Assembly: GCA_027307335.1 (NCBI GenBank)
Contig: DAHUXD010000012.1
Coordinates: 62,001 to 126,000 of the forward strand
Direction of reading: 5' to 3'
DNA length: 64,000 bases
Source of the DNA: Acidobacteriota bacterium
GTDB lineage: Bacteria; Acidobacteriota; Thermoanaerobaculia; UBA5066; Gp7-AA6
Positions 1 to 64,000 of this stretch are shown piece after piece. The position numbers and the translations under genes were made by a program. The notes below the pieces were generated by a model. It was not told the DNA's origin. It saw only the letters and a program-made list of their open reading frames with translations, and ran no database searches. How positions within the stretch are numbered: position 1 is the first letter of the stretch; each line of letters begins with the position of its first letter.

Positions 1-2
1 GA

Positions 3-914
3 CCGTGGTTCCCCGCGCTCGTCGCGCTCTATGCGCTCGCCCAGCTCTCCTTCGCCGCGGGCTGGTGGGTGCTGACCGGGCCGCGGCCGCGCCCCCTGTC
101 TTTCGGCGCGCTCTTTGCCGCGTACCTCGGCGGCGACTCCGTCAATTACTTCACGAGCGTGGGCGGCGAGCCCGTCAAGGCGGAGCTCGTCAAGGAGCGC
201 CTCGGCTTCTCGCACGGCCTCGCGACCGTGGCCGTGCACCGCCACGCCGACGTCCTCGCCCAGTGGATCTTCCTGACGCTGGGCGTCGGCGTCGCGCTCG
301 TCCGCTTCGACCTGCCGGCGGTCGCCCGGATCGCGGCGCTCGCGAGCCTCCTCGTTCTCGGCGCGATGGTGCTCACCATGACGGTGGGACTGCGCCGCGG
401 GGCCTTTGCGCCAATCATCGCCGGGCTCGCGCGCGTCCGCATCCTGCGGCGCCTCGGGGGTCTCGAGCCCGCCGCGCGCCGCCTCGACGCGCGGATCGGG
501 GCGTTCTACCGCGAGAGGACGGACCACTTCGGCATCGCCGTCGCCTGGTGCTTCGCGGGGTGGTGCGGCGGCCTTCTCGAGACGTACCTCGTCCTGCGGC
601 TGCTCGTCCCTTCGCGAGGCTGGCCGACCGCGATCGCGATCGAGTCGCTCGCGATGGTCCTGAACAACATTCTCCTGTTCATTCCCGGCCGCGTCGGCAG
701 CGCCGAGGGCGTCCGGATCGGCGTCTACGCGCTCGTCGGCCTGCCGCCGGCGCCCGGCACCGCTTACGCGCTGGTGCGCCGCGGCCGCGAGCTCCTGTGG
801 CTCGTCCCCGGCTTCGTCGTGCTGTTGAAGCGCCACGTGCTCGAAACCGGCGGCGAGGAAACGCCGGCTGTCGAAGAAACCGCCCGCCCAGTCTCCGTGG
901 AGTCCCGCGCGTGA
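3..914 (+). CDS. Flippase-like membrane protein (LPG synthase TM / UPF0104 family), 5' truncated
   Basis: The reading frame is open to the window edge, so the N-terminus is missing. The visible 303 residues are strongly hydrophobic, with about six membrane segments. Two motifs of the lysylphosphatidylglycerol-synthase transmembrane (UPF0104) family are visible: GGEPVKAELVKERLG near visible residue 54 and PGRVGSAEG near 227. Members of this family flip lipid-linked headgroups or occur as membrane partners of lipid and hopanoid modification genes. The stop overlaps the GTG start of the next gene (GTGA), so it belongs to the inositol-phosphate operon. Its likely role, by inference, is to move the operon product across the inner membrane. 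The substrate cannot be read from sequence. Confidence 0.85.
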   Translation, partial: PWFPALVALYALAQLSFAAGWWVLTGPRPRPLSFGALFAAYLGGDSVNYFTSVGGEPVKAELVKERLGFSHGLATVAVHRHADVLAQWIFLTLGVGVALVRFDLPAVARIAALASLLVLGAMVLTMTVGLRRGAFAPIIAGLARVRILRRLGGLEPAARRLDARIGAFYRERTDHFGIAVAWCFAGWCGGLLETYLVLRLLVPSRGWPTAIAIESLAMVLNNILLFIPGRVGSAEGVRIGVYALVGLPPAPGTAYALVRRGRELLWLVPGFVVLLKRHVLETGGEETPAVEETARPVSVESRA

Positions 915-1627
915 GCCTCCTCTCGAGCGGGGCCGTCATCGCCGCGGGCGAGGGTTCGCGGCTGAAGTCGCTCGGCGTGCCGAAGCCCCTCGTCGAAGTC
1001 GGCGGCGAGCCGCTCATCGCGCACGTGCTCGGCAACTTCGAGGCCGCGGGCATCTCATCGGCCGCCGTGATCTTCAACGAGGCGGAGAAGGACGCTGCGG
1101 CCCTCGTGCGCGCCCGCTTCGGCCGGCTCGTCTCGAAGGTCGTCGTGAAGTCCACGCGCTCCTCGCTCGAGAGCTTCCGCGTGATGCTCGCGGAGGCGCC
1201 CCCCGGCCGGCTCCTGGTCTCGACGGTGGACGCCTACGCGCCGCGCGAGGACTTCGTGCGGTTCGTCGATCGCGCGCGGGAGCTGCCGGCGTCGTCGACG
1301 GTCCTCGGCGTGACCCGCTTCGTCGACGACGAGAAGCCCCTGTGGGTGACGACCTCCCGAGGGGGGCGCGTGACGGTCGTCGGGGGCACCTCGGGCGACG
1401 CGGTCACCGCGGGGATCTACGTTTTCCCCGACCGAGTTCGGAAGATGACGATTCCAGGAGAGCTCGGGCGCCTGCGGGACTTCCTCGCATGGCTCGCGAA
1501 GTCCGGCGAGGAGATCCACGCGGTCGAAATTCCGAAAGTCGTGGACGTCGACCGCGTCGAGGACCTCGCCGAGGCCGAGGCTCTCGCGGCTTCCCCCCTC
1601 TCCCGCCGGGAGAGGGGCCGGGGGTGA
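911..1627 (+). CDS. Sugar/inositol-phosphate nucleotidyltransferase (MobA-like NTP transferase)
   Basis: A 238-residue protein with a GTG start overlapping the previous stop. The NTP-binding loop AAGEGSRLKSLGVPKPL lies at residues 11-27 and a metal-binding aspartate in STVDAYAP at residue 107, as in single-domain NTP transferases. The family makes NDP-activated sugars, cyclitols or choline. With an inositol-1-phosphate synthase and a CDP-alcohol phosphatidyltransferase in the same operon, CTP:inositol-1-phosphate cytidylyltransferase is the most economical guess. That is inference, and a sugar-1-phosphate substrate remains possible. The last ten or so residues (SPLSRRERGRG) and the stop codon come from a dispersed inverted repeat and are unlikely to be part of the fold. 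Confidence 0.82.
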   Translation: MSLLSSGAVIAAGEGSRLKSLGVPKPLVEVGGEPLIAHVLGNFEAAGISSAAVIFNEAEKDAAALVRARFGRLVSKVVVKSTRSSLESFRVMLAEAPPGRLLVSTVDAYAPREDFVRFVDRARELPASSTVLGVTRFVDDEKPLWVTTSRGGRVTVVGGTSGDAVTAGIYVFPDRVRKMTIPGELGRLRDFLAWLAKSGEEIHAVEIPKVVDVDRVEDLAEAEALAASPLSRRERGRG

Positions 1628-1631
1628 GGGG
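1595..1631. repeat. Dispersed inverted repeat, family A, copy 1 (overlaps coding end)
   Basis: CCCCTCTCCC / GGGAGAGGGG stem with a GCC loop, followed by CCGGGGGTGAGGGG. It is the reverse complement of copies at 3849, 10078 and 48539. It supplies the C-terminal tail and TGA stop of the nucleotidyltransferase. Confidence 0.85.
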
Positions 1632-1637
1632 AGACCA

Positions 1638-2489
1638 ATGAGCCGGAAGCCCACCCAGTGCTGGGGCATCTACCGCGAGCTCGCGCACTCGCCCGGCCGC
1701 GAGACCGACGACGCCGAGATCCTGCGCGCCACGGCGGCGGAGCTCGAGCGCCTCGGCCTCGCCGTCTCGCTGAAGGCGCCGGACGAGCTGCCCGAGGTCG
1801 ACGATTTCGGCGCCGTTCCTCCCCACCTCTTCGTGATGTGCGAGCGCGTGGCGGTCGTCGAGAAGCTCGCGGCCTGGGAGTCGCGCGGCACGCGGGTCGT
1901 GAACCGGCCGTCGGGAATCCGAAACACCGATCGCGAGCGGACGCTCGCGCTGTTCCGTGCGGGCGACGTTCCGTATCCCCGCACGCGGCCGGTCGAGACG
2001 GCCGCCGCGACGCCGTTCGAGAGCCCCTGCTGGGTCAAGCGCGGCGACGTCCACGCGACGGCCGAGGGCGACGTGGCCTACTGCCGGGACGCCGGCACGC
2101 TCGAGAAGAACCTCGCGCGGCTCGCTTCCCGCGGCATTCCGCGCGCGATCGTCCAGGAACACGTCGAGGGCGATCTCGTGAAGTTCTACGGCATCGCCGG
2201 GCTCGAGGAGGGCGAAAGGCCGTCGTGGTTCCAGTGGTTCTATCACCGCGACCAGCGTCTCTCGAACCATCCTTTCGACCGCGACGCGCTCGCGGCGGCG
2301 ACGTCGCGCGCCGCGGCGGCGCTCGGGCTCGAGGTGTATGGTGGCGACGCGATCGTGTCCGAGGGCGGCCGCCTCACGATCATCGACCTGAACGCGTGGC
2401 CGAGTTTCGCGCTGTTCCGGCCCGCGGCCGCGGCGCACATCGCGGCGCTTCTTGCGGCGCGGTTCTCCTCCCGGGAGGTGGCACGATGA
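1638..2489 (+). CDS. ATP-grasp enzyme of the inositol-phosphate operon
   Basis: A 283-residue ATP-grasp protein. A nucleotide-binding lysine lies in CWVKRGD (residue 134). EHVEGDLVKFYGI (174-186) matches the adenine-binding linker, and IIDLNAWPSF carries Asp250 and Asn252 as likely magnesium ligands. ATP-grasp enzymes join a carboxylate to an amine or thiol through an acyl phosphate, but some phosphorylate inositol polyphosphates (the ITPK branch), so either ligase or kinase is possible here. It starts ten bases after the nucleotidyltransferase and ends in an ATGA overlap with the aminotransferase. The amine made by that aminotransferase would be a natural acceptor if it is a ligase. I do not recognise a named orthologue. 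Confidence 0.8.
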   Translation: MSRKPTQCWGIYRELAHSPGRETDDAEILRATAAELERLGLAVSLKAPDELPEVDDFGAVPPHLFVMCERVAVVEKLAAWESRGTRVVNRPSGIRNTDRERTLALFRAGDVPYPRTRPVETAAATPFESPCWVKRGDVHATAEGDVAYCRDAGTLEKNLARLASRGIPRAIVQEHVEGDLVKFYGIAGLEEGERPSWFQWFYHRDQRLSNHPFDRDALAAATSRAAAALGLEVYGGDAIVSEGGRLTIIDLNAWPSFALFRPAAAAHIAALLAARFSSREVAR

Positions 2490-3826
2490 CCGAGACCGTC
2501 GGGAAGCGTCTCGAGGTCGGCGAGCGCTCGAAGGAGATCGTCGAGCTCGAGGGCCGGCACATGGCGCCCGGCCTCCAGTCCTTCGCGCTCTACGCGGGCC
2601 TCGCGATGGCCCGCGGCGAGGGCAGCCGCCTCTTCGACGCGGACGGGAACTCCTACATCGACTTCATCGCCGGCATCGCGGTCGGCAGCGTCGGCCACTG
2701 CCACCCGCACTACGTGAAGGCGCTCCAGGAGCAGGCCGCGAAGCTGACGTTCGGGAGCTTCACGACCGAGGTTCGCGCGAAGTTTCTAAACCTGCTCGGC
2801 AGCGTCACGCCGGAGGGCCTGACGCGCATCCAGCTCTTCTCCGGCGGCGCCGAGGCGGTCGAGGCGGCGTTCCGCCTCGCGAAGTCGGTCACGAAGAAGT
2901 TCGAGTTCGTCGGTTACAGCGGCGCGTTCCACGGCAAGACGGGCGGGGTGCTGCCTCTCCTGTGGGGCGACTTCAAGGACGGGCTCGGCCCCTTCGTGCC
3001 CGGGACCTACTCGGCGCCGTACGCCTACTGTTACCGCTGTCCGCTCCACCTGACCTACCCCGACTGCGGCCTCGCGTGCGCCGAGGAGACGCGCCGGGTC
3101 ATCCGGAACCAGACCGGCGGAGCGGTCGCCGCGATCATCGTCGAGCCGATGCAGGGCACGGCCGGCAACGTCATCCCCCCGCCCGGCTTCCTGCCGGCGA
3201 TCCGCGCGATCGCCCAGGAGAGCGGCGCCCTCTTCATCGCCGACGAGATGATCACGGGCTTCGGCCGGACGGGACGCTTCTGGGGCGTCGACCACGACGG
3301 CGTCGTGCCGGACGTGATGACGTGCGGCAAGGGCATCGGCGGCGGCTTCCCGCTCGCGGCCGTCGTCTCGACGGAGGCCCTCACGAAGGCGAAGCCGTTC
3401 GCGAACCCGTCCGGGAGCTCGTCGTCCTACGGCGGCAACCCGCTCGCCTCCGCCGCGGGACTCGCGGCCCTCGAGATCATCGTCGGCGAGAACCTCGTCG
3501 CCAACTCCGAGCGGGTCGGCGCGGCGATGCTCGCGAAGCTCCGGGCGATGCAGGAAAGACACCGGATCATCGGCGACGTCCGCGGCAGGGGGCTCCTTCT
3601 CGGGATCGAGCTCGTCCAGGACCGCCGCACCAAGGAGCTCGTTTCGAAGGACTTCACGAAGGCGCTCTTCCAGGAGTGCCTCCGGCGCGGGCTCGTCGCG
3701 ATGGTGTACTCGCCCGTGATCCGGTTGAATCCGCCCCTGAACATCACCGAGGAGACGGCGCTCGAGGGTCTCGAGATCTTCGACGAGGCGCTCGGCGCGG
3801 TGGCGAAGGAATGGAAGCTCGCTTGA
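2486..3826 (+). CDS. Class III PLP-dependent aminotransferase
   Basis: A 446-residue fold-type I aminotransferase. The PLP lysine is K282 in CGKGIGGGFPL and the cofactor-nitrogen aspartate is D253 in ADEMITGFGRTGR, typical of class III (GABA, ornithine and acetylornithine-type) enzymes. Four cysteines in CYRCPLHLTYPDCGLAC (182-198) form the insertion seen in one GABA-aminotransferase-like subfamily. The ATG start is set by a GGAGGTG ribosome-binding site at 2474-2480 and overlaps the preceding stop as ATGA. In this operon it may aminate a ketone made by the downstream Gfo/Idh/MocA dehydrogenase, for example an inosose. A general amino-acid role is possible but the coupling argues against it. 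Confidence 0.9.
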   Translation: MTETVGKRLEVGERSKEIVELEGRHMAPGLQSFALYAGLAMARGEGSRLFDADGNSYIDFIAGIAVGSVGHCHPHYVKALQEQAAKLTFGSFTTEVRAKFLNLLGSVTPEGLTRIQLFSGGAEAVEAAFRLAKSVTKKFEFVGYSGAFHGKTGGVLPLLWGDFKDGLGPFVPGTYSAPYAYCYRCPLHLTYPDCGLACAEETRRVIRNQTGGAVAAIIVEPMQGTAGNVIPPPGFLPAIRAIAQESGALFIADEMITGFGRTGRFWGVDHDGVVPDVMTCGKGIGGGFPLAAVVSTEALTKAKPFANPSGSSSSYGGNPLASAAGLAALEIIVGENLVANSERVGAAMLAKLRAMQERHRIIGDVRGRGLLLGIELVQDRRTKELVSKDFTKALFQECLRRGLVAMVYSPVIRLNPPLNITEETALEGLEIFDEALGAVAKEWKLA

Positions 3827-3848
3827 GGCGACGACCAGGGCCGATGCT

Positions 3849-3886
3849 CCCCCCTCACCCCGGCCCTCTCCCGGAGGGAGAGGGGG
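3849..3886. repeat. Dispersed inverted repeat, family A, copy 2 (inside the operon)
   Basis: CCCCTCACCCCGG followed by the stem CCCTCTCCC / GGGAGAGGG. It fills the 67-base gap between aminotransferase and dehydrogenase, the only large gap in the operon. A hairpin without a T tract is more likely to affect mRNA stability than to terminate. Confidence 0.85.
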
Positions 3887-3893
3887 TCCCGCC

Positions 3894-4937
3894 ATGCTAA
3901 AGGGCGCGCTTCTCGGCGCCGGCAACGTCGCCGTGCACGGACATCTGCCGGCGTGGCGGGAGCGCGCCGAGGTGGAGATCGTCGCCGTGGCCGACGCGCG
4001 CGAGGAGCGCCGCGAGGCCGCCGCCGCCGAGATCCCGGAGGCGCGCCTCTACGAGTCCGCCGAGGAGCTCCTCGACGAGGAGACGCTCGACTTCGTCGAC
4101 ATCTGCACGCCGCCGGCGACGCACGCCCGGCTCGTGCGTGCCGCGCTCGACCGCTCGCTGCACGTCCTCTGCGAGAAGCCGCTGGTGGTGTCGCCGGAGG
4201 AGCTGCGCGGGCTGCCCTCGCTCGCCGCGGACCACGAGCGGACGCTCTTCACGGTGCACAACTGGAGGCACGCTCCGGTTCTCGTGCGCGTCGGCGAGCT
4301 CGTCCGCTCCGGCGCGATCGGCGAGGTCCGCCACTGCCGCTGGGAGACCCTCCGCGACCGTCCCGCGGCAGCCGCGGCCGGCATGGCCAACTGGCGCGTG
4401 GCGCCGGCGGCCGAGGGCGGCGGCATCCTCGCCGACCACGGCTGGCACGCGCTCTACGTGCTGCAGGCGTGGATGCCGACGACGCCGCGCACCGTCGCGG
4501 CGCGGCTCTCGACGCGCCGGCATCGCGAGCACCCCGTCGAGGACACGGTCGAGATGATGATCTTCCATCCCGCGGCCTCCTCCGAGATCTATCTCACCTG
4601 GGCCGCCGACGAGCGGGCCAACCGCATGGAGCTCTCGGGCACGCGCGGCAAGCTCTGCCTGGACGGCGGCCGCCTGGCGCTGAAGGACGAGGACGGCGTC
4701 CGCACGCTCGAGGAGTGGAACTTCCCGTCGCTGACGGACGGCTCGCACCATCCCGACTGGTTCGGCGGCGTCGTCGCGGAGTTCTTGAACGAGATCGAAA
4801 GCCCCCGCTCCCGCGGGCACAATCTCGCCGAGGCCGCGCTGTGCGCCAACGTCCTCTCCCTCGCGCAGGAGTCGAACCGTCGCGGCGGCGAGCCCATGTC
4901 CGCCGAGCGCGCGGTCGGACCCGGCGCGCGGCGATGA
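3894..4937 (+). CDS. Gfo/Idh/MocA family NAD(P)-dependent oxidoreductase
   Basis: A 347-residue protein. The N-terminal Rossmann fold has GALLGAGNVAVHGH at residues 4-17, the catalytic-type lysine is K95 in LCEKPL, and the C-terminal domain has the GGG-x-L-x-D-x-G-x-H signature as GGGILADHGWHAL (D181, H185). The family includes inositol 2-dehydrogenases and many sugar dehydrogenases. The position next to an aminotransferase and two genes before myo-inositol-1-phosphate synthase suggests oxidation of an inositol hydroxyl before amination (inference). It is separated from the aminotransferase by a repeat but coupled to the next gene by an ATGA overlap. Confidence 0.88.
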   Translation: MLKGALLGAGNVAVHGHLPAWRERAEVEIVAVADAREERREAAAAEIPEARLYESAEELLDEETLDFVDICTPPATHARLVRAALDRSLHVLCEKPLVVSPEELRGLPSLAADHERTLFTVHNWRHAPVLVRVGELVRSGAIGEVRHCRWETLRDRPAAAAAGMANWRVAPAAEGGGILADHGWHALYVLQAWMPTTPRTVAARLSTRRHREHPVEDTVEMMIFHPAASSEIYLTWAADERANRMELSGTRGKLCLDGGRLALKDEDGVRTLEEWNFPSLTDGSHHPDWFGGVVAEFLNEIESPRSRGHNLAEAALCANVLSLAQESNRRGGEPMSAERAVGPGARR

Positions 4938-5947
4938 GCCCGCCGGTCCTCGCGCTGGTCCCGCCGTCCGGTCCGGGAATCCCGCCGCAGACGATGCTGC
5001 TCGGACTGCCGCTCGCGCGACGGACCGTGCTCGCCGCGCCGCGCGCGGGCTTCTCGCGGGTGGTCGTCGCCGGAGCGGACGCCGCGCTCGCCGCGGCTCT
5101 CGACGGCGCGGGGGCCGAGCTGGTCGCGGCGGCGCCTCCGGACGCCGTGCGCCTGCCGTGGAACGTCGTCGCCCACGCGAAGGACCTCCGCGCTCTCGCG
5201 GACGGCGCCCCGGAGGCCGGCGTTCCGGTGACCGGACCGGCGGACGTGCCCCGCGCCGAAAAGCATCTCCTCCGAAGCCTGATCAAGGACGAGGAGGGCT
5301 TCATGTCGCGACACCTCGACCGCTCGATCTCGCTCGCGGTGAGCCGCCGTCTCGCGAACACGGCGGTGACGCCCAACCAGATGACCTACGTTGCCGTGCT
5401 GATCGGCCTGGTCGGCGCGCCCTTCTTCCTCTCCTCGAGGCCGTCCGTGCAGGTCGTCGGCGGCATCCTCTTCCTGCTCCACTCGATCATCGACGGCTGC
5501 GACGGCGAGCTCGCCCGCCTGAAGTTCCAGGAGTCCCGTTGGGGCGGGGTGCTCGACTTCTGGGGCGACAACGTGGTCCACGTCGCCGTCTTCGCCGCGA
5601 TGGGCATGGGCCTCGCGCTGCAGCTCGGGCAGGCGTGGCCCGCGTGGTGCGGCGTCGCGGCGGTCGTCGCCACGATCGCCTCCGCGTACACGGTCTACCG
5701 CCGGACGATGACCGGGCCGAAGGAAGGGCCGCTCTATACGTCGGTCGCGACGCACTCCGATACCCTGCTGTCGCGTCTGACCGACGCCGTGTCGCGGCGG
5801 GATTTCATTTATCTCGTTCTGATAATGTCGATTTTCGGCGTCGCCGACTGGTTCGTCATCTCCTCGGCCATCATGATTCCGGTGTACTTCCTCGCCCTCC
5901 TGGTCATCGCGTGGAACGACCGGCGCGTCGCACGGAGCGCTGCATGA
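4934..5947 (+). CDS. CDP-alcohol phosphatidyltransferase with degenerate N-terminal nucleotidyltransferase-like domain
   Basis: A 337-residue membrane enzyme. The CDP-alcohol phosphatidyltransferase signature is complete: D187-xx-D190-G191-xx-A194-R195, then G204-xxx-D208-xxx-D212, set among several membrane segments. Residues 1-105 look like a shrunken NTP-transferase domain (PLARRTVLAAPRAGFSRVVV) without a recognisable phosphate-binding loop, and residues 108-148 resemble the linker of the bifunctional inositol-phosphate cytidylyltransferase / di-myo-inositol-phosphate-phosphate synthase. It would use a CDP-activated inositol or CDP-diacylglycerol to make a phosphodiester. The intact nucleotidyltransferase is the separate gene at 911-1627. 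Both ends overlap neighbours as ATGA. Confidence 0.88.
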   Translation: MSPPVLALVPPSGPGIPPQTMLLGLPLARRTVLAAPRAGFSRVVVAGADAALAAALDGAGAELVAAAPPDAVRLPWNVVAHAKDLRALADGAPEAGVPVTGPADVPRAEKHLLRSLIKDEEGFMSRHLDRSISLAVSRRLANTAVTPNQMTYVAVLIGLVGAPFFLSSRPSVQVVGGILFLLHSIIDGCDGELARLKFQESRWGGVLDFWGDNVVHVAVFAAMGMGLALQLGQAWPAWCGVAAVVATIASAYTVYRRTMTGPKEGPLYTSVATHSDTLLSRLTDAVSRRDFIYLVLIMSIFGVADWFVISSAIMIPVYFLALLVIAWNDRRVARSAA

Positions 5948-7293
5948 ACGACCGCACGTCCTTCTATCCCGAACTGGCGAAGAAGATCGCCCCGCCGGAG
6001 GGCCGCCTCGCCGTGCTCCTGCCGGGGCTCGGCGCGGTCTCGACGACGCTGATTGCCGGCGTCCACCTGATCCGCAAGGGGCTCGCGAAGCCGTTCGGTT
6101 CCGTGACACAGATGCAGAAGCTGCGCCTCGGCAAGCGCACGCATCCGCGCCACACGTTCATCAAGGACCTCGTTCCCCTCGCGGGCCTCGACGACCTCGC
6201 GTTCGGCGGCTGGGACATCTTCACCGACAACGCCTACGAGGCCGCGCGGAAGGCGGGAGTGCTCACGCCGGAAGCGCTCGCGCCGGTGAAGTCGGAGCTC
6301 GAGGACGTCACGCCGATGCCCGCCGTCTTCGAGCGCGAGTGGGTCAAGAACCTCGACGGCCCGAACGTCAAGAAGGCGCCGACGAAGATGCACCTCGCGG
6401 AGAAGCTCGTCGAAGACATCGCCGCGTTCCGCAGGGCCTCCGGCGCCTCGCGCGCCGTCATGGTCTGGTGCGGCTCGACCGAGGTCTACGCGCAGCAGAA
6501 GCCCGTCCACCAGACCCTCGAGTCCTTCGAGAAGGGCCTGAAGGAGAACTCGCCCGACATTCCGCCTTCGATGATCTACGCGTACGCGGCGATCGCGAGC
6601 GGGACGCCGTACGCCAACGGCGCGCCCAACCTGTCGGTCGACGTGCCGGCGCTGATGGACATGGCGCGCGCCCGGGGAGTACCGATCGCGGGAAAGGACT
6701 TCAAGACCGGCCAGACCCTGATGAAGACGATCATCGCGCCGGGGCTGAAGGCGCGGATGCTCGGACTCCAGGGCTGGTTCTCGACGAACATCCTCGGCAA
6801 TCGCGACGGCGAGGTTCTCGACGACCCCGGCTCGTTCCGCTCGAAGGAGGTCAGCAAGGCCTCCGTCCTCGACGCGATCCTTCAGCCGGACCTCTACCCC
6901 GAGCTCTATCGCGACTACTTCCACAAGGTGCGCATCGAGTACTACCCCCCGCGCGGCGACGCGAAGGAGGGCTGGGACAACATCGACATCGTCGGCTGGC
7001 TCGGCCAGCCGATGCAGATCAAGATCGACTTTCTCTGTCGCGACTCGATCCTCGCGGCGCCTGTCGTCCTCGACCTGCTCCTCTTCCTCGACCTCGCGTC
7101 GCGCGCGAAGCTGTCGGGGATCCAGGAGTGGCTGTCCTTCTACTTCAAGTCGCCGATGTCGCGGCCGGACCTGAAGCCGGAGCACGACCTCTTCGTCCAG
7201 CACCTGAAGCTCGCCAACACGCTGCGCATCCTCGTAGGCGAAGAGGTCCTCGACCACTCCGGCCTCGACTACTACGAGGGCGCGGGCGCGTAG
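5944..7293 (+). CDS. ino1: myo-Inositol-1-phosphate synthase
   Basis: A 449-residue NAD-dependent isomerase converting glucose 6-phosphate to 1L-myo-inositol 1-phosphate. The Rossmann loop PGLGAVSTT is at residues 27-35. The family-specific stretches GKDFKTGQTLMKT, GNRDGEVLDD and FRSKEVSKASVLD (NAD- and substrate-binding core) are all present, and the length fits the family. It is the last gene of the operon, starting within the previous stop (ATGA), and is the firmest clue that the operon handles inositol phosphate. It is followed by a family B repeat. Confidence 0.95.
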   Translation: MNDRTSFYPELAKKIAPPEGRLAVLLPGLGAVSTTLIAGVHLIRKGLAKPFGSVTQMQKLRLGKRTHPRHTFIKDLVPLAGLDDLAFGGWDIFTDNAYEAARKAGVLTPEALAPVKSELEDVTPMPAVFEREWVKNLDGPNVKKAPTKMHLAEKLVEDIAAFRRASGASRAVMVWCGSTEVYAQQKPVHQTLESFEKGLKENSPDIPPSMIYAYAAIASGTPYANGAPNLSVDVPALMDMARARGVPIAGKDFKTGQTLMKTIIAPGLKARMLGLQGWFSTNILGNRDGEVLDDPGSFRSKEVSKASVLDAILQPDLYPELYRDYFHKVRIEYYPPRGDAKEGWDNIDIVGWLGQPMQIKIDFLCRDSILAAPVVLDLLLFLDLASRAKLSGIQEWLSFYFKSPMSRPDLKPEHDLFVQHLKLANTLRILVGEEVLDHSGLDYYEGAGA

Positions 7294-7315
7294 GGGGCTA
7301 TCGCCGTCGTCTTGG

Positions 7316-7370
7316 CAGGGGCGGCGCTCGTCCCCGCCCGCGGGCGGCCGCGAGGGCCGCCCCTACAGGG
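7316..7370. repeat. Dispersed composite inverted repeat, family B, copy 1
   Basis: Two hairpins side by side: GGGGCGG / CCCCGCCC and GGGCGGCC / GGCCGCCC, ending CTACA. It lies between two convergent genes and contains the stop codon of the gene at 7363. The same modules occur in the opposite order at 23638-23713. Confidence 0.8.
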
Positions 7371-8088
7371 GTTCGTGGAGCCTCATCTCGGCGTTGAGGG
7401 AGTCCAGGATCCCCGTCCGCACTCGTCCCCCGCAGTGCTTCTCGATCAGCGCGGCGAGATCCGCGAGCGCGGCGTCGAGCTCCGCGCGGCCGACGGGCGG
7501 CAGCGCCTCGACGACGAGGAAGCCCCGCGTCGTCTTCTCCGTCAGCTTCGTACGGTCCGCCTCCTTCCAGTTCCACCTGCGGCAGAGCGCGCCGACGTCG
7601 TCCGCGTAGATGACCTCGCCCGCCTTCGGCGGCCGGGCGCTTTCGAGGGGCTCGCCGAGAAGGCGAGCCGCGGGCTCCGCCTCGGTCGCGAAGCGGAGCT
7701 CCACGTTTCCCGAGACGGCGTCGAGGTCCTCGCCGCCGACGGGCACGAAGTGGCGCAGCGACACGGCGTTGTAGAGATCGACGAGCGGATGGATGCGGCG
7801 CGGCGGACCGGATCTGGCGACGCGGCGCAGCAGGTTCTCGATCGAGGAAGGGTGATCCTTCGGCTTCGCGCCGAAGCGGCGGTAGGCCTCGCGCCAGGAC
7901 GCGATCTGCGGGTGCTCGGCCACGGGAGTCGTTCCCAGGCGGCTCACGGCGTCCGCGCTCTCCCGTTCGAGGAGCGCCCCGAGCTCCGGATCCTCGCGGT
8001 CGTTGCGGGCGCCGTCGAAGACCACGACGCCGATCCGCACCTCCGGAAACGCCTCGAAGATCGCCGGCGCGACCCGCAGCACCGTCAT
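7363..8088 (-). CDS. B3/B4 tRNA-binding domain protein
   Basis: A 241-residue protein matching the stand-alone B3/B4 (phenylalanyl-tRNA synthetase beta-subunit-like) family: HPQIASWREAYRRFGAKPKDHPSS, split by the family-typical loop, then PLVDLYNAVSLRHFVPVGGEDLD and GEVIYADD. In PheRS this fold is the editing and tRNA-binding region; stand-alone versions are presumed to edit or sequester aminoacyl species, but their substrate is generally unproven. It is transcribed divergently from dinB, 36 bases away, so the two genes share a very short promoter region. Confidence 0.85.
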   Translation of the reverse strand: MTVLRVAPAIFEAFPEVRIGVVVFDGARNDREDPELGALLERESADAVSRLGTTPVAEHPQIASWREAYRRFGAKPKDHPSSIENLLRRVARSGPPRRIHPLVDLYNAVSLRHFVPVGGEDLDAVSGNVELRFATEAEPAARLLGEPLESARPPKAGEVIYADDVGALCRRWNWKEADRTKLTEKTTRGFLVVEALPPVGRAELDAALADLAALIEKHCGGRVRTGILDSLNAEMRLHEPL

Positions 8089-8124
8089 CGCCGCGCACTC
8101 TTACCACACCGATAGACTTCCGCC

Positions 8125-9216
8125 GTGGCGGTCCGCAAGATCCTCCACGTCGACATGGACGCGTTCTACGCGTCGGTCGAGCAGCGCGACGATCCCGCGC
8201 TGCGCGGCCGGCCCGTCGCGGTCGGCGGCCGCCCCGAGAGCCGCGGCGTCGTCGCGGCCGCGAGCTACGAGGCGCGCACCTTCGGCGTCCGCTCCGCGAT
8301 CCCGATGGCCCGCGCCGTCCGTCTCTGCCCCGAGCTCGTCATCGTGCGGCCGGACTTCAAGAAGTACGGCGCGGTCTCGCAGCAGGTCTTCGCTCTCTTC
8401 CGCGAGGTGACGCCGCTCGTCGAGCCCCTCTCGCTCGACGAGGCGTACCTCGACGTCACGGAGAACGCCTGGGGCGAGCCGCTCGGCGTCGACGTCGCGA
8501 GGCGCCTCAAGTCGAGAATCCGCGAGACGACCGGTCTGACCGCCTCCGCCGGCGTCGCGCCCAACAAGTTCCTCGCGAAAATCGCGTCGGGCTGGAAGAA
8601 GCCCGACGGCCTGACCGTGATCGCGCCCGAGCGCATGGAGGGATTCCTGCAGCGGCTCCCGGTCGACGCGCTCTGGGGCGTCGGCCCCGTCACGGCGCGC
8701 AAGCTCCGCGCGGCCGGAATCGAGCGGCTGGTCGACGTGCGCACGGCGCCGGCCGACGTCCTGCAGGGAGCCGTGGGCAAGTGGGCCGAGTCGCTGCGAC
8801 GGCTCTCCTTCGGCGACGACGAGCGGCCGGTCGATCCGAACCAGGAGCGCAAGTCCGTCGGCTGCGAGGAGACGTACGCGAAGGACCTCGCCGACCTCCC
8901 GCCGATCCGCGAGGAGATCGACCGCATGGCGCGGCGCACCGCCGCGATTCTCGAGAAGAAGGGACTCTACGCGCGCACCGTCGTCCTGAAGATGCGCTAC
9001 GGGGACTTCCACACGATCACGCGCAGCCACACGCACGAGCCCGCGACGCACTCGGGCGACGAGCTGTCGGAACGCGCCGTGCGCCTGCTCGAGAAGACGG
9101 AGGCGGGCCGCCGCCCGGTGCGCCTCCTCGGCGTCTCGGCACACAATCTCTCGGAGACGCGGAAACCGCCATCCGATCCCGGGGAGCGCGACCAGCTCGA
9201 CCTGCCGGAATCCTGA
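8125..9216 (+). CDS. dinB: DNA polymerase IV (Y-family translesion polymerase)
   Basis: A 363-residue Y-family polymerase with a GTG start. The catalytic acidic residues are in HVDMDAFYASVEQR near the N-terminus and in SLDEAYLDVT. The helix-hairpin-helix region (LWGVGPVTARKLRAAGI) and the C-terminal little-finger domain follow. It performs error-prone bypass synthesis on damaged templates in the cytoplasm. No LexA box is evident in the 36-base gap to the divergent B3/B4 gene. The C-terminus ends in QLDLPE, resembling a beta-clamp-binding motif. Confidence 0.95.
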   Translation: MAVRKILHVDMDAFYASVEQRDDPALRGRPVAVGGRPESRGVVAAASYEARTFGVRSAIPMARAVRLCPELVIVRPDFKKYGAVSQQVFALFREVTPLVEPLSLDEAYLDVTENAWGEPLGVDVARRLKSRIRETTGLTASAGVAPNKFLAKIASGWKKPDGLTVIAPERMEGFLQRLPVDALWGVGPVTARKLRAAGIERLVDVRTAPADVLQGAVGKWAESLRRLSFGDDERPVDPNQERKSVGCEETYAKDLADLPPIREEIDRMARRTAAILEKKGLYARTVVLKMRYGDFHTITRSHTHEPATHSGDELSERAVRLLEKTEAGRRPVRLLGVSAHNLSETRKPPSDPGERDQLDLPES

Positions 9217-9224
9217 AGCCGCCG

Positions 9225-9242
9225 CCGGGCCGCGTGGCCCGG
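9225..9242 (+). terminator. Possible hairpin after dinB
   Basis: CCGGGCC-GCGT-GGCCCGG begins nine bases after the dinB stop. There is no T tract, so intrinsic termination is uncertain. Confidence 0.35.
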
Positions 9243-9264
9243 TCGTTGCATCGGCAGGGCGCGC

Positions 9265-10059
9265 ATGACCACCACCCGGAGGGCCCGCGTCCAGGCGCTG
9301 CTCGCCTTCCTGGCCGCGGTCGCTCCGCAGGAGGCGCCGCCGCCGCGCCACCCGATTCCGGTCCGGTACACCGAGGGCATCACGCACGGCTTCCTGACCC
9401 TGCACACGCTCGAGGGCGAGCTCCTCGCCGACGGCGATCTCTTCCAGACCATCCGGGGCGAGCAGGTCACCGCGCGCATGGAGCTTCGCTTCAAGGACGG
9501 CTCCCTCCAGGACGAGACGACGGTCTTCTCGCAGCGCGGACACTTCGCGCTCCTCCACTACCGCCTCGTTCAGAAGGGACCCGCGTTCCCGAACCCGTCC
9601 GAGGTCAACGTCGACGTGCCACGGGGAACCGTGACCGCACACGTCGTCGACAAGGGCAAGGAGACCGTCTCGAGCGAGCACCTCGACATGCCGCCCGACC
9701 TCTCGAACGGGCTCGTCGTCATCGCGATCAAGAACCTCGCCCCGGGCGGCCGCGCCGCGCTCTCGATGGTCGCCGCGGCGCCGAAGCCGCGCCTCATCGG
9801 CCTCGACATCGTCCCCGCGGGCGCCGACTCCTACACGCTCGGCGGACTCGCGCGGCGCGCCGCGAAGTACGTCGTCAAGGTGGACCTGCGCGGCGTCGCC
9901 GGCGTCGTGGCGCCGCTCATCGGCAAGCAGCCGCCCGACACCTCGATCTGGATCACCGAGGGCGAGGCGCCGACCTTCGCCAAGATGGAGGGTCCGTTTT
10001 ACGTCGGCGGACCGCCATGGCGGCTGGAGCTCACGGCTCCGACGTGGGGGGAGAAATGA
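9265..10059 (+). CDS. Hypothetical, probably exported protein
   Basis: A 264-residue protein of no family I can name. The first 25 residues (arginines, then LLAFLAAVAP) look like a short signal sequence. The mature part is rich in beta-strand-like alternation and includes DGDLFQTIRGEQVTARMEL and YRLVQKGPAFPNP, reminiscent of periplasmic proteins that judge lipid-linked or saccharide ligands, but with no catalytic motif. It follows dinB by 48 bases and a possible hairpin, and is followed by a family A repeat and a convergent gene, so it may be its own unit. Confidence 0.7.
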   Translation: MTTTRRARVQALLAFLAAVAPQEAPPPRHPIPVRYTEGITHGFLTLHTLEGELLADGDLFQTIRGEQVTARMELRFKDGSLQDETTVFSQRGHFALLHYRLVQKGPAFPNPSEVNVDVPRGTVTAHVVDKGKETVSSEHLDMPPDLSNGLVVIAIKNLAPGGRAALSMVAAAPKPRLIGLDIVPAGADSYTLGGLARRAAKYVVKVDLRGVAGVVAPLIGKQPPDTSIWITEGEAPTFAKMEGPFYVGGPPWRLELTAPTWGEK

Positions 10060-10077
10060 GGACGTGGCAGCCGGACG

Positions 10078-10113
10078 CCCCTCACCCCGGCCCTCTCCCA
10101 GAGGGAGAGGGAG
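10078..10113. repeat. Dispersed inverted repeat, family A, copy 3
   Basis: CCCCTCACCCCGG then CCCTCTCCC-A-GAGGGAGAGGG. It fills the gap between two convergent genes and ends three bases before the stop of the downstream gene. Confidence 0.85.
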
Positions 10114-10116
10114 GTC

Positions 10117-10899
10117 TCATTTGCCCGTCGTGATGCCCTTCCGGATCCCGGCGAGCGGAGCCCCGTCGTCGAATGTGAGGCTGCCGTTCTCGCCGCCTTC
10201 GCCCTTCACTCCGAGCTTCGCGAAGAGCCCTGGCAGGTCGTCGCGCGGCGGCCGGCTCCGCATGCCGGCATAGTCGTCGCGCAGAACGGTCGTCCCCGTC
10301 CCGCGGTCGCCGACGGCGAGCGTGCGCTCGAGCGGCCAGGAGACCGTGACGTTGCCGCCCTCGCGCACGATCGCGCGGAGCGCGTCGTCGAGCGACTTCT
10401 TCCCTCCGGTCTTCTCTCGGATCGCGACGTCGGCGTCGAAGCAGAAGAGCGCGCCGCCCCAGTACGTCGCGGCCCAGCTCCGGGCGCCGTCGAGGCCCGA
10501 GCCGGCGAGGGCCTCCTGACCCCGCGGCAGGCCCCAGACGAGCCACCTCCAGATGTCCGCGCCCGGCGCGAGGCCGGCGCGCGCGCGCACGAGCGGCTCG
10601 ACGTACGTCGCGAGCCCCTCCTCGATCCAGGGCGCGTCGTTCATCGACGGGAAGGCGAGGTGCACCATCTCGTGGACGAGCTCCCAGTTCGTCTTCAGGT
10701 CGGCGGGCGTCGCGGCATTGCCGACCGCGATCGCGATGCGGCCCGTCCCCCGGACGCCGACCGTGCGGCCGCTCGAGACGCCTCCGCCCCCCCCGCCGTG
10801 CACGGTCACGATGGCGCGCGAGACCGGGAACGTGCCGTAGTAGGCGGCGATGGCGCGCGCCGCCGACGCGATCCACGCCGTGAGCTCCTCGTCCGACAC
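10117..10899 (-). CDS. Putative exported metallopeptidase with HExxH motif
   Basis: A zinc-peptidase-like protein with ELVHEMVHLAFPSM (HExxH) and, about 15 residues on, APWIEEGLATYVEP, the glutamate-bearing helix of gluzincins. The coordinates use the first standard start (GTG at 10899). The frame stays open upstream and encodes a convincing hydrophobic leader followed by a Pro-rich stretch (LILLGSRLLAAAIAAA, then PNAAPPP) back to a CTG at 11031, seven bases after the citrate synthase stop. The true start is therefore probably there, with an export signal. It lies downstream of citrate synthase in the same direction. The substrate is unknown. Confidence 0.75.
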   Translation of the reverse strand: MSDEELTAWIASAARAIAAYYGTFPVSRAIVTVHGGGGGGVSSGRTVGVRGTGRIAIAVGNAATPADLKTNWELVHEMVHLAFPSMNDAPWIEEGLATYVEPLVRARAGLAPGADIWRWLVWGLPRGQEALAGSGLDGARSWAATYWGGALFCFDADVAIREKTGGKKSLDDALRAIVREGGNVTVSWPLERTLAVGDRGTGTTVLRDDYAGMRSRPPRDDLPGLFAKLGVKGEGGENGSLTFDDGAPLAGIRKGITTGK

Positions 10900-11035
10900 G
10901 AGCGCGGGATGCCCGTCGAGAACGACCTCGACGACGCCGCCCGGGACGTCGATCGACGCGGGCGGCGGAGCGGCGTTCGGAACGGCGGCTGCGATCGCCG
11001 CCGCGAGGAGCCGGGAGCCGAGGAGGATCAGCCGG

Positions 11036-12379
11036 TCAGCGCCTTTCCATCGGCACGAACGCCCGCTCCCCCTGCCCCAGGTAGACCTGGCGCGGCCGCG
11101 CGATCTTCTGCTCCGGATCCTCGAGCATCTCCTGCCATTGCGCGAGCCACCCGGACGTCCGCGGGATCGCGAACAGCACCGTGAACGCCTTGGTCGGGAT
11201 TCCGAGCGCCTCGTAGATCAGGCCGGAGTAGAAGTCGACGTTCGGATACAGCTTGCGCTTGACGAAGTACTCGTCCTGGAGCGCGATCCGCTCGAGCTCG
11301 AGCGCGATGTCGAGGAGAGGGTTGCGGCCGGTGACCTCGAAGACCTCCTCCGCCATCCGCTTGATGATCTTCGCGCGCGGATCGAAGTTCTTGTACACGC
11401 GGTGGCCGAAGCCCATCAGCCGCTTCTCGCCTCGGCCCTCCTTCACCTCCTTGATGAAGGCCGGCACGTTCGAGATCGACCCGATCTCCTGGAGCATCTT
11501 GAGGACTTCCTCGTTCGCGCCGCCGTGGAGCGGACCGTAGAGCGCGGATGCGGCGCCCGCGACGGCCGAGTAGGGATCCGTGTGCGCGGAACCGATCCCG
11601 CGCATCGCGTGTGTGCCGCAGTTCTGCTCGTGGTCCGCGTGGAGGATGAAGAGCACGTCCAGCGCGCGGACGAGCGTCGGGTTCGGCACGTACTTCTCCG
11701 CTGGCGTCCGGAAGAGCATCGTCAGGAAGTTCTCGCTGTAGGTCAGAGCGTTGTTCGGGTACATGTACGGCATGCCGACCGAGTGCCGATAAGCGAAGGC
11801 CGAGATCGTCGGCATTTTCGCGATCAGCCGGTGGATCTGCTTCTGCCGCACTTTCGCGTCGTGGACGTTGTGGGCCTCCGGGTAGAAGGTGGACATGGCC
11901 GCGACGGTGGAGATGAGCATGCCCATCGGGTGCGCGTCGTAGTTGAACGCGTCCATCACCTTCTTGAGGCTCTCGTGGATCATCGTGTGGTACGTGATCT
12001 CCCGGGTGAACTGCTCGAACTCCTGCTTGTTGGGGAGCTCGCCGTGGAGGAGCAGGTAGGCCACCTCGAGGTACGTGCAGTTCTCGGCGAGGACGTCGAT
12101 CGGGTAGCCGCGGTAGCGGAGGATGCCCTTGTCACCGTCGATGTAGGTGATGCGGCTCGTGCAGGAGGCCGTGTTCAGGAAAGCCGGGTCGTAGGACATC
12201 AGACCGAAGTCGTCCGGGCCCGTCTTCATCTGGCGCAGGTCCATCGCCCGGATGGTCCCGTTCTTGATGGGCAGCTCGTAGGTCTTGCCGGTCCGGTGGT
12301 CGGTGACCGTGAGCGCATCCCGGGTGCCCGTGGCGCTCGTCGTCTTCTCGTCGGTCTTCGTCGCTTCGAGCGTGCCCAT
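11036..12379 (-). CDS. gltA: Citrate synthase
   Basis: A 447-residue type II citrate synthase condensing oxaloacetate and acetyl-CoA in the TCA cycle. The active-site regions are present: LFILHADHEQNCGTHAMR, LYGPLHGGANEEVLKML and MGFGHRVYKNFDPRA, giving the two histidines, with the late aspartate region farther on. I chose ATG at 12379 because GGAGGT lies five bases upstream; a TTG four codons earlier would bury that site. The stop lies close to the downstream metalloprotease-like frame. Confidence 0.96.
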   Translation of the reverse strand: MGTLEATKTDEKTTSATGTRDALTVTDHRTGKTYELPIKNGTIRAMDLRQMKTGPDDFGLMSYDPAFLNTASCTSRITYIDGDKGILRYRGYPIDVLAENCTYLEVAYLLLHGELPNKQEFEQFTREITYHTMIHESLKKVMDAFNYDAHPMGMLISTVAAMSTFYPEAHNVHDAKVRQKQIHRLIAKMPTISAFAYRHSVGMPYMYPNNALTYSENFLTMLFRTPAEKYVPNPTLVRALDVLFILHADHEQNCGTHAMRGIGSAHTDPYSAVAGAASALYGPLHGGANEEVLKMLQEIGSISNVPAFIKEVKEGRGEKRLMGFGHRVYKNFDPRAKIIKRMAEEVFEVTGRNPLLDIALELERIALQDEYFVKRKLYPNVDFYSGLIYEALGIPTKAFTVLFAIPRTSGWLAQWQEMLEDPEQKIARPRQVYLGQGERAFVPMERR

Positions 12380-12446
12380 GGATACCTCCAACGCTATTCT
12401 CTAACGAAAAGGGCCGGGGCCGAGTTTCTCCCGGTAAACGGGGCGA

Positions 12447-13790
12447 TCAGGCCGGGGCGAGGCCCCGGTCCAGGTGATCCATCAGAACGTCCGGTCCCTC
12501 CAATCCGACGGACAGCCGGATCAGTCCGGGCGTGATGCCCCGCGCCAGCCGATCCGCCTCCGGGACGGCGGCATGGGTCATCGAGGCCGGATGCTGGATG
12601 TAGGAGATGGCGGAGCCGAGGCTGACAGCGAGCTCCATCGGGGTGTCGCGCCGGGCGAAGTAGTTCATCAGGCGCTCGCCCGCCGCCTGTCCCCCGGCGA
12701 GATCGAAGCTGACGATCGCGCCGCCGTTGCGCATCTGCCGCCGGACGAGCTCCGCCTGCGGAAAGTCGGCGAAGCCCGGGTAGAAGACCCCGGCAACCGC
12801 CGGGTGGTGTCTCAGGAAGAAGGCGATCCGCTCGGCGCTCGCGCACTGTTCCTTCTGGCGGATCGCGAGGCTCTGGATCGCCATCGAGTTCAGCCATGAA
12901 TCGAAAGGCGACGGGGTCGCGCCGAGATCCTTGTACCAGTTGAAGAAGTCGCCCTTCATGAAGCGGAAGGGGCCCAGCACGGCGCCCGCGATCGACGTCG
13001 AGTGGCCGTTGACGTACTTGGTCAGCGAGTGCACGACGAAGTCGGCCCCCAGGCGGAACGGCTGCTGGAGGTATGGCGAGCAGAAGGTGTTGTCCACGAC
13101 GAGGAGGGCGCCGCGCTCCTCCGTCAGCCGCGAGATGGCTTCGATGTCGGCCACGCGCAGCGTCGGGTTCTCGGGAGACTCGAGAAAGACGGCGGCGACG
13201 TTCGGGTGGGCGTCGAGCGCCCGGCGCACGGAGCGGAGGTCTCCCATGTCGCAGAAGACGGCCTCGACGCCGAACCGAGAGAGGGCGCGCAGGAGGCTGT
13301 CCGTGCAGCCATACAGGCTGCCCGCGAGCACGGCGTCGCCGGAGCGCACGAGCGACAGGGCCAGCGTCGAGATGGCGCCCATGCCGGAGCCGAAGATCAG
13401 CGCGCCGATCGTCGCCTCGGGCTCGTTCTCGGCCAGCGCCTTCTCGACGACGTGGTGCGCCTCGAGCTGGAATAGGACGCGTTCGAGGTACTCGGTCGTC
13501 GGATTGCCGAACCGCGTGTAGATCCTCGCGAAGGGCCGTTCGCCCCGCTTCGTCAGGCCGAGGAAGCGGTCGGCGCCGTCGCGGACGCTGCGGAACGCGA
13601 AGTTCGAGCGCTGGTAGATCGGGGGAAGCCCGGTGCCGGCGGCGATCGCGCGGAAGAGCCCCTCGTCCAGCTGGCGGTCGCCGTCGCGGACCCACCGGCG
13701 CTTGCGGTCCATCCACCAGTCCCACCAGGCCCAGCGGTCGGCACCGGTGGCGACACGGGAAGCGGACTCGATCGGAGATTCGACGATCAC
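12447..13790 (-). CDS. Cys/Met-metabolism PLP enzyme (cystathionine synthase/lyase or methionine gamma-lyase type)
   Basis: A 447-residue fold-type I PLP enzyme. The Schiff-base lysine is in HSLTKYVNGHS, the phosphate-binding YTRFGNPTTEYLE near residue 93 and ALIFGSGMGAIST near 129 are typical of the transsulfuration family, and LESPENPTLRV matches the substrate-binding loop. It is longer than usual: about 45 extra N-terminal residues include a Trp/Arg-rich stretch (RWAWWDWWMDRKRRW). Which reaction it performs (gamma-synthase, beta- or gamma-lyase) cannot be settled by eye. A paralogue of more ordinary length is at 35711-36829. Confidence 0.88.
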   Translation of the reverse strand: MIVESPIESASRVATGADRWAWWDWWMDRKRRWVRDGDRQLDEGLFRAIAAGTGLPPIYQRSNFAFRSVRDGADRFLGLTKRGERPFARIYTRFGNPTTEYLERVLFQLEAHHVVEKALAENEPEATIGALIFGSGMGAISTLALSLVRSGDAVLAGSLYGCTDSLLRALSRFGVEAVFCDMGDLRSVRRALDAHPNVAAVFLESPENPTLRVADIEAISRLTEERGALLVVDNTFCSPYLQQPFRLGADFVVHSLTKYVNGHSTSIAGAVLGPFRFMKGDFFNWYKDLGATPSPFDSWLNSMAIQSLAIRQKEQCASAERIAFFLRHHPAVAGVFYPGFADFPQAELVRRQMRNGGAIVSFDLAGGQAAGERLMNYFARRDTPMELAVSLGSAISYIQHPASMTHAAVPEADRLARGITPGLIRLSVGLEGPDVLMDHLDRGLAPA

Positions 13791-13881
13791 CGTGTCCCCG
13801 TTATCGCCGATTTCGCCCGCGCCGCCCCTGATCCAATCGCATCATCCGTAACTCCGGCCGCGGACTCGCGTACCCAGTACC

Positions 13882-14913
13882 ATGCTCCGAGCCCGATCGG
13901 CCGCCGCTTTCCAGGCCGTCGCGGCCGCCCTCTGCCTGACCGCCGCACCGCCGGATCCCCCGGCGCCGCCGGCCCTGCCGCAGGCCGACCGCGTCCGGAT
14001 CGCCGAGGCCTTCCGGCTGGCGGATGCGATCGGCGACGCGATCTGGCCGGGCTGGTCGCGCGTGCCGTTCTCCCTCGTCCTCGTGACCCCGGACACCGAG
14101 TTCTTCGTCCGGCACCCGTCGCCGCCGGCCGGCGCGCGGCCGCTGGGGCGCGACGCGCTCCTCGGCGCCGAGGTCTTCGCGCGCCCCCGGACCTTCCCGA
14201 CCAGTCTCCTCGCGACCTTTCCGATCGATGGCGTGTCGACGGTGGTGGTCGGTCAGGCGGAGCTCACGGCGGCGGCGGCTCCGACCGACTGGGTCGTGAC
14301 CCTCCTCCACGAACATTTCCATCAGCTCCAGGAGGCCGCGCCCGGCTTCTACGAAAGGGTCGCCGCGCTCGGCCTGGCCCGGGGCGACACGACCGGCATG
14401 TGGATGCTGAACTTCCCCTTCCCCTACGACGCACCGCCGGTCGTCGCGGCGTACGGGACCGCGTCCTCGAGGCTCCGCGATGCGCTCTCGGGAGGCTCCC
14501 TCCGCGACTATGCCGAAGCCCGCGCCGCGTTCCGGGCGCGGCTGTCCGGCGACGACCTGAAGTACCTCGACTTCGAGCTGTGGAAGGAAGGCGTCGCCCG
14601 CTACACGCAGGTGCGGGTCGCGGAGTGGGCCGCGGCGCACCATCGGCCGACGCCGGACTTCGCGGCCCTCCCGGGCTTCGTTCCGTTCCTTTCGCTCGCC
14701 CGAACGCTCGGGGGAGCGATCCCGGACGAGCTGGCGCACCTCTCTCTCCCGGAGGCACGCCGCACCGTCGTCTATCCGTACGGCGCGGCCGAGGCGCTCC
14801 TGCTCGATCGCGAGCGGCCCTGCTGGAAAGACGTCTACTTCGCGAAACCCTTCACCCTGGCGCCCGCATTCGACGCGCCGGATTGCGGAGGCCGGCCGGG
14901 CGCGAGAGGATAG
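13882..14913 (+). CDS. Putative exported metalloprotease-like protein
   Basis: A 343-residue protein with a signal-like N-terminus (RSAAAFQAVAAALCLTAAPP) and a Pro-rich linker. LLHEHFHQLQE contains HExxH, and DFELWKEGVARYTQV about 85 residues later resembles the conserved E-G-x-A-x-Y helix that supplies the third zinc ligand in gluzincin-type peptidases. I know no named family for it. Expected to act outside the cytoplasm. It ends five bases before the thioesterase gene and probably forms an operon with it and the esterase. Confidence 0.72.
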   Translation: MLRARSAAAFQAVAAALCLTAAPPDPPAPPALPQADRVRIAEAFRLADAIGDAIWPGWSRVPFSLVLVTPDTEFFVRHPSPPAGARPLGRDALLGAEVFARPRTFPTSLLATFPIDGVSTVVVGQAELTAAAAPTDWVVTLLHEHFHQLQEAAPGFYERVAALGLARGDTTGMWMLNFPFPYDAPPVVAAYGTASSRLRDALSGGSLRDYAEARAAFRARLSGDDLKYLDFELWKEGVARYTQVRVAEWAAAHHRPTPDFAALPGFVPFLSLARTLGGAIPDELAHLSLPEARRTVVYPYGAAEALLLDRERPCWKDVYFAKPFTLAPAFDAPDCGGRPGARG

Positions 14914-14918
14914 CGGCC

Positions 14919-15380
14919 ATGCCGCAGAGCCTTCAGGAGACCTACGCGCCCAACAACCGCTGCTTCGGCTGCGGCCCCGCCAACGAGAAGGGACTCCGCA
15001 TCCGGAGCTTCGAGGAGGGCGACGAGGTCGTGTGCGAGTGGCGGCCGCAGCCGCACCACCTCGCGTGGGAGGGCGTCGTCAACGGGGGCATCTGCGGCGC
15101 GCTCCTCGACTGCCACAGCAACTGGACCGCGGCGCGGCACCTGATGAAGCGCACCGGCTCCGCGACGCTGCCCTCGACGGTGACCGCCGATTTCCACGTC
15201 ACGCTGCGCCGGCCGACGCCGATGGACGCGGTGCTGAAGCTTCGCGCGCGTGTCGTCGAGTCCGGGGACGACCGCGCCGTCGTCGAGGCCTCGATCGAGG
15301 CGAACGGCAAGACGACGGCCACGTGCCGCGGCACGTTCGTCGCGGTCCCCGAGGGTCACCCGGCTTACCACCGGTGGTGA
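14919..15380 (+). CDS. PaaI-family hotdog thioesterase
   Basis: A 153-residue hotdog-fold protein. NNRCFGCGPANEKGLRI at the N-terminus and HHLAWEGVVNGGICGALLDC (residues 46-65) are the hallmark of the PaaI/YbgC-like acyl-CoA thioesterase group, the latter containing the helix that lines the active site. Likely hydrolyses an acyl-CoA in the cytoplasm; chain length is unknown. The stop overlaps the next start as GTGA. Confidence 0.85.
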   Translation: MPQSLQETYAPNNRCFGCGPANEKGLRIRSFEEGDEVVCEWRPQPHHLAWEGVVNGGICGALLDCHSNWTAARHLMKRTGSATLPSTVTADFHVTLRRPTPMDAVLKLRARVVESGDDRAVVEASIEANGKTTATCRGTFVAVPEGHPAYHRW

Positions 15381-16132
15381 CGGTGCTCCGGCGCCTCGCG
15401 GCGGACGCGGTGCTCCTCGCCGGCATCACGGCGTGGGCCGGCGCCGCCGACGCCACGGTCGAGAAGACCACGGTCCTCTCGCGCGGGAAGGAGCGGACGG
15501 TCTTCGTCTTCGCGCCGTCGAGCGTCTCCGCGGAGCACCCGGCCCCGCTCGTCGTGGCGTTCCACGGTTCGGGGGGCAGCGGAAAGACCATGGTCGAGAA
15601 GTGGAAGCCCGTCGCGGAGAAGGAGGGCATCCTCGTCGCGGCCCCCGATTCGACCGACGCGGTGCACTGGGCCTCGCCGCAGGACGGGCCCCGGCTGCTC
15701 GAGGACGTCGTGAAGGCCATGTCCGAGCGGCACCCCGTCGATCCGCGCCGCGTCTACCTCTTCGGCCACTCCGCCGGGGCCGTGTTCGCGCTCCAGATGG
15801 CGAGCCTCGAGTCCGAGTACTTCGCCGCCGCGGCCGTCCACGCCGGCGCGGTCGATCCGAAGTACTTCACGATTTTCGACTATGCCGCCCGGAAGATTCC
15901 GATCGCGATCTGGATCGGAACCAAGGACCGCTTCTTCCCGCTGGAAAGCGTCCGCGCGACGGCCCGGGCCCTCGAGACTCGGGGCTTCCCAGTGACGCTG
16001 ACGGAGATCCCCGACCACACGCACGACTACCTGAACTTCACGCCCGACCTGAACCTCGCGATCTGGGTATTCCTGTCGGCACAGAAGCTTCCCGACGAGC
16101 CCCGGTTCCGGAAGTACGAGGACCCGCGGTAG
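15377..16132 (+). CDS. Exported alpha/beta-hydrolase (PHB depolymerase/feruloyl esterase-like)
   Basis: A 251-residue protein with an N-terminal signal (LAADAVLLAGITAWAGAADA). The oxyanion-hole segment VVAFHGSGGSG and the nucleophile elbow FGHSAGAVFAL (serine) are clear; the acid is probably in IWIGTKDRFFP and the histidine in IPDHTHDYL. This order matches the LpqC/poly(3-hydroxybutyrate) depolymerase-like esterases. The GTG start overlaps the thioesterase stop. Substrate unknown. Confidence 0.85.
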   Translation: MTVLRRLAADAVLLAGITAWAGAADATVEKTTVLSRGKERTVFVFAPSSVSAEHPAPLVVAFHGSGGSGKTMVEKWKPVAEKEGILVAAPDSTDAVHWASPQDGPRLLEDVVKAMSERHPVDPRRVYLFGHSAGAVFALQMASLESEYFAAAAVHAGAVDPKYFTIFDYAARKIPIAIWIGTKDRFFPLESVRATARALETRGFPVTLTEIPDHTHDYLNFTPDLNLAIWVFLSAQKLPDEPRFRKYEDPR

Positions 16133-16233
16133 GGATCCCCTCCCGCCCTCACCCACCTGTCCTTCTGTTGCCCATCCGGCCAGTCGCGCGGAATGTCGCG
16201 ACCGCATAACCTTTCTGCAACCCGACGGACGAG

Positions 16234-18660
16234 GTGTCTATGCCGCTCACGAGAACCGCCGTTTTGACGGCAGCGACCGCGCTGTCCGCGCGTCTGCTCT
16301 CCGCGTCCACGACCTACAACGCCGCCTACCTGACTCCGGCGTCGGGACCGGCGGCGGGCGGCACCGCGGTCGCGGTCGTCGGCAATCAGTTCCAGTCGGG
16401 CGCGACGGTCACGATCGGCGGAGCGGACGCGGGCGCCTCGGTCACGAGCTCGACCCGCATCGGCGTGACCGCTCCGGCCCGCACCGGAGGCGCCGTCTAC
16501 GACCTCGTCGTGACGAACGGCGGCGGCGGCGCTCAGAGCGTCCTGCCGCGCGCCTGGTTCGCCGACTTCCTCGACGTCGCCGCGGCGTCGCCGTTCCACG
16601 CGCCGGTCGAGCAGATGGTCCGCGACGGCATCACCTCGGGCTGCGGCGGCGGCAACTACTGCCCCACGTCGTCGATCACCCGCGCTCAGATGGCCGTCTT
16701 CCTCCTTCGCGCGGGCCACGGCGCCGCGTACGTGCCGCCGCCCGCGAGCGGCACGATCTTCGCCGACGTCGGCGCCTCGGACTTCGCCGCCGACTGGATC
16801 GAGGAGCTCTACGCGGAGGGCATCACGGGCGGCTGCGCCACGAATCCGCTCCGCTACTGCCCGAACAACCCGATCACGCGCGGCCAGATGGCGGCCTTCC
16901 TCCTCAAGGTCTACCACGGCACCAGCTACGCGCCGCCGCCGGCGCAGGGCGTCTTCTCCGACGTGCCGACCTCGATGCCGCTCGCGCCGTGGATCGAGGA
17001 GCTCGCGCGCCTGTCGGTGACCGCGGGATGCGGCGGCACGTCCTACTGCCCGGCGAGCTCGGTCACGCGCGGACAGATGGCCGTGTTCATGACGAAGACG
17101 TTCCACCGCGCCGAGGCGATCCGCTTCCTCGAGCAGGCGACCTGGGGACCGACGGACGCCGACGTCGGCGCGGTCCTCGGCCAGGGCGTCCTCTCGTGGC
17201 TCGCCGCGCAGTACGCGGCGGCGCCGTCGACCTATCCGAACTCGCTCTTCCCGCTCTGGCCGCCCGACACCCCGAGCTCCTGCGACACCAACTGCCAGCG
17301 CGACAACTACTCGTCCTATCGCCTGCAGAACCGCTTCTTCACCAACGCGCTCTACGGCCCGGACCAGCTCCGCCAGCGCGTCGCCTGGGGGCTGCACAAG
17401 CTCGTCGTGGTTTCGGAAGAGACGCTGCCGTATCCGTTCCAGGTCGCGCCCTATCTCCGTGCGATCGATCTGAACGCGTTCGGCAACTACCGCGACATCC
17501 TCTACCAGGAGACGCTGAACGCGGCGATGGGCGAGTACCTGAACATGGACACGTCCACGAAATACGACCCCAACGAGAACTACGCCCGCGAGGTCATGCA
17601 GCTCTTCTCGATCGGGACCGAGCTCTTGAACCAGGACGGCACGACGCAGAACGACGCCAATGGTCCGCTGCCCACCTACAACCAGGCCGTCATCGACGAG
17701 TTCAAGCGCGTCTACACCGGCTGGTACGTCGACCAGGTCACATGTCCCGCACCCAACTCGGCCGACATGTGCGACGACTGGGTCAGCCCGATGTCGTTCG
17801 ACCCGACCCTGCACGACACCGACGCGAAGACGCTCTTCAACGGCTTCCCGGGCGGCCCGGTCGTGCTCGCGGCCGGCCAGACGGGCGATCAGGACCTGAA
17901 CCAGGCGATCGACGCGATCTTCCAGCACCCGAACGTCGCCCCCTACGTCGCGCGCGAGCTGATCCACAGCCTCGTGACCTCGAACCCCTCGTCCGAGTAC
18001 GTCGAGCGCGTCGCGGGCTTCTTCAACGACGACGGGACGGGCGTGCGCGGCAAGCTGTGGGCGGTCGTCAAGGCGATCCTGCTCGACCCCGAGGCGCGGA
18101 CCGAGCCGACCGATCCCGTGTACGGCCACCTGCGCGAGCCGGCTCTCTACGTCAACAACGTCCTGCGCGCCTTCCACGCCATGTCGGCCGACCGCTCGGC
18201 TCAATCCGACGGCAACCTCGAGTTCCTCGCCCGCGACATGGGCCAGAAGATCTGGAAGCCGCCGACGGTCTTCTCCTACTTCCCGCAGGGCTACTTCGCG
18301 CCGCCGGCGTCGGCCGGAGTGCTCGGCCCCGAGTTCGGCATCATGAACTCGCAGACGTCGCTGAAGCGCGCGAACTTCGTGGACACGATGACGTTCGAGG
18401 GCGGCGTCGCGGCCGACCCGGGCAACGACTTCCCGCTCGGCACCTCGCTCGACTTCTCCGAGCTGATGCTGCTGTCGCCGAGCGCCGACAACCTCGTCGA
18501 CCGGCTCAACCGCCTGCTCCTCCACGGCACGATGTCCGACGAGCTCCGCGCCTCGATCGTCGCGGCCGTCGGCGCCTACGACGTCTCCGATCCGATCGAC
18601 CGCGCGTACCAGGCCCTGTACCTCGTCGCCGTGTCGTCGCAATACCAGGTCGAGAGGTAG
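16234..18660 (+). CDS. Exported protein with IPT/TIG, three SLH repeats and a DUF1800 domain
   Basis: An 808-residue secreted protein. After a signal sequence comes an IPT/TIG immunoglobulin-like domain (about residues 28-110, LTPASGPAAGGTAVAVVGNQF). Three SLH-like repeats follow (about 110-290), each with a W/Q-x-x-x-L/M core and an ITRGQMAAFLL-type end. The DUF1800 domain (about 290-808) includes QATWGPTDADV and NENYAREVMQLFSIG. DUF1800 proteins are of unknown function and usually sit beside DUF1501 proteins, as here. GTG at 16234 and ATG at 16240 are both possible starts. The SLH repeats suggest attachment to cell-surface polymer, which is unusual in an organism with outer-membrane porins. 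Confidence 0.88.
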   Translation: MSMPLTRTAVLTAATALSARLLSASTTYNAAYLTPASGPAAGGTAVAVVGNQFQSGATVTIGGADAGASVTSSTRIGVTAPARTGGAVYDLVVTNGGGGAQSVLPRAWFADFLDVAAASPFHAPVEQMVRDGITSGCGGGNYCPTSSITRAQMAVFLLRAGHGAAYVPPPASGTIFADVGASDFAADWIEELYAEGITGGCATNPLRYCPNNPITRGQMAAFLLKVYHGTSYAPPPAQGVFSDVPTSMPLAPWIEELARLSVTAGCGGTSYCPASSVTRGQMAVFMTKTFHRAEAIRFLEQATWGPTDADVGAVLGQGVLSWLAAQYAAAPSTYPNSLFPLWPPDTPSSCDTNCQRDNYSSYRLQNRFFTNALYGPDQLRQRVAWGLHKLVVVSEETLPYPFQVAPYLRAIDLNAFGNYRDILYQETLNAAMGEYLNMDTSTKYDPNENYAREVMQLFSIGTELLNQDGTTQNDANGPLPTYNQAVIDEFKRVYTGWYVDQVTCPAPNSADMCDDWVSPMSFDPTLHDTDAKTLFNGFPGGPVVLAAGQTGDQDLNQAIDAIFQHPNVAPYVARELIHSLVTSNPSSEYVERVAGFFNDDGTGVRGKLWAVVKAILLDPEARTEPTDPVYGHLREPALYVNNVLRAFHAMSADRSAQSDGNLEFLARDMGQKIWKPPTVFSYFPQGYFAPPASAGVLGPEFGIMNSQTSLKRANFVDTMTFEGGVAADPGNDFPLGTSLDFSELMLLSPSADNLVDRLNRLLLHGTMSDELRASIVAAVGAYDVSDPIDRAYQALYLVAVSSQYQVER

Positions 18661-18664
18661 CGCC

Positions 18665-20122
18665 ATGAAACAGTCCCGACGCGAGTTCCTGATCCGAACG
18701 ACCTGCGCCGGCCTCTCGGCCGCGGCGGCCCAGGCGAGCCTCCGGAAGCTCGGCCTGATGAACCTGTACGCCCGCCCGAAGGCGCCGACGGATTACCGCG
18801 CCCTCGTCTGCATCTTCATGGACGGCGGCAACGACTCGAACAATCTCGTGGTGCCCCGCGACTCGTACTACACGAACCAGTACGCGGTCGCGCGCCCGCA
18901 GTCCTCCGGGCTCCAGCTCCCGCTCGGGAGCCTCCTGCCGCTGAACAATCCGCCGAGCCTCGGCGGCCGCGCCTTCGGAGTCCACCCGAGCCTCGCGGAC
19001 GACCCGGTCACCTTCTACCCGGGCCTCGCCTCGCTCTTCAACGCCGGCAAGCTCGCGGTGGTGTCGAACGTCGGCCCGCTCGTCGTGCCCGTCACGCAGG
19101 CGAACATCGACTCGCTGCCGACGCCATACTCGCTCTTCTCCCACTCGGACCAGATCGAGGCCTGGCAGACCGCGCGCGCCGACCAGCGCATCGGCACCGG
19201 CTGGGGCGGGCGCATCGCGGACGACACGGTCACCTGCAACGGCGGCTCCGGTTTCCCGACCGTGACGACGATCGCGGGCGCATCCAGCTTCTGCGTCGGC
19301 GCCGGCCAGAGGCCGCTCGCGATCGACACGGGCGCGCTCGATCAGGTCCTGGTCTTGAACGGCTTCTACGGCTCTCCCGGCGACGTCGCGCGCAAGACCT
19401 CGATGGACTATGCGCGCACGATCGACCGCACGGCGATGCTGATGGCCGCGGCGAGCGACACGACGCAGCAGGCCGTCGACATCAGCGCCGCGCTGTCGGT
19501 CGATCCGACGCTCACCACGGTCTTCCCCGGTACGGATCTCGGCTCCCAGCTCCAGCAGGTCGCGAAGGTCATGAAGTTGAACCTCACGTCGGCCGAGCTG
19601 TCGCTGAACCGCCAGATCTTCTACGTCGAGACCGGCGGCTACGACACGCACCAGGACCAGCTCACCGACCAGGCCGATCGCCTGACCGAGCTGTCGCAGG
19701 CGATCGGCGCCTTTTATCAAGCCACGCTCGAGCTCGGCATCGCGGACCGCGTCGTCACGTTCACGCTGTCGGACTTCGGGCGCACGCTCGGGCCCTCGGG
19801 CGACGCGGGTTCAGTCGGCTCCGACCACGGCTGGGGCAGCCACCAGTTCGTCCTCGGGAATGCCGTCGCGGGCGGCGACTTCTACGGCGTGCCGAATCCG
19901 TCGACCGGCCAGATCTTCCCGCAGCTCGTCATGGGCGGTCCCGACGACATCGCCAACGACGACCGCGGCCGCTGGATCCCGACGACGTCGGTCGAGCAGT
20001 ACGCGGGCACGCTCGCGCGCTGGTTCGGCGTCTCGGCGCTCGACCTGCCGGTCGTGCTCCCGCTCGTCGGCAACTTCTCGCCGACGACCCTCGGGTTCCT
20101 GTCGCCCGGCACGAGCTGCTGA
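18665..20122 (+). CDS. DUF1501 family exported protein (Tat signal)
   Basis: A 485-residue protein. The N-terminus (QSRREFLIRTTCAGLSAAAA) has a twin-arginine motif, so it is probably exported folded. CIFMDGGNDSNNLVVP, TGWGGRIADD and SDFGRTLGPSG with SDHGWGSHQFVLG place it in DUF1501, a branch of the alkaline-phosphatase/sulfatase superfamily; the Asp/His-rich motifs look like metal ligands. It starts four bases after the DUF1800 gene, and the two are almost certainly one operon. Function of the pair is unknown. Confidence 0.9.
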   Translation: MKQSRREFLIRTTCAGLSAAAAQASLRKLGLMNLYARPKAPTDYRALVCIFMDGGNDSNNLVVPRDSYYTNQYAVARPQSSGLQLPLGSLLPLNNPPSLGGRAFGVHPSLADDPVTFYPGLASLFNAGKLAVVSNVGPLVVPVTQANIDSLPTPYSLFSHSDQIEAWQTARADQRIGTGWGGRIADDTVTCNGGSGFPTVTTIAGASSFCVGAGQRPLAIDTGALDQVLVLNGFYGSPGDVARKTSMDYARTIDRTAMLMAAASDTTQQAVDISAALSVDPTLTTVFPGTDLGSQLQQVAKVMKLNLTSAELSLNRQIFYVETGGYDTHQDQLTDQADRLTELSQAIGAFYQATLELGIADRVVTFTLSDFGRTLGPSGDAGSVGSDHGWGSHQFVLGNAVAGGDFYGVPNPSTGQIFPQLVMGGPDDIANDDRGRWIPTTSVEQYAGTLARWFGVSALDLPVVLPLVGNFSPTTLGFLSPGTSC

Positions 20123-20151
20123 GGCCGGGGGGGCGGAGCGGGTCGTTCCCG

Positions 20152-21765
20152 TTACTTCCCCTTCAGGAGCTCGATCGACCCGTTCGAGTTCTCGACGGTC
20201 AGCGGGCAGCGGCCGTCGCCGAGGCGGCCCGTCAGCGTGTCGGAGGACGGCGAGCCGCTGATCGTCAGTGGCAGCTGCGTCGTGATCTTGCCGAAGGAAG
20301 TGTGGGCGTTGACCGTGAACGCGGCGTCCTCGGGCAGGTAGAGACGGACGGGCCCGAACGAGCTCTTCACCGACACCGGCGCGCACTTCGCGCCGCCGGC
20401 AATCCCCCGGACGTCCACGGAGCCGTTCTGGTTGTCGACGTCCACGCGCCCGGTCGCGCCGTCGAGGGTGACGCCGGCGAACGACGTCGTGATCCTCGCG
20501 CCGCCGCCGATCGCGCTCGCCTTCACCGCCCCGTTCGAGTCGTCGACGGAGAGATCGCCCTGGATGCGCGCCGCCTCAACCAGGCCGAAGCTCGTGTTGA
20601 CCGACACGGGTCCCGTCACGTCCGCCACCGAGACCGCGCTGTTGTTGCCCTCGATGCGGGCCCCCTTCTTCGCCCCGGTGACCGTGATCTTTCCGAACGA
20701 GGCTCGCGCGTCGACCGCGCCGCCGGAGCCCGAGAGCGTCACCGAGCCGTTGTCGGCGACCGCCGTGACGTCGCCCGGCACGCCCACGGCGTCCACGTTG
20801 CCGAAGCTCGTCTTGAGGACCGCGGACGACTTCGCCCCGCGCAGGCGCACGGCGCCGTTCGAGTTGGCGACGTCGACCCCGCCGCCGACGTCGGACACGT
20901 CGACCGCCGCGAACGAGTTGTGCACGGAGAGCCGGCCGCCGACCTTCGCGACGACGACCTCGCCGTTCGAGTTCTGGATGCGGAGCTCCCCGCTCACGTT
21001 CCGGGCGTCCACGCGCCCGAACGAGCCGGTCACGTCGCCGCTCGGCGCGTCGTCGAGGAGCACCGCGCCGTTCGAGGCGTTGATCGACACGGGACCCTTC
21101 GCGCCCTTGACCTGGACGGAACCGAACCGGTTGCGGACCGAGAGGGCGCCCGCGATGCCGTCGGCCACGACGGCGCCGTTCGAGCCCGAGACGTCGACGT
21201 CGCCCGCGTTGCGCTCGACGGTGATCGCGCCGAAGGCGTTCTCGATCCGCTGCCTGCCCTTGCCGTCCGTGAACGAGACCTCGCCGTTGGCGTTGGACAC
21301 GACCGCGGAAGCCTTCAGCCCCGCGACGTCGAGGTTGCCGAACTTGTTGCGGGCGGTCAGCGGCATCGTCTCGGGCATCGTGATGTCGATGTCCACGGCG
21401 TACGAGACGTGCCCGCGACCCGAGAAATGGACCGACGCGTCGGGGTACTTCGTGCGGACGGAGACGGCGGAGCCCGACTCCTCGACGGCGATCGAGATTC
21501 CGTCGAAGAACTTCTGCGCCCAGTTCTCGTCGGACGAGGACACCGAGATCCTCGCATGGATCCGAACCTCGGGCAGCGCGTGCGTGCCGATGTGGAGCGC
21601 GCCCTGGCTGTGCTCGATCTCCAGCCGCTGGCCGGGCTTGAAGGCGACCGTCTTGGAGAATTCCCGCTCGTAGTCGCCGCGTGCCTCCGCGAGCGCGGCC
21701 ACGGCCCCTCCGGCGAGAAACAGGACGAGCGCGGCCGCGAAGGGACCCGACTGTCGACGCCTCAT
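20152..21765 (-). CDS. DUF4097-type exported repeat protein
   Basis: A 537-residue protein with a signal sequence (AAALVLFLAGGAVAALAEA). From about residue 130 it consists of some twenty short repeats that alternate strictly between an N-G type (SNGAV, SNGEV, DNGSV) and an F-G type (SFGNV, SFGKI, RFGSV), each about 20 residues, as expected for one turn of a right-handed beta-helix. DUF4097 proteins are putative surface adhesins often found under ECF sigma/anti-sigma control. The ATG overlaps the stop of the anti-sigma gene, so it is the third gene of that operon. Confidence 0.85.
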   Translation of the reverse strand: MRRRQSGPFAAALVLFLAGGAVAALAEARGDYEREFSKTVAFKPGQRLEIEHSQGALHIGTHALPEVRIHARISVSSSDENWAQKFFDGISIAVEESGSAVSVRTKYPDASVHFSGRGHVSYAVDIDITMPETMPLTARNKFGNLDVAGLKASAVVSNANGEVSFTDGKGRQRIENAFGAITVERNAGDVDVSGSNGAVVADGIAGALSVRNRFGSVQVKGAKGPVSINASNGAVLLDDAPSGDVTGSFGRVDARNVSGELRIQNSNGEVVVAKVGGRLSVHNSFAAVDVSDVGGGVDVANSNGAVRLRGAKSSAVLKTSFGNVDAVGVPGDVTAVADNGSVTLSGSGGAVDARASFGKITVTGAKKGARIEGNNSAVSVADVTGPVSVNTSFGLVEAARIQGDLSVDDSNGAVKASAIGGGARITTSFAGVTLDGATGRVDVDNQNGSVDVRGIAGGAKCAPVSVKSSFGPVRLYLPEDAAFTVNAHTSFGKITTQLPLTISGSPSSDTLTGRLGDGRCPLTVENSNGSIELLKGK

Positions 21766-22436
21766 GACTTGACCTCTTTCATCAGACTCTGCAGCGTGCG
21801 CTGCTTCTCCTGGTACACGGCGAGGAGCTCCCGCCGCAGGTGCGTGTTGCCGCGGTTCTGGTCCACCGACGCCTGGAGCTCTCGGATCGCCGCGTCGAGC
21901 ACCGTGAGCTTCTCGCGATAGTTGACGAGCACCGGCGACGTGGCATTCGTGAGCGCCGGCTCCGCGAGCTTCGACAGTTTGTCGATCGACGTGAGGTACG
22001 CCTGCTCCGCCTTGTCCACCTCGCCGATCGCGGCGTCGGTCAGGATCGGCGCCTTCGTCGTCTTCCAGTGCTCGGTCAGCGGCTCGCGTCCGCCCGAGTT
22101 GCGGAAGACCCACAGGCCCGCGGTGGCGATGAGGAAGAGCGCGGCGATCGAGGCGGCCGGCACCCAGCGCCAGCGACCCGCGGAAACGTCCGACGGTTCC
22201 GGCTCCGAGAACCCGGCGCGCGTCGACTCCTCGGCGAGCGCCTGGCGGATCCGCGGCAGGAGCTCCGGCGACTCCCACTCGCGGCGGAGCTCGCGCGCGG
22301 CCTCTCCGATCCGCCGCCACTCGGCGAGCTCGCGGGCGCAGGCGGCGCAGCCGGACGCGTGCTCCTCGAACGCGGCGAGGAGCGCGGGATCGGCGCCCGA
22401 GAGAGCGCGCTCGAGGTCGCGGCAGCTCGCCGTCAT
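21762..22436 (-). CDS. Anti-sigma factor with zinc-finger (zf-HC2-like) domain
   Basis: A 224-residue membrane protein. The N-terminal anti-sigma zinc finger has C5 and H26-xxx-C30-xx-C33 (EEHASGCAACAREL). A single transmembrane segment (WVPAASIAALFLIATAGLWV) lies near residues 90-110, and the C-terminal part outside is alpha-helical. It would hold the co-encoded ECF sigma factor at the membrane until a signal arrives. It is joined to both neighbours by ATGA overlaps. Confidence 0.88.
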   Translation of the reverse strand: MTASCRDLERALSGADPALLAAFEEHASGCAACARELAEWRRIGEAARELRREWESPELLPRIRQALAEESTRAGFSEPEPSDVSAGRWRWVPAASIAALFLIATAGLWVFRNSGGREPLTEHWKTTKAPILTDAAIGEVDKAEQAYLTSIDKLSKLAEPALTNATSPVLVNYREKLTVLDAAIRELQASVDQNRGNTHLRRELLAVYQEKQRTLQSLMKEVKS

Positions 22437-22996
22437 GGAGCCTCCGCGGGGAGAAACGCGCCGGCGGAACGCAGGTCCTTCTGCAGCCGGCGCTTCGCTC
22501 GGAAGAGGAGCGTGCGCGAGGTGTTCTCGTTGACGTCGAGGACCTCGCCCGCCTCGCGGTGGGAGAGGCCCTCGATCTCGCAGAGGACGAACGCGGTCCG
22601 CTCCCGCTCGTCGAGGCGCGAGAGCGCCTTCTCGATCGAGAGACGGAGCGAATGGTCCTCGGGACGGCCCGCGGGCAGGGCGGCCTCGTCGGGCAGGGGG
22701 TTCTCCGGGCGCCGCTTCGACCGGCGGAGCATGTCGTAGCAGGCGTTGACGAGGATGCGGTAGGCCCAGGTCGACAGGCTCGCCCCGCCGCGGAAGCGCG
22801 ACGCGCCGCGGTGCATCCGCAGAAACGCCTCCTGGACCGCGTCCTCCGCGTCCGCGCGCCGCCCGAGCAGGTTCATGGCGATCGACTTCATGCGCTCCCC
22901 GTGCGTCTCGTACAGCGCGACCAGCGCCGCCGGGTCCACGTTTCGATCTTCGGTCCCCGTCAGGGCGAGCTCCTTTGTTTCCAGCGAGATGCCCAC
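22433..22996 (-). CDS. ECF (sigma-70 family, RpoE-like) RNA polymerase sigma factor
   Basis: A 187-residue sigma factor. Region 2 has LGRRADAEDAVQEAFLRMHRG and STWAYRILVNACYDMLRR; region 4 has LDERERTAFVLCEIEGLSHREAG, read here as two blocks, and the helix-turn-helix NENTSRTLLFRAKRRLQK. It is first in the operon, followed by its presumed anti-sigma factor and a DUF4097 target. The start used is a GTG; a GTG 19 codons downstream (RNVDPAALVALYE) is an alternative. Confidence 0.92.
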   Translation of the reverse strand: MGISLETKELALTGTEDRNVDPAALVALYETHGERMKSIAMNLLGRRADAEDAVQEAFLRMHRGASRFRGGASLSTWAYRILVNACYDMLRRSKRRPENPLPDEAALPAGRPEDHSLRLSIEKALSRLDERERTAFVLCEIEGLSHREAGEVLDVNENTSRTLLFRAKRRLQKDLRSAGAFLPAEAP

Positions 22997-23115
22997 GTTT
23001 GCCGGTTTCCCGTGCCCTCCGGGGACGCTCTCGAAGCGCGTCCGGGAGTTCAGACGCCGCGCGGGGGGCGTTCGTTGCGGGAATCTATCCCGGCGAACTG
23101 ACTATTGGTTCACGT

Positions 23116-23634
23116 ATGAACAAGAAAGCCGCCTTCCGAATCGCCCTCGTCGTCTCGCTCGTCGCGCTCGTCCCGGCGGCCGCGCGGGCGCAGAAGGCGA
23201 TCTTCGTCGTCCGTCATGCCGAGAAGACCGCGGACCAGCAACAGCTTCTGACCGAAGCGGGCCGCGCGCGGGCGCAGAAGCTCGCGGCGATGCTGAAGGA
23301 CTCGGGAATCGCGGCGATCTACTCGACAAACACCGAACGCACGCGCGGCACGGTGCAGCCCCTCGCCGACGCGCTCAAACTGAAGGTCGAGCTCTACGAC
23401 ACGGGCGCGAGCATGTCCGGCAAGGTCGATGCGCGTCCGTTCGTCGCGGCGCTGCGGAAGGCGCACCCGAACGACGTCGTCCTCGTCGTCGGCCACTCGA
23501 ACACGCTTCCGAATCTGCTCGAGACGCTCGGCTGCAAGGAGAAGATCGCGCTCGGCGACAACGAGTACGACAACCTGTTCGTCGTCGTGCCGAAGGCAGG
23601 CGGCGGCGCGACGCTCGCTCGTTTGAGGTACTGA
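23116..23634 (+). CDS. Exported histidine phosphatase (SixA/phosphoglycerate-mutase-like)
   Basis: A 172-residue protein with an N-terminal signal (IALVVSLVALVPAAARA). The catalytic RHAEKT is at 33-38, and a second histidine lies in VLVVGHSNTLPNLL, the two-histidine arrangement of the histidine acid phosphatase superfamily. SixA acts on cytoplasmic phosphohistidine, but the signal sequence here argues for a periplasmic phosphomonoesterase. It is divergent from the sigma factor gene across 119 bases. Confidence 0.85.
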   Translation: MNKKAAFRIALVVSLVALVPAAARAQKAIFVVRHAEKTADQQQLLTEAGRARAQKLAAMLKDSGIAAIYSTNTERTRGTVQPLADALKLKVELYDTGASMSGKVDARPFVAALRKAHPNDVVLVVGHSNTLPNLLETLGCKEKIALGDNEYDNLFVVVPKAGGGATLARLRY

Positions 23635-23637
23635 GGC

Positions 23638-23713
23638 GGGCGGCCGCAAGGGCCGCCCCTACACCGCAAGGTCCCTGCGCCGGGTCGGGGCGGGGCTTGT
23701 CCCCGCCCGCGCC
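23638..23713. repeat. Dispersed composite inverted repeat, family B, copy 2
   Basis: GGGCGGCC / GGCCGCCC hairpin followed by CTACA, then GGGGCGGG / CCCCGCCC. It fills the gap between two convergent genes. Same modules as 7316-7370, in the other order. Confidence 0.8.
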
Positions 23714-23717
23714 GAGT

Positions 23718-25526
23718 TCACCACCCCATCGGCTTTCCCTTGTTCTGCTCGTCCAGCCACTTCTGCAGCGGCGCGAAGTAGTCGCGGATGGCGGTCGCGT
23801 CCATCTGGCGCTGGCCGGTGATCGCCTCGAGGGCGTCGGGCCACGGCTTCGAGCAGCCCATCGCGAGCATGTCCTGGAGCTTCCGGCCCGCCTCCCTGTT
23901 CCCGTAGATCGAGCAGCGGTTGAGCGGCCCGTTGCAGCCGGAGGCCTTCGCGAGCGCGCGGTGGAACTGGAACTGCAGGATGTCGGCGAGGAAGTAGCGC
24001 GTGTAGGGCACGTTTGCCGGCACGTGGTATTTCGCGCCGGCGTCGAAGAGGTCCTCACCGCGCGGAGTGGCCGGAGCAATGCCCTGGTACTTCCGCCGCA
24101 GCGCCCACCACGCCTCGTTGTACTGGGCCGGCGTGATCTCGCCGGAGAAGATCTTCCACCGGTACTGGTCGATCACGAGCCCGAACGGCAGGAAGGCGAT
24201 CTTCTCGAGCGCCTTGTTGAGAAGGAGCCCGATGTCCTTCGACGTGTCGGGCGCGCGGTCGAGCAGTCCCAGCTTGACGAGGTACTCCGGGGTGACCGAC
24301 AGCGCGATCGTGTCGCCGACCGCCTCGTGGAAGCCGTCGTTGGCGCTGTCGCGGAAGAGCGCCGGCTGCCGGTCGTAGGCGCGCTGGTAGTAGTTGTGGC
24401 CGAGCTCGTGGTGGATCGTCGTGAAGTCCTCGGCCGTGATGTCGATGCACATCTTGATGCGCAGGTCGTCGACGAAGTCGATGTCCCAGGCGCTCGCGTG
24501 GCAGACGACCTCGCGGTCACGCGGCTTCGTGAACATCGAGCGCTCCCAGAAGGTCTTCGGGAGCGGCGCGAAGCCGAGCGAGGAGAAGAAGCCCTCGCCG
24601 TAGCGGACCATCTGCAGCGGGTCGGTCTGGCGCGACTTCAGGATCCGGGTCAGGTCGTAGCCGGGGTCCGCGTCCTTCGGCGCCACGAGCGGGTAGACGT
24701 TGTCCCACGTCTGCGCCCACATGTTCCCGAGCAGGTGCGCCGGGATCGGGCCGTTCGCCGGCACCGCGTCGCCGTACTTCTCGCGCAGCTTCCAGCGGAC
24801 GTAGGCGTGGAGCGAGAGGTAGAGCGGCCGGACCTGCTCCCAGAGCCGGTCGAGCTCGGCCGAGAACGCCTCCGGCGTCATGTCGTACTTCGAGCGCCAC
24901 ATCGCGCCCGTGTCCTTGAAGCCGAGCTCGCGCGCCCCCTTGTTCGACAGCTCGACGAAGCGGACGTAGTCCTTCTTCATCGGGCCACCGATCGCGTGCC
25001 AGCCCGTCCACACGTCGAGCAGCTCACGCGCGTCGCGCGAGGTCGCCATGATCTTCGTGATGTCCTCGAGGTCGAGGCAGCGGTCCTTCGTCGGGCAGTA
25101 CTTGCCCTTGCCGTACATGCCCTCCATCGCGGTCGCGAGTCGCGTCAGCTCGGCGCGCTCCGCGGGATCCGAGGGCGCCGGCATCGTCATCGAGAGCTTC
25201 AGGAGCTTCAGCTTGCGCGCGGTGTCGTCCGGCAGCTTCAGGTTGTCGTACCGCACCGAGTCCCGGGCGTACCGCGTCGTGGCCGCGATCGTGCGGTCCG
25301 CAGCCTGGGCGGCCAGGATCTCCGAGTCGTCGGTGATGTACGTGGACTTGATCCAGTCGGCGCGGCTCTGCTCGATCCAGAGCTGGAGGAGGGCCTTCTC
25401 GGCGTCGTGGACGAACGCCGTGGCCTCCTCGACCGTGGGCGCCGCCTTCGGCGCCACCTCAGCGCCCCCCGCGGCCGCCGCGAGCAGTCCGGCGAGCAGG
25501 GCCCCCGAGGCAGAAACCGACCGCAT
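23718..25526 (-). CDS. M2 family peptidyl-dipeptidase (angiotensin-converting-enzyme-like)
   Basis: A 602-residue zinc metallopeptidase. It has a signal sequence (SGALLAGLLAAAAGGAEVAP), the HExxH site in IHHELGHNYYQRAY, and the downstream ligand in NDGFHEAVGDTIALSV, as in the ACE family. M2 enzymes remove C-terminal dipeptides; a bacterial periplasmic version would serve peptide breakdown. The length matches the single-domain family. It is one of several exported peptidases in the window, transcribed alone. Confidence 0.93.
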   Translation of the reverse strand: MRSVSASGALLAGLLAAAAGGAEVAPKAAPTVEEATAFVHDAEKALLQLWIEQSRADWIKSTYITDDSEILAAQAADRTIAATTRYARDSVRYDNLKLPDDTARKLKLLKLSMTMPAPSDPAERAELTRLATAMEGMYGKGKYCPTKDRCLDLEDITKIMATSRDARELLDVWTGWHAIGGPMKKDYVRFVELSNKGARELGFKDTGAMWRSKYDMTPEAFSAELDRLWEQVRPLYLSLHAYVRWKLREKYGDAVPANGPIPAHLLGNMWAQTWDNVYPLVAPKDADPGYDLTRILKSRQTDPLQMVRYGEGFFSSLGFAPLPKTFWERSMFTKPRDREVVCHASAWDIDFVDDLRIKMCIDITAEDFTTIHHELGHNYYQRAYDRQPALFRDSANDGFHEAVGDTIALSVTPEYLVKLGLLDRAPDTSKDIGLLLNKALEKIAFLPFGLVIDQYRWKIFSGEITPAQYNEAWWALRRKYQGIAPATPRGEDLFDAGAKYHVPANVPYTRYFLADILQFQFHRALAKASGCNGPLNRCSIYGNREAGRKLQDMLAMGCSKPWPDALEAITGQRQMDATAIRDYFAPLQKWLDEQNKGKPMGW

Positions 25527-25558
25527 GCGCTCCCTCCCTCGTCATGGAAGCTTCGACT

Positions 25559-27028
25559 CTATCCGACGCGGACGAAGTCGATGAAGCCCCGCTCGACGTC
25601 CGTGCCGATCAGCTTGACGCGCAGGCGGTCGCCCACCTCGAGCCCGTCGAAGCCGTGGACGAGCTTGCCCTCGGCCGGCGGCTCGAAGATGCGCACCCAG
25701 GTTCCCTTCTCCGAGGCGCCCGTGATGACACCGTCGAAGCGCTGACCCACGCGCTTCTCGAGGAGCAGAGCCGCGGCCGACTTGCGCACCCGCCGCTCCA
25801 CCTTGTTCGCGTCGTCTTCCTGCTCGGTGCAGTGCGACGCGAGGCCTTCGAGCTCGGGGACCGAGTATGCCGGCGCGCCTCCCGCGAGCGCCGTCTTCAG
25901 CAGCCGCTGGGTGACGAGGTCGGGGTAGCGGCGATTCGGCGCCGTCGAGTGCGTGTAGTCGCGCACCGCGAGGCCGAAGTGGCCGATCGGAGCATCTCCG
26001 GGTTTCTCCACGACGTACTCGCCCGCGCCCATCAGCTTCACGATCACGAGCGAGAGATCGGGAAAGCGGACGGGATCGGCCCGCCGGCGCTTGACGAGGA
26101 AGGCCTGGAGCGCACCGACTTCCGGCGCCGCCGGCAGCCGGTCGCCGTACTGGGCCGCCACCGACACGATCTTCTGCCAGCGCTCGGGCGATCGGACGAC
26201 GCGCCGGAGCGCCGGGATCTTCCGCGCCGCGAGAAAGCGGGCCGTCACGCCGTTCGCCGCGATCATGAAGTCCTCGATCAGCTGGCGGGCGCGGTTCTTC
26301 TCCTGCAGCCTCAGATCGACGATGGCGTCGTCCGCGAAAACGGCGTGCGGCTCGATCGTCTCCAGGTCGAGCGCGCCCTGCTCCGACCGGCGGGTCCGCA
26401 GCCGTTGCGCGACGCCGTCCTGCAGGCGCAGCTGCTCGGGGACGCCCGCGACGGCACGCGCTCTCTCCGGAAACTCCCCGCCCTCGAGTCCCACCGAGAC
26501 CGAGTCGTAGGCGAGCTTGGCGCGGTTGCGCACGGAGGCGCGATACACCTCGGAGCCCTGGACGACGCCGTCGGCGCCGACCGTCATCTCGACGACGACC
26601 GAGAGCCGATCCTCCCCCTCGCCGAGCGAGGTCAGGTCGGTCGACAGCTTCTCCGGCAGCATCGGAAAGATCTCGGCCGCCGTGTACACGGAGGTCGTGT
26701 TCGTGCGCGCGTGCCCGTCGAGCGCGGTGCCCTTGGCGACGAGGGCGTCCACGTCGGCGATCGCGACGAGGATCTTGACCGCACCGCCGTCGAGCGGCTC
26801 GGCGACCGTGAGCTGGTCGAGGTCCCTCGAGTCGTCGTTGTCGATCGAGACCCAGAGCCGGTCGCGCAGGTCGCGGGCTCCCGAGACGTCGACGGGAGCG
26901 GCGGCGCGGATCGCGGCGAGCTCGGCGAGGCTGTCGCGCGAGAAGTCTGGCTCGAGCCCCTTCTCGACCATCGCCTCGCGGGCGATCCGCTTCAGGTCCC
27001 CCCGGTCGTGGGCGCGCTCCCGGTTCAC
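25559..27028 (-). CDS. RNB-domain exoribonuclease (RNase II/R family)
   Basis: A 489-residue protein. The RNB catalytic site SIDNDDSRDLDQLTVAE carries the magnesium-binding aspartates, and HSTAPNRRYPDLVTQRLL is the conserved distal motif. The C-terminal 80 residues form an S1-like OB fold. The long N-terminal cold-shock domains of RNase R are missing, so it is a short RNase II-like enzyme. It is divergent from the PGM1-like gene across 64 bases. Confidence 0.9.
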   Translation of the reverse strand: MNRERAHDRGDLKRIAREAMVEKGLEPDFSRDSLAELAAIRAAAPVDVSGARDLRDRLWVSIDNDDSRDLDQLTVAEPLDGGAVKILVAIADVDALVAKGTALDGHARTNTTSVYTAAEIFPMLPEKLSTDLTSLGEGEDRLSVVVEMTVGADGVVQGSEVYRASVRNRAKLAYDSVSVGLEGGEFPERARAVAGVPEQLRLQDGVAQRLRTRRSEQGALDLETIEPHAVFADDAIVDLRLQEKNRARQLIEDFMIAANGVTARFLAARKIPALRRVVRSPERWQKIVSVAAQYGDRLPAAPEVGALQAFLVKRRRADPVRFPDLSLVIVKLMGAGEYVVEKPGDAPIGHFGLAVRDYTHSTAPNRRYPDLVTQRLLKTALAGGAPAYSVPELEGLASHCTEQEDDANKVERRVRKSAAALLLEKRVGQRFDGVITGASEKGTWVRIFEPPAEGKLVHGFDGLEVGDRLRVKLIGTDVERGFIDFVRVG

Positions 27029-27092
27029 GGCGCGCAGTCTATCTGGGTCGAATGCACCAGAAGACTCCGCGGCCGTTGACTAGAATCCGGTC

Positions 27093-28616
27093 GTGATCCC
27101 GAAGCCCCCGTTCCCCCGGGACCTCACGCCGGAAGTCGAGATCGCGGAATTCGAGCGCCTGAAGCCCCGCCTGGCCGAGCTCTGGAATGCGCTTTCGGCC
27201 CGCGAGGAGGAGCCCTACACGTCGGTCGTGATCCCGTCGCTGACGCTCGACCAGTCGGAGCTTTCGAAGCTCGACGCGGCGAGCTTCTACGAGGAGAGGC
27301 TGCTGTTCCTGCTCATCCGCCTGCGCAATCCCCAGGCGCGCATGGTGTACGTCACGTCGCAGCCCGTGCACCCGCTCATCCTCGAGTACTACTTCCAGCT
27401 CCTCGCCGGCATCCCCGCGAGCCACGCCCGGGCGCGCCTGACGCTCCTCTGCGCGCAGGACGCCTCGCCGCGCTCGCTCACGGAGAAGATCCTCGAGCGG
27501 CCGCGCCTGATCCAGCGGATCCGCTACGGGATCCCGGATCCCGACCGCGCGTTCATGACGGTCTTCAACTCCACTCCGCTCGAGCGCAAGCTGTCGGTGC
27601 TCCTCGGCATCCCCTTGAACGGCGCGGACCCGGCGCTCTCCTGCCTGGGCACGAAGTCCGGAAGCCGCAAGATCTTCCGCGAGGCGGGCGTCCCGTGCCC
27701 CCAGGGCTTCGAGGACCTCCGCTCCGAGGACGACGTCGTCGACGCGCTCGCGCACCTGCGTCGTCTCTCGCCGGGGCTGCCCCGCGCGATCCTGAAGCTC
27801 GACGACAGCTTCTCCGGAGAGGGCAACGCGATCTTCCGCTACCCCGAGTCCGAGGACCGCGAGGCGCTGCGCCAGGCTCTGCACGCGATCACGTTCGCCG
27901 TGCCGAACGAGAACCCGCCCCGCTACCTCGCGAAGTTCGCCGAGATGGGCGGCGTCGTCGAAGAGTTCCTCGAGTACCCGGAGGGCGCGTCGCCGTCGGT
28001 GCAGCTCCGGATCGATCCGCAGGGCGAGGTTGCGCTCATCTCGACGCACGACCAGATCCTCGGCGGGCCGACGTACCAGGTCTACCAGGGGTGCCGGTTT
28101 CCCGCGCGGGCCGCGTACCGCCGGCAGATCCAGGCCGCCGCGCGGAAGGTCGGCGAGGTCCTCGCGCGTCGCGGCGTCGTGAGCCGCTTCGGCGTCGACT
28201 TCCTCGTCGGCGGCGTCCGGGGCGGCGGCCCCGAGGTCTTCGCCCTCGAGATCAACCTGCGGATGGGAGGCACGACGCATCCCTTCCTCGCGCTGCAGTT
28301 CCTGACGGGCGGCAAGCTCGAGGAGGAGTCGGGGCTGTTTCTCTCGCCGACGGGATCGCCCAAGTTCTACCGCTCGACCGACAACCTCCGCTCCGACGCC
28401 TACCGCGGGCTCTGCCCCGAGGACCTGATCGACATCACGACCATGAACCGGCTCCACTACAGCCACGGCACGGAGACGGGCGCGCTGTTCCACATGATCG
28501 GCGCGCTGTCGCAGTACGGGAAGGTGGGCCTGACGGCGATCGGGAACAGCCGCGAAGAGGCGGACTCCCTGTTCACCGGCGCGCTCGAGGCGCTCGACCG
28601 CGAAGCCGCGCGATGA
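27093..28616 (+). CDS. PGM1-like ATP-grasp peptide ligase
   Basis: A 507-residue ATP-grasp protein resembling the peptide ligase PGM1 of pheganomycin synthesis. A conserved N-terminal region (RMVYVTSQPVHPLILEYYFQ) precedes the ATP-grasp core: ILKLDDSFSGEGNAIF (ATP loop and lysine), VVEEFLEYPEGASPSVQLRI, and ALEINLRMGGTTHPFL with the E-x-N magnesium ligands. The C-terminus has a His-containing stretch LHYSHGTETGALFHMIGAL. It may join amino acids or peptides by amide bonds. It is coupled by ATGA to a cation-efflux gene; no obvious precursor peptide gene lies nearby. Confidence 0.82.
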   Translation: MIPKPPFPRDLTPEVEIAEFERLKPRLAELWNALSAREEEPYTSVVIPSLTLDQSELSKLDAASFYEERLLFLLIRLRNPQARMVYVTSQPVHPLILEYYFQLLAGIPASHARARLTLLCAQDASPRSLTEKILERPRLIQRIRYGIPDPDRAFMTVFNSTPLERKLSVLLGIPLNGADPALSCLGTKSGSRKIFREAGVPCPQGFEDLRSEDDVVDALAHLRRLSPGLPRAILKLDDSFSGEGNAIFRYPESEDREALRQALHAITFAVPNENPPRYLAKFAEMGGVVEEFLEYPEGASPSVQLRIDPQGEVALISTHDQILGGPTYQVYQGCRFPARAAYRRQIQAAARKVGEVLARRGVVSRFGVDFLVGGVRGGGPEVFALEINLRMGGTTHPFLALQFLTGGKLEEESGLFLSPTGSPKFYRSTDNLRSDAYRGLCPEDLIDITTMNRLHYSHGTETGALFHMIGALSQYGKVGLTAIGNSREEADSLFTGALEALDREAAR

Positions 28617-29521
28617 CCGACGCGCCACGGTCGGCGCGCTCCTACGCGCTGCTCTCGATCGCCGCCGCTCTCGTGACGATCGCGATGAAGGGCCTCGCGT
28701 GGAGGCTGACGGGCTCGGTCGGCCTCCTCTCGGACGCGGCGGAGTCGATCGTGAACCTCGCCGCCGCCCTGATCGCGTTGTGGGCGCTCACGGTCGCGGA
28801 GCGTCCGCCCTCGCCGACCCACGACTGGGGGTACTCCAAGGCCGAGTACTTCTCGAGCGGCGCGGAGGGCTTCCTGATCCTCGCGGCGGCGTTCGGAATC
28901 GCCGTCGCCGCCTGGGAGCGCTGGCAGAGCCCCAAGCCGATCGAGGACGCCTGGATCGGCATCGCCGTCGCGTCCGCCGCGTCCGCGATCAACGGCGGCG
29001 TCGCGTGGGTGCTCTTCCGCGCCGGCGCGCGCCTCCGCTCGATCACCCTGCGGGCCGACGCCCATCACCTCATGACCGACGTCTGGACCTCGGTCGGCGT
29101 CGTGTTCGGCATCGCGCTCGTCGCCCTGACCGGCTGGCAGCGTCTCGATCCGCTCATCGCCTTCGCCGTCGCCGTCAACATCGTCTGGACCGGCTGGAGG
29201 CTCGTCCGCGAGACGAGTCACGGCCTCCTCGACACGGCCCTGCCCGAGGACGAGCGCGGCCGCGTCACCGGAGCTCTCATTCCGTTCCAGGAGGAGGGCA
29301 TCCTCTTCCACGCGATCCGGTCGCGCGTGGCCGGCCGGCGGCGCTTCGTGACCATGCACGTGCTCGCCCCCGGCGAGTGGACCATCCAGCGGGGCCACGA
29401 CCTCTGCGAGCAGATCGAGGCGGCCGTGCGCGGGGCGCTCCCGGACGCGCACGTCTTCACTCACCTCGAGCCGCGCGAGGATCCGGTGAGCTGGGACGAC
29501 CGGGGACTCGACCGCGCGTAG
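28613..29521 (+). CDS. Cation diffusion facilitator (CDF) metal efflux protein
   Basis: A 302-residue CDF transporter. Six membrane segments are visible. The metal site motifs are LLSDAAESIVNLAAAL (a D-xxx-S/N arrangement) in TM2 and LRADAHHLMTDVW in TM5, and the C-terminal cytoplasmic domain contains FVTMHVLAPGEWTIQRGHDL. It exports a divalent metal, probably zinc, iron or manganese, by proton exchange. The first motif reads D-xxx-S rather than D-xxx-D, which may alter metal preference. Overlaps the PGM1-like gene by ATGA. Confidence 0.9.
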   Translation: MTDAPRSARSYALLSIAAALVTIAMKGLAWRLTGSVGLLSDAAESIVNLAAALIALWALTVAERPPSPTHDWGYSKAEYFSSGAEGFLILAAAFGIAVAAWERWQSPKPIEDAWIGIAVASAASAINGGVAWVLFRAGARLRSITLRADAHHLMTDVWTSVGVVFGIALVALTGWQRLDPLIAFAVAVNIVWTGWRLVRETSHGLLDTALPEDERGRVTGALIPFQEEGILFHAIRSRVAGRRRFVTMHVLAPGEWTIQRGHDLCEQIEAAVRGALPDAHVFTHLEPREDPVSWDDRGLDRA

Positions 29522-29528
29522 GCCGACG

Positions 29529-30425
29529 ATGCGCGAGACGTTCACCGAGATGGTGCTGCGCCGGCGTTTCAAGGAGCGCCTGCGCGGCTGGCTGCTCGCT
29601 TACGAGTCTCCCCGGCTGCAGATGGCCGCCCTCGTCGCGTTCTCCGGAGGCGCCGGATTTCTCGCTTCCGTCTCGCTCCTGCACCTCGGGCTCGAGTGGA
29701 TTCCGCTCCGCTACGTGCTCGCGGTGTCGTTCGCCTACGTCGTCTTCCTGGCGCTCCTCTACGGCTGGATCCGCCAACGCCGCCGGCGCGATCGCGACGC
29801 CGGCTACTCGGAACTCGTCGCCAGGGACTTCGACCGAGGGCCGTCGTTCGACCCGGCCGGCGCGGCGCCCCGAAAGGCGGCGGGCGACTCCGGATTCTCC
29901 GGCGGCGGCTTCGACTGGGGCCCCCCCCGTTCCGAAGGGACTTCCGGCGGCGGTTCCGTTTTTTCGGGAGGGGGCGGCAGGTTCGGAGGAGGCGGCGCCT
30001 CCGGCGTGTGGGAGGGCCCCCGCGTCGCCGCCGCGGTGCCGCCGTCGAGCTCCGACTGGGACGGACTCGATCTCTCCTTCGACGTGGACGAGGGCGCCAT
30101 GGTCATCGTCCTCGCGATCGCGGCGCTCTTGCTCCTCGCCACCTCGATCTGGATCGTCGTCACCGCTCCCTCGCTCTTCGCGGAGCTCCTGCTCGACGGA
30201 GGCCTGAGCGCGGCACTGTATCGACGCCTCGGGAGGATCCCCCATCCGTGGCTTGATACGGCGCTGAAGAAGACCTTGCTTCCCTTCTTCTTCACCGCGC
30301 TGATACTCGGCGCCACCGGCGTCGTGATGTGGATCTACGCGCCGGAGGCGCGCTCGCTCGGCGGCGTCCTCGCCCACTCGAGCCAGGTGGAGAGAGGGAC
30401 TACTCCGCCGCCTCGGCGACCGTGA
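29529..30425 (+). CDS. Membrane protein with Gly-rich loop, unknown function
   Basis: A 298-residue protein. Two N-terminal membrane segments (about 32-80), then a disordered Gly/Ser-rich loop (about 115-160, with FSGGGGRFGGGGASGVWEGP), an acidic patch, and further hydrophobic segments near 190-215 and 255-280. The Gly-rich stretch resembles the tails of TPM-domain (YgcG-like) proteins, but no TPM domain is present. It begins eight bases after the CDF gene and is probably co-transcribed. The last 26 bases overlap the convergent DUF885 gene. Confidence 0.7.
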   Translation: MRETFTEMVLRRRFKERLRGWLLAYESPRLQMAALVAFSGGAGFLASVSLLHLGLEWIPLRYVLAVSFAYVVFLALLYGWIRQRRRRDRDAGYSELVARDFDRGPSFDPAGAAPRKAAGDSGFSGGGFDWGPPRSEGTSGGGSVFSGGGGRFGGGGASGVWEGPRVAAAVPPSSSDWDGLDLSFDVDEGAMVIVLAIAALLLLATSIWIVVTAPSLFAELLLDGGLSAALYRRLGRIPHPWLDTALKKTLLPFFFTALILGATGVVMWIYAPEARSLGGVLAHSSQVERGTTPPPRRP

Positions 30426-31740
30426 CGACGTCCACCAGCCCGCGGCAGCCGTAGATCGCCGGGAGCGCCTTCTCCGGCGGATGCGTGCGCCTCAGCTCCG
30501 CGACCACCTCCGTCCCGGCGCGGTACGCGGGCAGGTTCATCCGGCCGAAGAGGGGGTGCCTTCCCCACGCGCCGGCGAACTTGCCCGCCCGCTCCTCGGA
30601 CACGAGGCAGTCGCGACGCACGGCCGACGCGACCTCGGCCTGGGGCATCCCCTCGCCCCACGTCAGATACGACGCCTGGTTCTTCGCGTCGTCCTGCAGA
30701 TGCGCGAGCCAGAGGCCGATCTGGAGGTCGGCGTCCGGCACCTGCTCGACCTCCGTCAGGCCGAGCGCGATCAGGACCGCGTTGTTGCCGATGCCCTCGG
30801 CGAGCGTGCCCCACCGAGTGTTCATCGCGAGGATCGTCGACTCGAAGCCGACGCGCCCGCGGACGTAGAGGCCCTGCACGAGCGCCGACGTGGTCACGTG
30901 TCCCGGCACGACCTCGTGCCCGACGAGCTGCTCGAATTCCGGCACGCTGATCGAGAGCGACGCGTTGATCTCGTAGGTCGCCTCGTACTGCGGCGACCCG
31001 TCCGGGTTCCGCGCCCGGCCCACGTAGCTCATGAAGCCGGAGAACCAGGCGTCCTGAATCGGCACGAACGTCATGTTCGAGCGCGGGACCGAGCGCACCT
31101 CCTCGGGCAGGTGCGGCGCGAGGTGCTTCGTCGTCAAGGCGTCGAAGCGCGCGATGAACGCGTTCGCGAGCGTCGAGATCGACTTCGCCGGCACCATCCG
31201 CTCGCGCCGCCAGGCGTCGACCGCGGCGAGCAGCTCCGCGTCCGTCTTCGACGGGTGGCCCGCGCGCGCGAGGAGCTCCGCGAGACGCCGCCGCTTCTCC
31301 CCGGGTCGCGACGGCTCGGGCTCGCGCCCCGTCGCCGCAACGACGCAGCGCGCGTAGGGGACGGCCGGACCGCGGCCCAGGATCTCCATCGAGAGGTCCC
31401 ACATGGCCGAGAGGCACTCCGAGAGCCCGTCGAAGAATTTCCCGCGGAGCCCCGGCTGGCGGTGGCCCTCCGCCGCGACGGCGGCGATGGCCGCCGGCAC
31501 GTCGATCGCCGCGAGGTACGCGTCGACGGCGGCCGCGTCCGGCTCCTTCGCGGCCACGCCGCCCGTCTGCCGCAGCTTCGCCGCCGCCGGATGCGTGTAC
31601 GCCTCGGGCATCGGCACGTCCGAGAACCAGGAATCGACGATCGCTCGCGCCGTGCCCGACGGGTTAATGACGTCGCCGCCCCAGAGGGCGTCGAGCCCCA
31701 GGAGGGCCGTGGCGACGCTCCGATCGAGGTCCGAGATCAG
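30400..31740 (-). CDS. DUF885-like metallopeptidase, probable CTG start
   Basis: A 446-residue protein. EFEQLVGHEVVPGHVTTS has the HE-xx-PGH zinc motif of DUF885 and NTRWGTLAEGIGNNAV the later glutamate helix. No ATG, GTG or TTG occurs for about the first 45 codons of the conserved frame. CTG at 31740 overlaps the OPT transporter stop as CTGA, exactly like the ATGA couplings elsewhere, and AAGGAGA lies about seven bases upstream. I therefore call a CTG start. No signal sequence is seen, so it probably acts in the cytoplasm on peptides imported by the OPT protein. Confidence 0.8.
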   Translation of the reverse strand: MISDLDRSVATALLGLDALWGGDVINPSGTARAIVDSWFSDVPMPEAYTHPAAAKLRQTGGVAAKEPDAAAVDAYLAAIDVPAAIAAVAAEGHRQPGLRGKFFDGLSECLSAMWDLSMEILGRGPAVPYARCVVAATGREPEPSRPGEKRRRLAELLARAGHPSKTDAELLAAVDAWRRERMVPAKSISTLANAFIARFDALTTKHLAPHLPEEVRSVPRSNMTFVPIQDAWFSGFMSYVGRARNPDGSPQYEATYEINASLSISVPEFEQLVGHEVVPGHVTTSALVQGLYVRGRVGFESTILAMNTRWGTLAEGIGNNAVLIALGLTEVEQVPDADLQIGLWLAHLQDDAKNQASYLTWGEGMPQAEVASAVRRDCLVSEERAGKFAGAWGRHPLFGRMNLPAYRAGTEVVAELRRTHPPEKALPAIYGCRGLVDVVTVAEAAE

Positions 31741-33734
31741 GCCGGTCTCTCCTTCTTCATCGCGCCGAACCAGAGGTAGAGGCAGAGCGCCACGAAGCCG
31801 GCGCAGCTGACGATCTGAGACACGGGATCGTTGTCGTAGAACGGCAGCTTGATCCGGTCCTCGCGATACCAGCCGAAGAGCCGCAGCGCCGCGCCGAACA
31901 GTCCTCCGAGCGCGCCGCCCGCCATCAGGCCCGAGGCGATGATCACGGCCCGCTCGCGCATGGATGCCCCGGCGGCGCCGCCGACGCGCTCGGAGCGCTT
32001 CGCGACGAAGTGCGCGATGAATCCCCCCACGAGGGCACCCGAGTTGAGCTCGAGCGGCAGGTACATGCCGAGCGCGACGATCAGCGCCGGAACCCCGAGC
32101 ATCTCCATGATCACCGCGACGGCGGCCCCGGTGCCGAAGAGCACCCACGGCACCGGCTGCCGGCTCATGAATCCCTCGACGAGCGCCTTCATGATCGACG
32201 CCTGGGGCGAGACGAGAACCGGCCGCGCGTCTCCCGGCGCCGCCTCGCCGAACTGGAACGTCTGCGCGAGCGCGACGATGACGAGGCCGACCACCACCGC
32301 GGAAACGATCCCGCCGTAGAACTTGACGCGCTCCTGCGCCGCCGGGGTCGATCCCAGCCAGTAGCCCGTCTTCAGGTCCGTGATCGTCTGGCCCGAAACC
32401 GAGAGCGCCGTGCAGACCATCCCGGCGATCGCCATCACGAAGAACATTCCCGTCCGGCCGGAGACGCCGAACTCGAGCAGGATGACCGACGAGATGATGA
32501 TGGTCAGCATCGTCATCCCCGACACGGGATTGCGGGCCGTCGTCGCGATGGCGTTCGCCGCGACCGACGTGAAGAAGAAGGAGAACACGAGCACGAGCGC
32601 GAGGCCGATGAGGAGGACGACGGACGTCGCGCCCAGGTTGCCGAGGAAGATCGCCACGGCCACGGCCGACACCACTACGCCGACGAGGATCCGCGTGATC
32701 GCGATGTCGCGGTCGGTCCGCTCGAGTCCCTCGCCCTCCCCGTGCCGGAACGCCTTGGCCGCGATCGAGAAGGACCCGACGATGATCCGGAGCGACTTCA
32801 GGATGCCGAAGATTCCGGCGGTGGCGATCGCGCCGACGCCCACGTACCGCACGTACCACCGGTAGATCAGGGCCGCGCTCATCTCCGAGATCGGCATGGG
32901 CGCCGGGTAGATCGGCGCCGGCACGTGCTGGCCGATTTTCCACACGAGAGGCACCAGCACGAAATTCGACAGCACGCCTCCCGCGCACAGCAGCGTCGAC
33001 GCCCGCAGCCCCATGACGTATCCGAGACCGAGGATGAACCCGATCGCGTCAATGCGCAGTACGACGCGCGCCTTGTCGGCGACCTCCTTCATCGCCGGGA
33101 TGAACTGGAAGTCGACCGTCTCCCTCCAGACCTGGAACGTCGTCACGAAGAAGTCGTAGATCGCGGCGATCCCCGTCGCCTCGAGGAGGAGCTTCGCCTG
33201 AGAGCCGCCCTTCTCGCCCGTGATCAGGACCTCGGTGATCGCGGTCGCCTCCGGGTACGGGAACTGGCCGTGCATGTCGCGGACGAAGTAGCGGCGCAGC
33301 GGAATGAGGAACAGGATGCCGAGGCACGCGCCGGCCAGGCAGATGAAGATCGTCTGCCACGGCTTCGGATCGAGCTTGAGAATGTAGAGCGCGGGCAGCG
33401 TGAAGATCGCGCCGGCCACGACCGCGCCCGACACGCCGCCGATGCCGGTGATGATCACGTTCTCGAGGAGGCTCGAGCGCCGCGAATAGACGCGCGCGAG
33501 GCCGATCGCGAGGATCGAGATCGGGATCGCGGCCTCCATGACCTGGCCGACCTTGAGTCCCGAGTAGGCGGAGGCGGCGGTGAAGACCGCGCACAGGAAG
33601 AGGCCCCAGACGATCGAGCGGGCGGTCGTCTCGGGCGGCGTGGAGGCCGGCGGGACGACCGGACGGTAGACCTCGCCCGGTGCGAGCGGCCGGTAGGCGT
33701 TTTCGGGCAGCGACTTCGAATCGGGCGCGTCCAT
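31737..33734 (-). CDS. OPT family oligopeptide transporter
   Basis: A 665-residue membrane protein with about 14-16 hydrophobic segments. The opening is typical of the bacterial OPT group: SIVWGLFLCAVFTAASAYSG followed by LKVGQVMEAAIPISILAIG. Also present are the soluble loop PYPEATAITEVLITGEKGG and DLKTGYWLGSTPAAQE. OPT proteins import small peptides or metal chelates with protons. The stop overlaps the CTG start of a DUF885 peptidase, suggesting uptake and hydrolysis are co-expressed. Confidence 0.92.
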   Translation of the reverse strand: MDAPDSKSLPENAYRPLAPGEVYRPVVPPASTPPETTARSIVWGLFLCAVFTAASAYSGLKVGQVMEAAIPISILAIGLARVYSRRSSLLENVIITGIGGVSGAVVAGAIFTLPALYILKLDPKPWQTIFICLAGACLGILFLIPLRRYFVRDMHGQFPYPEATAITEVLITGEKGGSQAKLLLEATGIAAIYDFFVTTFQVWRETVDFQFIPAMKEVADKARVVLRIDAIGFILGLGYVMGLRASTLLCAGGVLSNFVLVPLVWKIGQHVPAPIYPAPMPISEMSAALIYRWYVRYVGVGAIATAGIFGILKSLRIIVGSFSIAAKAFRHGEGEGLERTDRDIAITRILVGVVVSAVAVAIFLGNLGATSVVLLIGLALVLVFSFFFTSVAANAIATTARNPVSGMTMLTIIISSVILLEFGVSGRTGMFFVMAIAGMVCTALSVSGQTITDLKTGYWLGSTPAAQERVKFYGGIVSAVVVGLVIVALAQTFQFGEAAPGDARPVLVSPQASIMKALVEGFMSRQPVPWVLFGTGAAVAVIMEMLGVPALIVALGMYLPLELNSGALVGGFIAHFVAKRSERVGGAAGASMRERAVIIASGLMAGGALGGLFGAALRLFGWYREDRIKLPFYDNDPVSQIVSCAGFVALCLYLWFGAMKKERPA

Positions 33735-33844
33735 CCGACCTCCCGCGGCAATGGGCGTATCGTTTTCCGGGGACGGCGCCGGGCCGCGACGGCAGCGGAG
33801 TCTACCGGAGTCGGCGGCGCCGGCATCCCCGAGGAGGAGGGTCG

Positions 33845-34273
33845 ATGGCCGAATCGACGCGGCGCGCCTGGGCGGTGCTGTTCGCGCGGGGGGTGCTCGG
33901 GCTCATCTTCTTCATGGCGGGCGTCTACAAGGTCTTCTCGTTGACGCCGGCCGGCCACGCCCACAAGTGGTTCGTCGACCCGTACGCGGACACGTTCCTG
34001 CCGGCGTGGTCCCTCTGGGCGACGGGACTGACGATTCCCTTCGTCGAGCTCGTCGCCGGTTTTCTCGTCCTCGTGGGCTGGCGGGTGGACGAGGCGCTCG
34101 TCGCGCTCGGCGCCGTGCTGCTGATCGTGACGTTCGGGCACTTGCTCAAGGAGCCGCTCTATGAGTTCCACACGCACGTGATCCCGAGGCTCGCATTGCT
34201 CCTCTTCGTGCTGATGGTGCCGCGCGAGGCGGACCGGTTCTCCCTCGACGGGTGGCTCGCGCGCCGGAACTGA
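33845..34273 (+). CDS. DoxX-like integral membrane protein
   Basis: A 142-residue protein with four membrane segments, of the DoxX/MauE-like family: ARGVLGLIFFMAGVYKVF and TIPFVELVAGFLVLVGW. GGAGGAGGG immediately upstream sets the ATG at 33845. The role is probably redox-linked or in membrane homeostasis, but the family has no single function. It starts 110 bases from the divergent OPT gene and is followed three bases later by an exported protein. Confidence 0.82.
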   Translation: MAESTRRAWAVLFARGVLGLIFFMAGVYKVFSLTPAGHAHKWFVDPYADTFLPAWSLWATGLTIPFVELVAGFLVLVGWRVDEALVALGAVLLIVTFGHLLKEPLYEFHTHVIPRLALLLFVLMVPREADRFSLDGWLARRN

Positions 34274-34276
34274 TCG

Positions 34277-34936
34277 ATGCGCCGGATCGTTCTCCTCGGG
34301 TTTTTCGCGTCCGCTGCCGCCGGCGCCCAGCCGGTGGACCCCGTCGACATCGCGAATCGCGTCGGCCGGGCCCTCGCGCAGACGGCGGCGGCAAACCGGA
34401 AGCCCGGTCCGATGTCGACACCGACGCCGCTGCCCTGGAAGGAGCCGCCGCCGCCGCTCGCCGTCCAGCCCGACTGGTCCTCGGTCGACGCGACAGTGAC
34501 GGCGCTGTACGCCTCGGTCAGCCACGGCCCGGAGTACGAGCCGAACTGGAAGCGCCTGCGCGCGCTCTTCCTGCCGGACGCTCGCATCGTGCCCCCGATG
34601 GCGGCGGGAGCCGCCGAGATCGCCGTCCTCGATCCGGCGGCGTTCGAGGCCCGTATCCGCCGGTACATCCAGGGCCGCCGCGAGCGAAGGGAGCGCCTCG
34701 GATTCACCGAGCGCGAGATCGCCCGGCGGGAGAACCGCTTCGGGAACCTGTGCCAGGTTTTCTCGACCTACGAGACGCGCTGGTCGCCGCACGAGGCGCC
34801 GCCGTTTGCGCGCGGCGTCCACTCGATCCTGCTCGTCGACGACGGCCGGCGCTGGTGGATCGCGGCGCTCGTCTGGGATGCCGAGCGGCCGGACAAACCG
34901 ATTCCGCCGGACCTGCTCGCGACTGAAATACGATGA
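34277..34936 (+). CDS. Exported NTF2/SnoaL-like protein, copy 1 of a tandem pair
   Basis: A 219-residue protein with a signal peptide (MRRIVLLGFFASAAAGAQ). The mature part fits an NTF2-like fold: ALYASVSHGPEYEPNWKRLR, FGNLCQVFSTYETRW and SILLVDDGRRWWIAALVWD. The downstream gene at 34972 repeats all three motifs, so this is a tandem duplication that has diverged substantially. No catalytic residues are obvious. It lies three bases after the DoxX gene. Confidence 0.78.
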   Translation: MRRIVLLGFFASAAAGAQPVDPVDIANRVGRALAQTAAANRKPGPMSTPTPLPWKEPPPPLAVQPDWSSVDATVTALYASVSHGPEYEPNWKRLRALFLPDARIVPPMAAGAAEIAVLDPAAFEARIRRYIQGRRERRERLGFTEREIARRENRFGNLCQVFSTYETRWSPHEAPPFARGVHSILLVDDGRRWWIAALVWDAERPDKPIPPDLLATEIR

Positions 34937-34971
34937 GCGGGTCTGTCGGACCCATGAAGGAGGAGATCTCG

Positions 34972-35571
34972 ATGAAGAAACTCTCGTTTCTCGGCGTCCT
35001 CCTCGTCGCCCTGCCGCTCGGCGCGCAGACTTCACGGCCTCAGACCCGCCCGCCCGCGGGGGCTCGCCCCTCGGTCGCCTCCGACGCCGACGGCGCCTCC
35101 GTGGACGCGATCCTCGCCGCTCTCTACGCCTCGGTCTCCCACGACGAGGCGTCCCAGCCGAACTGGGAGCGCATGCGCAACCTCTTCCTACAGGTCGGCA
35201 TGCTCATTCCCCCGAAGAATCCGCGGAGCGACCTGTTCACGGTGCTCGACGTCGACGGCTTCGAGCAGCGCGTGAAGGAGTCGGTCGCGGGGGCGAAGCA
35301 GAAGGGCGAAACGACGTCGTTCTTCGAGAAGGAGATCTCGCGGCGGACCGACTGCTTCGGCAACGTCTGCCAGGTCTTCTCGACCTACGAATCGCGCCGC
35401 GCGCCCTCGGACGAGAAGCCGTTCGTGCGGGGCATCAACAGCATCCAGCTCGTCAACGACGGGCATCGGTGGTGGATCGCCTCCTGCGCGTGGGACACGG
35501 AGCGCGCCGACAATCCGATCCCGCCGCAGTACCTGCCGAACACGATGCCGTCGGAGTATCTGAAGAAGTGA
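34972..35571 (+). CDS. Exported NTF2/SnoaL-like protein, copy 2 of a tandem pair
   Basis: A 199-residue paralogue of the preceding gene: ALYASVSHDEASQPNWERMR, FGNVCQVFSTYESRR and SIQLVNDGHRWWIASCAWD. The signal peptide is KKLSFLGVLLVALPLGAQ. I placed the start at 34972 because AAGGAGGAG lies seven bases upstream; two earlier in-frame ATGs (34933, 34954) would make the signal peptide internal. Function unknown. Confidence 0.82.
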   Translation: MKKLSFLGVLLVALPLGAQTSRPQTRPPAGARPSVASDADGASVDAILAALYASVSHDEASQPNWERMRNLFLQVGMLIPPKNPRSDLFTVLDVDGFEQRVKESVAGAKQKGETTSFFEKEISRRTDCFGNVCQVFSTYESRRAPSDEKPFVRGINSIQLVNDGHRWWIASCAWDTERADNPIPPQYLPNTMPSEYLKK

Positions 35572-35677
35572 CCCGCCGCTCTCGCGGCGGGTCATCCCGA
35601 GGCGCGTGAGCGCCGAGGGATCCCTTTCAAGCCGCACCGATACTCAGAAAGGGATCCCTCGCTTCGCTCGGGATGAC
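35570..35677. repeat. Long intergenic inverted repeat, family C
   Basis: A short hairpin (GACCCGCCGC / GCGGCGGGTC, 35570-35593) is followed by a long inverted repeat with outer arms GTCATCCCGAG (35591-35601) and CTCGGGATGAC (35667-35677), and inner arms GAGGGATCCCTTT and AAAGGGATCCCTC. The arrangement resembles a miniature mobile-element relic or large REP element. It fills most of the gap between convergent genes. No T tract follows the first hairpin. Confidence 0.8.
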
Positions 35678-35710
35678 AACTTCACGGCGATCCCGAGGGA
35701 CCCCTAGGAC

Positions 35711-36829
35711 CTACCCGAGCGCCTGCGCGAGGTCCTCGATGAGGTCGTCGGGATGCTCGAGCCCGACGGAGACCCGCAGGAGGTTCTGGGGCGTCGGCGA
35801 GCCCGGACCTTCGCTCGACGCGCGGTGCTCGATCAGGCTCTCGGTGCCGCCGAGGCTCGTCGCGTTGACGAACACCTTCAGCCGGGACGTCGTCCGGAGC
35901 GCCGCGTCGCGTCCGCCGCGCACGCGGAAGGACAGCATGCCGCCGAAGGCGCTCATCTGCCGGCGCGCGACCTCGTGGCCCGGATGCGACGGCAGGCCCG
36001 GGTAGTGCACCGCTTCGACACCCGCGTGGCCGGCGAGGAAGCGTGCGATGGCGACGGCGTTCGATGACGCGCGCTCGACGCGGCAGGCCAGCGTGCGCAG
36101 TCCGCGGAGCACGAGCCAGGAGTTGAAGGGCGAGCCGACGCCGCCGCCGATCTTGCGCACGTGAGTCGTCCTCTCGGCGGCCTCGCCCTTCTTCGCGAAG
36201 ACGAGCGCGCCTCCCTGCACGTCGCTGTGGCCCCCGAGGTACTTGGTGGTCGAGTGATGGACGACGTCCGCGCCGAGCTCGAGCGGCCGCTGGATCGCGG
36301 GCGTCGCGAAGGTGCCGTCGACCGCCAGCGCGGCGCCCGCCTCGTGCGCGAGCTTCGCGAGCGCGGCGAGGTCCGAGACCTGCATCAGCGGGTTCGAGGG
36401 CGTCTCCGCCCACACGACCCGGGTGTTCGGCCGGAGCGCGGCGCGGACGGCGGCGAGGTCGGTCGTGTCGACCGCCGTCGCCTCCGTGCCCCAGCGCGGC
36501 AGGAACTCCTGCGCGAGCGCTCGCACGCCGTAATAGACGTCGGACGGATACACGACGTGGCTGCCCGAGGGCAGCGCCTGCAGGTACGCCGCCGCCGCGG
36601 CCATCCCCGACGCGAAGACGAGCGCCGTCTCCCCCCCTTCGACCGCCGCGAGCGCTTCCTCGAGCCGGGCCTGGGTGGGGTTGCCGTCCCGGATGTACAT
36701 GTAGCCGAGCGGCGTCTCCGCGGCCGGTCCGTGCTCGAAGGTCGTCGCGAGGTGGATCGGCGGCGCGACGGCGCCCGTCGCCGGGTCCGGCTTCCCGCCC
36801 GCGTGCACCGCCCGCGTCTCGAATCGCAT
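35711..36829 (-). CDS. Transsulfuration-family PLP enzyme (cystathionine gamma-synthase/lyase type)
   Basis: A 372-residue enzyme of ordinary length for the family. RDGNPTQARLEEALAAVEGG and LVFASGMAAAAA near the N-terminus, ETPSNPLMQVSD, and the PLP lysine in HSTTKYLGGHSD are all present. It could make or split cystathionine, or cleave methionine or cysteine; the sequence does not decide. GGAGGGG precedes the ATG. It is a distant paralogue of the longer enzyme at 12447-13790, and shares strand with the M55 aminopeptidase upstream. Confidence 0.9.
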   Translation of the reverse strand: MRFETRAVHAGGKPDPATGAVAPPIHLATTFEHGPAAETPLGYMYIRDGNPTQARLEEALAAVEGGETALVFASGMAAAAAYLQALPSGSHVVYPSDVYYGVRALAQEFLPRWGTEATAVDTTDLAAVRAALRPNTRVVWAETPSNPLMQVSDLAALAKLAHEAGAALAVDGTFATPAIQRPLELGADVVHHSTTKYLGGHSDVQGGALVFAKKGEAAERTTHVRKIGGGVGSPFNSWLVLRGLRTLACRVERASSNAVAIARFLAGHAGVEAVHYPGLPSHPGHEVARRQMSAFGGMLSFRVRGGRDAALRTTSRLKVFVNATSLGGTESLIEHRASSEGPGSPTPQNLLRVSVGLEHPDDLIEDLAQALG

Positions 36830-36854
36830 CGCTCCCCTCCTTCGCCCGCTGCCG

Positions 36855-37754
36855 CTACGGCGCGAGGCCGGGCTCGTACTCGTCCACGAACTCGAGGAAG
36901 CGGGTGACCTCGAGGACGTCCTTGCCGCGGAAACGGATCGCGTGCGCGTCGGTGCGCTCGACGATCGGCAGGTACGCGAGCACTTCCGCCGGGCGGTAAT
37001 TCTTGAAGCGCAGGTCCAGCGTGACGGGGACCGTCACGACGTAGGGCTTCCGTCGCGGCTCCGCCATCGCGCGGCGCGCCGCCTCGCGGATGACGTCGCA
37101 GGCCGCCGCCGGCGTGAGCGTCCGCGCCGAGTGGAAGCCGTAGTTCCACTTCACGACGGCGCCGCCGATCGGACCGAGCAGCGCCTGCGCCTCCTTCACG
37201 ATCGCGTCGTCGCCCGAGATCATCGCGACCGGGACGCCGTAGTGACCGGCGATCGCCGCGTTCAGACCGGCCTCGGGCATCGACACGCCGTTCAAGCGGA
37301 GGTCGGCGAGGTGCGCGGAGGACATCGTGTGCGCCCGCACGCCCTCGGGATTGGTCGTCGAGGCGTGGTACCCGACGAAGAGCGCCGCCTCGAACGTGCC
37401 GTCGATGCCCTGCATCATCGCGAGCGGCCGCGGCCACGACCTCACGATCTGGACGTCCTTCGGGAAGCGTTCGATCAGGAGGTTCTCGCCGTTGCCGTGG
37501 GAGTCGGAGACGAGGAACTCGGTCGCGCCGGCCGCCCGGGCGCCCTCGATCGCGGCGAGCACCTCGTCGGTCATGAATCCGCGGAACCGCTCGTACTCGA
37601 ATCCCGGCGGGCCGAGCTGGTCGCCCGTCACGACGCCGGCCACTCCTTCCATGTCGGCCGAGATGTAGACCTTCCGCTTCGTCTGCGCGGCGGCCGGCGT
37701 GGCGGCGATGGCCGCGAGGAGCGCGGCCGAGAACCAGAGCTTCCGGAGGGCCAT
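36855..37754 (-). CDS. Exported M55 family D-aminopeptidase (DppA-like)
   Basis: A 299-residue protein with a signal peptide (FSAALLAAIAATPAAAQ). YISADMEGVAGVV holds the zinc-binding Asp-x-Glu, and VSDSHGNGENLL and VGYHAST supply further ligands, as in D-aminopeptidase DppA. It would release D-amino acids from small peptides, for example cell-wall turnover products, outside the cytoplasm. A pyridoxal enzyme acting on D-amino acids is encoded nearby (38605). It lies 17 bases after the LolA-like gene. Confidence 0.9.
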   Translation of the reverse strand: MALRKLWFSAALLAAIAATPAAAQTKRKVYISADMEGVAGVVTGDQLGPPGFEYERFRGFMTDEVLAAIEGARAAGATEFLVSDSHGNGENLLIERFPKDVQIVRSWPRPLAMMQGIDGTFEAALFVGYHASTTNPEGVRAHTMSSAHLADLRLNGVSMPEAGLNAAIAGHYGVPVAMISGDDAIVKEAQALLGPIGGAVVKWNYGFHSARTLTPAAACDVIREAARRAMAEPRRKPYVVTVPVTLDLRFKNYRPAEVLAYLPIVERTDAHAIRFRGKDVLEVTRFLEFVDEYEPGLAP

Positions 37755-37771
37755 CGAAGACCTCCTCGACG

Positions 37772-38539
37772 TCAGCCGACCGTCGGCGTGGGCTCCATCC
37801 CGGGCGGCCCGGCCGGCTTCTTCGGCTCGGGCATTGCGAATTGCGAGTCGTCGATCGGGACGTTCACGTCGACCCTGTCGAACTGGATCGTCTGCGACGG
37901 TCCACCGCCCGGGGACGACGCGGTGAAAGAGTGCGGCAGCACGAGGTCCCCCACCTTGCGGTAGTCCCCGACCTCGGAGCGGACCTCGACCTCGACGCCG
38001 TCGATCTTCCGGCGCGTGACGGTCGCCGACTGCAGGAAAGTCTTCGGATCGAGATAGACGTAGCGAACCTCGCCGTCCTTGAGCGTGACCTTCAGCTTCC
38101 AGTCGTCGGGCCGGAACTTCGAATCGGGCCCGAGCAGCTCGATCTTCTCGCCCTTCTGCTTCGAGTCGACGAGCGGTCCGTCGAGGTCGGCCTGCTGTTC
38201 GGCCTCCGCCCGCTCCTCATCGCCCATCGGCTGGGGCCCGGTCTGCCCCTCGAACGGGAGCCACGTCCAGCCTTCCTTGCCGTCGAACGCCTGGATACCC
38301 GTCTGACCCTCGATGAGGAATTCCCAGCGGCTCTTGTTCGGGCGCTTCAGCTGGAGCGCCGCCGGCAGCGACTGGCCTCCGACCTTCATCGTGCCGATCA
38401 GCCGCATCGTCTGGACCGCCTTCAGTCTCTCGTAGCCTCCGCGCGCGGCGATGTTCTTCGCGATGAGCTCGTCCGCGGTCTGGCCTCTGGCGGCCGCCGC
38501 GGCGAGGAGCCCGGCCGCGACGATGGAACCGATGCGCAT
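37772..38539 (-). CDS. Exported LolA/outer-membrane lipoprotein-sorting-like protein
   Basis: A 255-residue protein with a signal peptide (IVAAGLLAAAAARGQ). TADELIAKNIAARGGYERLKA opens the mature part and VYLDPKTFLQSATVTRR with GDYRKVGDLVLPHSF follow, the pattern of LolA/LolB-like half-barrel proteins that are numerous in Acidobacteria. ATG at 38539 follows a GGAGGTGGC site. It may carry a lipid or lipoprotein, but the ligand is unknown. The C-terminus is Pro-rich. Confidence 0.75.
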   Translation of the reverse strand: MRIGSIVAAGLLAAAAARGQTADELIAKNIAARGGYERLKAVQTMRLIGTMKVGGQSLPAALQLKRPNKSRWEFLIEGQTGIQAFDGKEGWTWLPFEGQTGPQPMGDEERAEAEQQADLDGPLVDSKQKGEKIELLGPDSKFRPDDWKLKVTLKDGEVRYVYLDPKTFLQSATVTRRKIDGVEVEVRSEVGDYRKVGDLVLPHSFTASSPGGGPSQTIQFDRVDVNVPIDDSQFAMPEPKKPAGPPGMEPTPTVG

Positions 38540-38604
38540 GCCACCTCCGTGAGAACGCAAGACTGTACCGCAGCCCGTGCCGCGCACTGTATTAACGTTC
38601 CCCC

Positions 38605-39696
38605 GTGATCTCCGTCGAGGAACTCCCGACGCCGTCCGTGCTGGTCGACCTCGACGTGCTTTCGCAGAACGTCGCGCGCATGCAGCGCCTGGCGAACGAG
38701 GCGGGAGTCGCGCTGCGGCCGCACGCGAAGACGCACAAGTCGCCGGAGGTCGGCCGCCTCCAGCTCGAGGCCGGAGCGCGCGGCCTGACGCTCGCAAAGA
38801 CGTCGGAGGCGGAGGTCTTCGCCGCCCTCGGCTTCGACGATCTCTTCCTCGCGTACCCGATCGTCGGCGCCGACAAGGCGCGGCGACTCCTCGCGCTCGC
38901 CGACCGCGTGCGCCTGACCGTCGGCGCCGACAGCGTCGAGGGCGTGCGGAGCCTCGGCGGCGTCTTCGCCGCGGCCGGCCGGCGGCTCCGGATCCGCCTG
39001 AAGGTCGACACCGGCCTCCACCGCGTCGGCGTGCCTCCCGATTGCGCGGTGGACGTCGCCGCGAGGATCGCCGGCCTGCCCGGCATCGAGCTCGCCGGCG
39101 TCTTCACCCACGGCGGCCAGGGCTACGGCGCGCCGACGCCGGAGGAGGTCGCGCGCGTGGGACGCGCCGAGGCGCGCGTGCTCGCGGAGACGGCGGCCGC
39201 CCTGCGCTCAGCGGGCCTCGCCGCCGGCGACGTCTCGGTCGGCTCGACGCCGACCGCCGCCTCGGCGATGACCGGCGCGGGCGTGACCGAGTGCCGCCCC
39301 GGCACCTACGTCTACAACGACCGTTCCCAGGTCGCGCTCGGGAGCTGCCGCGAGGCGGACTGCGCGCTATCGATCGTCGCCATGGTCGTGAGCGTCCCGG
39401 CCGGGGACCGCGCCGTGGTCGACGCCGGCTCGAAGACGCTCTCGACCGACCCGATGCGGCCGGTCGAGGACGGCTTCGGCGCGATCGTCGGGCTCAAGAG
39501 CCGGATCGTCCGCCTCTCCGAGGAGCACGGCGTCCTCTCCGTCGAGCCCGGCGAGCGCTTCCGCGTCGGCGACCGCGTGCGGATCCTTCCCAATCACGCG
39601 TGCGTCGTCGCGAACCTCCACGACGAGCTCGTCGCGGTGCGCGGGGACCGCGTCGAGGGGCGGATCCGCGTCGCCGCCCGCGGCAAGGTCCAGTAA
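38605..39696 (+). CDS. PLP-dependent D-threonine aldolase / D-serine dehydratase-type enzyme
   Basis: A 363-residue fold-type III (alanine-racemase-like) enzyme. The PLP lysine lies in LRPHAKTHKSPEVG (probably K42), with the phosphate site in VGSTPTAAS. Near the C-terminus PNHACVVANLHDE has an H-x-C pair; that pair is the zinc site of eukaryote-type D-serine dehydratases, whereas D-threonine aldolases carry H-x-D, so a D-serine/D-threonine dehydratase is somewhat favoured. It fits beside the exported D-aminopeptidase as a D-amino-acid catabolic step. Ends before a clear terminator. Confidence 0.85.
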   Translation: MISVEELPTPSVLVDLDVLSQNVARMQRLANEAGVALRPHAKTHKSPEVGRLQLEAGARGLTLAKTSEAEVFAALGFDDLFLAYPIVGADKARRLLALADRVRLTVGADSVEGVRSLGGVFAAAGRRLRIRLKVDTGLHRVGVPPDCAVDVAARIAGLPGIELAGVFTHGGQGYGAPTPEEVARVGRAEARVLAETAAALRSAGLAAGDVSVGSTPTAASAMTGAGVTECRPGTYVYNDRSQVALGSCREADCALSIVAMVVSVPAGDRAVVDAGSKTLSTDPMRPVEDGFGAIVGLKSRIVRLSEEHGVLSVEPGERFRVGDRVRILPNHACVVANLHDELVAVRGDRVEGRIRVAARGKVQ

Positions 39697-39727
39697 AAGG
39701 CAGCAGTCCTTCCAGGGAGAGAGCACC

Positions 39728-39763
39728 GGGTCAGGCTGAAGCCTGACCCTGCTTTCTTTATTG
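39728..39763 (+). terminator. Rho-independent terminator
   Basis: Perfect ten-base stem GGGTCAGGCT / AGCCTGACCC with a GA loop, followed by TGCTTTCTTTATT. It ends the D-amino-acid enzyme transcript and insulates the MarR promoter directly downstream. Confidence 0.85.
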
Positions 39764-39764
39764 C

Positions 39765-39793
39765 TTGACTAGATAACTATTGTCCAGTAATGT
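39765..39793 (+). promoter_or_regulatory. Promoter of the MarR-family gene, with palindromic operator-like element
   Basis: TTGACT (39765-39770), 17-base spacer, TAATGT (39788-39793). The expected transcript start is about 39800, only a few bases before the ATG at 39804, so the mRNA would be nearly leaderless. An imperfect palindrome GAC-N12-GTC (39767-39784, core TAGATAACTA) lies in the spacer and suits MarR autoregulation. The element is AT-rich compared with its surroundings. Confidence 0.72.
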
Positions 39794-39803
39794 ACCCCGC
39801 CGC

Positions 39804-40304
39804 ATGCCCGACCTCGACAGCGCCCTCGCGCGCGAGATCCGCCAGAAGAAGCCGTTCCGCTCCGCGCGGCACGAGGCCACGCTCGGTCTGCTGAAGACGG
39901 TCGACCTGCTCCGCCGGAGGGAGGCCGAGGTCATGGAGCCCTTCGGCGTCACCGACCAGCAGTACAACGTGCTCCGCATCCTGCGCGGCGCCGGCCGCGA
40001 CGGGCTCCCGACGCTCGAGATCGCGCACCGCATGATCGAGCGCACGCCCGGCATCACGCGGCTCATCGACCGGCTCGAGAAGAAAGGCCTCGTCGTGCGC
40101 CGCCGCTGCGAGACCGACCGCCGCCAGGTCTATTGCGTGCTCGCTCCGGCGGGGAGCCGCCTGCTCGCCCGCATGGACGCGCCCATCGCGAAGACGGACG
40201 CGCTGCTCGCCGCGCTCTCGGATGCGGAGGTCGCCACACTGATCCGCCTGCTCGACTCCCTCCGCGCCGGACTCGCCAAGGATTCAACCCGCCGCAAGGC
40301 GTGA
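39804..40304 (+). CDS. MarR-family transcriptional regulator
   Basis: A 166-residue winged-helix regulator. The helix-turn-helix region is LPTLEIAHRMIERTPGITRL followed by the wing in LVVRRRCETDRRQVYCVL, with flanking dimerisation helices. MarR proteins repress nearby genes and release DNA on binding small ligands or oxidation. I used ATG at 39804 because an upstream TTG in frame would lie inside the promoter. YceI follows after 19 bases, so the regulator probably controls itself and YceI. Confidence 0.92.
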   Translation: MPDLDSALAREIRQKKPFRSARHEATLGLLKTVDLLRRREAEVMEPFGVTDQQYNVLRILRGAGRDGLPTLEIAHRMIERTPGITRLIDRLEKKGLVVRRRCETDRRQVYCVLAPAGSRLLARMDAPIAKTDALLAALSDAEVATLIRLLDSLRAGLAKDSTRRKA

Positions 40305-40323
40305 AGACCAAGAAGGAGAAACC

Positions 40324-40947
40324 ATGTTGCGTCGACTCGGAATCCCGGGCCTCCTCGTTCTCGTCCTCGGCGCGGCCGCGCCGCTCTCGGCCTCCGACAC
40401 CTACGCCATCGACAAGGCCCACTCGTCGGTCGAGTTCCGCATCCGCCACTTCGCCTCGAAGGTGAGCGGCCGGTTCGGCGACTTCGAGGGCGCGATCCAG
40501 GCCGACCCCGCGAAGCCCGACGCCTCGTCGGTGAGCTTCACGATCAAGTCGGCGTCGATCGACACGAACAACGCCAACCGCGACGGCGACCTGAAGTCGC
40601 CCAACTTCTTCGACGCGACGAAGTTCCCCGAGATCACCTTCAAGAGCTCGAAGATGACCTCGACCGGCAAGGACCAGTACGCCGTCACGGGCACCCTGAC
40701 GATGCACGGAGTCTCGAAGGAGGTCACGCTGCCGGTCACGTACCTCGGCTCGGCGAAGGATCCGCGGGGCAACGAGCGCGCCAGCTTCGAGCTGAACACG
40801 AAGTTGAACCGCAAGGACTGGGGCATCGACTGGAACAAGACGCTCGATTCGGGCGGTCTGATGCTCTCGGACGACGTGGACGTCACGATCGATCTGGAGA
40901 CCGTGAAGAAGGCCCCCGAGGCGCCGGCCGCGCCCGCCACGAAGTAA
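40324..40947 (+). CDS. YceI-family periplasmic lipid-binding-like protein
   Basis: A 207-residue protein with a signal peptide (GIPGLLVLVLGAAAPLSA). DTYAIDKAHSSVEFRIRHF, GRFGDFEGAIQADPAKP, SPNFFDATKFPEITFKS and LNRKDWGIDWNKTL follow the YceI lipocalin-like barrel, which binds long isoprenoid or fatty molecules. An AAGGAGAAA site sets the start. MarR-YceI pairs are frequent; a stress or lipid role is likely. A strong terminator follows. Confidence 0.92.
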   Translation: MLRRLGIPGLLVLVLGAAAPLSASDTYAIDKAHSSVEFRIRHFASKVSGRFGDFEGAIQADPAKPDASSVSFTIKSASIDTNNANRDGDLKSPNFFDATKFPEITFKSSKMTSTGKDQYAVTGTLTMHGVSKEVTLPVTYLGSAKDPRGNERASFELNTKLNRKDWGIDWNKTLDSGGLMLSDDVDVTIDLETVKKAPEAPAAPATK

Positions 40948-40966
40948 TCCGCGAGCAGCGAGGAAA

Positions 40967-40999
40967 CCGGGGCGCCGTCACGGCGCCCCGGCTCTTTTT
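40967..40999 (+). terminator. Rho-independent terminator after yceI
   Basis: Eleven-base perfect stem CCGGGGCGCCG / CGGCGCCCCGG with a TCA loop, then CTCTTTTT. It separates MarR-YceI from the desaturase gene, which begins only nine bases later. Confidence 0.9.
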
Positions 41000-41007
41000 C
41001 GAGTAAA

Positions 41008-42177
41008 GTGGCCATCCACATGACATCTCGAGTCCCGGCTCCCAAGGGGGAAGGTCTGCGCCTGTCGGCGGTGCTCGGCTTCCTGCTGGTGCACGTCGCC
41101 GCGCTCGGCGTCTTCTTCGTGGGCTTCTCCTGGAAGGGGATCGCCCTCTGCCTCGCCTCGTACTACCTGCGGATGTTCGCCATCACCGCGGGCTTCCACC
41201 GCTATTTCAGCCACCGCACGTACGGCCTCGGCCGCGTCCCGCAGTTCCTGATGGCGTTTCTGGGGCAGACGGCCGCGCAGCGCGGGGTGCTCTGGTGGGC
41301 CTCGAATCACCGGCACCATCACCGGTACTCGGATCGTCCGGAGGACATCCACAGTCCGATCCAGCGCGGCTTCTGGTGGAGTCACATCGGCTGGATCCTT
41401 TCGCACGACCAGGACGAGCCCGATTACTCGCGGGTGCCGGACCTCGTCCGGTTCCCCGAGCTCCTCTGGCTCGACCGGCACGAGTACGTGCCCACCTTCC
41501 TCTACGCGGTGGCGCTCTACTTCGCCTTCGGCCCGGTCGGTCTCTTCTACGGGTACTTCCTGTCGACCGTGCTGCTCTGGCACGGCACCTTCTGCATCAA
41601 CAGCGTCATGCACCTCTTCGGACGCCGCGTCTACGCGACGACCGACGACTCGCGCAACAGCTTCCTCCTTGCGCTGGTCACGATGGGCGAGGGCTGGCAC
41701 AACAACCACCACTGGGCGCCGCAGTCCGCCGCGCAGGGCTTCCACTGGTGGGAGGTCGACGCGAGCTTCTACCTGCTCTGGCTCGGCGAGAGGCTGGGGC
41801 TCGTGAAGGGACTCCATCGCCGACCGAAGCACTTCCGCGCGGCGGCCGTCGAGGCCATGCGCACCGGACGGGCCTTCACGTCGGTGCGCCGGCTCGAGCA
41901 GGTGCAGAGCCTGACGCGGCGCTGGCACGAGCTCGGCGCGTCGGCGAGACTCCACGCCCATGAGGCGCTCGTGGAGCTCGACGCCGCCCGCGCGGGGGCC
42001 GCGGCGCGCCTGGAGAAGCTCCACGACGAGGCGGCGGGACTGTCGGCCCGCGCCGGCCGGCGTCTCGAGGAGCTGCACGCGGAGATCGAGCGGGCCCGCG
42101 CCCACCTCGCCGAGATCCTGGAGCGCCTCGTGGCGATGGCCGAGTCGCTCGGCATGCCGGACCCGCAGCCCGGGTAG
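41008..42177 (+). CDS. Acyl-CoA (delta-9-type) fatty acid desaturase with C-terminal helical extension
   Basis: A 389-residue membrane di-iron desaturase. The three histidine boxes are HRYFSH (64-69), HRHHH (101-105) and HNNHH (231-235), set between four membrane segments, as in acyl-CoA delta-9 desaturases. After the catalytic domain ends near residue 290 there is an extra region of about 100 residues that is almost wholly charged helix (RLEKLHDEAAGLSARAGRRL), a probable coiled coil not normal for the family. GTG at 41008 and ATG at 41020 are both possible. The gene starts directly after a terminator, so the promoter must overlap it or the mRNA is leaderless. Confidence 0.93.
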   Translation: MAIHMTSRVPAPKGEGLRLSAVLGFLLVHVAALGVFFVGFSWKGIALCLASYYLRMFAITAGFHRYFSHRTYGLGRVPQFLMAFLGQTAAQRGVLWWASNHRHHHRYSDRPEDIHSPIQRGFWWSHIGWILSHDQDEPDYSRVPDLVRFPELLWLDRHEYVPTFLYAVALYFAFGPVGLFYGYFLSTVLLWHGTFCINSVMHLFGRRVYATTDDSRNSFLLALVTMGEGWHNNHHWAPQSAAQGFHWWEVDASFYLLWLGERLGLVKGLHRRPKHFRAAAVEAMRTGRAFTSVRRLEQVQSLTRRWHELGASARLHAHEALVELDAARAGAAARLEKLHDEAAGLSARAGRRLEELHAEIERARAHLAEILERLVAMAESLGMPDPQPG

Positions 42178-42189
42178 TAGTGTCGGCTC

Positions 42190-42756
42190 GTGAGCCGAAG
42201 CGGATCGTCCGAAACCCCGCCGCCGGGTGCGGAAATCGCCGCCCCGGACCGATCATGGGCGGCCGACTTCCTGCGCGAGAAGATCCGCGAGCCCATCCAC
42301 CAGCAGCTGACGCGGGGGCTCTCGCCGGAGAAGATCGCGCTCTCCGCGGCCGTCGCGCTGACGATCGCGGTCAACCCGATCGTGGGCACAACCACGATCC
42401 TCTGCTTCGCCGCGGCGTGGGCGCTGAAGCTCAATCAGCCGATCGTGCAGGCGATCAACTGGTCGTCGTACGCGCTGCAGCTGATCCTGATCTTTCCCTT
42501 CATCCGCCTCGGCGAGTGGCTCTTTCGCGCGCCCCGGGAGAACCGGCCGCTCGAGCGGCTCGTCGGCATGATGAAGGCCGACCTCGGGGGCGCGCTGCGC
42601 GAGCTGCGCACGACTCTCGGGCACGCCTTCATCGCGTGGCTCGCGGCGGCGCCGCTCCTCGTGGCCATCGTATACGCCGCGACGCTCCCCCTGGTCCGCG
42701 CGCTCTCCCGGCGCTTGTCCGCGGCACGCTCCGGCCGGATCGACGACGTGGCCTGA
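42190..42756 (+). CDS. DUF2062 membrane protein
   Basis: A 188-residue protein of the DUF2062 family: LTRGLSPEKIALSAAVALTI and NPIVGTTTILCFAAAWAL, then NQPIVQAINWSSYALQLILI. Two to four membrane segments and an amphipathic C-terminal helix are visible. Function unknown; in other bacteria it occurs next to glycosyltransferases. The GTG start lies 12 bases after the desaturase stop, so co-transcription is likely. Confidence 0.85.
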   Translation: MSRSGSSETPPPGAEIAAPDRSWAADFLREKIREPIHQQLTRGLSPEKIALSAAVALTIAVNPIVGTTTILCFAAAWALKLNQPIVQAINWSSYALQLILIFPFIRLGEWLFRAPRENRPLERLVGMMKADLGGALRELRTTLGHAFIAWLAAAPLLVAIVYAATLPLVRALSRRLSAARSGRIDDVA

Positions 42757-42815
42757 GGCCCGAGCCGCGTCGGAGCGCTGGCCCCGGGCCGGCGTCGAGA
42801 GTACTCTTCGAGTCG

Positions 42816-43727
42816 GTGGATCTCCCCACGCCGCTCGAGCGGGCGCCCGCGGGGCTGTACGACGCGCTGCCCCTGTACTTGAAGCGCGAGGACGTCCACG
42901 AGCTCGGCGCCTTCAAGTGGCGCGGCGCGCTGCCGACGATCCAGGCCTACCGGGAGCGCGGCGCCGCGGCAGTCGTCACGGCTTCGACCGGGAATCACGG
43001 CGCGGCGGTCGCGTGGGCGAGCCGTCAGATGGGGCTTCGCGCGATGGTGTACGCGCCCGCCGGCGCGTCGCTCGCGAAGCTCTCGCTGATCGACGGGCTG
43101 GGCGCCGAGATCCGCATCGCCGGCACCGATCTCGACTTCGCCAAGGACGAGGGGAAGCAGTTCGCCGCCGACGCACGGGTGCCGTTCTTCGAGGACGGGA
43201 TCGAGCCGACTCAGTACGACGGTTACGGCGCGATCGCGGACGAAATCGTCGATCAGCTCGCCGAGCCCCCGGGCGCGGTCGTCGTGCCGGTCGGCAACGG
43301 CGCCCTCGCGGCCGGTATCGGCCGAACCCTGCAGCGCCGCTCGCCCGCGACGCTCGTCGTGGCGGTCGCCGCGAAGGACGCGCCCGTGATGGCGCTTTCG
43401 TTCGAGGCGCGCCGGCCCGCCGAGTCCGACCGCATGGCGACATTCGCCGACGGCCTCGCGGTGCGGGTCGCGATTCCGGAGGCGGTTCGGGCGCTCGACG
43501 GCGTGCTCGACCGATTCCTCCTCGTCTCGGAGCGGGAGATGGCCCACGCCGTCGGCACGTACGCGCGCGCCGGCCTGCGCGTCGAGGGCGCCGCGGCCGC
43601 CGCCCTCGCGGCCCTGCCCCGCCTGACCGACGTCGCGGGCCCGGTCGTCGCGCTCGTCACCGGCCGGAACATCGACGCGGAGCTCCATCGCCGCGCCGTC
43701 GAGGAACCGGAGACGTTTCCCGAGTAG
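42816..43727 (+). CDS. Threonine/serine dehydratase-family PLP enzyme
   Basis: A 303-residue fold-type II PLP enzyme. K34 in ELGAFKWRGAL binds PLP, VTASTGNHGAAVAWASRQMG is the substrate loop and PVGNGALAAGI replaces the usual glycine-rich phosphate loop (GGGGL). It is shorter than biosynthetic IlvA and lacks the regulatory ACT domain, so it is a catabolic threonine/serine dehydratase or a related ammonia-lyase such as a 3-hydroxyaspartate enzyme. GTG at 42816 is the start that best fits the fold. It abuts the convergent VWFA gene without a gap. Confidence 0.83.
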   Translation: MDLPTPLERAPAGLYDALPLYLKREDVHELGAFKWRGALPTIQAYRERGAAAVVTASTGNHGAAVAWASRQMGLRAMVYAPAGASLAKLSLIDGLGAEIRIAGTDLDFAKDEGKQFAADARVPFFEDGIEPTQYDGYGAIADEIVDQLAEPPGAVVVPVGNGALAAGIGRTLQRRSPATLVVAVAAKDAPVMALSFEARRPAESDRMATFADGLAVRVAIPEAVRALDGVLDRFLLVSEREMAHAVGTYARAGLRVEGAAAAALAALPRLTDVAGPVVALVTGRNIDAELHRRAVEEPETFPE

Positions 43728-44768
43728 TCAGTCCTCGTAGCCCTGGCGGTAAAGAAGCTTGACGCCGGGAGGCCCCTCGATGCGCATTTCGTGGAAGCCG
43801 CGCTGGGGCAGCGACGGCGGCCGGAAGACCAGGACGTAGTGACCCTTGATGGCGCTCGCCGCCGTCTTCATCGCCCAGCGCGGAAAGTCCCAGGTCGGCA
43901 GGTAGTACCCGCCGGTTTCGAACGACAGCCGCTCGAGCCCCGCCGCGAGAGTATGGTGGCCGCCGCTGACGTCCAGTGAGAAAACGGGCGCCTGAGCGCG
44001 GCCGAGAGCGGCGATCGCGCGCTCGTACTCCGGCGAGTAGCTCATCGTGCCGAGGCTTCCGCCCGGGCCCAGGAAGTTCGCCGACCCCACGCCCCAGCCG
44101 AGAAACAGGATCGCCTTCGAGCCCGGAAGCGGGCGGAGCGCATCGCCGAGCGCGATGAACGCCTTCTCGATCGACGTCACGGCGTCGTGGCCGCGCACGA
44201 TCGCCTCGAGCGACGGCGGCGCGGGCGAAATCGGACCATTCTCGAGCGCGAGCGCGTTCCGGATGGCGGCGCGCGCCCGCTGGCGGTCGCGGGTGAAGTC
44301 CTGACGCAGCCACAGGCTCGAGCCGAAGGTCACGACGGCCACCTCGTCGTCGGGCTGTAGCGTGTCGAGAAACTCGAGCGCCTGACGCGACATGCGCAGG
44401 TGGCCTTCGATCTTCACGGCCTCGATGTGCCACTGGAAGAAGAAGACGATCAGACGGCCGGTCGGAGCGGTCGGCGTTTCGGAGACCTCGGGCGGCGCCG
44501 CGGACGAGGGCGCCGGCGACTTCTCGGCGTCGGCCTGGCGCTCGTTCGAGACCCAGTCGAGGCTCTCGATGGGCACGTCGTGGCCGTCGACGTAGAGCCT
44601 CAGGTCCCGCGGCCCGAGGCCGCGGACGGGCTCGCCCGTGCGGTCCGAGGCGTGCAGCGTCACCTCGACGACGGTGACGTGGACCTGCTCCTGCACGGGC
44701 TGCTGGGCCGCCGCCGTAAGGGCGAGCCCGCTGCCGAGAAAAAAAGTCACGCTGCGGCGAAGGTTCAT
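43728..44768 (-). CDS. VWFA-related Acidobacterial-type exported protein
   Basis: A 346-residue protein with a signal peptide (SVTFFLGSGLALTAAAQQ). An N-terminal beta domain (VHVTVVEVTLHASDRTGEPV and LGPRDLRLYVDG) precedes a von Willebrand factor A-like domain from about residue 105 (GRLIVFFFQWHIEA, DEVAVVTFGSSLWLRQDF). This layout is the VWFA-related family that is greatly expanded in Acidobacteria. The metal-ion-dependent adhesion site looks incomplete, as is common in the family. Function unknown. Confidence 0.85.
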   Translation of the reverse strand: MNLRRSVTFFLGSGLALTAAAQQPVQEQVHVTVVEVTLHASDRTGEPVRGLGPRDLRLYVDGHDVPIESLDWVSNERQADAEKSPAPSSAAPPEVSETPTAPTGRLIVFFFQWHIEAVKIEGHLRMSRQALEFLDTLQPDDEVAVVTFGSSLWLRQDFTRDRQRARAAIRNALALENGPISPAPPSLEAIVRGHDAVTSIEKAFIALGDALRPLPGSKAILFLGWGVGSANFLGPGGSLGTMSYSPEYERAIAALGRAQAPVFSLDVSGGHHTLAAGLERLSFETGGYYLPTWDFPRWAMKTAASAIKGHYVLVFRPPSLPQRGFHEMRIEGPPGVKLLYRQGYED

Positions 44769-44809
44769 GCCGACCGGCGCAACCGCGGGCGCCGCCCCGT
44801 GATTCCCGG

Positions 44810-46453
44810 CTAGGCCTTCGCGGTGAGGTCCACCGTCGGGAGGAACCGCGGCGGGCGCCGGTGCTTCGTCGCCTGTTCGTAAGCGTACGCGATCTTCAGG
44901 AGCACCGGCTCGCTCCACGCACGGCCGAAGATCGACAGGCCGACGGGCAGGCCGCGGAAGAAGCCGCAGGGCACCGAGACGTCGGGGTATCCGGCGATCG
45001 CGGGGAACGACGAGCTTCCGCCCACGCCGTAGTCGCCGTTGACGAGGTCGATCAGGCCCGCCGGGCCGCTCGTCGGCGCGACCAGCGCGTCGAGCTTGTG
45101 CTCGTCCATCGTCTTGTCGATGCCTTCGCCGCGCGTCAGCCGCAGGTCCTTCTCGAGCGCGTCGAGATACGCCTTCTCCGTCAGCGGGCCCTTCGCCTCG
45201 GCCTTCTCGAAGATCTCCTGCCCGAAGTACGGCATCTCGCGGTCCCGGTTCTCCTCGTTGAAGCGGATCAGGTCCTTCAGCGTCTTGTATCGCGTCTTTT
45301 CGCCGAGGCCGGCGAGGTAGGCGTTCAGGTCCGCCTTGAACTCGTAGAGCAGCACCTCGAACTCGCTGTCGTCCGTCTCTCCGAGCGTCGCGATGTCGGC
45401 CGGATCGACGATGACGGCGCCGAGCCTCTTCAGATCGGCGAGCGCCGCCTCGACCAGCGCGTCCGCGGACGGGCTCTGGCCGAAGAGCTTCTTGCGCGGC
45501 ACGCCGATGCGGATGCCGTCGAGGCGTGTCGCGCCCTCGAGGAGCTTCGCGTAGTCGACGGGGGGCTTGCCCGCGATCGCCTTCGTCGCGGGGTCCTGCG
45601 GATCGGTTCCCGCGATCGCTGTCAGCAGGATCGCCGCGTCCGTCACGGTCCGGGCCATCGGTCCCGCCGTGTCCTGGCTGTGCGCGATCGGAATGACGCC
45701 GGTCCGCGAGACGAGGCCGAGCGTCGGCTTGACGCCGACGAGCCCGCAGTTGTTCGACGGGGACACGATGGAGCCGTCGGTCTCGCTGCCGATCGCGACG
45801 GCGGCGAGGCTCGCGGCGACCGCCGCTCCGGAACCGGAGCTCGAGCCGGACGGGTTCCGGTCGAGCGCATACGGATTGCGGCACTGACCGCCGCGGCCGC
45901 TCCATCCGCTCGAGGAGTGCGTCGAGCGGAAATTCGCCCACTCGGAGAGATTCGTCTTGCCGAGGAGGACGACGCCCGCGTCGCGGAGCCTTCGCACGAG
46001 AAACGCGTCGGCGGCGGGCGTCGCGCCGACGAGCGCCAGCGAGCCCGCGCTCGTGTTCATGCGGTCGGCGGTGCCGACGTTGTCCTTCAGGACGATCGGT
46101 ATCCCGTGGAGCGGCCCGCGCACCCTGCCGGCCTTGCGCTCCGCGTCGAGCCGGTCCGCGATCGACGGCGCGTCCGGATCGAGCTCGAGCACCGCCCGGA
46201 GCTCCGGGCCCTTGCGGTCGAGGGCCTCGATGCGCGCCGAATATTTCGCGACGAGCGTCCGCGCCGATTCCGCGCCCGACGCCATGCGCTTCTGCAGGTC
46301 CGCGATCGTGACCTCATCGAGCTCGAAGGCGGGGACTTGTGGCGCCGCCGAGGCGGACGGCGCGGTCTCGCGCGCCCCGAGCGGCCGGGCCGCGGCGGCC
46401 GCGCCTCCGAGGGCGCCGTAGCGGATGAGCGAGCGGCGGGTCAGACGCGCCAT
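44810..46453 (-). CDS. Amidase-signature-family enzyme with Tat-like signal
   Basis: A 547-residue amidase. The Ser-cisSer-Lys triad is visible: Lys in IPIVLKDNVGTADR and the serines in the NPSGSSSGSGAAVAA region and SETDGSIVSPSN. The N-terminus RLTRRSLIRYGALGGAAAAA is a twin-arginine-like signal, so it is probably exported folded. This group includes 6-aminohexanoate and peptide amidases; the substrate is unknown. It lies 41 bases upstream of the VWFA gene on the same strand. Confidence 0.92.
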   Translation of the reverse strand: MARLTRRSLIRYGALGGAAAAARPLGARETAPSASAAPQVPAFELDEVTIADLQKRMASGAESARTLVAKYSARIEALDRKGPELRAVLELDPDAPSIADRLDAERKAGRVRGPLHGIPIVLKDNVGTADRMNTSAGSLALVGATPAADAFLVRRLRDAGVVLLGKTNLSEWANFRSTHSSSGWSGRGGQCRNPYALDRNPSGSSSGSGAAVAASLAAVAIGSETDGSIVSPSNNCGLVGVKPTLGLVSRTGVIPIAHSQDTAGPMARTVTDAAILLTAIAGTDPQDPATKAIAGKPPVDYAKLLEGATRLDGIRIGVPRKKLFGQSPSADALVEAALADLKRLGAVIVDPADIATLGETDDSEFEVLLYEFKADLNAYLAGLGEKTRYKTLKDLIRFNEENRDREMPYFGQEIFEKAEAKGPLTEKAYLDALEKDLRLTRGEGIDKTMDEHKLDALVAPTSGPAGLIDLVNGDYGVGGSSSFPAIAGYPDVSVPCGFFRGLPVGLSIFGRAWSEPVLLKIAYAYEQATKHRRPPRFLPTVDLTAKA

Positions 46454-46487
46454 GGGGCCTCCTTCCCGGAAGTTGCGGGAACAGATA

Positions 46488-47987
46488 TCACGCGGGCCGT
46501 CCCGACGGGCGCGGAAACAGGTGCGCGATCGAGTTCGCGTAGTAGGAAAGCAGAGGCCACTCGTCCGGACGGGCGCGGTAGAGCCCGTCGGCCGCGTCGA
46601 CGAGACGGCGCAGCGTCAGCATGCGGAGTCCGACCGTGATGGCGTAGTCCTGATCGCCGCGCGGCACGTACACGTGCGCGCCGCGCTCCGAGAGCTCGCG
46701 CATGAGACCGAGGACCGCCCCCTTCAGTTCGAGCTCGCTCCAGGCGCGCGCGGGCTCGCGGACGAAGACCGTCGCGACGAGGGGCACCGGCAGCGCCGGA
46801 ATGACGCGGGCGACGGCGCGCATCAGCTCGCCCGCGAGCTGCTCGAGGCGCTTCGAGTGCTCCTCGCGCGAGAGCCGGCGGAAGTCGAAGGCGTGCCGGC
46901 CGAGGTAGTCGCGCAGGGAGATCGGCGACCCGAAGTTCACGCACGCGTAGCCGAAGCGGTGCCAGCGGTTCATCGCCATCAGGCGAAGGTTGCGGCCCAC
47001 GAACGCCACGGTGTTCGCCGCGGCACCGAGCGCGCCCGGATGCTCGAAGGATGGATCGTCCCGCGCGACCATCGTCCGGTCCTCGAACGTCCGGTCGTAG
47101 TTGATGCCGACCGGCACGAAGACGATGTCGCGGCGGGGGAACGCCGCGTCGGAGCCGGGCCCGAGCGCAGCGAGGTCCCGGCTTGGAGAGGAATCGTCCC
47201 GGCCGCCGGCCGGATCGAACCCCCGGACCATGTAGTCGAGGATGCCGAGGCGCGGCGGACGGAGCCGCCCGTCGCGGGAGAGGCCGCCCTCCGGAAACAC
47301 CGCCTGCGTCACGCCCGCCTCCGTCGCCATGCCGACGTAGCGCTCGAGCACCTTGCGATAGAGAGGATCGTGCGAGTTCCGGCGCACGAAGTACGCGCCC
47401 ATCGCACGGAGGAGCGTCTGGAGCGGCCAGATCCGCGCCCACTCGCCGACCGCGTACGAGAGCGCGGCGCGCTCCGCCGCGAGATACGAGACGAGGACGT
47501 AGTCCATGTTCGAGCGGTGATTGATGAGGAAGACGACCGTCGCGTCCGCGGGGATCGCCGCGAGCTCCGCCTCCTCGGAACGACCGAGCCGCACGCGGAA
47601 GAGCGAGCGCGCGACGTTGCGGGCGATCCAGTAGCCGAACCGGTAATAGGCGTAGGCATTGAAGGCGGGGACGATCTCGCGTGCGTAGCGCTCGACGCGC
47701 CGCATCGCGATGGCCCGCGGGGATCCCTCGCCGCGCGCCACGGCCTCCGCCGCGGCCTGGACCTGCGGGTCCCACAGCAGCCGCTCGATCAAGACCTCGC
47801 GTTTCGCGAGCTTGAACGGGGGGATCCGGATCCGCAGCCGCGCGTTCAGCTCCTCGAGAGCGCGGTTGACGCGGCGGCGCACGAACCACCGCGCGCCCGG
47901 CAGGAGCAGCCGCTCGAGCGCCGCCCACGCGGCGAGGAGGACGAGCACGACGGCGAGCCAGGCCGGCAGCGAGACGGTGCCCCGCAT
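46488..47987 (-). CDS. PlsB/PlsC-type glycerolipid acyltransferase
   Basis: A 499-residue membrane-bound acyltransferase. A hydrophobic N-terminal anchor (LPAWLAVVLVLLAAWAALE) is followed by the catalytic H-x4-D block FLINHRSNMDYVLVSYLAAE and the substrate block FPEGGLSRDGRLR. FVPVGINYDRTF is the fourth motif. It probably acylates glycerol-3-phosphate or 1-acylglycerol-3-phosphate at the inner membrane; its size is closer to PlsB-type proteins than to PlsC. I chose ATG at 47987 because the anchor begins there. It is divergent from the GNAT gene. Confidence 0.87.
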   Translation of the reverse strand: MRGTVSLPAWLAVVLVLLAAWAALERLLLPGARWFVRRRVNRALEELNARLRIRIPPFKLAKREVLIERLLWDPQVQAAAEAVARGEGSPRAIAMRRVERYAREIVPAFNAYAYYRFGYWIARNVARSLFRVRLGRSEEAELAAIPADATVVFLINHRSNMDYVLVSYLAAERAALSYAVGEWARIWPLQTLLRAMGAYFVRRNSHDPLYRKVLERYVGMATEAGVTQAVFPEGGLSRDGRLRPPRLGILDYMVRGFDPAGGRDDSSPSRDLAALGPGSDAAFPRRDIVFVPVGINYDRTFEDRTMVARDDPSFEHPGALGAAANTVAFVGRNLRLMAMNRWHRFGYACVNFGSPISLRDYLGRHAFDFRRLSREEHSKRLEQLAGELMRAVARVIPALPVPLVATVFVREPARAWSELELKGAVLGLMRELSERGAHVYVPRGDQDYAITVGLRMLTLRRLVDAADGLYRARPDEWPLLSYYANSIAHLFPRPSGRPA

Positions 47988-48089
47988 GGGATCTGCCGCA
48001 GAGCATAGGACGGAACCCTTCCTCCCTGGCTCGCCGTGCCGGAGATCCGCTCCGCGCTGCCGCTCCTGCCGGCGGCGTAGGATGCGCCG

Positions 48090-48587
48090 GTGGAAATCCG
48101 GCGCGGCCGCTTCGAGATCTCGACAAATCCCGCACGCCTCGATCGCGGGCGGATCCACGAGTTCCTCTCGACCTCGTACTGGGCCCCGGGCATCCCCCGG
48201 GAGGTCGTCGACCGTTCGATCGAGGGATCCGTCTGCTTCGGCGTGTATGAGGGCGATGCGCAGGTGGGCTTCGCGCGGATCATTACGGATCGCGCGACCT
48301 TCGCGTACGTCGCGGACGTCTTCGTGCTCGAGTCGCACCGGGGGCAGGGCCTCGGCCTCTGGCTGATGGAGACGATCCGCGCCCATCCGGATCTTCAGGG
48401 ACTGCGCCGCTGGAGTCTCGTGACGCGGGACGCCCACGCGCTCTACCGGCGGGTGGGGTTCGCCGACGTTTCGAACCCGGCCCGCTGGATGGAGATCGTC
48501 GATCGCGACGTCTACCGGAGGTCGGCGGCTTCCGGACGCCCCTCACCCCCTGCCCCTCTCCCGGGGGGAGAGGGGGGCGAGCCCTGA
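48090..48587 (+). CDS. GNAT-family N-acetyltransferase with repeat-encoded tail
   Basis: A 165-residue acetyltransferase. The acetyl-CoA-binding VLESHRGQGLGLWLMETI is typical (R/Q-x-x-G-x-G), and SLVTRDAHALYRRVGF is the distal motif. Residues from about 150 on (SPPAPLPGGEGGEP) are translated from a family A repeat and are not expected to be part of the fold. The substrate cannot be told. GTG start. Confidence 0.87.
   Translation: MEIRRGRFEISTNPARLDRGRIHEFLSTSYWAPGIPREVVDRSIEGSVCFGVYEGDAQVGFARIITDRATFAYVADVFVLESHRGQGLGLWLMETIRAHPDLQGLRRWSLVTRDAHALYRRVGFADVSNPARWMEIVDRDVYRRSAASGRPSPPAPLPGGEGGEP
48539..48577. repeat. Dispersed inverted repeat, family A, copy 4 (overlaps coding end)
   Basis: CCCCTCACCCCCTG then CCCCTCTCCC / GGGGAGAGGGG. 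It encodes the C-terminal tail of the acetyltransferase, whose stop lies eight bases beyond it. Confidence 0.85.
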
Positions 48588-48667
48588 ACGCGCCCCCCGC
48601 CCGGGTGGAAGACCCCTTCGAGGGACTCGCCGTCCGGTTCGTCGCGGCCGAGAAGAGGACCCGAGGC

Positions 48668-48910
48668 TCAGCCGGGCCGTGCGAGCAGGGCGCGGGAGAG
48701 GGACCAGAGGCTGATCACGGCCCACGAGCCCTCGAGCACGATGAGACCCAGGTTCCCGGCCAGGACGGCGAAGTAGGCGAGGATCGCCGCCCCGGCAAAG
48801 TTGAAGGCGAGATACACGAGGTCGGTCGGCTTCCAGCGCTGCGCCTGCTGGGCCGCGAAGGCCGCGAGGATCAGCGCGGCGCCGGCGAGCGAGACGACCT
48901 GGCCGATCAC
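48668..48910 (-). CDS. Small four-helix membrane protein (CBU_0592-like)
   Basis: An 80-residue hydrophobic protein with three to four membrane segments (VVSLAGAALILAAFAAQQAQ, LVYLAFNFAGAAILAYFAVL, GLIVLEGSWAVISLWSL), resembling the CBU_0592 family of unknown function. GTG at 48910 overlaps the stop of the ArsR-type gene (GTGA), which decides the start, and suggests it is controlled by that regulator. Confidence 0.78.
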   Translation of the reverse strand: MIGQVVSLAGAALILAAFAAQQAQRWKPTDLVYLAFNFAGAAILAYFAVLAGNLGLIVLEGSWAVISLWSLSRALLARPG

Positions 48911-49536
48911 GGGGCGCCCTCCGCCGCGGTCACGGGGTAGCACGCGAGCACGAGACGGTGTGGCCGGCCGCGCCCGGCCCTTCCGTCGTCGGTCCGGTTC
49001 GGCGAGGCGTGGCGCGCGATCACGGCGACCACCGCCTCGCGAAGCGCCTGGGCGAACTCGGCCCTCTGCGCGACGCTCTCGAAGCGAAACTGGGATTTCA
49101 GAGAGACGGTCGGCACGCGCTCTCCCCCGGACTCGCGCGCCGCTCGCTCGACGTCGGCGCGCACCTGTTCGACCAGTGCCAGGAGGTAGTCCGCCGACCC
49201 CGTGTCTCCGATGTCACGCCAGTCCGCGCCGACCGGGCCGAGGAGCGTCGGCGACAGGATGAAGCCCCGCGCCGTCGCGACGTACCGCTGCTCGATCATA
49301 TTGCGCTTGCGCCGGCGGCCCGCCGGGCGCAGGAAGCCGGCGCGCTCGAGCGTCCGTACGTGGTAGTTGACGCGCTGGCGCGGCAGGCCGAGCCGCTTCG
49401 CCAGATCGGAGGCGGATGCGGGCTGACGGGCGAGCGCGAGGATCTGGAGGCGCAGGGGATTGAGCAGCGCGCCCGCCCGGCTCGGTGACGCGATCGTCTC
49501 GAGATCCGCTTCGGCCTTCTCGGCAGCGGCTTCCAT
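48907..49536 (-). CDS. ArsR-type winged-helix transcriptional regulator
   Basis: A 209-residue regulator. LLNPLRLQILALARQPASAS, LAKRLGLPRQRVNYHVRTLE and GFLRPAGRRRKRNMIEQRYV form the winged helix (about residues 25-88). The extra C-terminal 110 residues are a helical/mixed domain, longer than metal-sensing ArsR proteins, and no metal-binding CxC is present, so it belongs to the ligand-binding HTH_20-like group. The upstream region has an AT-rich promoter with an inverted repeat. Confidence 0.87.
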   Translation of the reverse strand: MEAAAEKAEADLETIASPSRAGALLNPLRLQILALARQPASASDLAKRLGLPRQRVNYHVRTLERAGFLRPAGRRRKRNMIEQRYVATARGFILSPTLLGPVGADWRDIGDTGSADYLLALVEQVRADVERAARESGGERVPTVSLKSQFRFESVAQRAEFAQALREAVVAVIARHASPNRTDDGRAGRGRPHRLVLACYPVTAAEGAP

Positions 49537-49544
49537 TGGACAGT

Positions 49545-49574
49545 ATTATTTGTCAAGACAATGATAATAGTCAA
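49545..49574 (-). promoter_or_regulatory. Promoter and operator-like palindrome for the ArsR-type gene
   Basis: On the minus strand TTGACT (49574-49569), 18-base spacer, AATAAT (49550-49545, five of six consensus bases). The start codon is at 49536, so the mRNA would be leaderless or nearly so. The inverted repeat TTGTC-TT-GACAA lies in the spacer, well placed for autorepression. The region is strongly AT-rich relative to the window. Confidence 0.7.
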
Positions 49575-49698
49575 ATTGATCTTCGCCGGAGCCCGATCCG
49601 CTTCGGAGCGCGTACTTTGCAGCAGCGGGAGCAGTCCGCGGTCCGTCGCTTCGGCGGCACTCTAGAATCGAACCCGCACCGGAGGCAGGAAGCAGACC

Positions 49699-51654
49699 AT
49701 GGCGCGCATCGGCTTGATGGGGGGCGGACTCACGTCGAGGGAGGCCCGCGCCCAGAGGACCCGCGGGGGGATGCCGAAGGCCGAAGAGAGCAAGAAGAAG
49801 AAGGCGCTGCCGCTGCCGGTGATCCTTCGCGACGCGGGAGAGCTCCTCCGCGCCAGGCGGGGGCGCCTCACCCTCGGTTTCGCCCTCCTCGCCGTCAGCC
49901 GGCTCGCGGGTCTCGTGCTCCCCGGGACGACGAAGTTTCTCCTCGACAACGTCATCGGCAAGGGCCAGCGGCAGCTCCTCGTCCCGATCGTCCTCGCGGC
50001 CGGAGCCGCGACGCTCGTCCAGGCGGTGACGGGTTTCGCGCTCTCCCAGGTCCTCGGCAAGGCCGCTCAGCGGTCGATCACGGAGATGCGGCGCGCCGTA
50101 CAGCGCCACGTGGGACGGCTCCAGGTCTCCTTCTTCGACCAGACGAAGACGGGCGTCCTGCTGTCGCGGGTGATGACCGACGCCGAGGGGATCCGGAATC
50201 TCGTCGGCACGGGCTTGGTCGAGCTCCTCGGCGGCCTCCTGACCGCGGCGCTCGCGCTCGGGATCCTCTTCTACTTCAGCGCGAAGCTGACGTTCATCGC
50301 GCTCGGCGTCCTCTCGCTCTTTGGACTCGTGCTCCTCTTCGCCTTCCGGACCCTCCGGCCGCTCTTCCGCGAGCGCTCGAAGATCAACGCCGAGGTCTCG
50401 GGACGTCTGACGGAGTCGATCTCGGGCATCCGGGTCGTCAAGGCGTACCGGGCCGAGCGGCGCGAAGCGCTCGTCTTCACGCAGGGCGCGCACCGCCTGT
50501 TCCGCAACGTCGCGAGGACGATGACCGGCTTCTCCGCCGTGTCGGCCTTTTCGACCCTGCTCCTCGGCGTCGTCGGCGTCGCGATCATGTGGGTCGGCGC
50601 GCACGAGATCGAGGCGCACCGGATGACGATCGGCTCCTTCGTTTCGTTCACTCTGTACCTCGGCCTCCTCGTCGGCCCCGTCGTCCAGATCGTCTCGATC
50701 GGCAGCCAGGTGACGGAGGCGTTCGCCGGCCTCGAGCGCATCCGGGAGCTGCGCGACGAGATCGCCGAGGACGCCGGCGACCGGACGCGCGAGCCGCTCG
50801 ACCGGCTCGAGGGCCGCGTCGAGTTCCGCGACGTCACCTTCGAGTACGAAAAGGACGTGCCGGTCCTGCGCGGCATCTCGTTCGAGGCTTCGCCGGGCAC
50901 CGTCACCGCGCTCGTCGGCCCCTCGGGCGCCGGCAAGAGCACGATCATCGGCCTGGTCGCCGCCTTCTACCGGCCGACCGGCGGCGCGATCCTCGTGGAC
51001 GGACGCGATCTCTCGAGGGTCCGGCTCTCCGACTATCGCGCGCAGATCGGCGTCGTGTTCCAGGACAACTTCCTCTTCGACGGCTCGGTCTACGAGAACA
51101 TCGCGTACTCGCGTCCCGACGCGCCGCGCCAGGACGTCCTGCGCGCGGCCGTCATCGCGCGGTGCGACGAGTTCGTCGAGAGACTCCCCGACGGCTACGA
51201 CACGATCGTGGGAGAGCGCGGCGTCAAGCTCTCCGGAGGCCAGAGGCAGCGCGTCGCGATCGCGCGGGCGATTCTCGCCGACCCCCGCGTGCTCATCCTG
51301 GATGAGGCGACCTCGTCGCTCGACAGCGAGAGCGAGGCCTTCATCCAGGAGGGACTGGCGGAGCTGATGAAGGGGCGCACGACCTTCGTCATCGCGCACC
51401 GGCTCTCGACGATCCGCCGAGCCGACGAGATCCTCGTGGTCGAGGAGGGAGCGATCGTCGAGCGAGGCCGTCACGAGGAGCTCCTCGCATTGCGCGGGCG
51501 CTACGCGGACCTCTACACGCGGCAGTACGGCGTCGAGGCGAACCTGTTCCTGAATCCCGGCGAGGCCGTCCGGGTCGAGGAGGAGGAGAAGGTTCCCGCC
51601 GCCGCCGCCGACGCCGGAGCGGTCGGGAACCTGCCCTTCGTCGGAAACCGCTGA
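49699..51654 (+). CDS. ABC exporter, fused permease and ATPase (half-transporter)
   Basis: A 651-residue type IV exporter half-molecule. Six membrane helices (about residues 50-340) are followed by a nucleotide-binding domain. Walker A is LVGPSGAGKST, the Q-loop VVFQDNFLFDG, the signature KLSGGQRQRVAIARA, Walker B VLILDEATSSLD and the H-loop IAHRLS. It belongs to the MsbA/MdlB-like lipid or drug exporter group and should homodimerise. The charged N-terminal 40 residues (KKKK) are an extension. Substrate unknown. Confidence 0.94.
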   Translation: MARIGLMGGGLTSREARAQRTRGGMPKAEESKKKKALPLPVILRDAGELLRARRGRLTLGFALLAVSRLAGLVLPGTTKFLLDNVIGKGQRQLLVPIVLAAGAATLVQAVTGFALSQVLGKAAQRSITEMRRAVQRHVGRLQVSFFDQTKTGVLLSRVMTDAEGIRNLVGTGLVELLGGLLTAALALGILFYFSAKLTFIALGVLSLFGLVLLFAFRTLRPLFRERSKINAEVSGRLTESISGIRVVKAYRAERREALVFTQGAHRLFRNVARTMTGFSAVSAFSTLLLGVVGVAIMWVGAHEIEAHRMTIGSFVSFTLYLGLLVGPVVQIVSIGSQVTEAFAGLERIRELRDEIAEDAGDRTREPLDRLEGRVEFRDVTFEYEKDVPVLRGISFEASPGTVTALVGPSGAGKSTIIGLVAAFYRPTGGAILVDGRDLSRVRLSDYRAQIGVVFQDNFLFDGSVYENIAYSRPDAPRQDVLRAAVIARCDEFVERLPDGYDTIVGERGVKLSGGQRQRVAIARAILADPRVLILDEATSSLDSESEAFIQEGLAELMKGRTTFVIAHRLSTIRRADEILVVEEGAIVERGRHEELLALRGRYADLYTRQYGVEANLFLNPGEAVRVEEEEKVPAAAADAGAVGNLPFVGNR

Positions 51655-51691
51655 GCCTTCCCGGCGGCGGACCGGCCGTAGAATCCGCCGC

Positions 51692-53323
51692 ATGACTCTT
51701 CTCAAGACGTCCGCTCTCGCGCTCTCCGTGTACCTCTCCGCTTCGTCCGGCGGGTCGGCTGCGCCCGGCGCCTCGTACGACCAGCTCGTCGCCTTCTTCA
51801 AGGAGTGGCGCGCCTTTCAGAAGCCGCGGCTCGCGAATGGCGTGCCCGACTACTCCGCCGCCGCGATGGCGGCGCAGCAGAGGGGACTCGAGGACATGAA
51901 GCGGCGCCTCGCCGCGATCGACCCGAGCGGCTGGCCGATTCCGCAGCAGGTCGACTACCAGATCGTTCGCGCCGAGCTCTCCGGCCTCGACTTCGACCAC
52001 CGCGTCCTGAAGCCGTGGGCCAACAACCCCGGCTTCTACGTCACGGTGTTCGACGAAGAGAGCGATCAGCCGGCCCGCGAGGGGCCGTTCGCGCTCGGGG
52101 CGGTGGAGCTCTGGAGCTACCCGCTGCCGCTCTCGGCGGAGAGCGCGGCGGCGATCGCCGGGGGCCTGAAGCCGATTCCGGCGCTCCTCGCCCAGGCGAA
52201 GACCAATCTCACGGGCAACGGCCGCGACCTCTGGGTCTGGGGCACGAAGGCGCTGCGCGACCAGAGCAAGGTCCTGACCGGATTCGGCGCGGGGCTCGAC
52301 GCCAGAGCGCCGGCCGCGCTCAGGACGAACGTCGACGCCGCCCGGAAGGCGACGGACGACCTGGTGGCGTGGCTCGACGCGCGCGCCGCGTCGAAGACTG
52401 GGCCGTCCGGCGTCGGCATCGCGAACTACGACTGGTACCTCAAGCACGTCCAGCTCGTGCCGTACGACTGGGCGGAGGTCGTGACGCTCATGGAGCGGGA
52501 GCTCGCGCGCTCGCAGGCGCTGCTCGCGATGGAGGAGATCCGGAACGCCGCCCTGCCGCCGCTGATGCCGGTCGCGAGCGCGGACGAGTACGACCGGCGC
52601 TTCAATGCCGCGGTCACCGAGTACATGGCCTTTCTGAGAGACCGCGAGATCCTCACCGTGACGCCGGACATGGACCCGGCGCTGCGCGCCCGGATCGGCA
52701 AGTACAGCGCGGGACCGCGCGAGTTCTTCAGCGAGGTCGACTACCGCGATCCCGAGATCATGCGCACCCACGGCTACCACTGGTTCGACAAGGCGCGCAT
52801 GGCCCACGACCCGAACCCGAGCCCGATCCGGAAGGACGCGCTCCTCTACAACATCTTCAACACGCGGACGGAGGGGCATGCGACCGGCTGGGAGGAGCTG
52901 ATGATGCAGGCGGGGATGTTCGACGCGCGGCCGCGGGCGCGCGAGCTCGTCTACATCCTCGTCGCGGAGCGCGCGGCGCGGGCCCTGGGCGAGCTCTACA
53001 TGCAGGCGAACGTGATGACGCTCGAGCAGGCGGCGGCCTTCGCGTGCGCGAACACGCCGCGGGGATGGCTTCGCCTGGACGGCCAGCTCGTGCGCGGCGA
53101 ACAGCACCTGTACCTGCAGCAGCCGGGCTACGGGCCGAGCTACCTCGTGGGGAAGATCGAGATCGAGAAGCTGATCGCGGAGCGGCGGGAGCAGCTCGGC
53201 GAGAAGTTCACGATGAAGGGATTCATGGACGGCTTCAACGCGGTCGGCCTGATCCCCGCATCGCTCGTCCGGTGGGAGATGACCGGGAAACAGTCGGACG
53301 AGCTGAAGAAGATGCTCGAGTAG
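51692..53323 (+). CDS. Exported DUF885-family protein lacking the zinc motif
   Basis: A 543-residue protein with a signal peptide (KTSALALSVYLSASSGGSAA). The C-terminal half follows DUF885 closely: RTEGHATGWEELMMQAGMF, RAARALGELYMQANVMTLEQA, then PGYGPSYLVGKIEIEKL. The HE-xx-PGH zinc motif that should precede the EG-x-x-x-x-x-E helix is absent (ALLYNIFNTRTEGH is found instead). It may therefore be a non-peptidase member or use another metal arrangement. It follows the ABC exporter by 37 bases. Confidence 0.82.
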   Translation: MTLLKTSALALSVYLSASSGGSAAPGASYDQLVAFFKEWRAFQKPRLANGVPDYSAAAMAAQQRGLEDMKRRLAAIDPSGWPIPQQVDYQIVRAELSGLDFDHRVLKPWANNPGFYVTVFDEESDQPAREGPFALGAVELWSYPLPLSAESAAAIAGGLKPIPALLAQAKTNLTGNGRDLWVWGTKALRDQSKVLTGFGAGLDARAPAALRTNVDAARKATDDLVAWLDARAASKTGPSGVGIANYDWYLKHVQLVPYDWAEVVTLMERELARSQALLAMEEIRNAALPPLMPVASADEYDRRFNAAVTEYMAFLRDREILTVTPDMDPALRARIGKYSAGPREFFSEVDYRDPEIMRTHGYHWFDKARMAHDPNPSPIRKDALLYNIFNTRTEGHATGWEELMMQAGMFDARPRARELVYILVAERAARALGELYMQANVMTLEQAAAFACANTPRGWLRLDGQLVRGEQHLYLQQPGYGPSYLVGKIEIEKLIAERREQLGEKFTMKGFMDGFNAVGLIPASLVRWEMTGKQSDELKKMLE

Positions 53324-53342
53324 CGGCTCACACGCCGGCTCC

Positions 53343-53398
53343 TCACCACTCGAATCCCTTCAGGGAGAGGGTGCGGCAGCACCTTCCCCTCTCTCGTC
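53343..53398. other. Hairpin-rich intergenic segment, degenerate family A repeat
   Basis: Between two convergent genes. CTCACC, then CCCT-TCA-AGGG-like pairing, GAGAGGG (53365-53371) pairing with CCCCTCTC farther on, and the small hairpin GTGC-GGCA-GCAC between. A partial copy of the family A repeat that could act as a bidirectional transcription stop. Confidence 0.5.
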
Positions 53399-53441
53399 GG
53401 TCGGGCCGCGAAGCGGCCCGCTCAGCGTCCGAGTCGCGCGG

Positions 53442-54158
53442 TCAGTCTCTGCGCCCGCCCATGAACCGGAGCAGGAACAGAAACAGGTTGATGAAGTCGA
53501 GATAGAGCGCGAGCGCACCGACGACCGCGTACGACCCGTAGCTCGTCTCCGGCACGGTGGCCGCCATGACCTTCATCTTCTGCGCGTCCCAGGCCGTCAG
53601 CGCCGTGAACACGATGACGCCGATGATCGAGATGCCGAACTGCAGCCCCTGAGAGTGCCAGAACATCCCGACGATCGAGGCGAGCACGACGCCGATCAGA
53701 CCCATGAAGGCGAACTGGCCGACGCCGGCGAGGCTGCGCCGCGTGACGGTGCCATAGAGCGCGAGCGCGCCGAACGCCCCCGCGGTGACGATGAACGTCG
53801 ACGCGATCGACGTCCCCGTGTAGGCGAGGAAGATGATCGAGAGCGTCGCCCCGTTCAGCGCCGAGTACAGCAGGAAGAGCGCGGCGGCGGTGCTCGACGC
53901 GAGCTTCTGGACCCGCGCCGAAAGGTAGAAAACGAGTCCGAGCTCGCCGATGACCAGAGCGTAGAAGAGGATCCGGTTGCCGAAGATGGCCTGGGTCAGG
54001 GTGGGCGAGCCGGCGACCGCGAGCGCCACCACCGCGGTGACGCCGAGACCGACGGCCATCCAGCCGTAGACCTTCCGCAGAAAGGCCGTGATGCGTTCCG
54101 CGGAGACGGCACCGGCGGCGCCGAACGCGGAAGCGGGAGTCATGGAGAACTGTTCCAT
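53442..54158 (-). CDS. Bax inhibitor-1 (BI-1/YccA) family membrane protein
   Basis: A 238-residue protein with seven hydrophobic segments. KVYGWMAVGLGVTAVVALAV starts the BI-1 domain, and FTALTAWDAQKMKVMA with SYAVVGALALYLDFINLFLF are the family signatures, including the aspartates of the pH-sensing calcium-leak site. Bacterial members conduct calcium or regulate membrane proteases. It ends in FMGGRRD as usual. Confidence 0.94.
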   Translation of the reverse strand: MEQFSMTPASAFGAAGAVSAERITAFLRKVYGWMAVGLGVTAVVALAVAGSPTLTQAIFGNRILFYALVIGELGLVFYLSARVQKLASSTAAALFLLYSALNGATLSIIFLAYTGTSIASTFIVTAGAFGALALYGTVTRRSLAGVGQFAFMGLIGVVLASIVGMFWHSQGLQFGISIIGVIVFTALTAWDAQKMKVMAATVPETSYGSYAVVGALALYLDFINLFLFLLRFMGGRRD

Positions 54159-54204
54159 TCGATGTTCCTCCGAGGGCGGGGATTCTACATCCCCGACGCG
54201 AACC

Positions 54205-54696
54205 TCAGTTGATCTTGTGGCGGAGATGACCGAGCATCCGCAGCGCCACCGGGTCGCCCGGATTCTCGGTCAGGGCCCCTTCCAGCTCCGCGATGGCCTC
54301 GGCCACCTCCCCGCGCGCCGCGTGGAGACGGCCGAGGTTCAAGTAGGGGAAGTGCCGCGGCTCGTAACGGCTGGCCTTCTTGGCGCTCTCGAACCACGGT
54401 ATCGCTTCGTCCCACCGTCCCTGCTCCATCAGGTAACAACCGATGTCGTTGTAGGGATTCCCGAAGCGGGGGTCGGTGGCGATCGCCTTCCGGCACTCGA
54501 CGATCGCCTCCTCGAGCTTGCCCGCGAACGAGTAGGCCCATCCGCGGAAGGTGTAGGCCTCGGCCGTGGGAAGCGTCTCGAGCGATCGCGTGAAGAGCGC
54601 GATCGCGTCGTCGACGCGCCCCGCGAGGAGCACCTCCGTGCCCTCGCGCCAGAGCTCGAGCGCGCGGTCGGCTTCGTCAGCCATGGACGTGTTCAT
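54205..54696 (-). CDS. Tetratricopeptide-repeat protein
   Basis: A 163-residue soluble protein made of about four TPR motifs: AEAYTFRGWAYSFAGKLEEA, GNPYNDIGCYLMEQGRWDEA and FPYLNLGRLHAARGEVAEA, with the usual W/L-G-Y/F-A-x-P pattern. A protein-interaction scaffold is the likely role; the partner is unknown. ATG at 54696 is used; the ATG at 54684 is an alternative. Confidence 0.86.
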   Translation of the reverse strand: MNTSMADEADRALELWREGTEVLLAGRVDDAIALFTRSLETLPTAEAYTFRGWAYSFAGKLEEAIVECRKAIATDPRFGNPYNDIGCYLMEQGRWDEAIPWFESAKKASRYEPRHFPYLNLGRLHAARGEVAEAIAELEGALTENPGDPVALRMLGHLRHKIN

Positions 54697-54729
54697 TATC
54701 CCCCCGCGCGCTAGAATTCGCTCTTCCGC

Positions 54730-55158
54730 ATGAGCGACGACCGCAAGTACCGCCACCGCGGTTACCAGGACTCGGGCGGCGATTCGGGCCCGCGGCGTCC
54801 GTCCGGCCCGCGGCCGCCGCGCGAGGGGCCGCGCGGACGCGGCGCCGACCAGGAGAAGGCGGTCGTCTTCCGCTGCAAGCACTGCGGCGAGCGTGAGCTC
54901 GACCTCGACTCGATCGGCGTCGGCGCGGCGTGCCGCAAGTGCGGCGAGGCGCTCCACTCGTGCAGCCAGTGCGCGTTCTTCGACACGGCCGCGCGCTTCG
55001 AGTGCGCGAAGCCGATCCCCGCCCGAATCGTCTCGAAGAAGGCGGGCAACGACTGCGCGTTCTACGCGCCGGCGAAGACGTTCGACCTGACCGGCACGCG
55101 CGGCGCGGCGACCCCGGACGACGCCCGCGCGGCGTTCGACGCCCTCTTCAAGAAGTAG
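54730..55158 (+). CDS. Cysteine-rich zinc-ribbon protein, unknown function
   Basis: A 142-residue protein. The N-terminal 40 residues are disordered and rich in Arg/Pro/Gly. The rest carries paired cysteines: FRCKHCG, CRKCG, CSQCAF, then single cysteines in RFECAKPI and GNDCAFY, about eight in all, enough for two zinc sites. It is divergent from the TPR gene across 33 bases and overlaps the convergent glycosylase gene by 11 bases. I do not recognise the family. Confidence 0.75.
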   Translation: MSDDRKYRHRGYQDSGGDSGPRRPSGPRPPREGPRGRGADQEKAVVFRCKHCGERELDLDSIGVGAACRKCGEALHSCSQCAFFDTAARFECAKPIPARIVSKKAGNDCAFYAPAKTFDLTGTRGAATPDDARAAFDALFKK

Positions 55159-55840
55159 CCGCCTCCCGCATCGCCTTCCGCAGCACGTCGCGCAGCATCC
55201 CCTGCGTGAGCACGCCCGTGAACGTGTTCTGCTGGCTCGGGTGATACGTCGCGAGGAGCGCGTCCTCGCCGATGCGCACGCGCGCGCCGTGCGCGAAGCG
55301 CGGTCGCGGCCGCGGGATCGCCGCCCCCTCCGCCGCGAGCACCCGCAGGCACGCGTCGAACGCGAGCGCGCCGAGTGCGACGAGGACCCGCGGACGGCCC
55401 ATCCGCGCGAGGTCGCGCGAGAGATAGGGCCGGCAGTTGTCGAGCTCCTCGGGCCGCGGCCGGTTCGCGGGCGGCGCGCAGCGGCACGCGGCGGAGATGA
55501 AGACACCCGAGAGAGCGAGTCCATCGCCGCGCCGCACGGACGTCGGCTGGTTCGCGAGCCCGACGGCATGGAGCGCCCGGAAGAGAAAGTCTCCCGAGGC
55601 GTCGCCGGTGAAGATGCGGCCGGTCCGATTTCCGCCGTGTGCCGCCGGCGCGAGGCCGACGAGGACGAGGCGCGCGCGCCGGTCGCCGATCGCGGGGAGG
55701 GGATGCGCCCAGTACCGCTCGCCGGCGAAGCGCTTCGGGGGCGTCCGCGCGGACGCCTCGCGCCAGGCGACGAGGCGCGGGCAGCGGCGGCACGCGATCA
55801 GGTCCGCGTCCTCGACGCGCGACGGATGCGGCGGCCTCAC
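55148..55840 (-). CDS. Uracil-DNA glycosylase (type V/UdgB-like, Fe-S)
   Basis: A 230-residue glycosylase. LVLVGLAPAAHGGNRTGRIF is the uracil-binding motif A, and LATYHPSQQNTF is the C-terminal motif B. The four cluster cysteines are CRRC near residue 17 and CRC in AACRCAPP. G-L-A-P-A without the catalytic Asp or Asn points to family 5. It removes uracil and related bases in DNA repair. GTG start overlapping the stop of the small upstream gene. Confidence 0.9.
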   Translation of the reverse strand: MRPPHPSRVEDADLIACRRCPRLVAWREASARTPPKRFAGERYWAHPLPAIGDRRARLVLVGLAPAAHGGNRTGRIFTGDASGDFLFRALHAVGLANQPTSVRRGDGLALSGVFISAACRCAPPANRPRPEELDNCRPYLSRDLARMGRPRVLVALGALAFDACLRVLAAEGAAIPRPRPRFAHGARVRIGEDALLATYHPSQQNTFTGVLTQGMLRDVLRKAMREAATS

Positions 55841-56031
55841 TTCTTGGCGGGAAGACCCTTCGGCACTCCCATCGAGCGCCAGCGCTTCTTGTTCTCCTCC
55901 CAGTTCTTCTCGGCGCGCTTGCGGTTGACCGCCGCGGCCGCGGCCCGGCGATCGTCCTCGCTCCCGGAGACGGCGGGAGTTTCCTCCGGCGGGGCGGGAT
56001 CCTTCTCGCTGGTGTCGGTCACGGCCGACAT
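55837..56031 (-). CDS. Small charged protein, unknown function
   Basis: A 64-residue protein: acidic, Pro/Glu-rich first half and basic second half (NRKRAEKNWEENKKRWRSMG). Its stop overlaps the UDG start as GTGA, which is the main evidence that it is real. No family recognised; it could be a DNA-associated partner of the glycosylase (inference only). Confidence 0.62.
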   Translation of the reverse strand: MSAVTDTSEKDPAPPEETPAVSGSEDDRRAAAAAVNRKRAEKNWEENKKRWRSMGVPKGLPAKK

Positions 56032-56097
56032 TCTAAGCGCGGCGAGAGAACGCCGCGCGGAAACCCGGGCTGGACGCAGTCCGGGCCGGCTCCCGCT

Positions 56098-56535
56098 TCA
56101 CTGGACCACGACCGTGCCCTGCATCATCGTCCCGTGCACCAGACAGAAGTACGGGAAGGTGCCCGTGGTCGGAAAGGTGTGCTGGAAGGTCCCGCTCGAC
56201 AGGACGCCCGAGTCCCACAGCCCGTTCGCGACGCAGCCCAGGGGGCAGGAGCCCGAGGTCGTCGAGTGGGTTCCGGAGACCCAGATCCACTGCACGGTCT
56301 CTCCGGCGTGGATCGTCGTGGTCGACGTGCCGCTCACCGAATCGGCGAAGACGTTCGCGGGCCCGACCCCCGGCGCCTGCCCGACGGTCACGTTGTGCGG
56401 CGCCGCCACCGGCGTCGGCGTGAGCGTGCTGGGAGTCGGCGTCGCCGTCGGCCCGGTCATCGTGTCGTCGCAGCCGATCGCGGCCGCGGCGGCGGCGATC
56501 CCGATCGCGAGGCGCGCGGCGCGGGGGAAGACCAT
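56098..56535 (-). CDS. Lipoprotein cupredoxin (plastocyanin-like)
   Basis: A 145-residue protein. The lipobox AAAIGC places a lipidated Cys at 22, followed by a Thr/Pro-rich tether (TPTPSTLTPTPVAAP). The cupredoxin domain has HAGETVQWIWVSGTHSTTSG (first His ligand) and FPYFCLVHGTMMQGTV with Cys, His and Met, giving a type 1 copper site. An extra Cys pair (SCPLGC) sits in the loop. It would carry electrons in the periplasm. Transcribed alone on the minus strand. Confidence 0.9.
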   Translation of the reverse strand: MVFPRAARLAIGIAAAAAAIGCDDTMTGPTATPTPSTLTPTPVAAPHNVTVGQAPGVGPANVFADSVSGTSTTTIHAGETVQWIWVSGTHSTTSGSCPLGCVANGLWDSGVLSSGTFQHTFPTTGTFPYFCLVHGTMMQGTVVVQ

Positions 56536-56583
56536 CAGGACGATGCTAACCCGCGGGGCCGGCCCTTATAATCCCCGCCCACC

Positions 56584-57798
56584 GTGACGGACGTCGCCGC
56601 GATGCTCGAAATCCTGCGCCGCGGCGCCGTCGACCTGATCGACGAGGCCGACCTCGCGCGAAAGCTCGCCCGCGGTCCGGTGACCGTGAAGGTCGGCTTC
56701 GACCCCTCCGCCCCCGACATCCACCTCGGCCACACGGTGATCCTTCGCAAGATGCGCCACTTCCAGGACGCGGGGCATCGCGTCGTGTTCGTCATCGGCG
56801 ACTTCACGGGGATGATCGGCGACCCCTCCGGGAAGAAGGCGACGCGGCCGCAACTGACCCGAGAGGAGATCGCGCGGAACGCCGAGACGTACAAGAACCA
56901 GGCCTTCAAGGTCCTCGACGCGGACAAGACGATCATCGAGTTCAACGACCGCTGGCTCGGCCAGCTCGGCGCGGCGGGCATGGTGCGCCTGGCGTCGCGG
57001 GTCACCGTCGCGCGGATCCTCGAGCGCGACGACTTCCAGAAGCGCTGGAAGGCCCAGCAGCCGATCGCGCTGCACGAGCTCCTGTACCCGCTCGCGCAGG
57101 CCTACGACTCCGTCGCGCTGAAGGCCGACGTCGAGCTCGGCGGCACGGACCAGCTCTTCAACCTCCTCGTCGGGCGCGACCTCATGCGGGCCGAGGGACT
57201 CGAGCCGCAGGTCGTCATGACGCTGCCGCTCCTGGTGGGTACGGACGGCGTGGAGAAGATGTCCAAGTCGCTCGGCAACGCGATCGGCGTGCTCGATCCA
57301 CCGTCGGACATGTTCGGCAAGGTCATGTCGATCCCCGACGCGCTCCTGTGGAACTGGTACGAGCTGCTGACGGAGGAGCCCCTCGCGGTCCTCGAAGCGC
57401 TCCGCCGGCGCGTCGAGGACGGCTCCGTCAACCCGCGGGACGTGAAGGCGCGCCTCGGCCACGCCATCGTGCGGCAGTTCCACGGCACCGAGGCCGCGGA
57501 CCGCGCCGAGGAGGACTTCCGGCGCGCGTTCTCCCGGGGCGAGGTCCCCGACGACGTCGAGGCGCGGAGCCTCCCGGCCACCGGCGGCGCTCCCGCCGCG
57601 AAGACGCTCGTCGCGCTCGGCCTCGCCGCCTCGATGAGAGAGGCGCGGCGGAAGATCGCCGAGGGCGCGCTGCGGGTCTACGTCGATGGCACGGACGCGC
57701 CGCGCGAGATCCGCGACCCCGAGGAGGACCTGTCGGCCGGGGGCGGCGGCGTGCTCCGCCTCGGCCGCCGCTTCATCCGCGTGGCCTGGACGAGATAG
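56584..57798 (+). CDS. tyrS: Tyrosyl-tRNA synthetase
   Basis: A 404-residue class I synthetase. The HIGH-type motif is PSAPDIHLGHTVIL, the KMSKS loop is VEKMSKSLGNAIG, and the C-terminal S4-like RNA-binding domain starts near residue 335 (SMREARRKIAEGALRVYVDG). The intact KMSKS loop is typical of the TyrZ-type branch. GTG start; the end overlaps the convergent fur gene by 26 bases. Confidence 0.95.
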   Translation: MTDVAAMLEILRRGAVDLIDEADLARKLARGPVTVKVGFDPSAPDIHLGHTVILRKMRHFQDAGHRVVFVIGDFTGMIGDPSGKKATRPQLTREEIARNAETYKNQAFKVLDADKTIIEFNDRWLGQLGAAGMVRLASRVTVARILERDDFQKRWKAQQPIALHELLYPLAQAYDSVALKADVELGGTDQLFNLLVGRDLMRAEGLEPQVVMTLPLLVGTDGVEKMSKSLGNAIGVLDPPSDMFGKVMSIPDALLWNWYELLTEEPLAVLEALRRRVEDGSVNPRDVKARLGHAIVRQFHGTEAADRAEEDFRRAFSRGEVPDDVEARSLPATGGAPAAKTLVALGLAASMREARRKIAEGALRVYVDGTDAPREIRDPEEDLSAGGGGVLRLGRRFIRVAWTR

Positions 57799-58282
57799 GG
57801 ACCGGGACCGGTCCCGCCGCCTCCGCCCCGAAACTTCCCGAGCCCTTCGAGCGGGGCCGGCAGCGCTTGCAGATGCCGCGCATCTGGTGGTTGTGCGAGA
57901 GCAGCACGAACCCGTGCCGCACCGCGACCTCGTCCTGGAGCGCCTCGATCCGGGGCTCGAAGAACTCGATGACCCGGCCGCACTGGTCGCAGATCAGATG
58001 GTCGTGGTGGTCGCCCGCATGCAGCCGTTCGTATCGGTACCCCGCCTCGCCGATCCGGAGCTTTCCGACGACGCCCGCCTCGACGAGCAGCTCGAGTGTC
58101 CGGTAGATCGTCGCGCGCGAGATCTTCTTGTGCTTGGTGCGCAGCCGCACGAGCAGCTCGTCGGCCTCGACGTGCTCGTGCTTGCTGAAAACTTCATCAA
58201 AGAGAGCCTGGCGCTCGGACGTGAGCTTCAGCCCCCGTCGTTCCAGATACTTGCGGAAGATTGCCAGCTCGCGGCGGTTCAT
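57773..58282 (-). CDS. fur: Ferric uptake regulator (Fur family)
   Basis: A 169-residue Fur protein. The winged helix is at about 20-75 (SRATIYRTLELLVEAGVVGK), and HHDHLICDQCG (92-102) gives the metal-binding histidines. The zinc cysteines are C98/C101 and C138/C141. A Gly/Pro-rich C-terminal tail is additional. ATG at 58282 is preferred over a TTG seven codons upstream, because the TTG would lie inside the palindromic element. It probably represses itself and the divergent FTR1 gene when iron is sufficient. Confidence 0.92.
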   Translation of the reverse strand: MNRRELAIFRKYLERRGLKLTSERQALFDEVFSKHEHVEADELLVRLRTKHKKISRATIYRTLELLVEAGVVGKLRIGEAGYRYERLHAGDHHDHLICDQCGRVIEFFEPRIEALQDEVAVRHGFVLLSHNHQMRGICKRCRPRSKGSGSFGAEAAGPVPVPISSRPRG

Positions 58283-58296
58283 GGGATTGCGACTCT

Positions 58297-58312
58297 GTCT
58301 CAATTGAGATAC
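58297..58312. promoter_or_regulatory. Palindromic Fur-box-like operator between fur and FTR1
   Basis: Perfect 12-base palindrome TCTCAATTGAGA (58298-58309) in the 82-base gap between divergent genes, about 15 bases before the fur ATG. Half-site TTGAGA/TCTCAA also occurs in the operator at 60000. A TTGACT -35-like hexamer for fur is at 58337-58332 on the minus strand. Confidence 0.65.
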
Positions 58313-58364
58313 TCTCCCTGGTCCGGCCGGAAGTCAAGGGCCGTTCCGTCGAAAGGGCACGCCG

Positions 58365-59153
58365 ATGTGGCAGGGGTTCACGATCGCGCTCCGGGAAGGA
58401 ATCGAGGCTTTCCTCATCGTCGCGCTGACGCTCGCGTACCTGAAGCGAACCGGCCGGCCGGGCCTCGCCCGCGCCGTCTACGCCGCCGTCGCCGTGTCGG
58501 CCGTGACCTGCGCCGGCGCGGGCCTGCTCTTCGCGAAGGCGGCCAACCAGTCGCTGTGGGAGGGCATCCTCGCGCTCGTCGCCGCCGCGCTCGTCGGCAG
58601 CCTCCTCTTCTACATGAAGCGCGTGTCGAAACGCCTGAAGAGCGACATCGAGACGAGGCTCGAAGCGCGCGCCGCGGCCGGCGCGGGACGCGCGTTCTGG
58701 GGCGTCTTCGCGTTCACGCTCCTGATGATCACGCGCGAGGGGATGGAGACCGCGCTCCTCATCGCGACCGCCTTCTTCCAGCTGAAGTCCGCGGCCGTGG
58801 TCACCGGGCTCGCGCTCGGCCTCGCCGCCGCGGCGGCGATCGGGTTCTCGTGGACGCGGCTCGGCAAGAGCGTGGACGTGCGAGCGATCCTGAACGTCTC
58901 GGCGATTTTCCTCGGGATCTTCCTGGTCCAGCTCGTGCTCTACGGCGTGCACGAGCTCGCCGAGGCGCGGCTCTTCCCCTCTTCGCAGGCGATCCACGAC
59001 GCGACGGAGATCCTCGGCCCGGACGGTCTCGTCGGCCACCTGCTCGCCTACGCGCTCGCCGCGGTGCCGACGGTCTGGCTCGCGGGTCTCTGGTGGAAGC
59101 GGCGGCGGGCGGCCGCCGGTGCGGGCGGCGCCCCGCGCGTCAGCGCGGCGTAG
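58365..59153 (+). CDS. FTR1-family high-affinity iron permease (EfeU-like)
   Basis: A 262-residue protein with about seven membrane segments. The two iron-binding R-E-x-x-E motifs are intact: REGIE at 10-14 and REGME at 124-128. The family imports ferric iron, usually with a periplasmic ferroxidase partner, which I do not see here. It is divergent from fur and shares its operator region. The end overlaps the convergent gene at 59140 by 14 bases. Confidence 0.93.
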   Translation: MWQGFTIALREGIEAFLIVALTLAYLKRTGRPGLARAVYAAVAVSAVTCAGAGLLFAKAANQSLWEGILALVAAALVGSLLFYMKRVSKRLKSDIETRLEARAAAGAGRAFWGVFAFTLLMITREGMETALLIATAFFQLKSAAVVTGLALGLAAAAAIGFSWTRLGKSVDVRAILNVSAIFLGIFLVQLVLYGVHELAEARLFPSSQAIHDATEILGPDGLVGHLLAYALAAVPTVWLAGLWWKRRRAAAGAGGAPRVSAA

Positions 59154-59883
59154 AAGTCGCCGCGGGCCGCGGCGTGCGGCCCGACCGGAGCATCGCCTCG
59201 ATGACCGCCGGAGAGACTCCGGCGGAGCGCAGCTCCTGGATCTCCGCGGTCGTGAGCGAGTAGACGGTGCGTTCCCGTTCGACCCGCGCCAGGAGATCCG
59301 CGTCCGTCGCGCCGGCCTGCTTCGCCGCCAGGATCGACGCGTACGGTTTCGAAACCGGGCGTGGCGTCCCGAAGTAGGGCTGGTCGGGAACGGCCGAAAT
59401 CGGTCTCGGCGTCGGCGCCGCGGTCCGGGAGGCGTCCACGATCCGGCGGAGGTAGCCCGACGGATGTCCTCCCGCCGTGCCGCAGGAGCCGTCCGCCGGA
59501 TGCGTGAAGTGGATCAGGTCGCCGCCCTTCGGCACGTGCACGTACTCGCCGGCGATCTCGATCCGGTCGGCCTTCTCGAGATGGAGGGCGGCGCCGCCGC
59601 ACGAGAGGTCGTGCACGACCTTCACCGGATGCGCGGTGTCGATGGCGAGCTCGCGATCGGCGCCCGACGGCTGGTTCGCCGCCGGCCGCGCCGAGACCAG
59701 TCGGATCTCGAACTCGAGGAAGCGGCGGCCGTTCCTGTGCACGGTCTCCTTCGGCGGGGTGACGATGGTCGCCTCCCCCACGATCTGGACGTGCGGGCTC
59801 TTGCGGGACGGGGCGGCCGCCAGGAGCGCCGGGGCGAAGACGAGCAGGGCGAGAACGAGGGGAGCGAGACGGCGATGGCGCAT
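59140..59883 (-). CDS. Exported protein of unknown function
   Basis: A 247-residue protein with a signal peptide (RLAPLVLALLVFAPALLAAA). The N-terminal half contains VQIVGEATIVTPPKETVHRN and a central stretch CGGAALHLEKADRIEIAGEY; two Cys and several His residues could bind metal. The C-terminus has a helical motif (YSLTTAEIQELRSAGVSPAV) seen in other acidobacterial exported proteins. It sits in the iron region but on its own strand. No family recognised with confidence. Confidence 0.7.
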   Translation of the reverse strand: MRHRRLAPLVLALLVFAPALLAAAPSRKSPHVQIVGEATIVTPPKETVHRNGRRFLEFEIRLVSARPAANQPSGADRELAIDTAHPVKVVHDLSCGGAALHLEKADRIEIAGEYVHVPKGGDLIHFTHPADGSCGTAGGHPSGYLRRIVDASRTAAPTPRPISAVPDQPYFGTPRPVSKPYASILAAKQAGATDADLLARVERERTVYSLTTAEIQELRSAGVSPAVIEAMLRSGRTPRPAATSTPR

Positions 59884-59967
59884 CGGCGCATTATGCGACG
59901 GCGTCGCCCCGCCATCGGCCGGGCATGCCTCGCCCCCACGCGGGCTTCCCCTGGTGCAAATACCCCA

Positions 59968-60020
59968 TTGACGCCCGGGCCACCTCTCCCTTAGGCTGCG
60001 ATTGAGACTGAATCTCAATC
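59968..60020 (+). promoter_or_regulatory. Promoter with downstream Fur-box-like palindrome for the ApbE operon
   Basis: TTGACG (59968-59973), 18-base spacer, TAGGCT (59992-59997), followed directly by the 21-base palindrome GATTGAGA-CTGAA-TCTCAATC (60000-60020) covering the expected transcript start. This is where a repressor would block initiation. The 7-base arms are perfect. Confidence 0.7.
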
Positions 60021-60087
60021 CAATCTGACGGAGACGAGAGGGGATGCGGGGACGGAAGCGGGTCCATGACTCGAAGCGGGAGAGCGC

Positions 60088-61125
60088 ATGATCGGCGTTC
60101 TCGCGATCGCCACCCTCGTCTCGGGTACCTCCCCGCGGGTCCCCGTCGAGCGCCGCGTCGCGTCCATGGGCACGACCCTCGACGTCGTCGTCGTCGCCCG
60201 CGACCGGGGCCTCGGTCTCGCCGCTTCGGAAGCCGCATTGCGAGAGATCCAGCGCGTCGAGGCCCTGCTGACGACCTGGAAGCGGGGCGGCGAGCTCGAC
60301 CGGATCGACGAGGCCCCGCCCGATCGCCCCGTGCGCGTCTCGCCGGAGCTCGCCGGCCTGCTCGCCGAGGTCTTCGCCTGGATCCCGCGAACCGAGGGCG
60401 CGTTCGATCCGACGATCGCACCGCTCCTGCGCGCCTGGGACCTGCGCGGCCAGGGCCGCATTCCGTCGGCCGCGGAGCTCTCCGCGGCGCGCGCCGCCGC
60501 CGGCTCGGACAAGTTCCGGCTGGATGCCTCCGCGAACTCCGTCACGCGCCTCGATCCGGCCGCCGGCATCGAGGAGGGCGCCTGGGGCAAGGGCTACGGC
60601 CTCGACCGCGCCGCGGCGGCGCTGAGGTCGGCGGGCGTCTCGGACGCGGCGCTCGATCTCGGCGGGCAGGTGCTCGCGCTCGGCGCGGACGCGGAAGGCA
60701 AACCGTGGAGGGTGCCGGTCGCGGACCCGCGGGAGCGCGGGCGCGCCGTCGCCGTCCTTGGTTTGACCGGAGCGTCCGCCTCGACGTCGGGCGACTCCGA
60801 ACGCTCTCGCGAGTCCGGCGGCCGAAGCATCGGCCACATCCTCGATCCGCACACGGGCGAGCCCGCGCCGGACTTCGGCTCGGTCACGGTCGTCGCGCCG
60901 ACCGGACTCGTGGCGGACGTGCTGTCGACGGCCTTCTTCGTCCTCGGTCCGGCGCGCGGCCTCGCGCTCTCGGAGCGGCTGCGTCGCGGCGGCATTCGGA
61001 ACGAGGCGATCTTCCTCGTCGTGCGCGGCGGCTCGCTCGAGGCGCTCGCGAGCCCCGGCATCTCCGCGCTCGTCCTTTCGTTCGACCCGGCCGCCGTGCA
61101 CGGCCTGACGACCTCGACGCGATGA
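60088..61125 (+). CDS. apbE: FAD:protein FMN transferase (ApbE family)
   Basis: A 345-residue protein with a short signal-like N-terminus (IGVLAIATLVSGTSP). Family motifs are present: SMGTTLDVVVVA, EGAWGKGYGLDRAAAAL, HILDPHTGEPAP and VVAPTGLVADVLSTAFFVLG, the last carrying metal- and FAD-binding residues. ApbE attaches FMN to a Thr or Ser in the sequence [S/T]-G-A-[T/S] of partner proteins outside the cytoplasm. A partner with exactly that motif is encoded two genes downstream. It is first in the operon, 68 bases after the Fur-box-like palindrome. Confidence 0.93.
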   Translation: MIGVLAIATLVSGTSPRVPVERRVASMGTTLDVVVVARDRGLGLAASEAALREIQRVEALLTTWKRGGELDRIDEAPPDRPVRVSPELAGLLAEVFAWIPRTEGAFDPTIAPLLRAWDLRGQGRIPSAAELSAARAAAGSDKFRLDASANSVTRLDPAAGIEEGAWGKGYGLDRAAAALRSAGVSDAALDLGGQVLALGADAEGKPWRVPVADPRERGRAVAVLGLTGASASTSGDSERSRESGGRSIGHILDPHTGEPAPDFGSVTVVAPTGLVADVLSTAFFVLGPARGLALSERLRRGGIRNEAIFLVVRGGSLEALASPGISALVLSFDPAAVHGLTTSTR

Positions 61126-61148
61126 ACACCCGAGAGGAGGCAAATCCC

Positions 61149-62588
61149 ATGCGTCGCTTCATGCGGTTCCTGTTCCTGGTCCTCGTCCTCGGCGGCCCCC
61201 TCGTCGCGGCGGCCCAGGCGCCGCCGCCCGCCCCCACGCCGGCCCCGCCGCTCACCCCCGAGCAGCGCATCGAGCAGCTCGAGAAGCTGCTCGCCGACAC
61301 GCGCACCGAGCTCGAGCGTCTCAAGGCCTTCTCCACGTCTGCGGAGACCAACGCGAAGCTCGAGGAGCTCTCGCGGCGCATCGACATCCTGGCCGAGGAG
61401 ATCCAGAACCTGAAGATGGGCGAGGCGGCGCCCGCGCTCGAGGCCGGGGCGAAATCGGGCGAGAAGTCCGTCGAGCGCTACGGGATCGGCCCCGCGGCGG
61501 CGCGCGTCTACGGGATCAAGTCGGGCGTCTCGATCGGCGGGTACGGCGAGGTGCTCTACGACAATTTCGCCCCGAAGGACCAGAGCGGCAACCCCGCCTC
61601 GGGCGAGGACGTCATCACGCTGCTGCGCGCCGTCGTCTACCTCGGCTACAAGTTCGACCAGCACTTCGTGCTGAACACCGAGATCGAGTACGAGAACGCG
61701 GTCGTCGCCTCGGACAAGGGCGGCGAGGCCGAGGTCGAGTTCGCCTACATCGACTACATGCACGCGCCCGCCTTCAACGCGCGCACGGGACTCGTCCTGA
61801 TTCCGTCGGGCCTGATCAACCAGCTCCACGAGCCGACGGCGTACCTCGGCGCGCGCCGCCCCGACGTCGAGACGTTCATCATCCCGTCGACCTGGCGCGA
61901 GATCGGGACGGGGTTCTACGGAACGCATGGTCCGGTCTCGTACCAGTTCTACGGCGTCAACGGCCTGAACGTGGCGGGCTACAGCGCCGACGAGGGCATC
62001 CACGAAGGCTCGCAGGAGGGCTCCGAGGCGCTGGCGAAGAGCTGGGCGTTTGCGGGCCGCGTCGACTTCACCGCGATGCCTGGGCTGCTCGTCGGCGCGT
62101 CGGTCTTCTCCGGGGACGCGGGGCAGGGCCAGTTCACGCCGTCGGGCCAGAAGATCAGCGCGCTCACGACCGTCTTCGACGCGCACCTCGACTGGCGCTG
62201 GCGCGGGCTGTGGCTGCGCGGTCTGTACGCGCACACGTCGGTCGCGCAGGCGAATCTCGTCAACGAGCTCAACGGCTTCCAGGGCGACGAGTCGGTCGGA
62301 AGCCGGCAGGAGGGCTGGTACGTGCAGGCCGGCTACGACGTCCTCTCGCTCGTCCCCGGCACGCGCCTCTCGCTGATTCCGTACGCCCGCTACGAGCAGT
62401 ACGATACGCAGGCTCAGGTCCCCGTCGGTTACGAGCGGAATCCCGCGAACGACATCACGGAGCTCACGCTCGGCGCCGCCTTCCAGCCGATTCCCCAGCT
62501 CATTCTCAAGGCCGACTGGCAGCAGCGGCACAATGCCGCGAAAACGGGAGTGAACGTTTGGAACGTCTCGCTCGGCTACGTCTTCTGA
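61149..62588 (+). CDS. Outer-membrane porin-like protein with N-terminal coiled coil
   Basis: A 479-residue protein. Signal peptide (RFLFLVLVLGGPLVAAAQ), a Pro-rich linker, then a periplasmic coiled coil (about 38-95; RIEQLEKLLADTRTELERLK), and a beta-barrel from about residue 120 to the terminal aromatic residue (NVSLGYVF). GGYGEVLYDN and alternating aromatic strands are typical of outer-membrane porins. GAGAGGAGG sets ATG at 61149; an in-frame ATG at 61122 overlaps the apbE stop as ATGA. It may let iron or chelates into the periplasm. Confidence 0.87.
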   Translation: MRRFMRFLFLVLVLGGPLVAAAQAPPPAPTPAPPLTPEQRIEQLEKLLADTRTELERLKAFSTSAETNAKLEELSRRIDILAEEIQNLKMGEAAPALEAGAKSGEKSVERYGIGPAAARVYGIKSGVSIGGYGEVLYDNFAPKDQSGNPASGEDVITLLRAVVYLGYKFDQHFVLNTEIEYENAVVASDKGGEAEVEFAYIDYMHAPAFNARTGLVLIPSGLINQLHEPTAYLGARRPDVETFIIPSTWREIGTGFYGTHGPVSYQFYGVNGLNVAGYSADEGIHEGSQEGSEALAKSWAFAGRVDFTAMPGLLVGASVFSGDAGQGQFTPSGQKISALTTVFDAHLDWRWRGLWLRGLYAHTSVAQANLVNELNGFQGDESVGSRQEGWYVQAGYDVLSLVPGTRLSLIPYARYEQYDTQAQVPVGYERNPANDITELTLGAAFQPIPQLILKADWQQRHNAAKTGVNVWNVSLGYVF

Positions 62589-63130
62589 GAATCGCGCGGC
62601 TCCTCGCGGTCGCGGCGGCGCTCGTCGTCGCCGCCCGCGTGGCCTCGGGCAAGGTTTTCCTCACGGCGGAGGAGGCGCTGAAGCTCGCCTTCCCGGGCGC
62701 GACGATCACCCGGCGCACCGCGTTCCTGACGAAGGCGCAGCAGCAGGCCGCGCGCCAGCTCTCGGGCGACGAGGAGCCGCCCTCGGCGCTCGCGACCTTC
62801 TACACGGGGATCAGGGACGGCCGGCTCGTCGGCACGGCGTACGTCGACACGCACGTCGTGCGCACGATGCCGGAGACGATCCTCGTCGTCGTCGACCCCG
62901 CTGGCGCCATCGCGCGGATCGAGGTGCTCTCCTTCTCGGAGCCCGAGGAGTACCTGCCGAAGGCGCACTGGTACGAGCAGTTCCAGGGCAAGCCGCTCGA
63001 CGACGAGCTGTCGTTGAAACGCGCGATCCGCCCGGTCACGGGCGCGACGCTGACGGCGCGCGCCACGACGGACGCCGCTCGCCGCGTGCTCGCGCTCCAC
63101 AAGGTCCTCCGGGAGGCGCCGAAGCCATGA
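62558..63130 (+). CDS. FMN-binding-domain protein, ApbE substrate candidate
   Basis: A 190-residue membrane-anchored protein. A basic N-terminus and hydrophobic anchor (RIARLLAVAAALVVAARVAS) are followed by an extracytoplasmic FMN-binding domain. IRPVTGATLTARAT has the flavinylation motif T-G-A-T (T164 the likely attachment site). TTG at 62558 with GGGAG upstream is the best standard start, overlapping the porin by 31 bases; a CTG at 62585 overlapping the porin stop is also possible. It resembles RnfG/NqrC-like flavoproteins and would carry electrons to an outside acceptor. Confidence 0.87.
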   Translation: MERLARLRLLRIARLLAVAAALVVAARVASGKVFLTAEEALKLAFPGATITRRTAFLTKAQQQAARQLSGDEEPPSALATFYTGIRDGRLVGTAYVDTHVVRTMPETILVVVDPAGAIARIEVLSFSEPEEYLPKAHWYEQFQGKPLDDELSLKRAIRPVTGATLTARATTDAARRVLALHKVLREAPKP

Positions 63131-63606
63131 AGCGGTGGGAGGCGTGGTGGAACCACGCGGCGCTCGCCGCCGTGTCGCTGACGGGCCTCGTATACGGCGT
63201 CTTCAAGTACTTCGTACTGAACCCGGACCCGGACTCGCGGGCGGGGCACCCGCTGCAGCCCGTGTTTCTCAAGGCGCACCTGCTCGTTGCGCCGTTCGCC
63301 CTGATCGGCGTCGGCCTGCTCCTCCACCGCCACGCGCTCTCCCGAATGCGGCGGGGCGAGCGGCAGGGGCGGCGGACCGGAGGGCTCATCCTCTGGCTGA
63401 TCGTGCCGGTCGCGCTCAGCGGCGTGCTCATCCAGGTGCTCGTCGAGCCGCATGCCGTCCGGTGGACCGGGTGGACGCACGCGGCGCTCGGCGCGCTCTT
63501 CGTGATCGGTTACGCCTTCCATCCGAAGCGCCGCTCGCCCGCTCCGGTCCTCGAAGCGCGGGCCGACGACGGCGTCACGGAGGCGTTCGTCGAGGGGGCG
63601 CGTTAG
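63127..63606 (+). CDS. Four-helix membrane protein, probable b-type cytochrome
   Basis: A 159-residue protein with four membrane segments. Histidines sit at helix positions WWNHAALAAV, FLKAHLLVAPF, LLHRHALSRM and GWTHAALGALF, giving two pairs suited to b-type haem in the membrane. It starts within the stop of the FMN-binding protein (ATGA). By position it could pass electrons from quinol to the flavoprotein (inference). I do not recognise a named family. Confidence 0.78.
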   Translation: MKRWEAWWNHAALAAVSLTGLVYGVFKYFVLNPDPDSRAGHPLQPVFLKAHLLVAPFALIGVGLLLHRHALSRMRRGERQGRRTGGLILWLIVPVALSGVLIQVLVEPHAVRWTGWTHAALGALFVIGYAFHPKRRSPAPVLEARADDGVTEAFVEGAR

Positions 63607-63612
63607 GGCCGT

Positions 63613-64000
63613 CTAGAACACGTACGTCAGGCCCGCGGTGTACGCCGGCTTGATGTCCTGGATGCCGTTCAAGTTCTTCCAGACCGGGAACTGAGCGGCG
63701 GCGCGGACGACGAGGCCGTGCACGACGTGCACGCCGATGCGCGGGGTGAGGTAGAGCGACTGGCCCCCCGTGTTCGGGTCGATGACGCCGGAAGCGTCCA
63801 CCTGGTCGTGCTTCGCGTCGAGAAAGTTGACCTCGAGCAGCCCGTCGAGGAAGTCCGTCAGCTTGCGGTCGTAGACGACGTTCGCCTGGACGTTGTCGCC
63901 GTACTTGTAGCCGAAGTCGTTGCGGTCCGTGCCGGTGTAGGCGACCGAGGCGTAGATCGACGACTCCGCGTCGAGCAGATAGAGCCCGTTCAATCCGCCC
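63613..64000 (-). CDS. C-terminal part of an outer-membrane beta-barrel protein (truncated by window end)
   Basis: The frame is open to the window edge, so the N-terminus lies beyond it. About 128 visible residues alternate polar and hydrophobic as in beta-strands (YASVAYTGTDRNDFGYKYGD, VHVVHGLVVRAAAQFPVW) and end in AGLTYVF, the terminal aromatic expected of outer-membrane barrels. It resembles small transporter-like barrels of the phenol-degradation MetA type. Convergent with the cytochrome-like gene, seven bases away. Confidence 0.78.
   Translation of the reverse strand, partial: GGLNGLYLLDAESSIYASVAYTGTDRNDFGYKYGDNVQANVVYDRKLTDFLDGLLEVNFLDAKHDQVDASGVIDPNTGGQSLYLTPRIGVHVVHGLVVRAAAQFPVWKNLNGIQDIKPAYTAGLTYVF

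Follow-up and report, generated by a model that had tools for sequence, protein, structure and literature searches.

The locus considered here raises the question of what purpose is served by four closely spaced genes (60088-63606), encoding an ApbE, a porin, an FMN_bind protein and a four-helix membrane protein, which lie in a 64,000-nucleotide stretch of acidobacterial DNA (the window) with fur and FTR1 genes immediately upstream. The sequence-only reading had proposed an iron-regulated flavin electron-transfer unit for iron uptake, and the components it named, i.e., the four coupled genes, a Fur-box-like palindrome ahead of them and adjoining FTR1 and fur, are all present at this place (Table 1). 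Downstream of the apbE stop codon at 61125 come a strong Shine-Dalgarno sequence and the porin ATG at 61149; the porin and FMN genes overlap (62558/62588), as do the FMN and four-helix genes, through ATGA at 63127-63130. With this short gap and two overlaps, the four genes have the layout of one transcription unit. The FTR1 and FUR domains score above their Pfam cut-offs, and the best NCBIfam matches of the Fur-family regulator are Fur models, every one below cut-off. A TonB-type receptor is encoded about 2 kb past the operon, together with an apparent cobalamin adenosyltransferase.

Table 1. Features of the operon and its upstream region, in window coordinates
Feature	Position	Strand	Basis or remark
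ApbE, FAD:protein FMN transferase, exported	60088..61125	+	PF02424 E 2.3e-67
Outer-membrane porin with periplasmic N-terminal coiled coil	61149..62588	+	AlphaFold, Foldseek, weak sequence matches
Exported FMN_bind protein, TTG start, predicted ApbE substrate	62558..63130	+	PF04205 28.6 bits
Flavinylation motif R-P-V-T-G-A-T, predicted FMN bearer T164	63029..63049	+	T/S in 85/85 relatives
Four-helix membrane protein, predicted di-haem b cytochrome	63127..63606	+	Invariant His, helices, weak fold match
FTR1/EfeU-type iron permease, likely partner	58365..59153	+	PF03239 E 1.4e-28
Fur-family regulator, divergent from FTR1	57773..58282	-	PF01475 E 4e-31
Fur-box-like palindrome TGAGACTGAATCTCA	60003..60017		71 nt upstream of apbE
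Weaker Fur-box-like palindrome, between fur and FTR1	58288..58302		12/14 positions

One ApbE and one FMN_bind gene were found in the host genome, both in this operon, which points to a dedicated pair. The FMN protein exceeds the PF04205 cut-off of 22 bits, 62 of 64 relatives match the same family, and its nearest relatives of solved structure are RnfG proteins. Its acceptor motif, TGAT, fits the pattern [S/T]-G-A-[S/T], and a Thr or Ser is retained as acceptor throughout the relatives. Flavinylation motifs are normally led by an Asp, six residues ahead of the acceptor. This position is taken by Arg in the window protein (R-x-x-T-G-A-T), by Arg or His in 67/85 relatives and by Asp in 3/85, so that of the motif proposed earlier the TGAT core stands while its usual leading residue is replaced. 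Lack of the Asp makes flavinylation less likely yet possible, because Ala in its place has been described in a review as having minor effects only (PMC12052999), and covalent FMN may thus be carried at T164. The N-terminus resembles a cleavable signal sequence and a lipobox-like motif occurs in just three of the 85 relatives, which argues for a protein that is probably secreted and not, as had been suggested, membrane-anchored. The protein furthermore contains an invariant D97-x-H99-x-V-R-T segment.

The fourth protein, initially noted as rich in His, retains four of these residues (H51, H69, H118 and H132) in 82/82 family members and H41 in nearly all, while H10, H67 and H109 proved variable. 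Its helices span residues 3-28, 44-75, 83-104 and 108-131, with both termini inside according to the positive-inside pattern; helix 2 carries both H51 and H69, and helix 4 carries H118 and, at its end, H132. Two conserved His per helix, on opposite sides of the membrane, form the pattern of di-haem b cytochromes, which the family resembles in its four invariant His. Pfam and NCBIfam searches placed the protein in no family, returning scattered sub-threshold matches to CopD, Ni_hydr_CYTB, DUF4405 and unrelated membrane families, and profile searches of solved structures gave nothing useful for this protein or for the porin. A fold search ranked hydrogenase-1 cytochrome b first, albeit weakly (E 0.2-0.5), with unrelated folds close behind the cytochromes b. 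The protein is predicted to be a di-haem b cytochrome, with haem binding suggested by the His pattern.

The AlphaFold model of the porin (pLDDT 88.6) exhibits 16 strands, and its top Foldseek matches are trimeric porins of the OmpC/OprP type (E about 1e-12), with weak sequence matches to BBP2/Porin_O_P. Since porins pass many solutes, the cargo of this one need not be iron.

The association of these genes is not particular to the window. A scan of named genomes retained 80 of 184 relatives, for which reason phylum counts are lower bounds, and the resulting 80 FMN loci span about eight or more phyla, including Acidobacteriota, Planctomycetota, Gemmatimonadota, Latescibacterota and Myxococcota. 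The FMN gene is flanked by a porin gene in 76 of these loci and by one for a four-helix protein in 78; ApbE is present in 59. Gene order varies, with ApbE first, between porin and FMN gene, or last, but the set is constant. In 119 genomes of the phylum, strong porin and FMN genes co-occur in 29, with exceptions numbering 1 and 2, and the distances of the porin, FMN and four-helix proteins covary (Mantel r 0.61-0.70). The set was found in 88/297 sampled Acidobacteriota genomes (about 30%) and also in several Planctomycetota and Gemmatimonadota, and consequently the porin-plus-cytochrome version, which had been regarded as unusual, is widespread.

Sites matching a Fur box at no fewer than 12 of the 14 positions number just two in the window, the palindromes of Table 1, and zero in mononucleotide shuffles of it. 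The palindrome upstream of the module is of the 7-1-7 Fur type and is conserved across loci: such palindromes precede 32/76 modules, a 163-fold enrichment versus the remainder of the same loci. In a first sample, 35 Fur-box-like sites were counted in 31 kb of module-upstream DNA against 8 in 1.16 Mb elsewhere; shuffles predict 0.15 sites. A second sample, for which the site rule was set before scanning, comprised 37 loci (9 being first-set records or very near to them, and 28 new) and returned 20 sites in 15 kb of upstream DNA versus 8 in the 555-kb remainder, with a box upstream in 13 of the 28 new loci. Expression of the operon would, on the basis of these sites, be controlled by iron through Fur. 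Against this speaks one sponge-associated Holophagales-type genus, represented by 11 loci, in which the module occurs without Fur box and without iron neighbours.

Genes for FeoB/FeoA, FTR1, Fur or DtxR-type regulators, their identities confirmed, lie near the module in 21/80 loci from unrelated clades, the other 59 having no iron gene within 7.5 kb, a point against the iron reading. FeoB is found within this distance in 9/80 loci, whereas a gene occurring once or twice per genome is estimated to do so by chance in about 0.5%. The FTR1 gene of the window is the sole one found in the host genome; it adjoins fur and a gene for a 247-aa protein, and neither EfeO/EfeB nor P19 is encoded beside it. 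FTR1 also lies near the module in loci L050, L080, L085 and L111, and apparent hits in L046 and L061 were discarded as shadows that overlap a fur gene in another frame. As a necessary partner FTR1 was rejected, being present in 3/22 relatives' genomes and 4/80 loci. FTR1, first proposed to serve uptake together with the porin, is one of several importers, among which FeoB is commoner.

The proposal of an iron-regulated flavin unit for iron uptake is supported by the co-conserved trio, the upstream Fur boxes, the iron neighbours and the invariant His. Sequence comparison establishes which genes make up the set, that they persist together, which residues are invariant, and that Fur boxes and iron genes recur beside them. 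We consider it quite probable that the four genes specify an assimilatory ferric(-chelate) reductase in the cell envelope, repressed by Fur, which would probably serve reductive iron uptake, without siderophores, outside the inner membrane. When iron is short, release of Fur from the 60003 palindrome would switch on all four genes, and ApbE would load the exported FMN_bind protein with FMN at Thr164. The four-helix protein may hold two b haems, putatively ligated by H51-H118 on the periplasmic and H69-H132 on the cytoplasmic side, and would pass electrons from the quinol pool, the presumed donor, outwards to FMN. The FMN protein would in turn reduce ferric iron, the presumed acceptor, or small ferric chelates entering via the dedicated porin, and Fe(II) would be imported by the neighbouring FTR1 here and by FeoB in other genomes.

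Flavodoxin stands in for ferredoxin under iron shortage, and by analogy the module might be an iron-sparing one, in which the flavin protein takes the place of a c-type cytochrome in the periplasm and donates to a respiratory or repair enzyme instead of iron. Such a role would also predict Fur-type boxes, has been raised for flavinylation generally (PMC8238504) and suits a module encoding no fixed acceptor enzyme; however, no conserved acceptor enzyme is found among the module neighbours either, the predicted cytochrome would itself need two haems, and the near-obligatory porin and the FeoAB/FTR1 neighbours are left unexplained, making this reading unlikely. Slightly harder to sustain is a role in freeing iron from siderophores or haem by reduction in the periplasm, as FoxB/PepSY proteins do, with chelate import by an outer-membrane receptor encoded elsewhere. 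It is close in function to Fur-repressed PepSY-like flavinylation clusters (PMC8238504), but what is conserved at the outer membrane is a diffusion-type porin of 16 strands, module neighbours include no TonB-dependent receptor cluster, and the nearby TonB-type receptor goes with the apparent cobalamin adenosyltransferase. A dissimilatory conduit, in which porin and FMN protein carry electrons across the outer membrane, is highly improbable: inner-membrane cytochrome, periplasmic carrier and outer-membrane barrel do outline a porin-cytochrome conduit, and some carriers are Holophagaceae (L067, L089, L103), yet the FMN protein would hold one flavin, CxxCH is absent from all four proteins, Fur-type control suits assimilation over respiration, and the porin as electron conduit is ruled out by its strand number and missing haem motifs (MtrCAB/PCC conduits combine a barrel of about 26 strands with multihaem c cytochromes).

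Flavinylated systems for iron reduction are already known, and the favoured ferric reductase adds a new version of them; a literature search for the combination of FMN-binding protein, porin, Fur, FeoB and ApbE found no description. The clusters of Meheust et al. 2021 (NapH-, MsrQ-, PepSY-, DsbD- and NQR/RNF-like; PMC8238504) share with it ApbE, an exported substrate, an inner-membrane carrier and iron-transporter neighbours, and some PepSY-like clusters, implicated in iron reduction, are likewise under Fur control. The operon differs in its membrane carrier, which has no Pfam match to those classes, in its dedicated porin and in having FeoAB/FTR1 rather than VIT1 as partners; the words ‘porin’ and ‘FeoB’ are absent from the main text of that paper. 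P19-FTR1-FMN_bind iron assimilation clusters (PMC8238504) also combine FTR1 and FMN_bind in an iron-linked locus, whereas the operon lacks P19, includes porin and four-helix protein, and has FTR1 as an optional element. RnfG/NqrC proteins share the FMN_bind domain and the C-terminal [S/T]G[A/S][S/T]; however, no Rnf/Nqr subunits are encoded near the operon, D97-x-H99-x-V-R-T is missing from the aligned RnfG, the motif Asp is replaced by R/H, and the FMN protein scores far below the NCBIfam RnfG cut-off.

Association of b-type cytochromes with flavinylation has precedent (PMC11334425), and DUF4405/FezC cytochromes (Huang et al. 2024, PMC11334425), linked to apbE or iron organelles, are likewise small, His-conserved b-type membrane proteins with four key His. 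DUF4405 is reported as six-helix, in contrast to the four helices here; PF14358 scores 11.7 versus 26.7 bits (E 0.4) on the window protein, and its best E among 62 relatives is 0.0014, with E <0.01 in three. As to the porin, those of E. coli feed FeoB (PMC7315122), and Geobacter/Desulfuromonas possess porins with Fur boxes, one of which (psp) weakly resembles PF07396 (Porin_O_P) while another precedes feoAB, although no FMN_bind, ApbE or four-helix protein is named as their partner in PMC545781.

If the ferric reductase reading is true, the carriers, which are abundant and mostly uncultured bacteria, would use a simple reductive route of pore, flavin reductase and ferrous importer without siderophore receptors, and the four-helix protein would represent a new membrane electron carrier among the partners of flavinylated proteins. 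It is also possible, though we put this forward tentatively and lean against it, that the operon typifies a new flavin-based class of iron acquisition, found in about eight phyla or more. Cytochromes of a new family, a dedicated coiled-coil porin and a flavinylated protein bearing an iron site of its own (the invariant D97 and H99) would here be joined in a single complex across the envelope, which would take up ferric iron independently of siderophores and TonB. As a minor observation, the porin gene has an alternative start at 61122.

The sequence-only reading had placed an iron-regulated extracytoplasmic flavin electron-transfer operon next to FTR1 and fur, and reading frames together with family matches confirm that its components and both neighbouring genes are present at that location. 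The window is part of a 4.37-Mb draft genome (contig C20 of host genome G000), the relatives of which are Acidobacteriota, labelled mostly Thermoanaerobaculia. A single 23-base gap is followed by overlaps of 31 and 4 bases, a spacing which suggests that the four operon genes are co-transcribed. ApbE, FMN_bind and FTR1 genes each came up once in profile searches of the genome, in every case at this locus; by these family models the ApbE and the FMN protein are therefore each other's only partner.

Features of the operon region (window coordinates)
Feature	Position	Strand	Basis
fur	58282-57773	minus	reading frame and family match
FTR1	58365-59153		reading frame and family match
247-aa exported protein, unassigned to a family	59883-59140	minus	reading frame
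apbE, first operon gene	60088-61125		reading frame and family match
porin gene	61149-62588		reading frame; alternative start 61122 without Shine-Dalgarno
FMN_bind gene	62558-63130		reading frame and family match; TTG start
four-helix membrane protein gene (159 aa)	63127-63606		reading frame

Outside the operon, a convergent gene (63613-64000, minus strand, running on to L024:12546 in the host region) encodes an exported, barrel-like protein of 310 aa whose signal sequence is followed by a CSMCRC motif. Just past the window (L024:13035-15433, minus strand) lies a TonB-dependent receptor gene and, since an apparent ATP:cob(I)alamin adenosyltransferase gene comes next, this unit probably represents vitamin B12 uptake rather than an iron receptor. 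At 56098-56535 (minus strand), just before tyrosyl-tRNA synthetase and fur, a gene encodes a predicted lipoprotein whose C-terminus (YFCLVHGTMM) resembles plastocyanin.

A relatives search located the four-helix protein in 22 of 61 genomes, and porin, FMN protein and four-helix protein occurred together in nearly all regions read out. Scanning the FMN alignment against 84,980 species genomes yielded 184 relatives, 80 of which were kept; here the FMN gene is adjoined by the porin in 76, by ApbE in 59 and by the four-helix protein in 78 loci. The position of apbE varies (first, last, or between porin and FMN gene). Among 119 phylum-even genomes, a strong porin (E below 1e-97) and the FMN gene co-occur in 29, the exceptions being one lone porin and two lone FMN genes; the porin and one of the two FMN genes lie at contig edges. 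For the three proteins, evolutionary distances are correlated (r 0.61-0.70), with 0 of 999 permutations as high. Of 297 phylum genomes sampled, 88 have the FMN gene, nearly always as a single copy. Phyla are intermingled to a certain extent in the FMN tree, a pattern that points to some transfer or to misbinned MAGs. Single genomes carry duplicated parts (two porins at L152; a second FMN gene 7.4 kb downstream at L146), and the same porin profile picks up a second, more distant subfamily (E about 1e-60 to 1e-95) located away from FMN genes (G132:C8, G148:C22, G107:C7, G087:C20, G068:C34 and others, as genome:contig).

The sequence TGAGACTGAATCTCA at 60003-60017 is a Fur-type 7-1-7 inverted repeat. 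Apart from a site between fur and FTR1, nothing else in the 64-kb window matches at 12 or more of 14 positions; mononucleotide shuffles of the window gave no site at 12 of 14. A comparative count is the stronger test, and for this a fixed consensus (TGANAMTNAKTNTCA, 11 of 12 positions required) was scored from -350 to +60 bases around the start of the first module gene, with the rest of the same loci as control. The first set of 76 loci gave 35 sites in 31 kb at modules versus 8 in 1.16 Mb elsewhere, with 32 loci positive (shuffle expectation 0.15 sites). With rule and threshold unchanged, a second set of 37 loci drawn evenly across the phylum gave 20 sites in 15 kb versus 8 in 555 kb, with 20 loci positive; nine of these loci duplicate, or nearly duplicate, first-set records, and 13 of the 28 new ones were positive. 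No Fur box was found at 11 module loci of one genus (sponge-associated Holophagales records), where regulation of the module may be different. In this Holophagales-type genus (L037, L056, L065, L074, L078, L083, L086, L087, L095, L096, L112, L121) porin-FMN-four-helix is retained, with no ApbE, Fur box or iron gene next to it.

When the reading frames around the module were clustered without supervision, Fur, FeoB, FeoA, a DtxR-type repressor and FTR1 emerged, and each was confirmed by Pfam. A distance of 7.5 kb around the FMN gene takes in at least one iron gene in 21 of the 80 loci, and an importer in 13 (nine FeoB, four FTR1); an FTR1 match at L046 was a shadow hit and was removed. Since genomes carry one or two FeoB genes, we estimate a chance expectation of about 0.5% per locus for its proximity. 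The arrangement varies between clades. In Acidobacteriota, Fur-FeoB lies upstream of the module. In Latescibacterota and Gemmatimonadota, the four-helix gene precedes FeoA and FeoB, and in three of four cases a DtxR-type gene is present upstream. At L080 and L111 the order is Fur-FTR1-ApbE-porin-FMN-four-helix, and Elusimicrobiota have Fur-ApbE-porin-FMN but lack the usual four-helix gene. This separate recruitment of different importers in different clades is the main evidence from which we infer that imported iron is the product of the module.

Residues D97, H99, V101, R102, T103, F126, E128, P129 and G162 are invariant in the 85 rows of the FMN alignment. Every row has T or S as the flavin acceptor, and in 67 the ApbE motif carries R or H instead of its usual Asp. 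The closest solved structures are RnfG subunits and, because the D-x-H-x-V-R-T stretch is invariant here yet missing from RnfG in that alignment, D97 and H99 represent a candidate substrate site. The porin is modelled with confidence as a barrel of 16 strands preceded by an N-terminal coiled coil, and in structure it belongs with the OmpC/OprP-type diffusion porins. In the four-helix protein, H51, H69, H118 and H132 are invariant (82/82) and H41 nearly so (79/82). Its model (pLDDT 80) places helices at 3-28, 44-75, 83-104 and 108-131, and mean K+R is 4.9 in loop 2 versus 0.2 in loop 1, so both termini should be inside. No Pfam family scored at or above cut-off, and the best fold matches, albeit weak, are to hydrogenase-1 cytochrome b. 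In Elusimicrobiota and two Acidobacteriota loci, another hydrophobic His-containing protein without clear Pfam family replaces it, so this slot seems to remain occupied by a protein of the same sort. Such replacements directly follow the FMN gene at L113:9529-10089, L092:3276-3878, L160:8792-9463 and L159:7600-8355.

Flavinylated extracytosolic iron reductases are already known in general. The papers searched hold no description of this gene combination, cytochrome family and porin, although supplementary tables, outside the search, may list some loci; 'porin' and 'FeoB' are absent from the main text of PMC8238504, and 'porin' from PMC11334425. The sequences show the genes, their co-conservation, the invariant residues, the promoter sites and the neighbours. 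We infer the cofactors, electron donor, acceptor and direction as follows: quinol would reduce the four-helix protein, a predicted di-haem cytochrome, which would pass electrons to covalent FMN on the exported FMN protein and thence to ferric iron or a small ferric chelate entering via the porin, Fe(II) then being imported by FTR1 or FeoB. A precedent for porins that supply FeoB comes from E. coli (PMC7315122), and porins of Geobacter and Desulfuromonas are predicted to be Fur-controlled; feoAB comes after one of them, and the second, psp, has weak similarity to PF07396 (PMC545781). According to work cited in PMC8238504, Fur represses PepSY-like flavinylation clusters in Shewanella and Caulobacter, and small membrane cytochromes, DUF4405 and FezC, accompany flavinylation and iron handling (PMC11334425).
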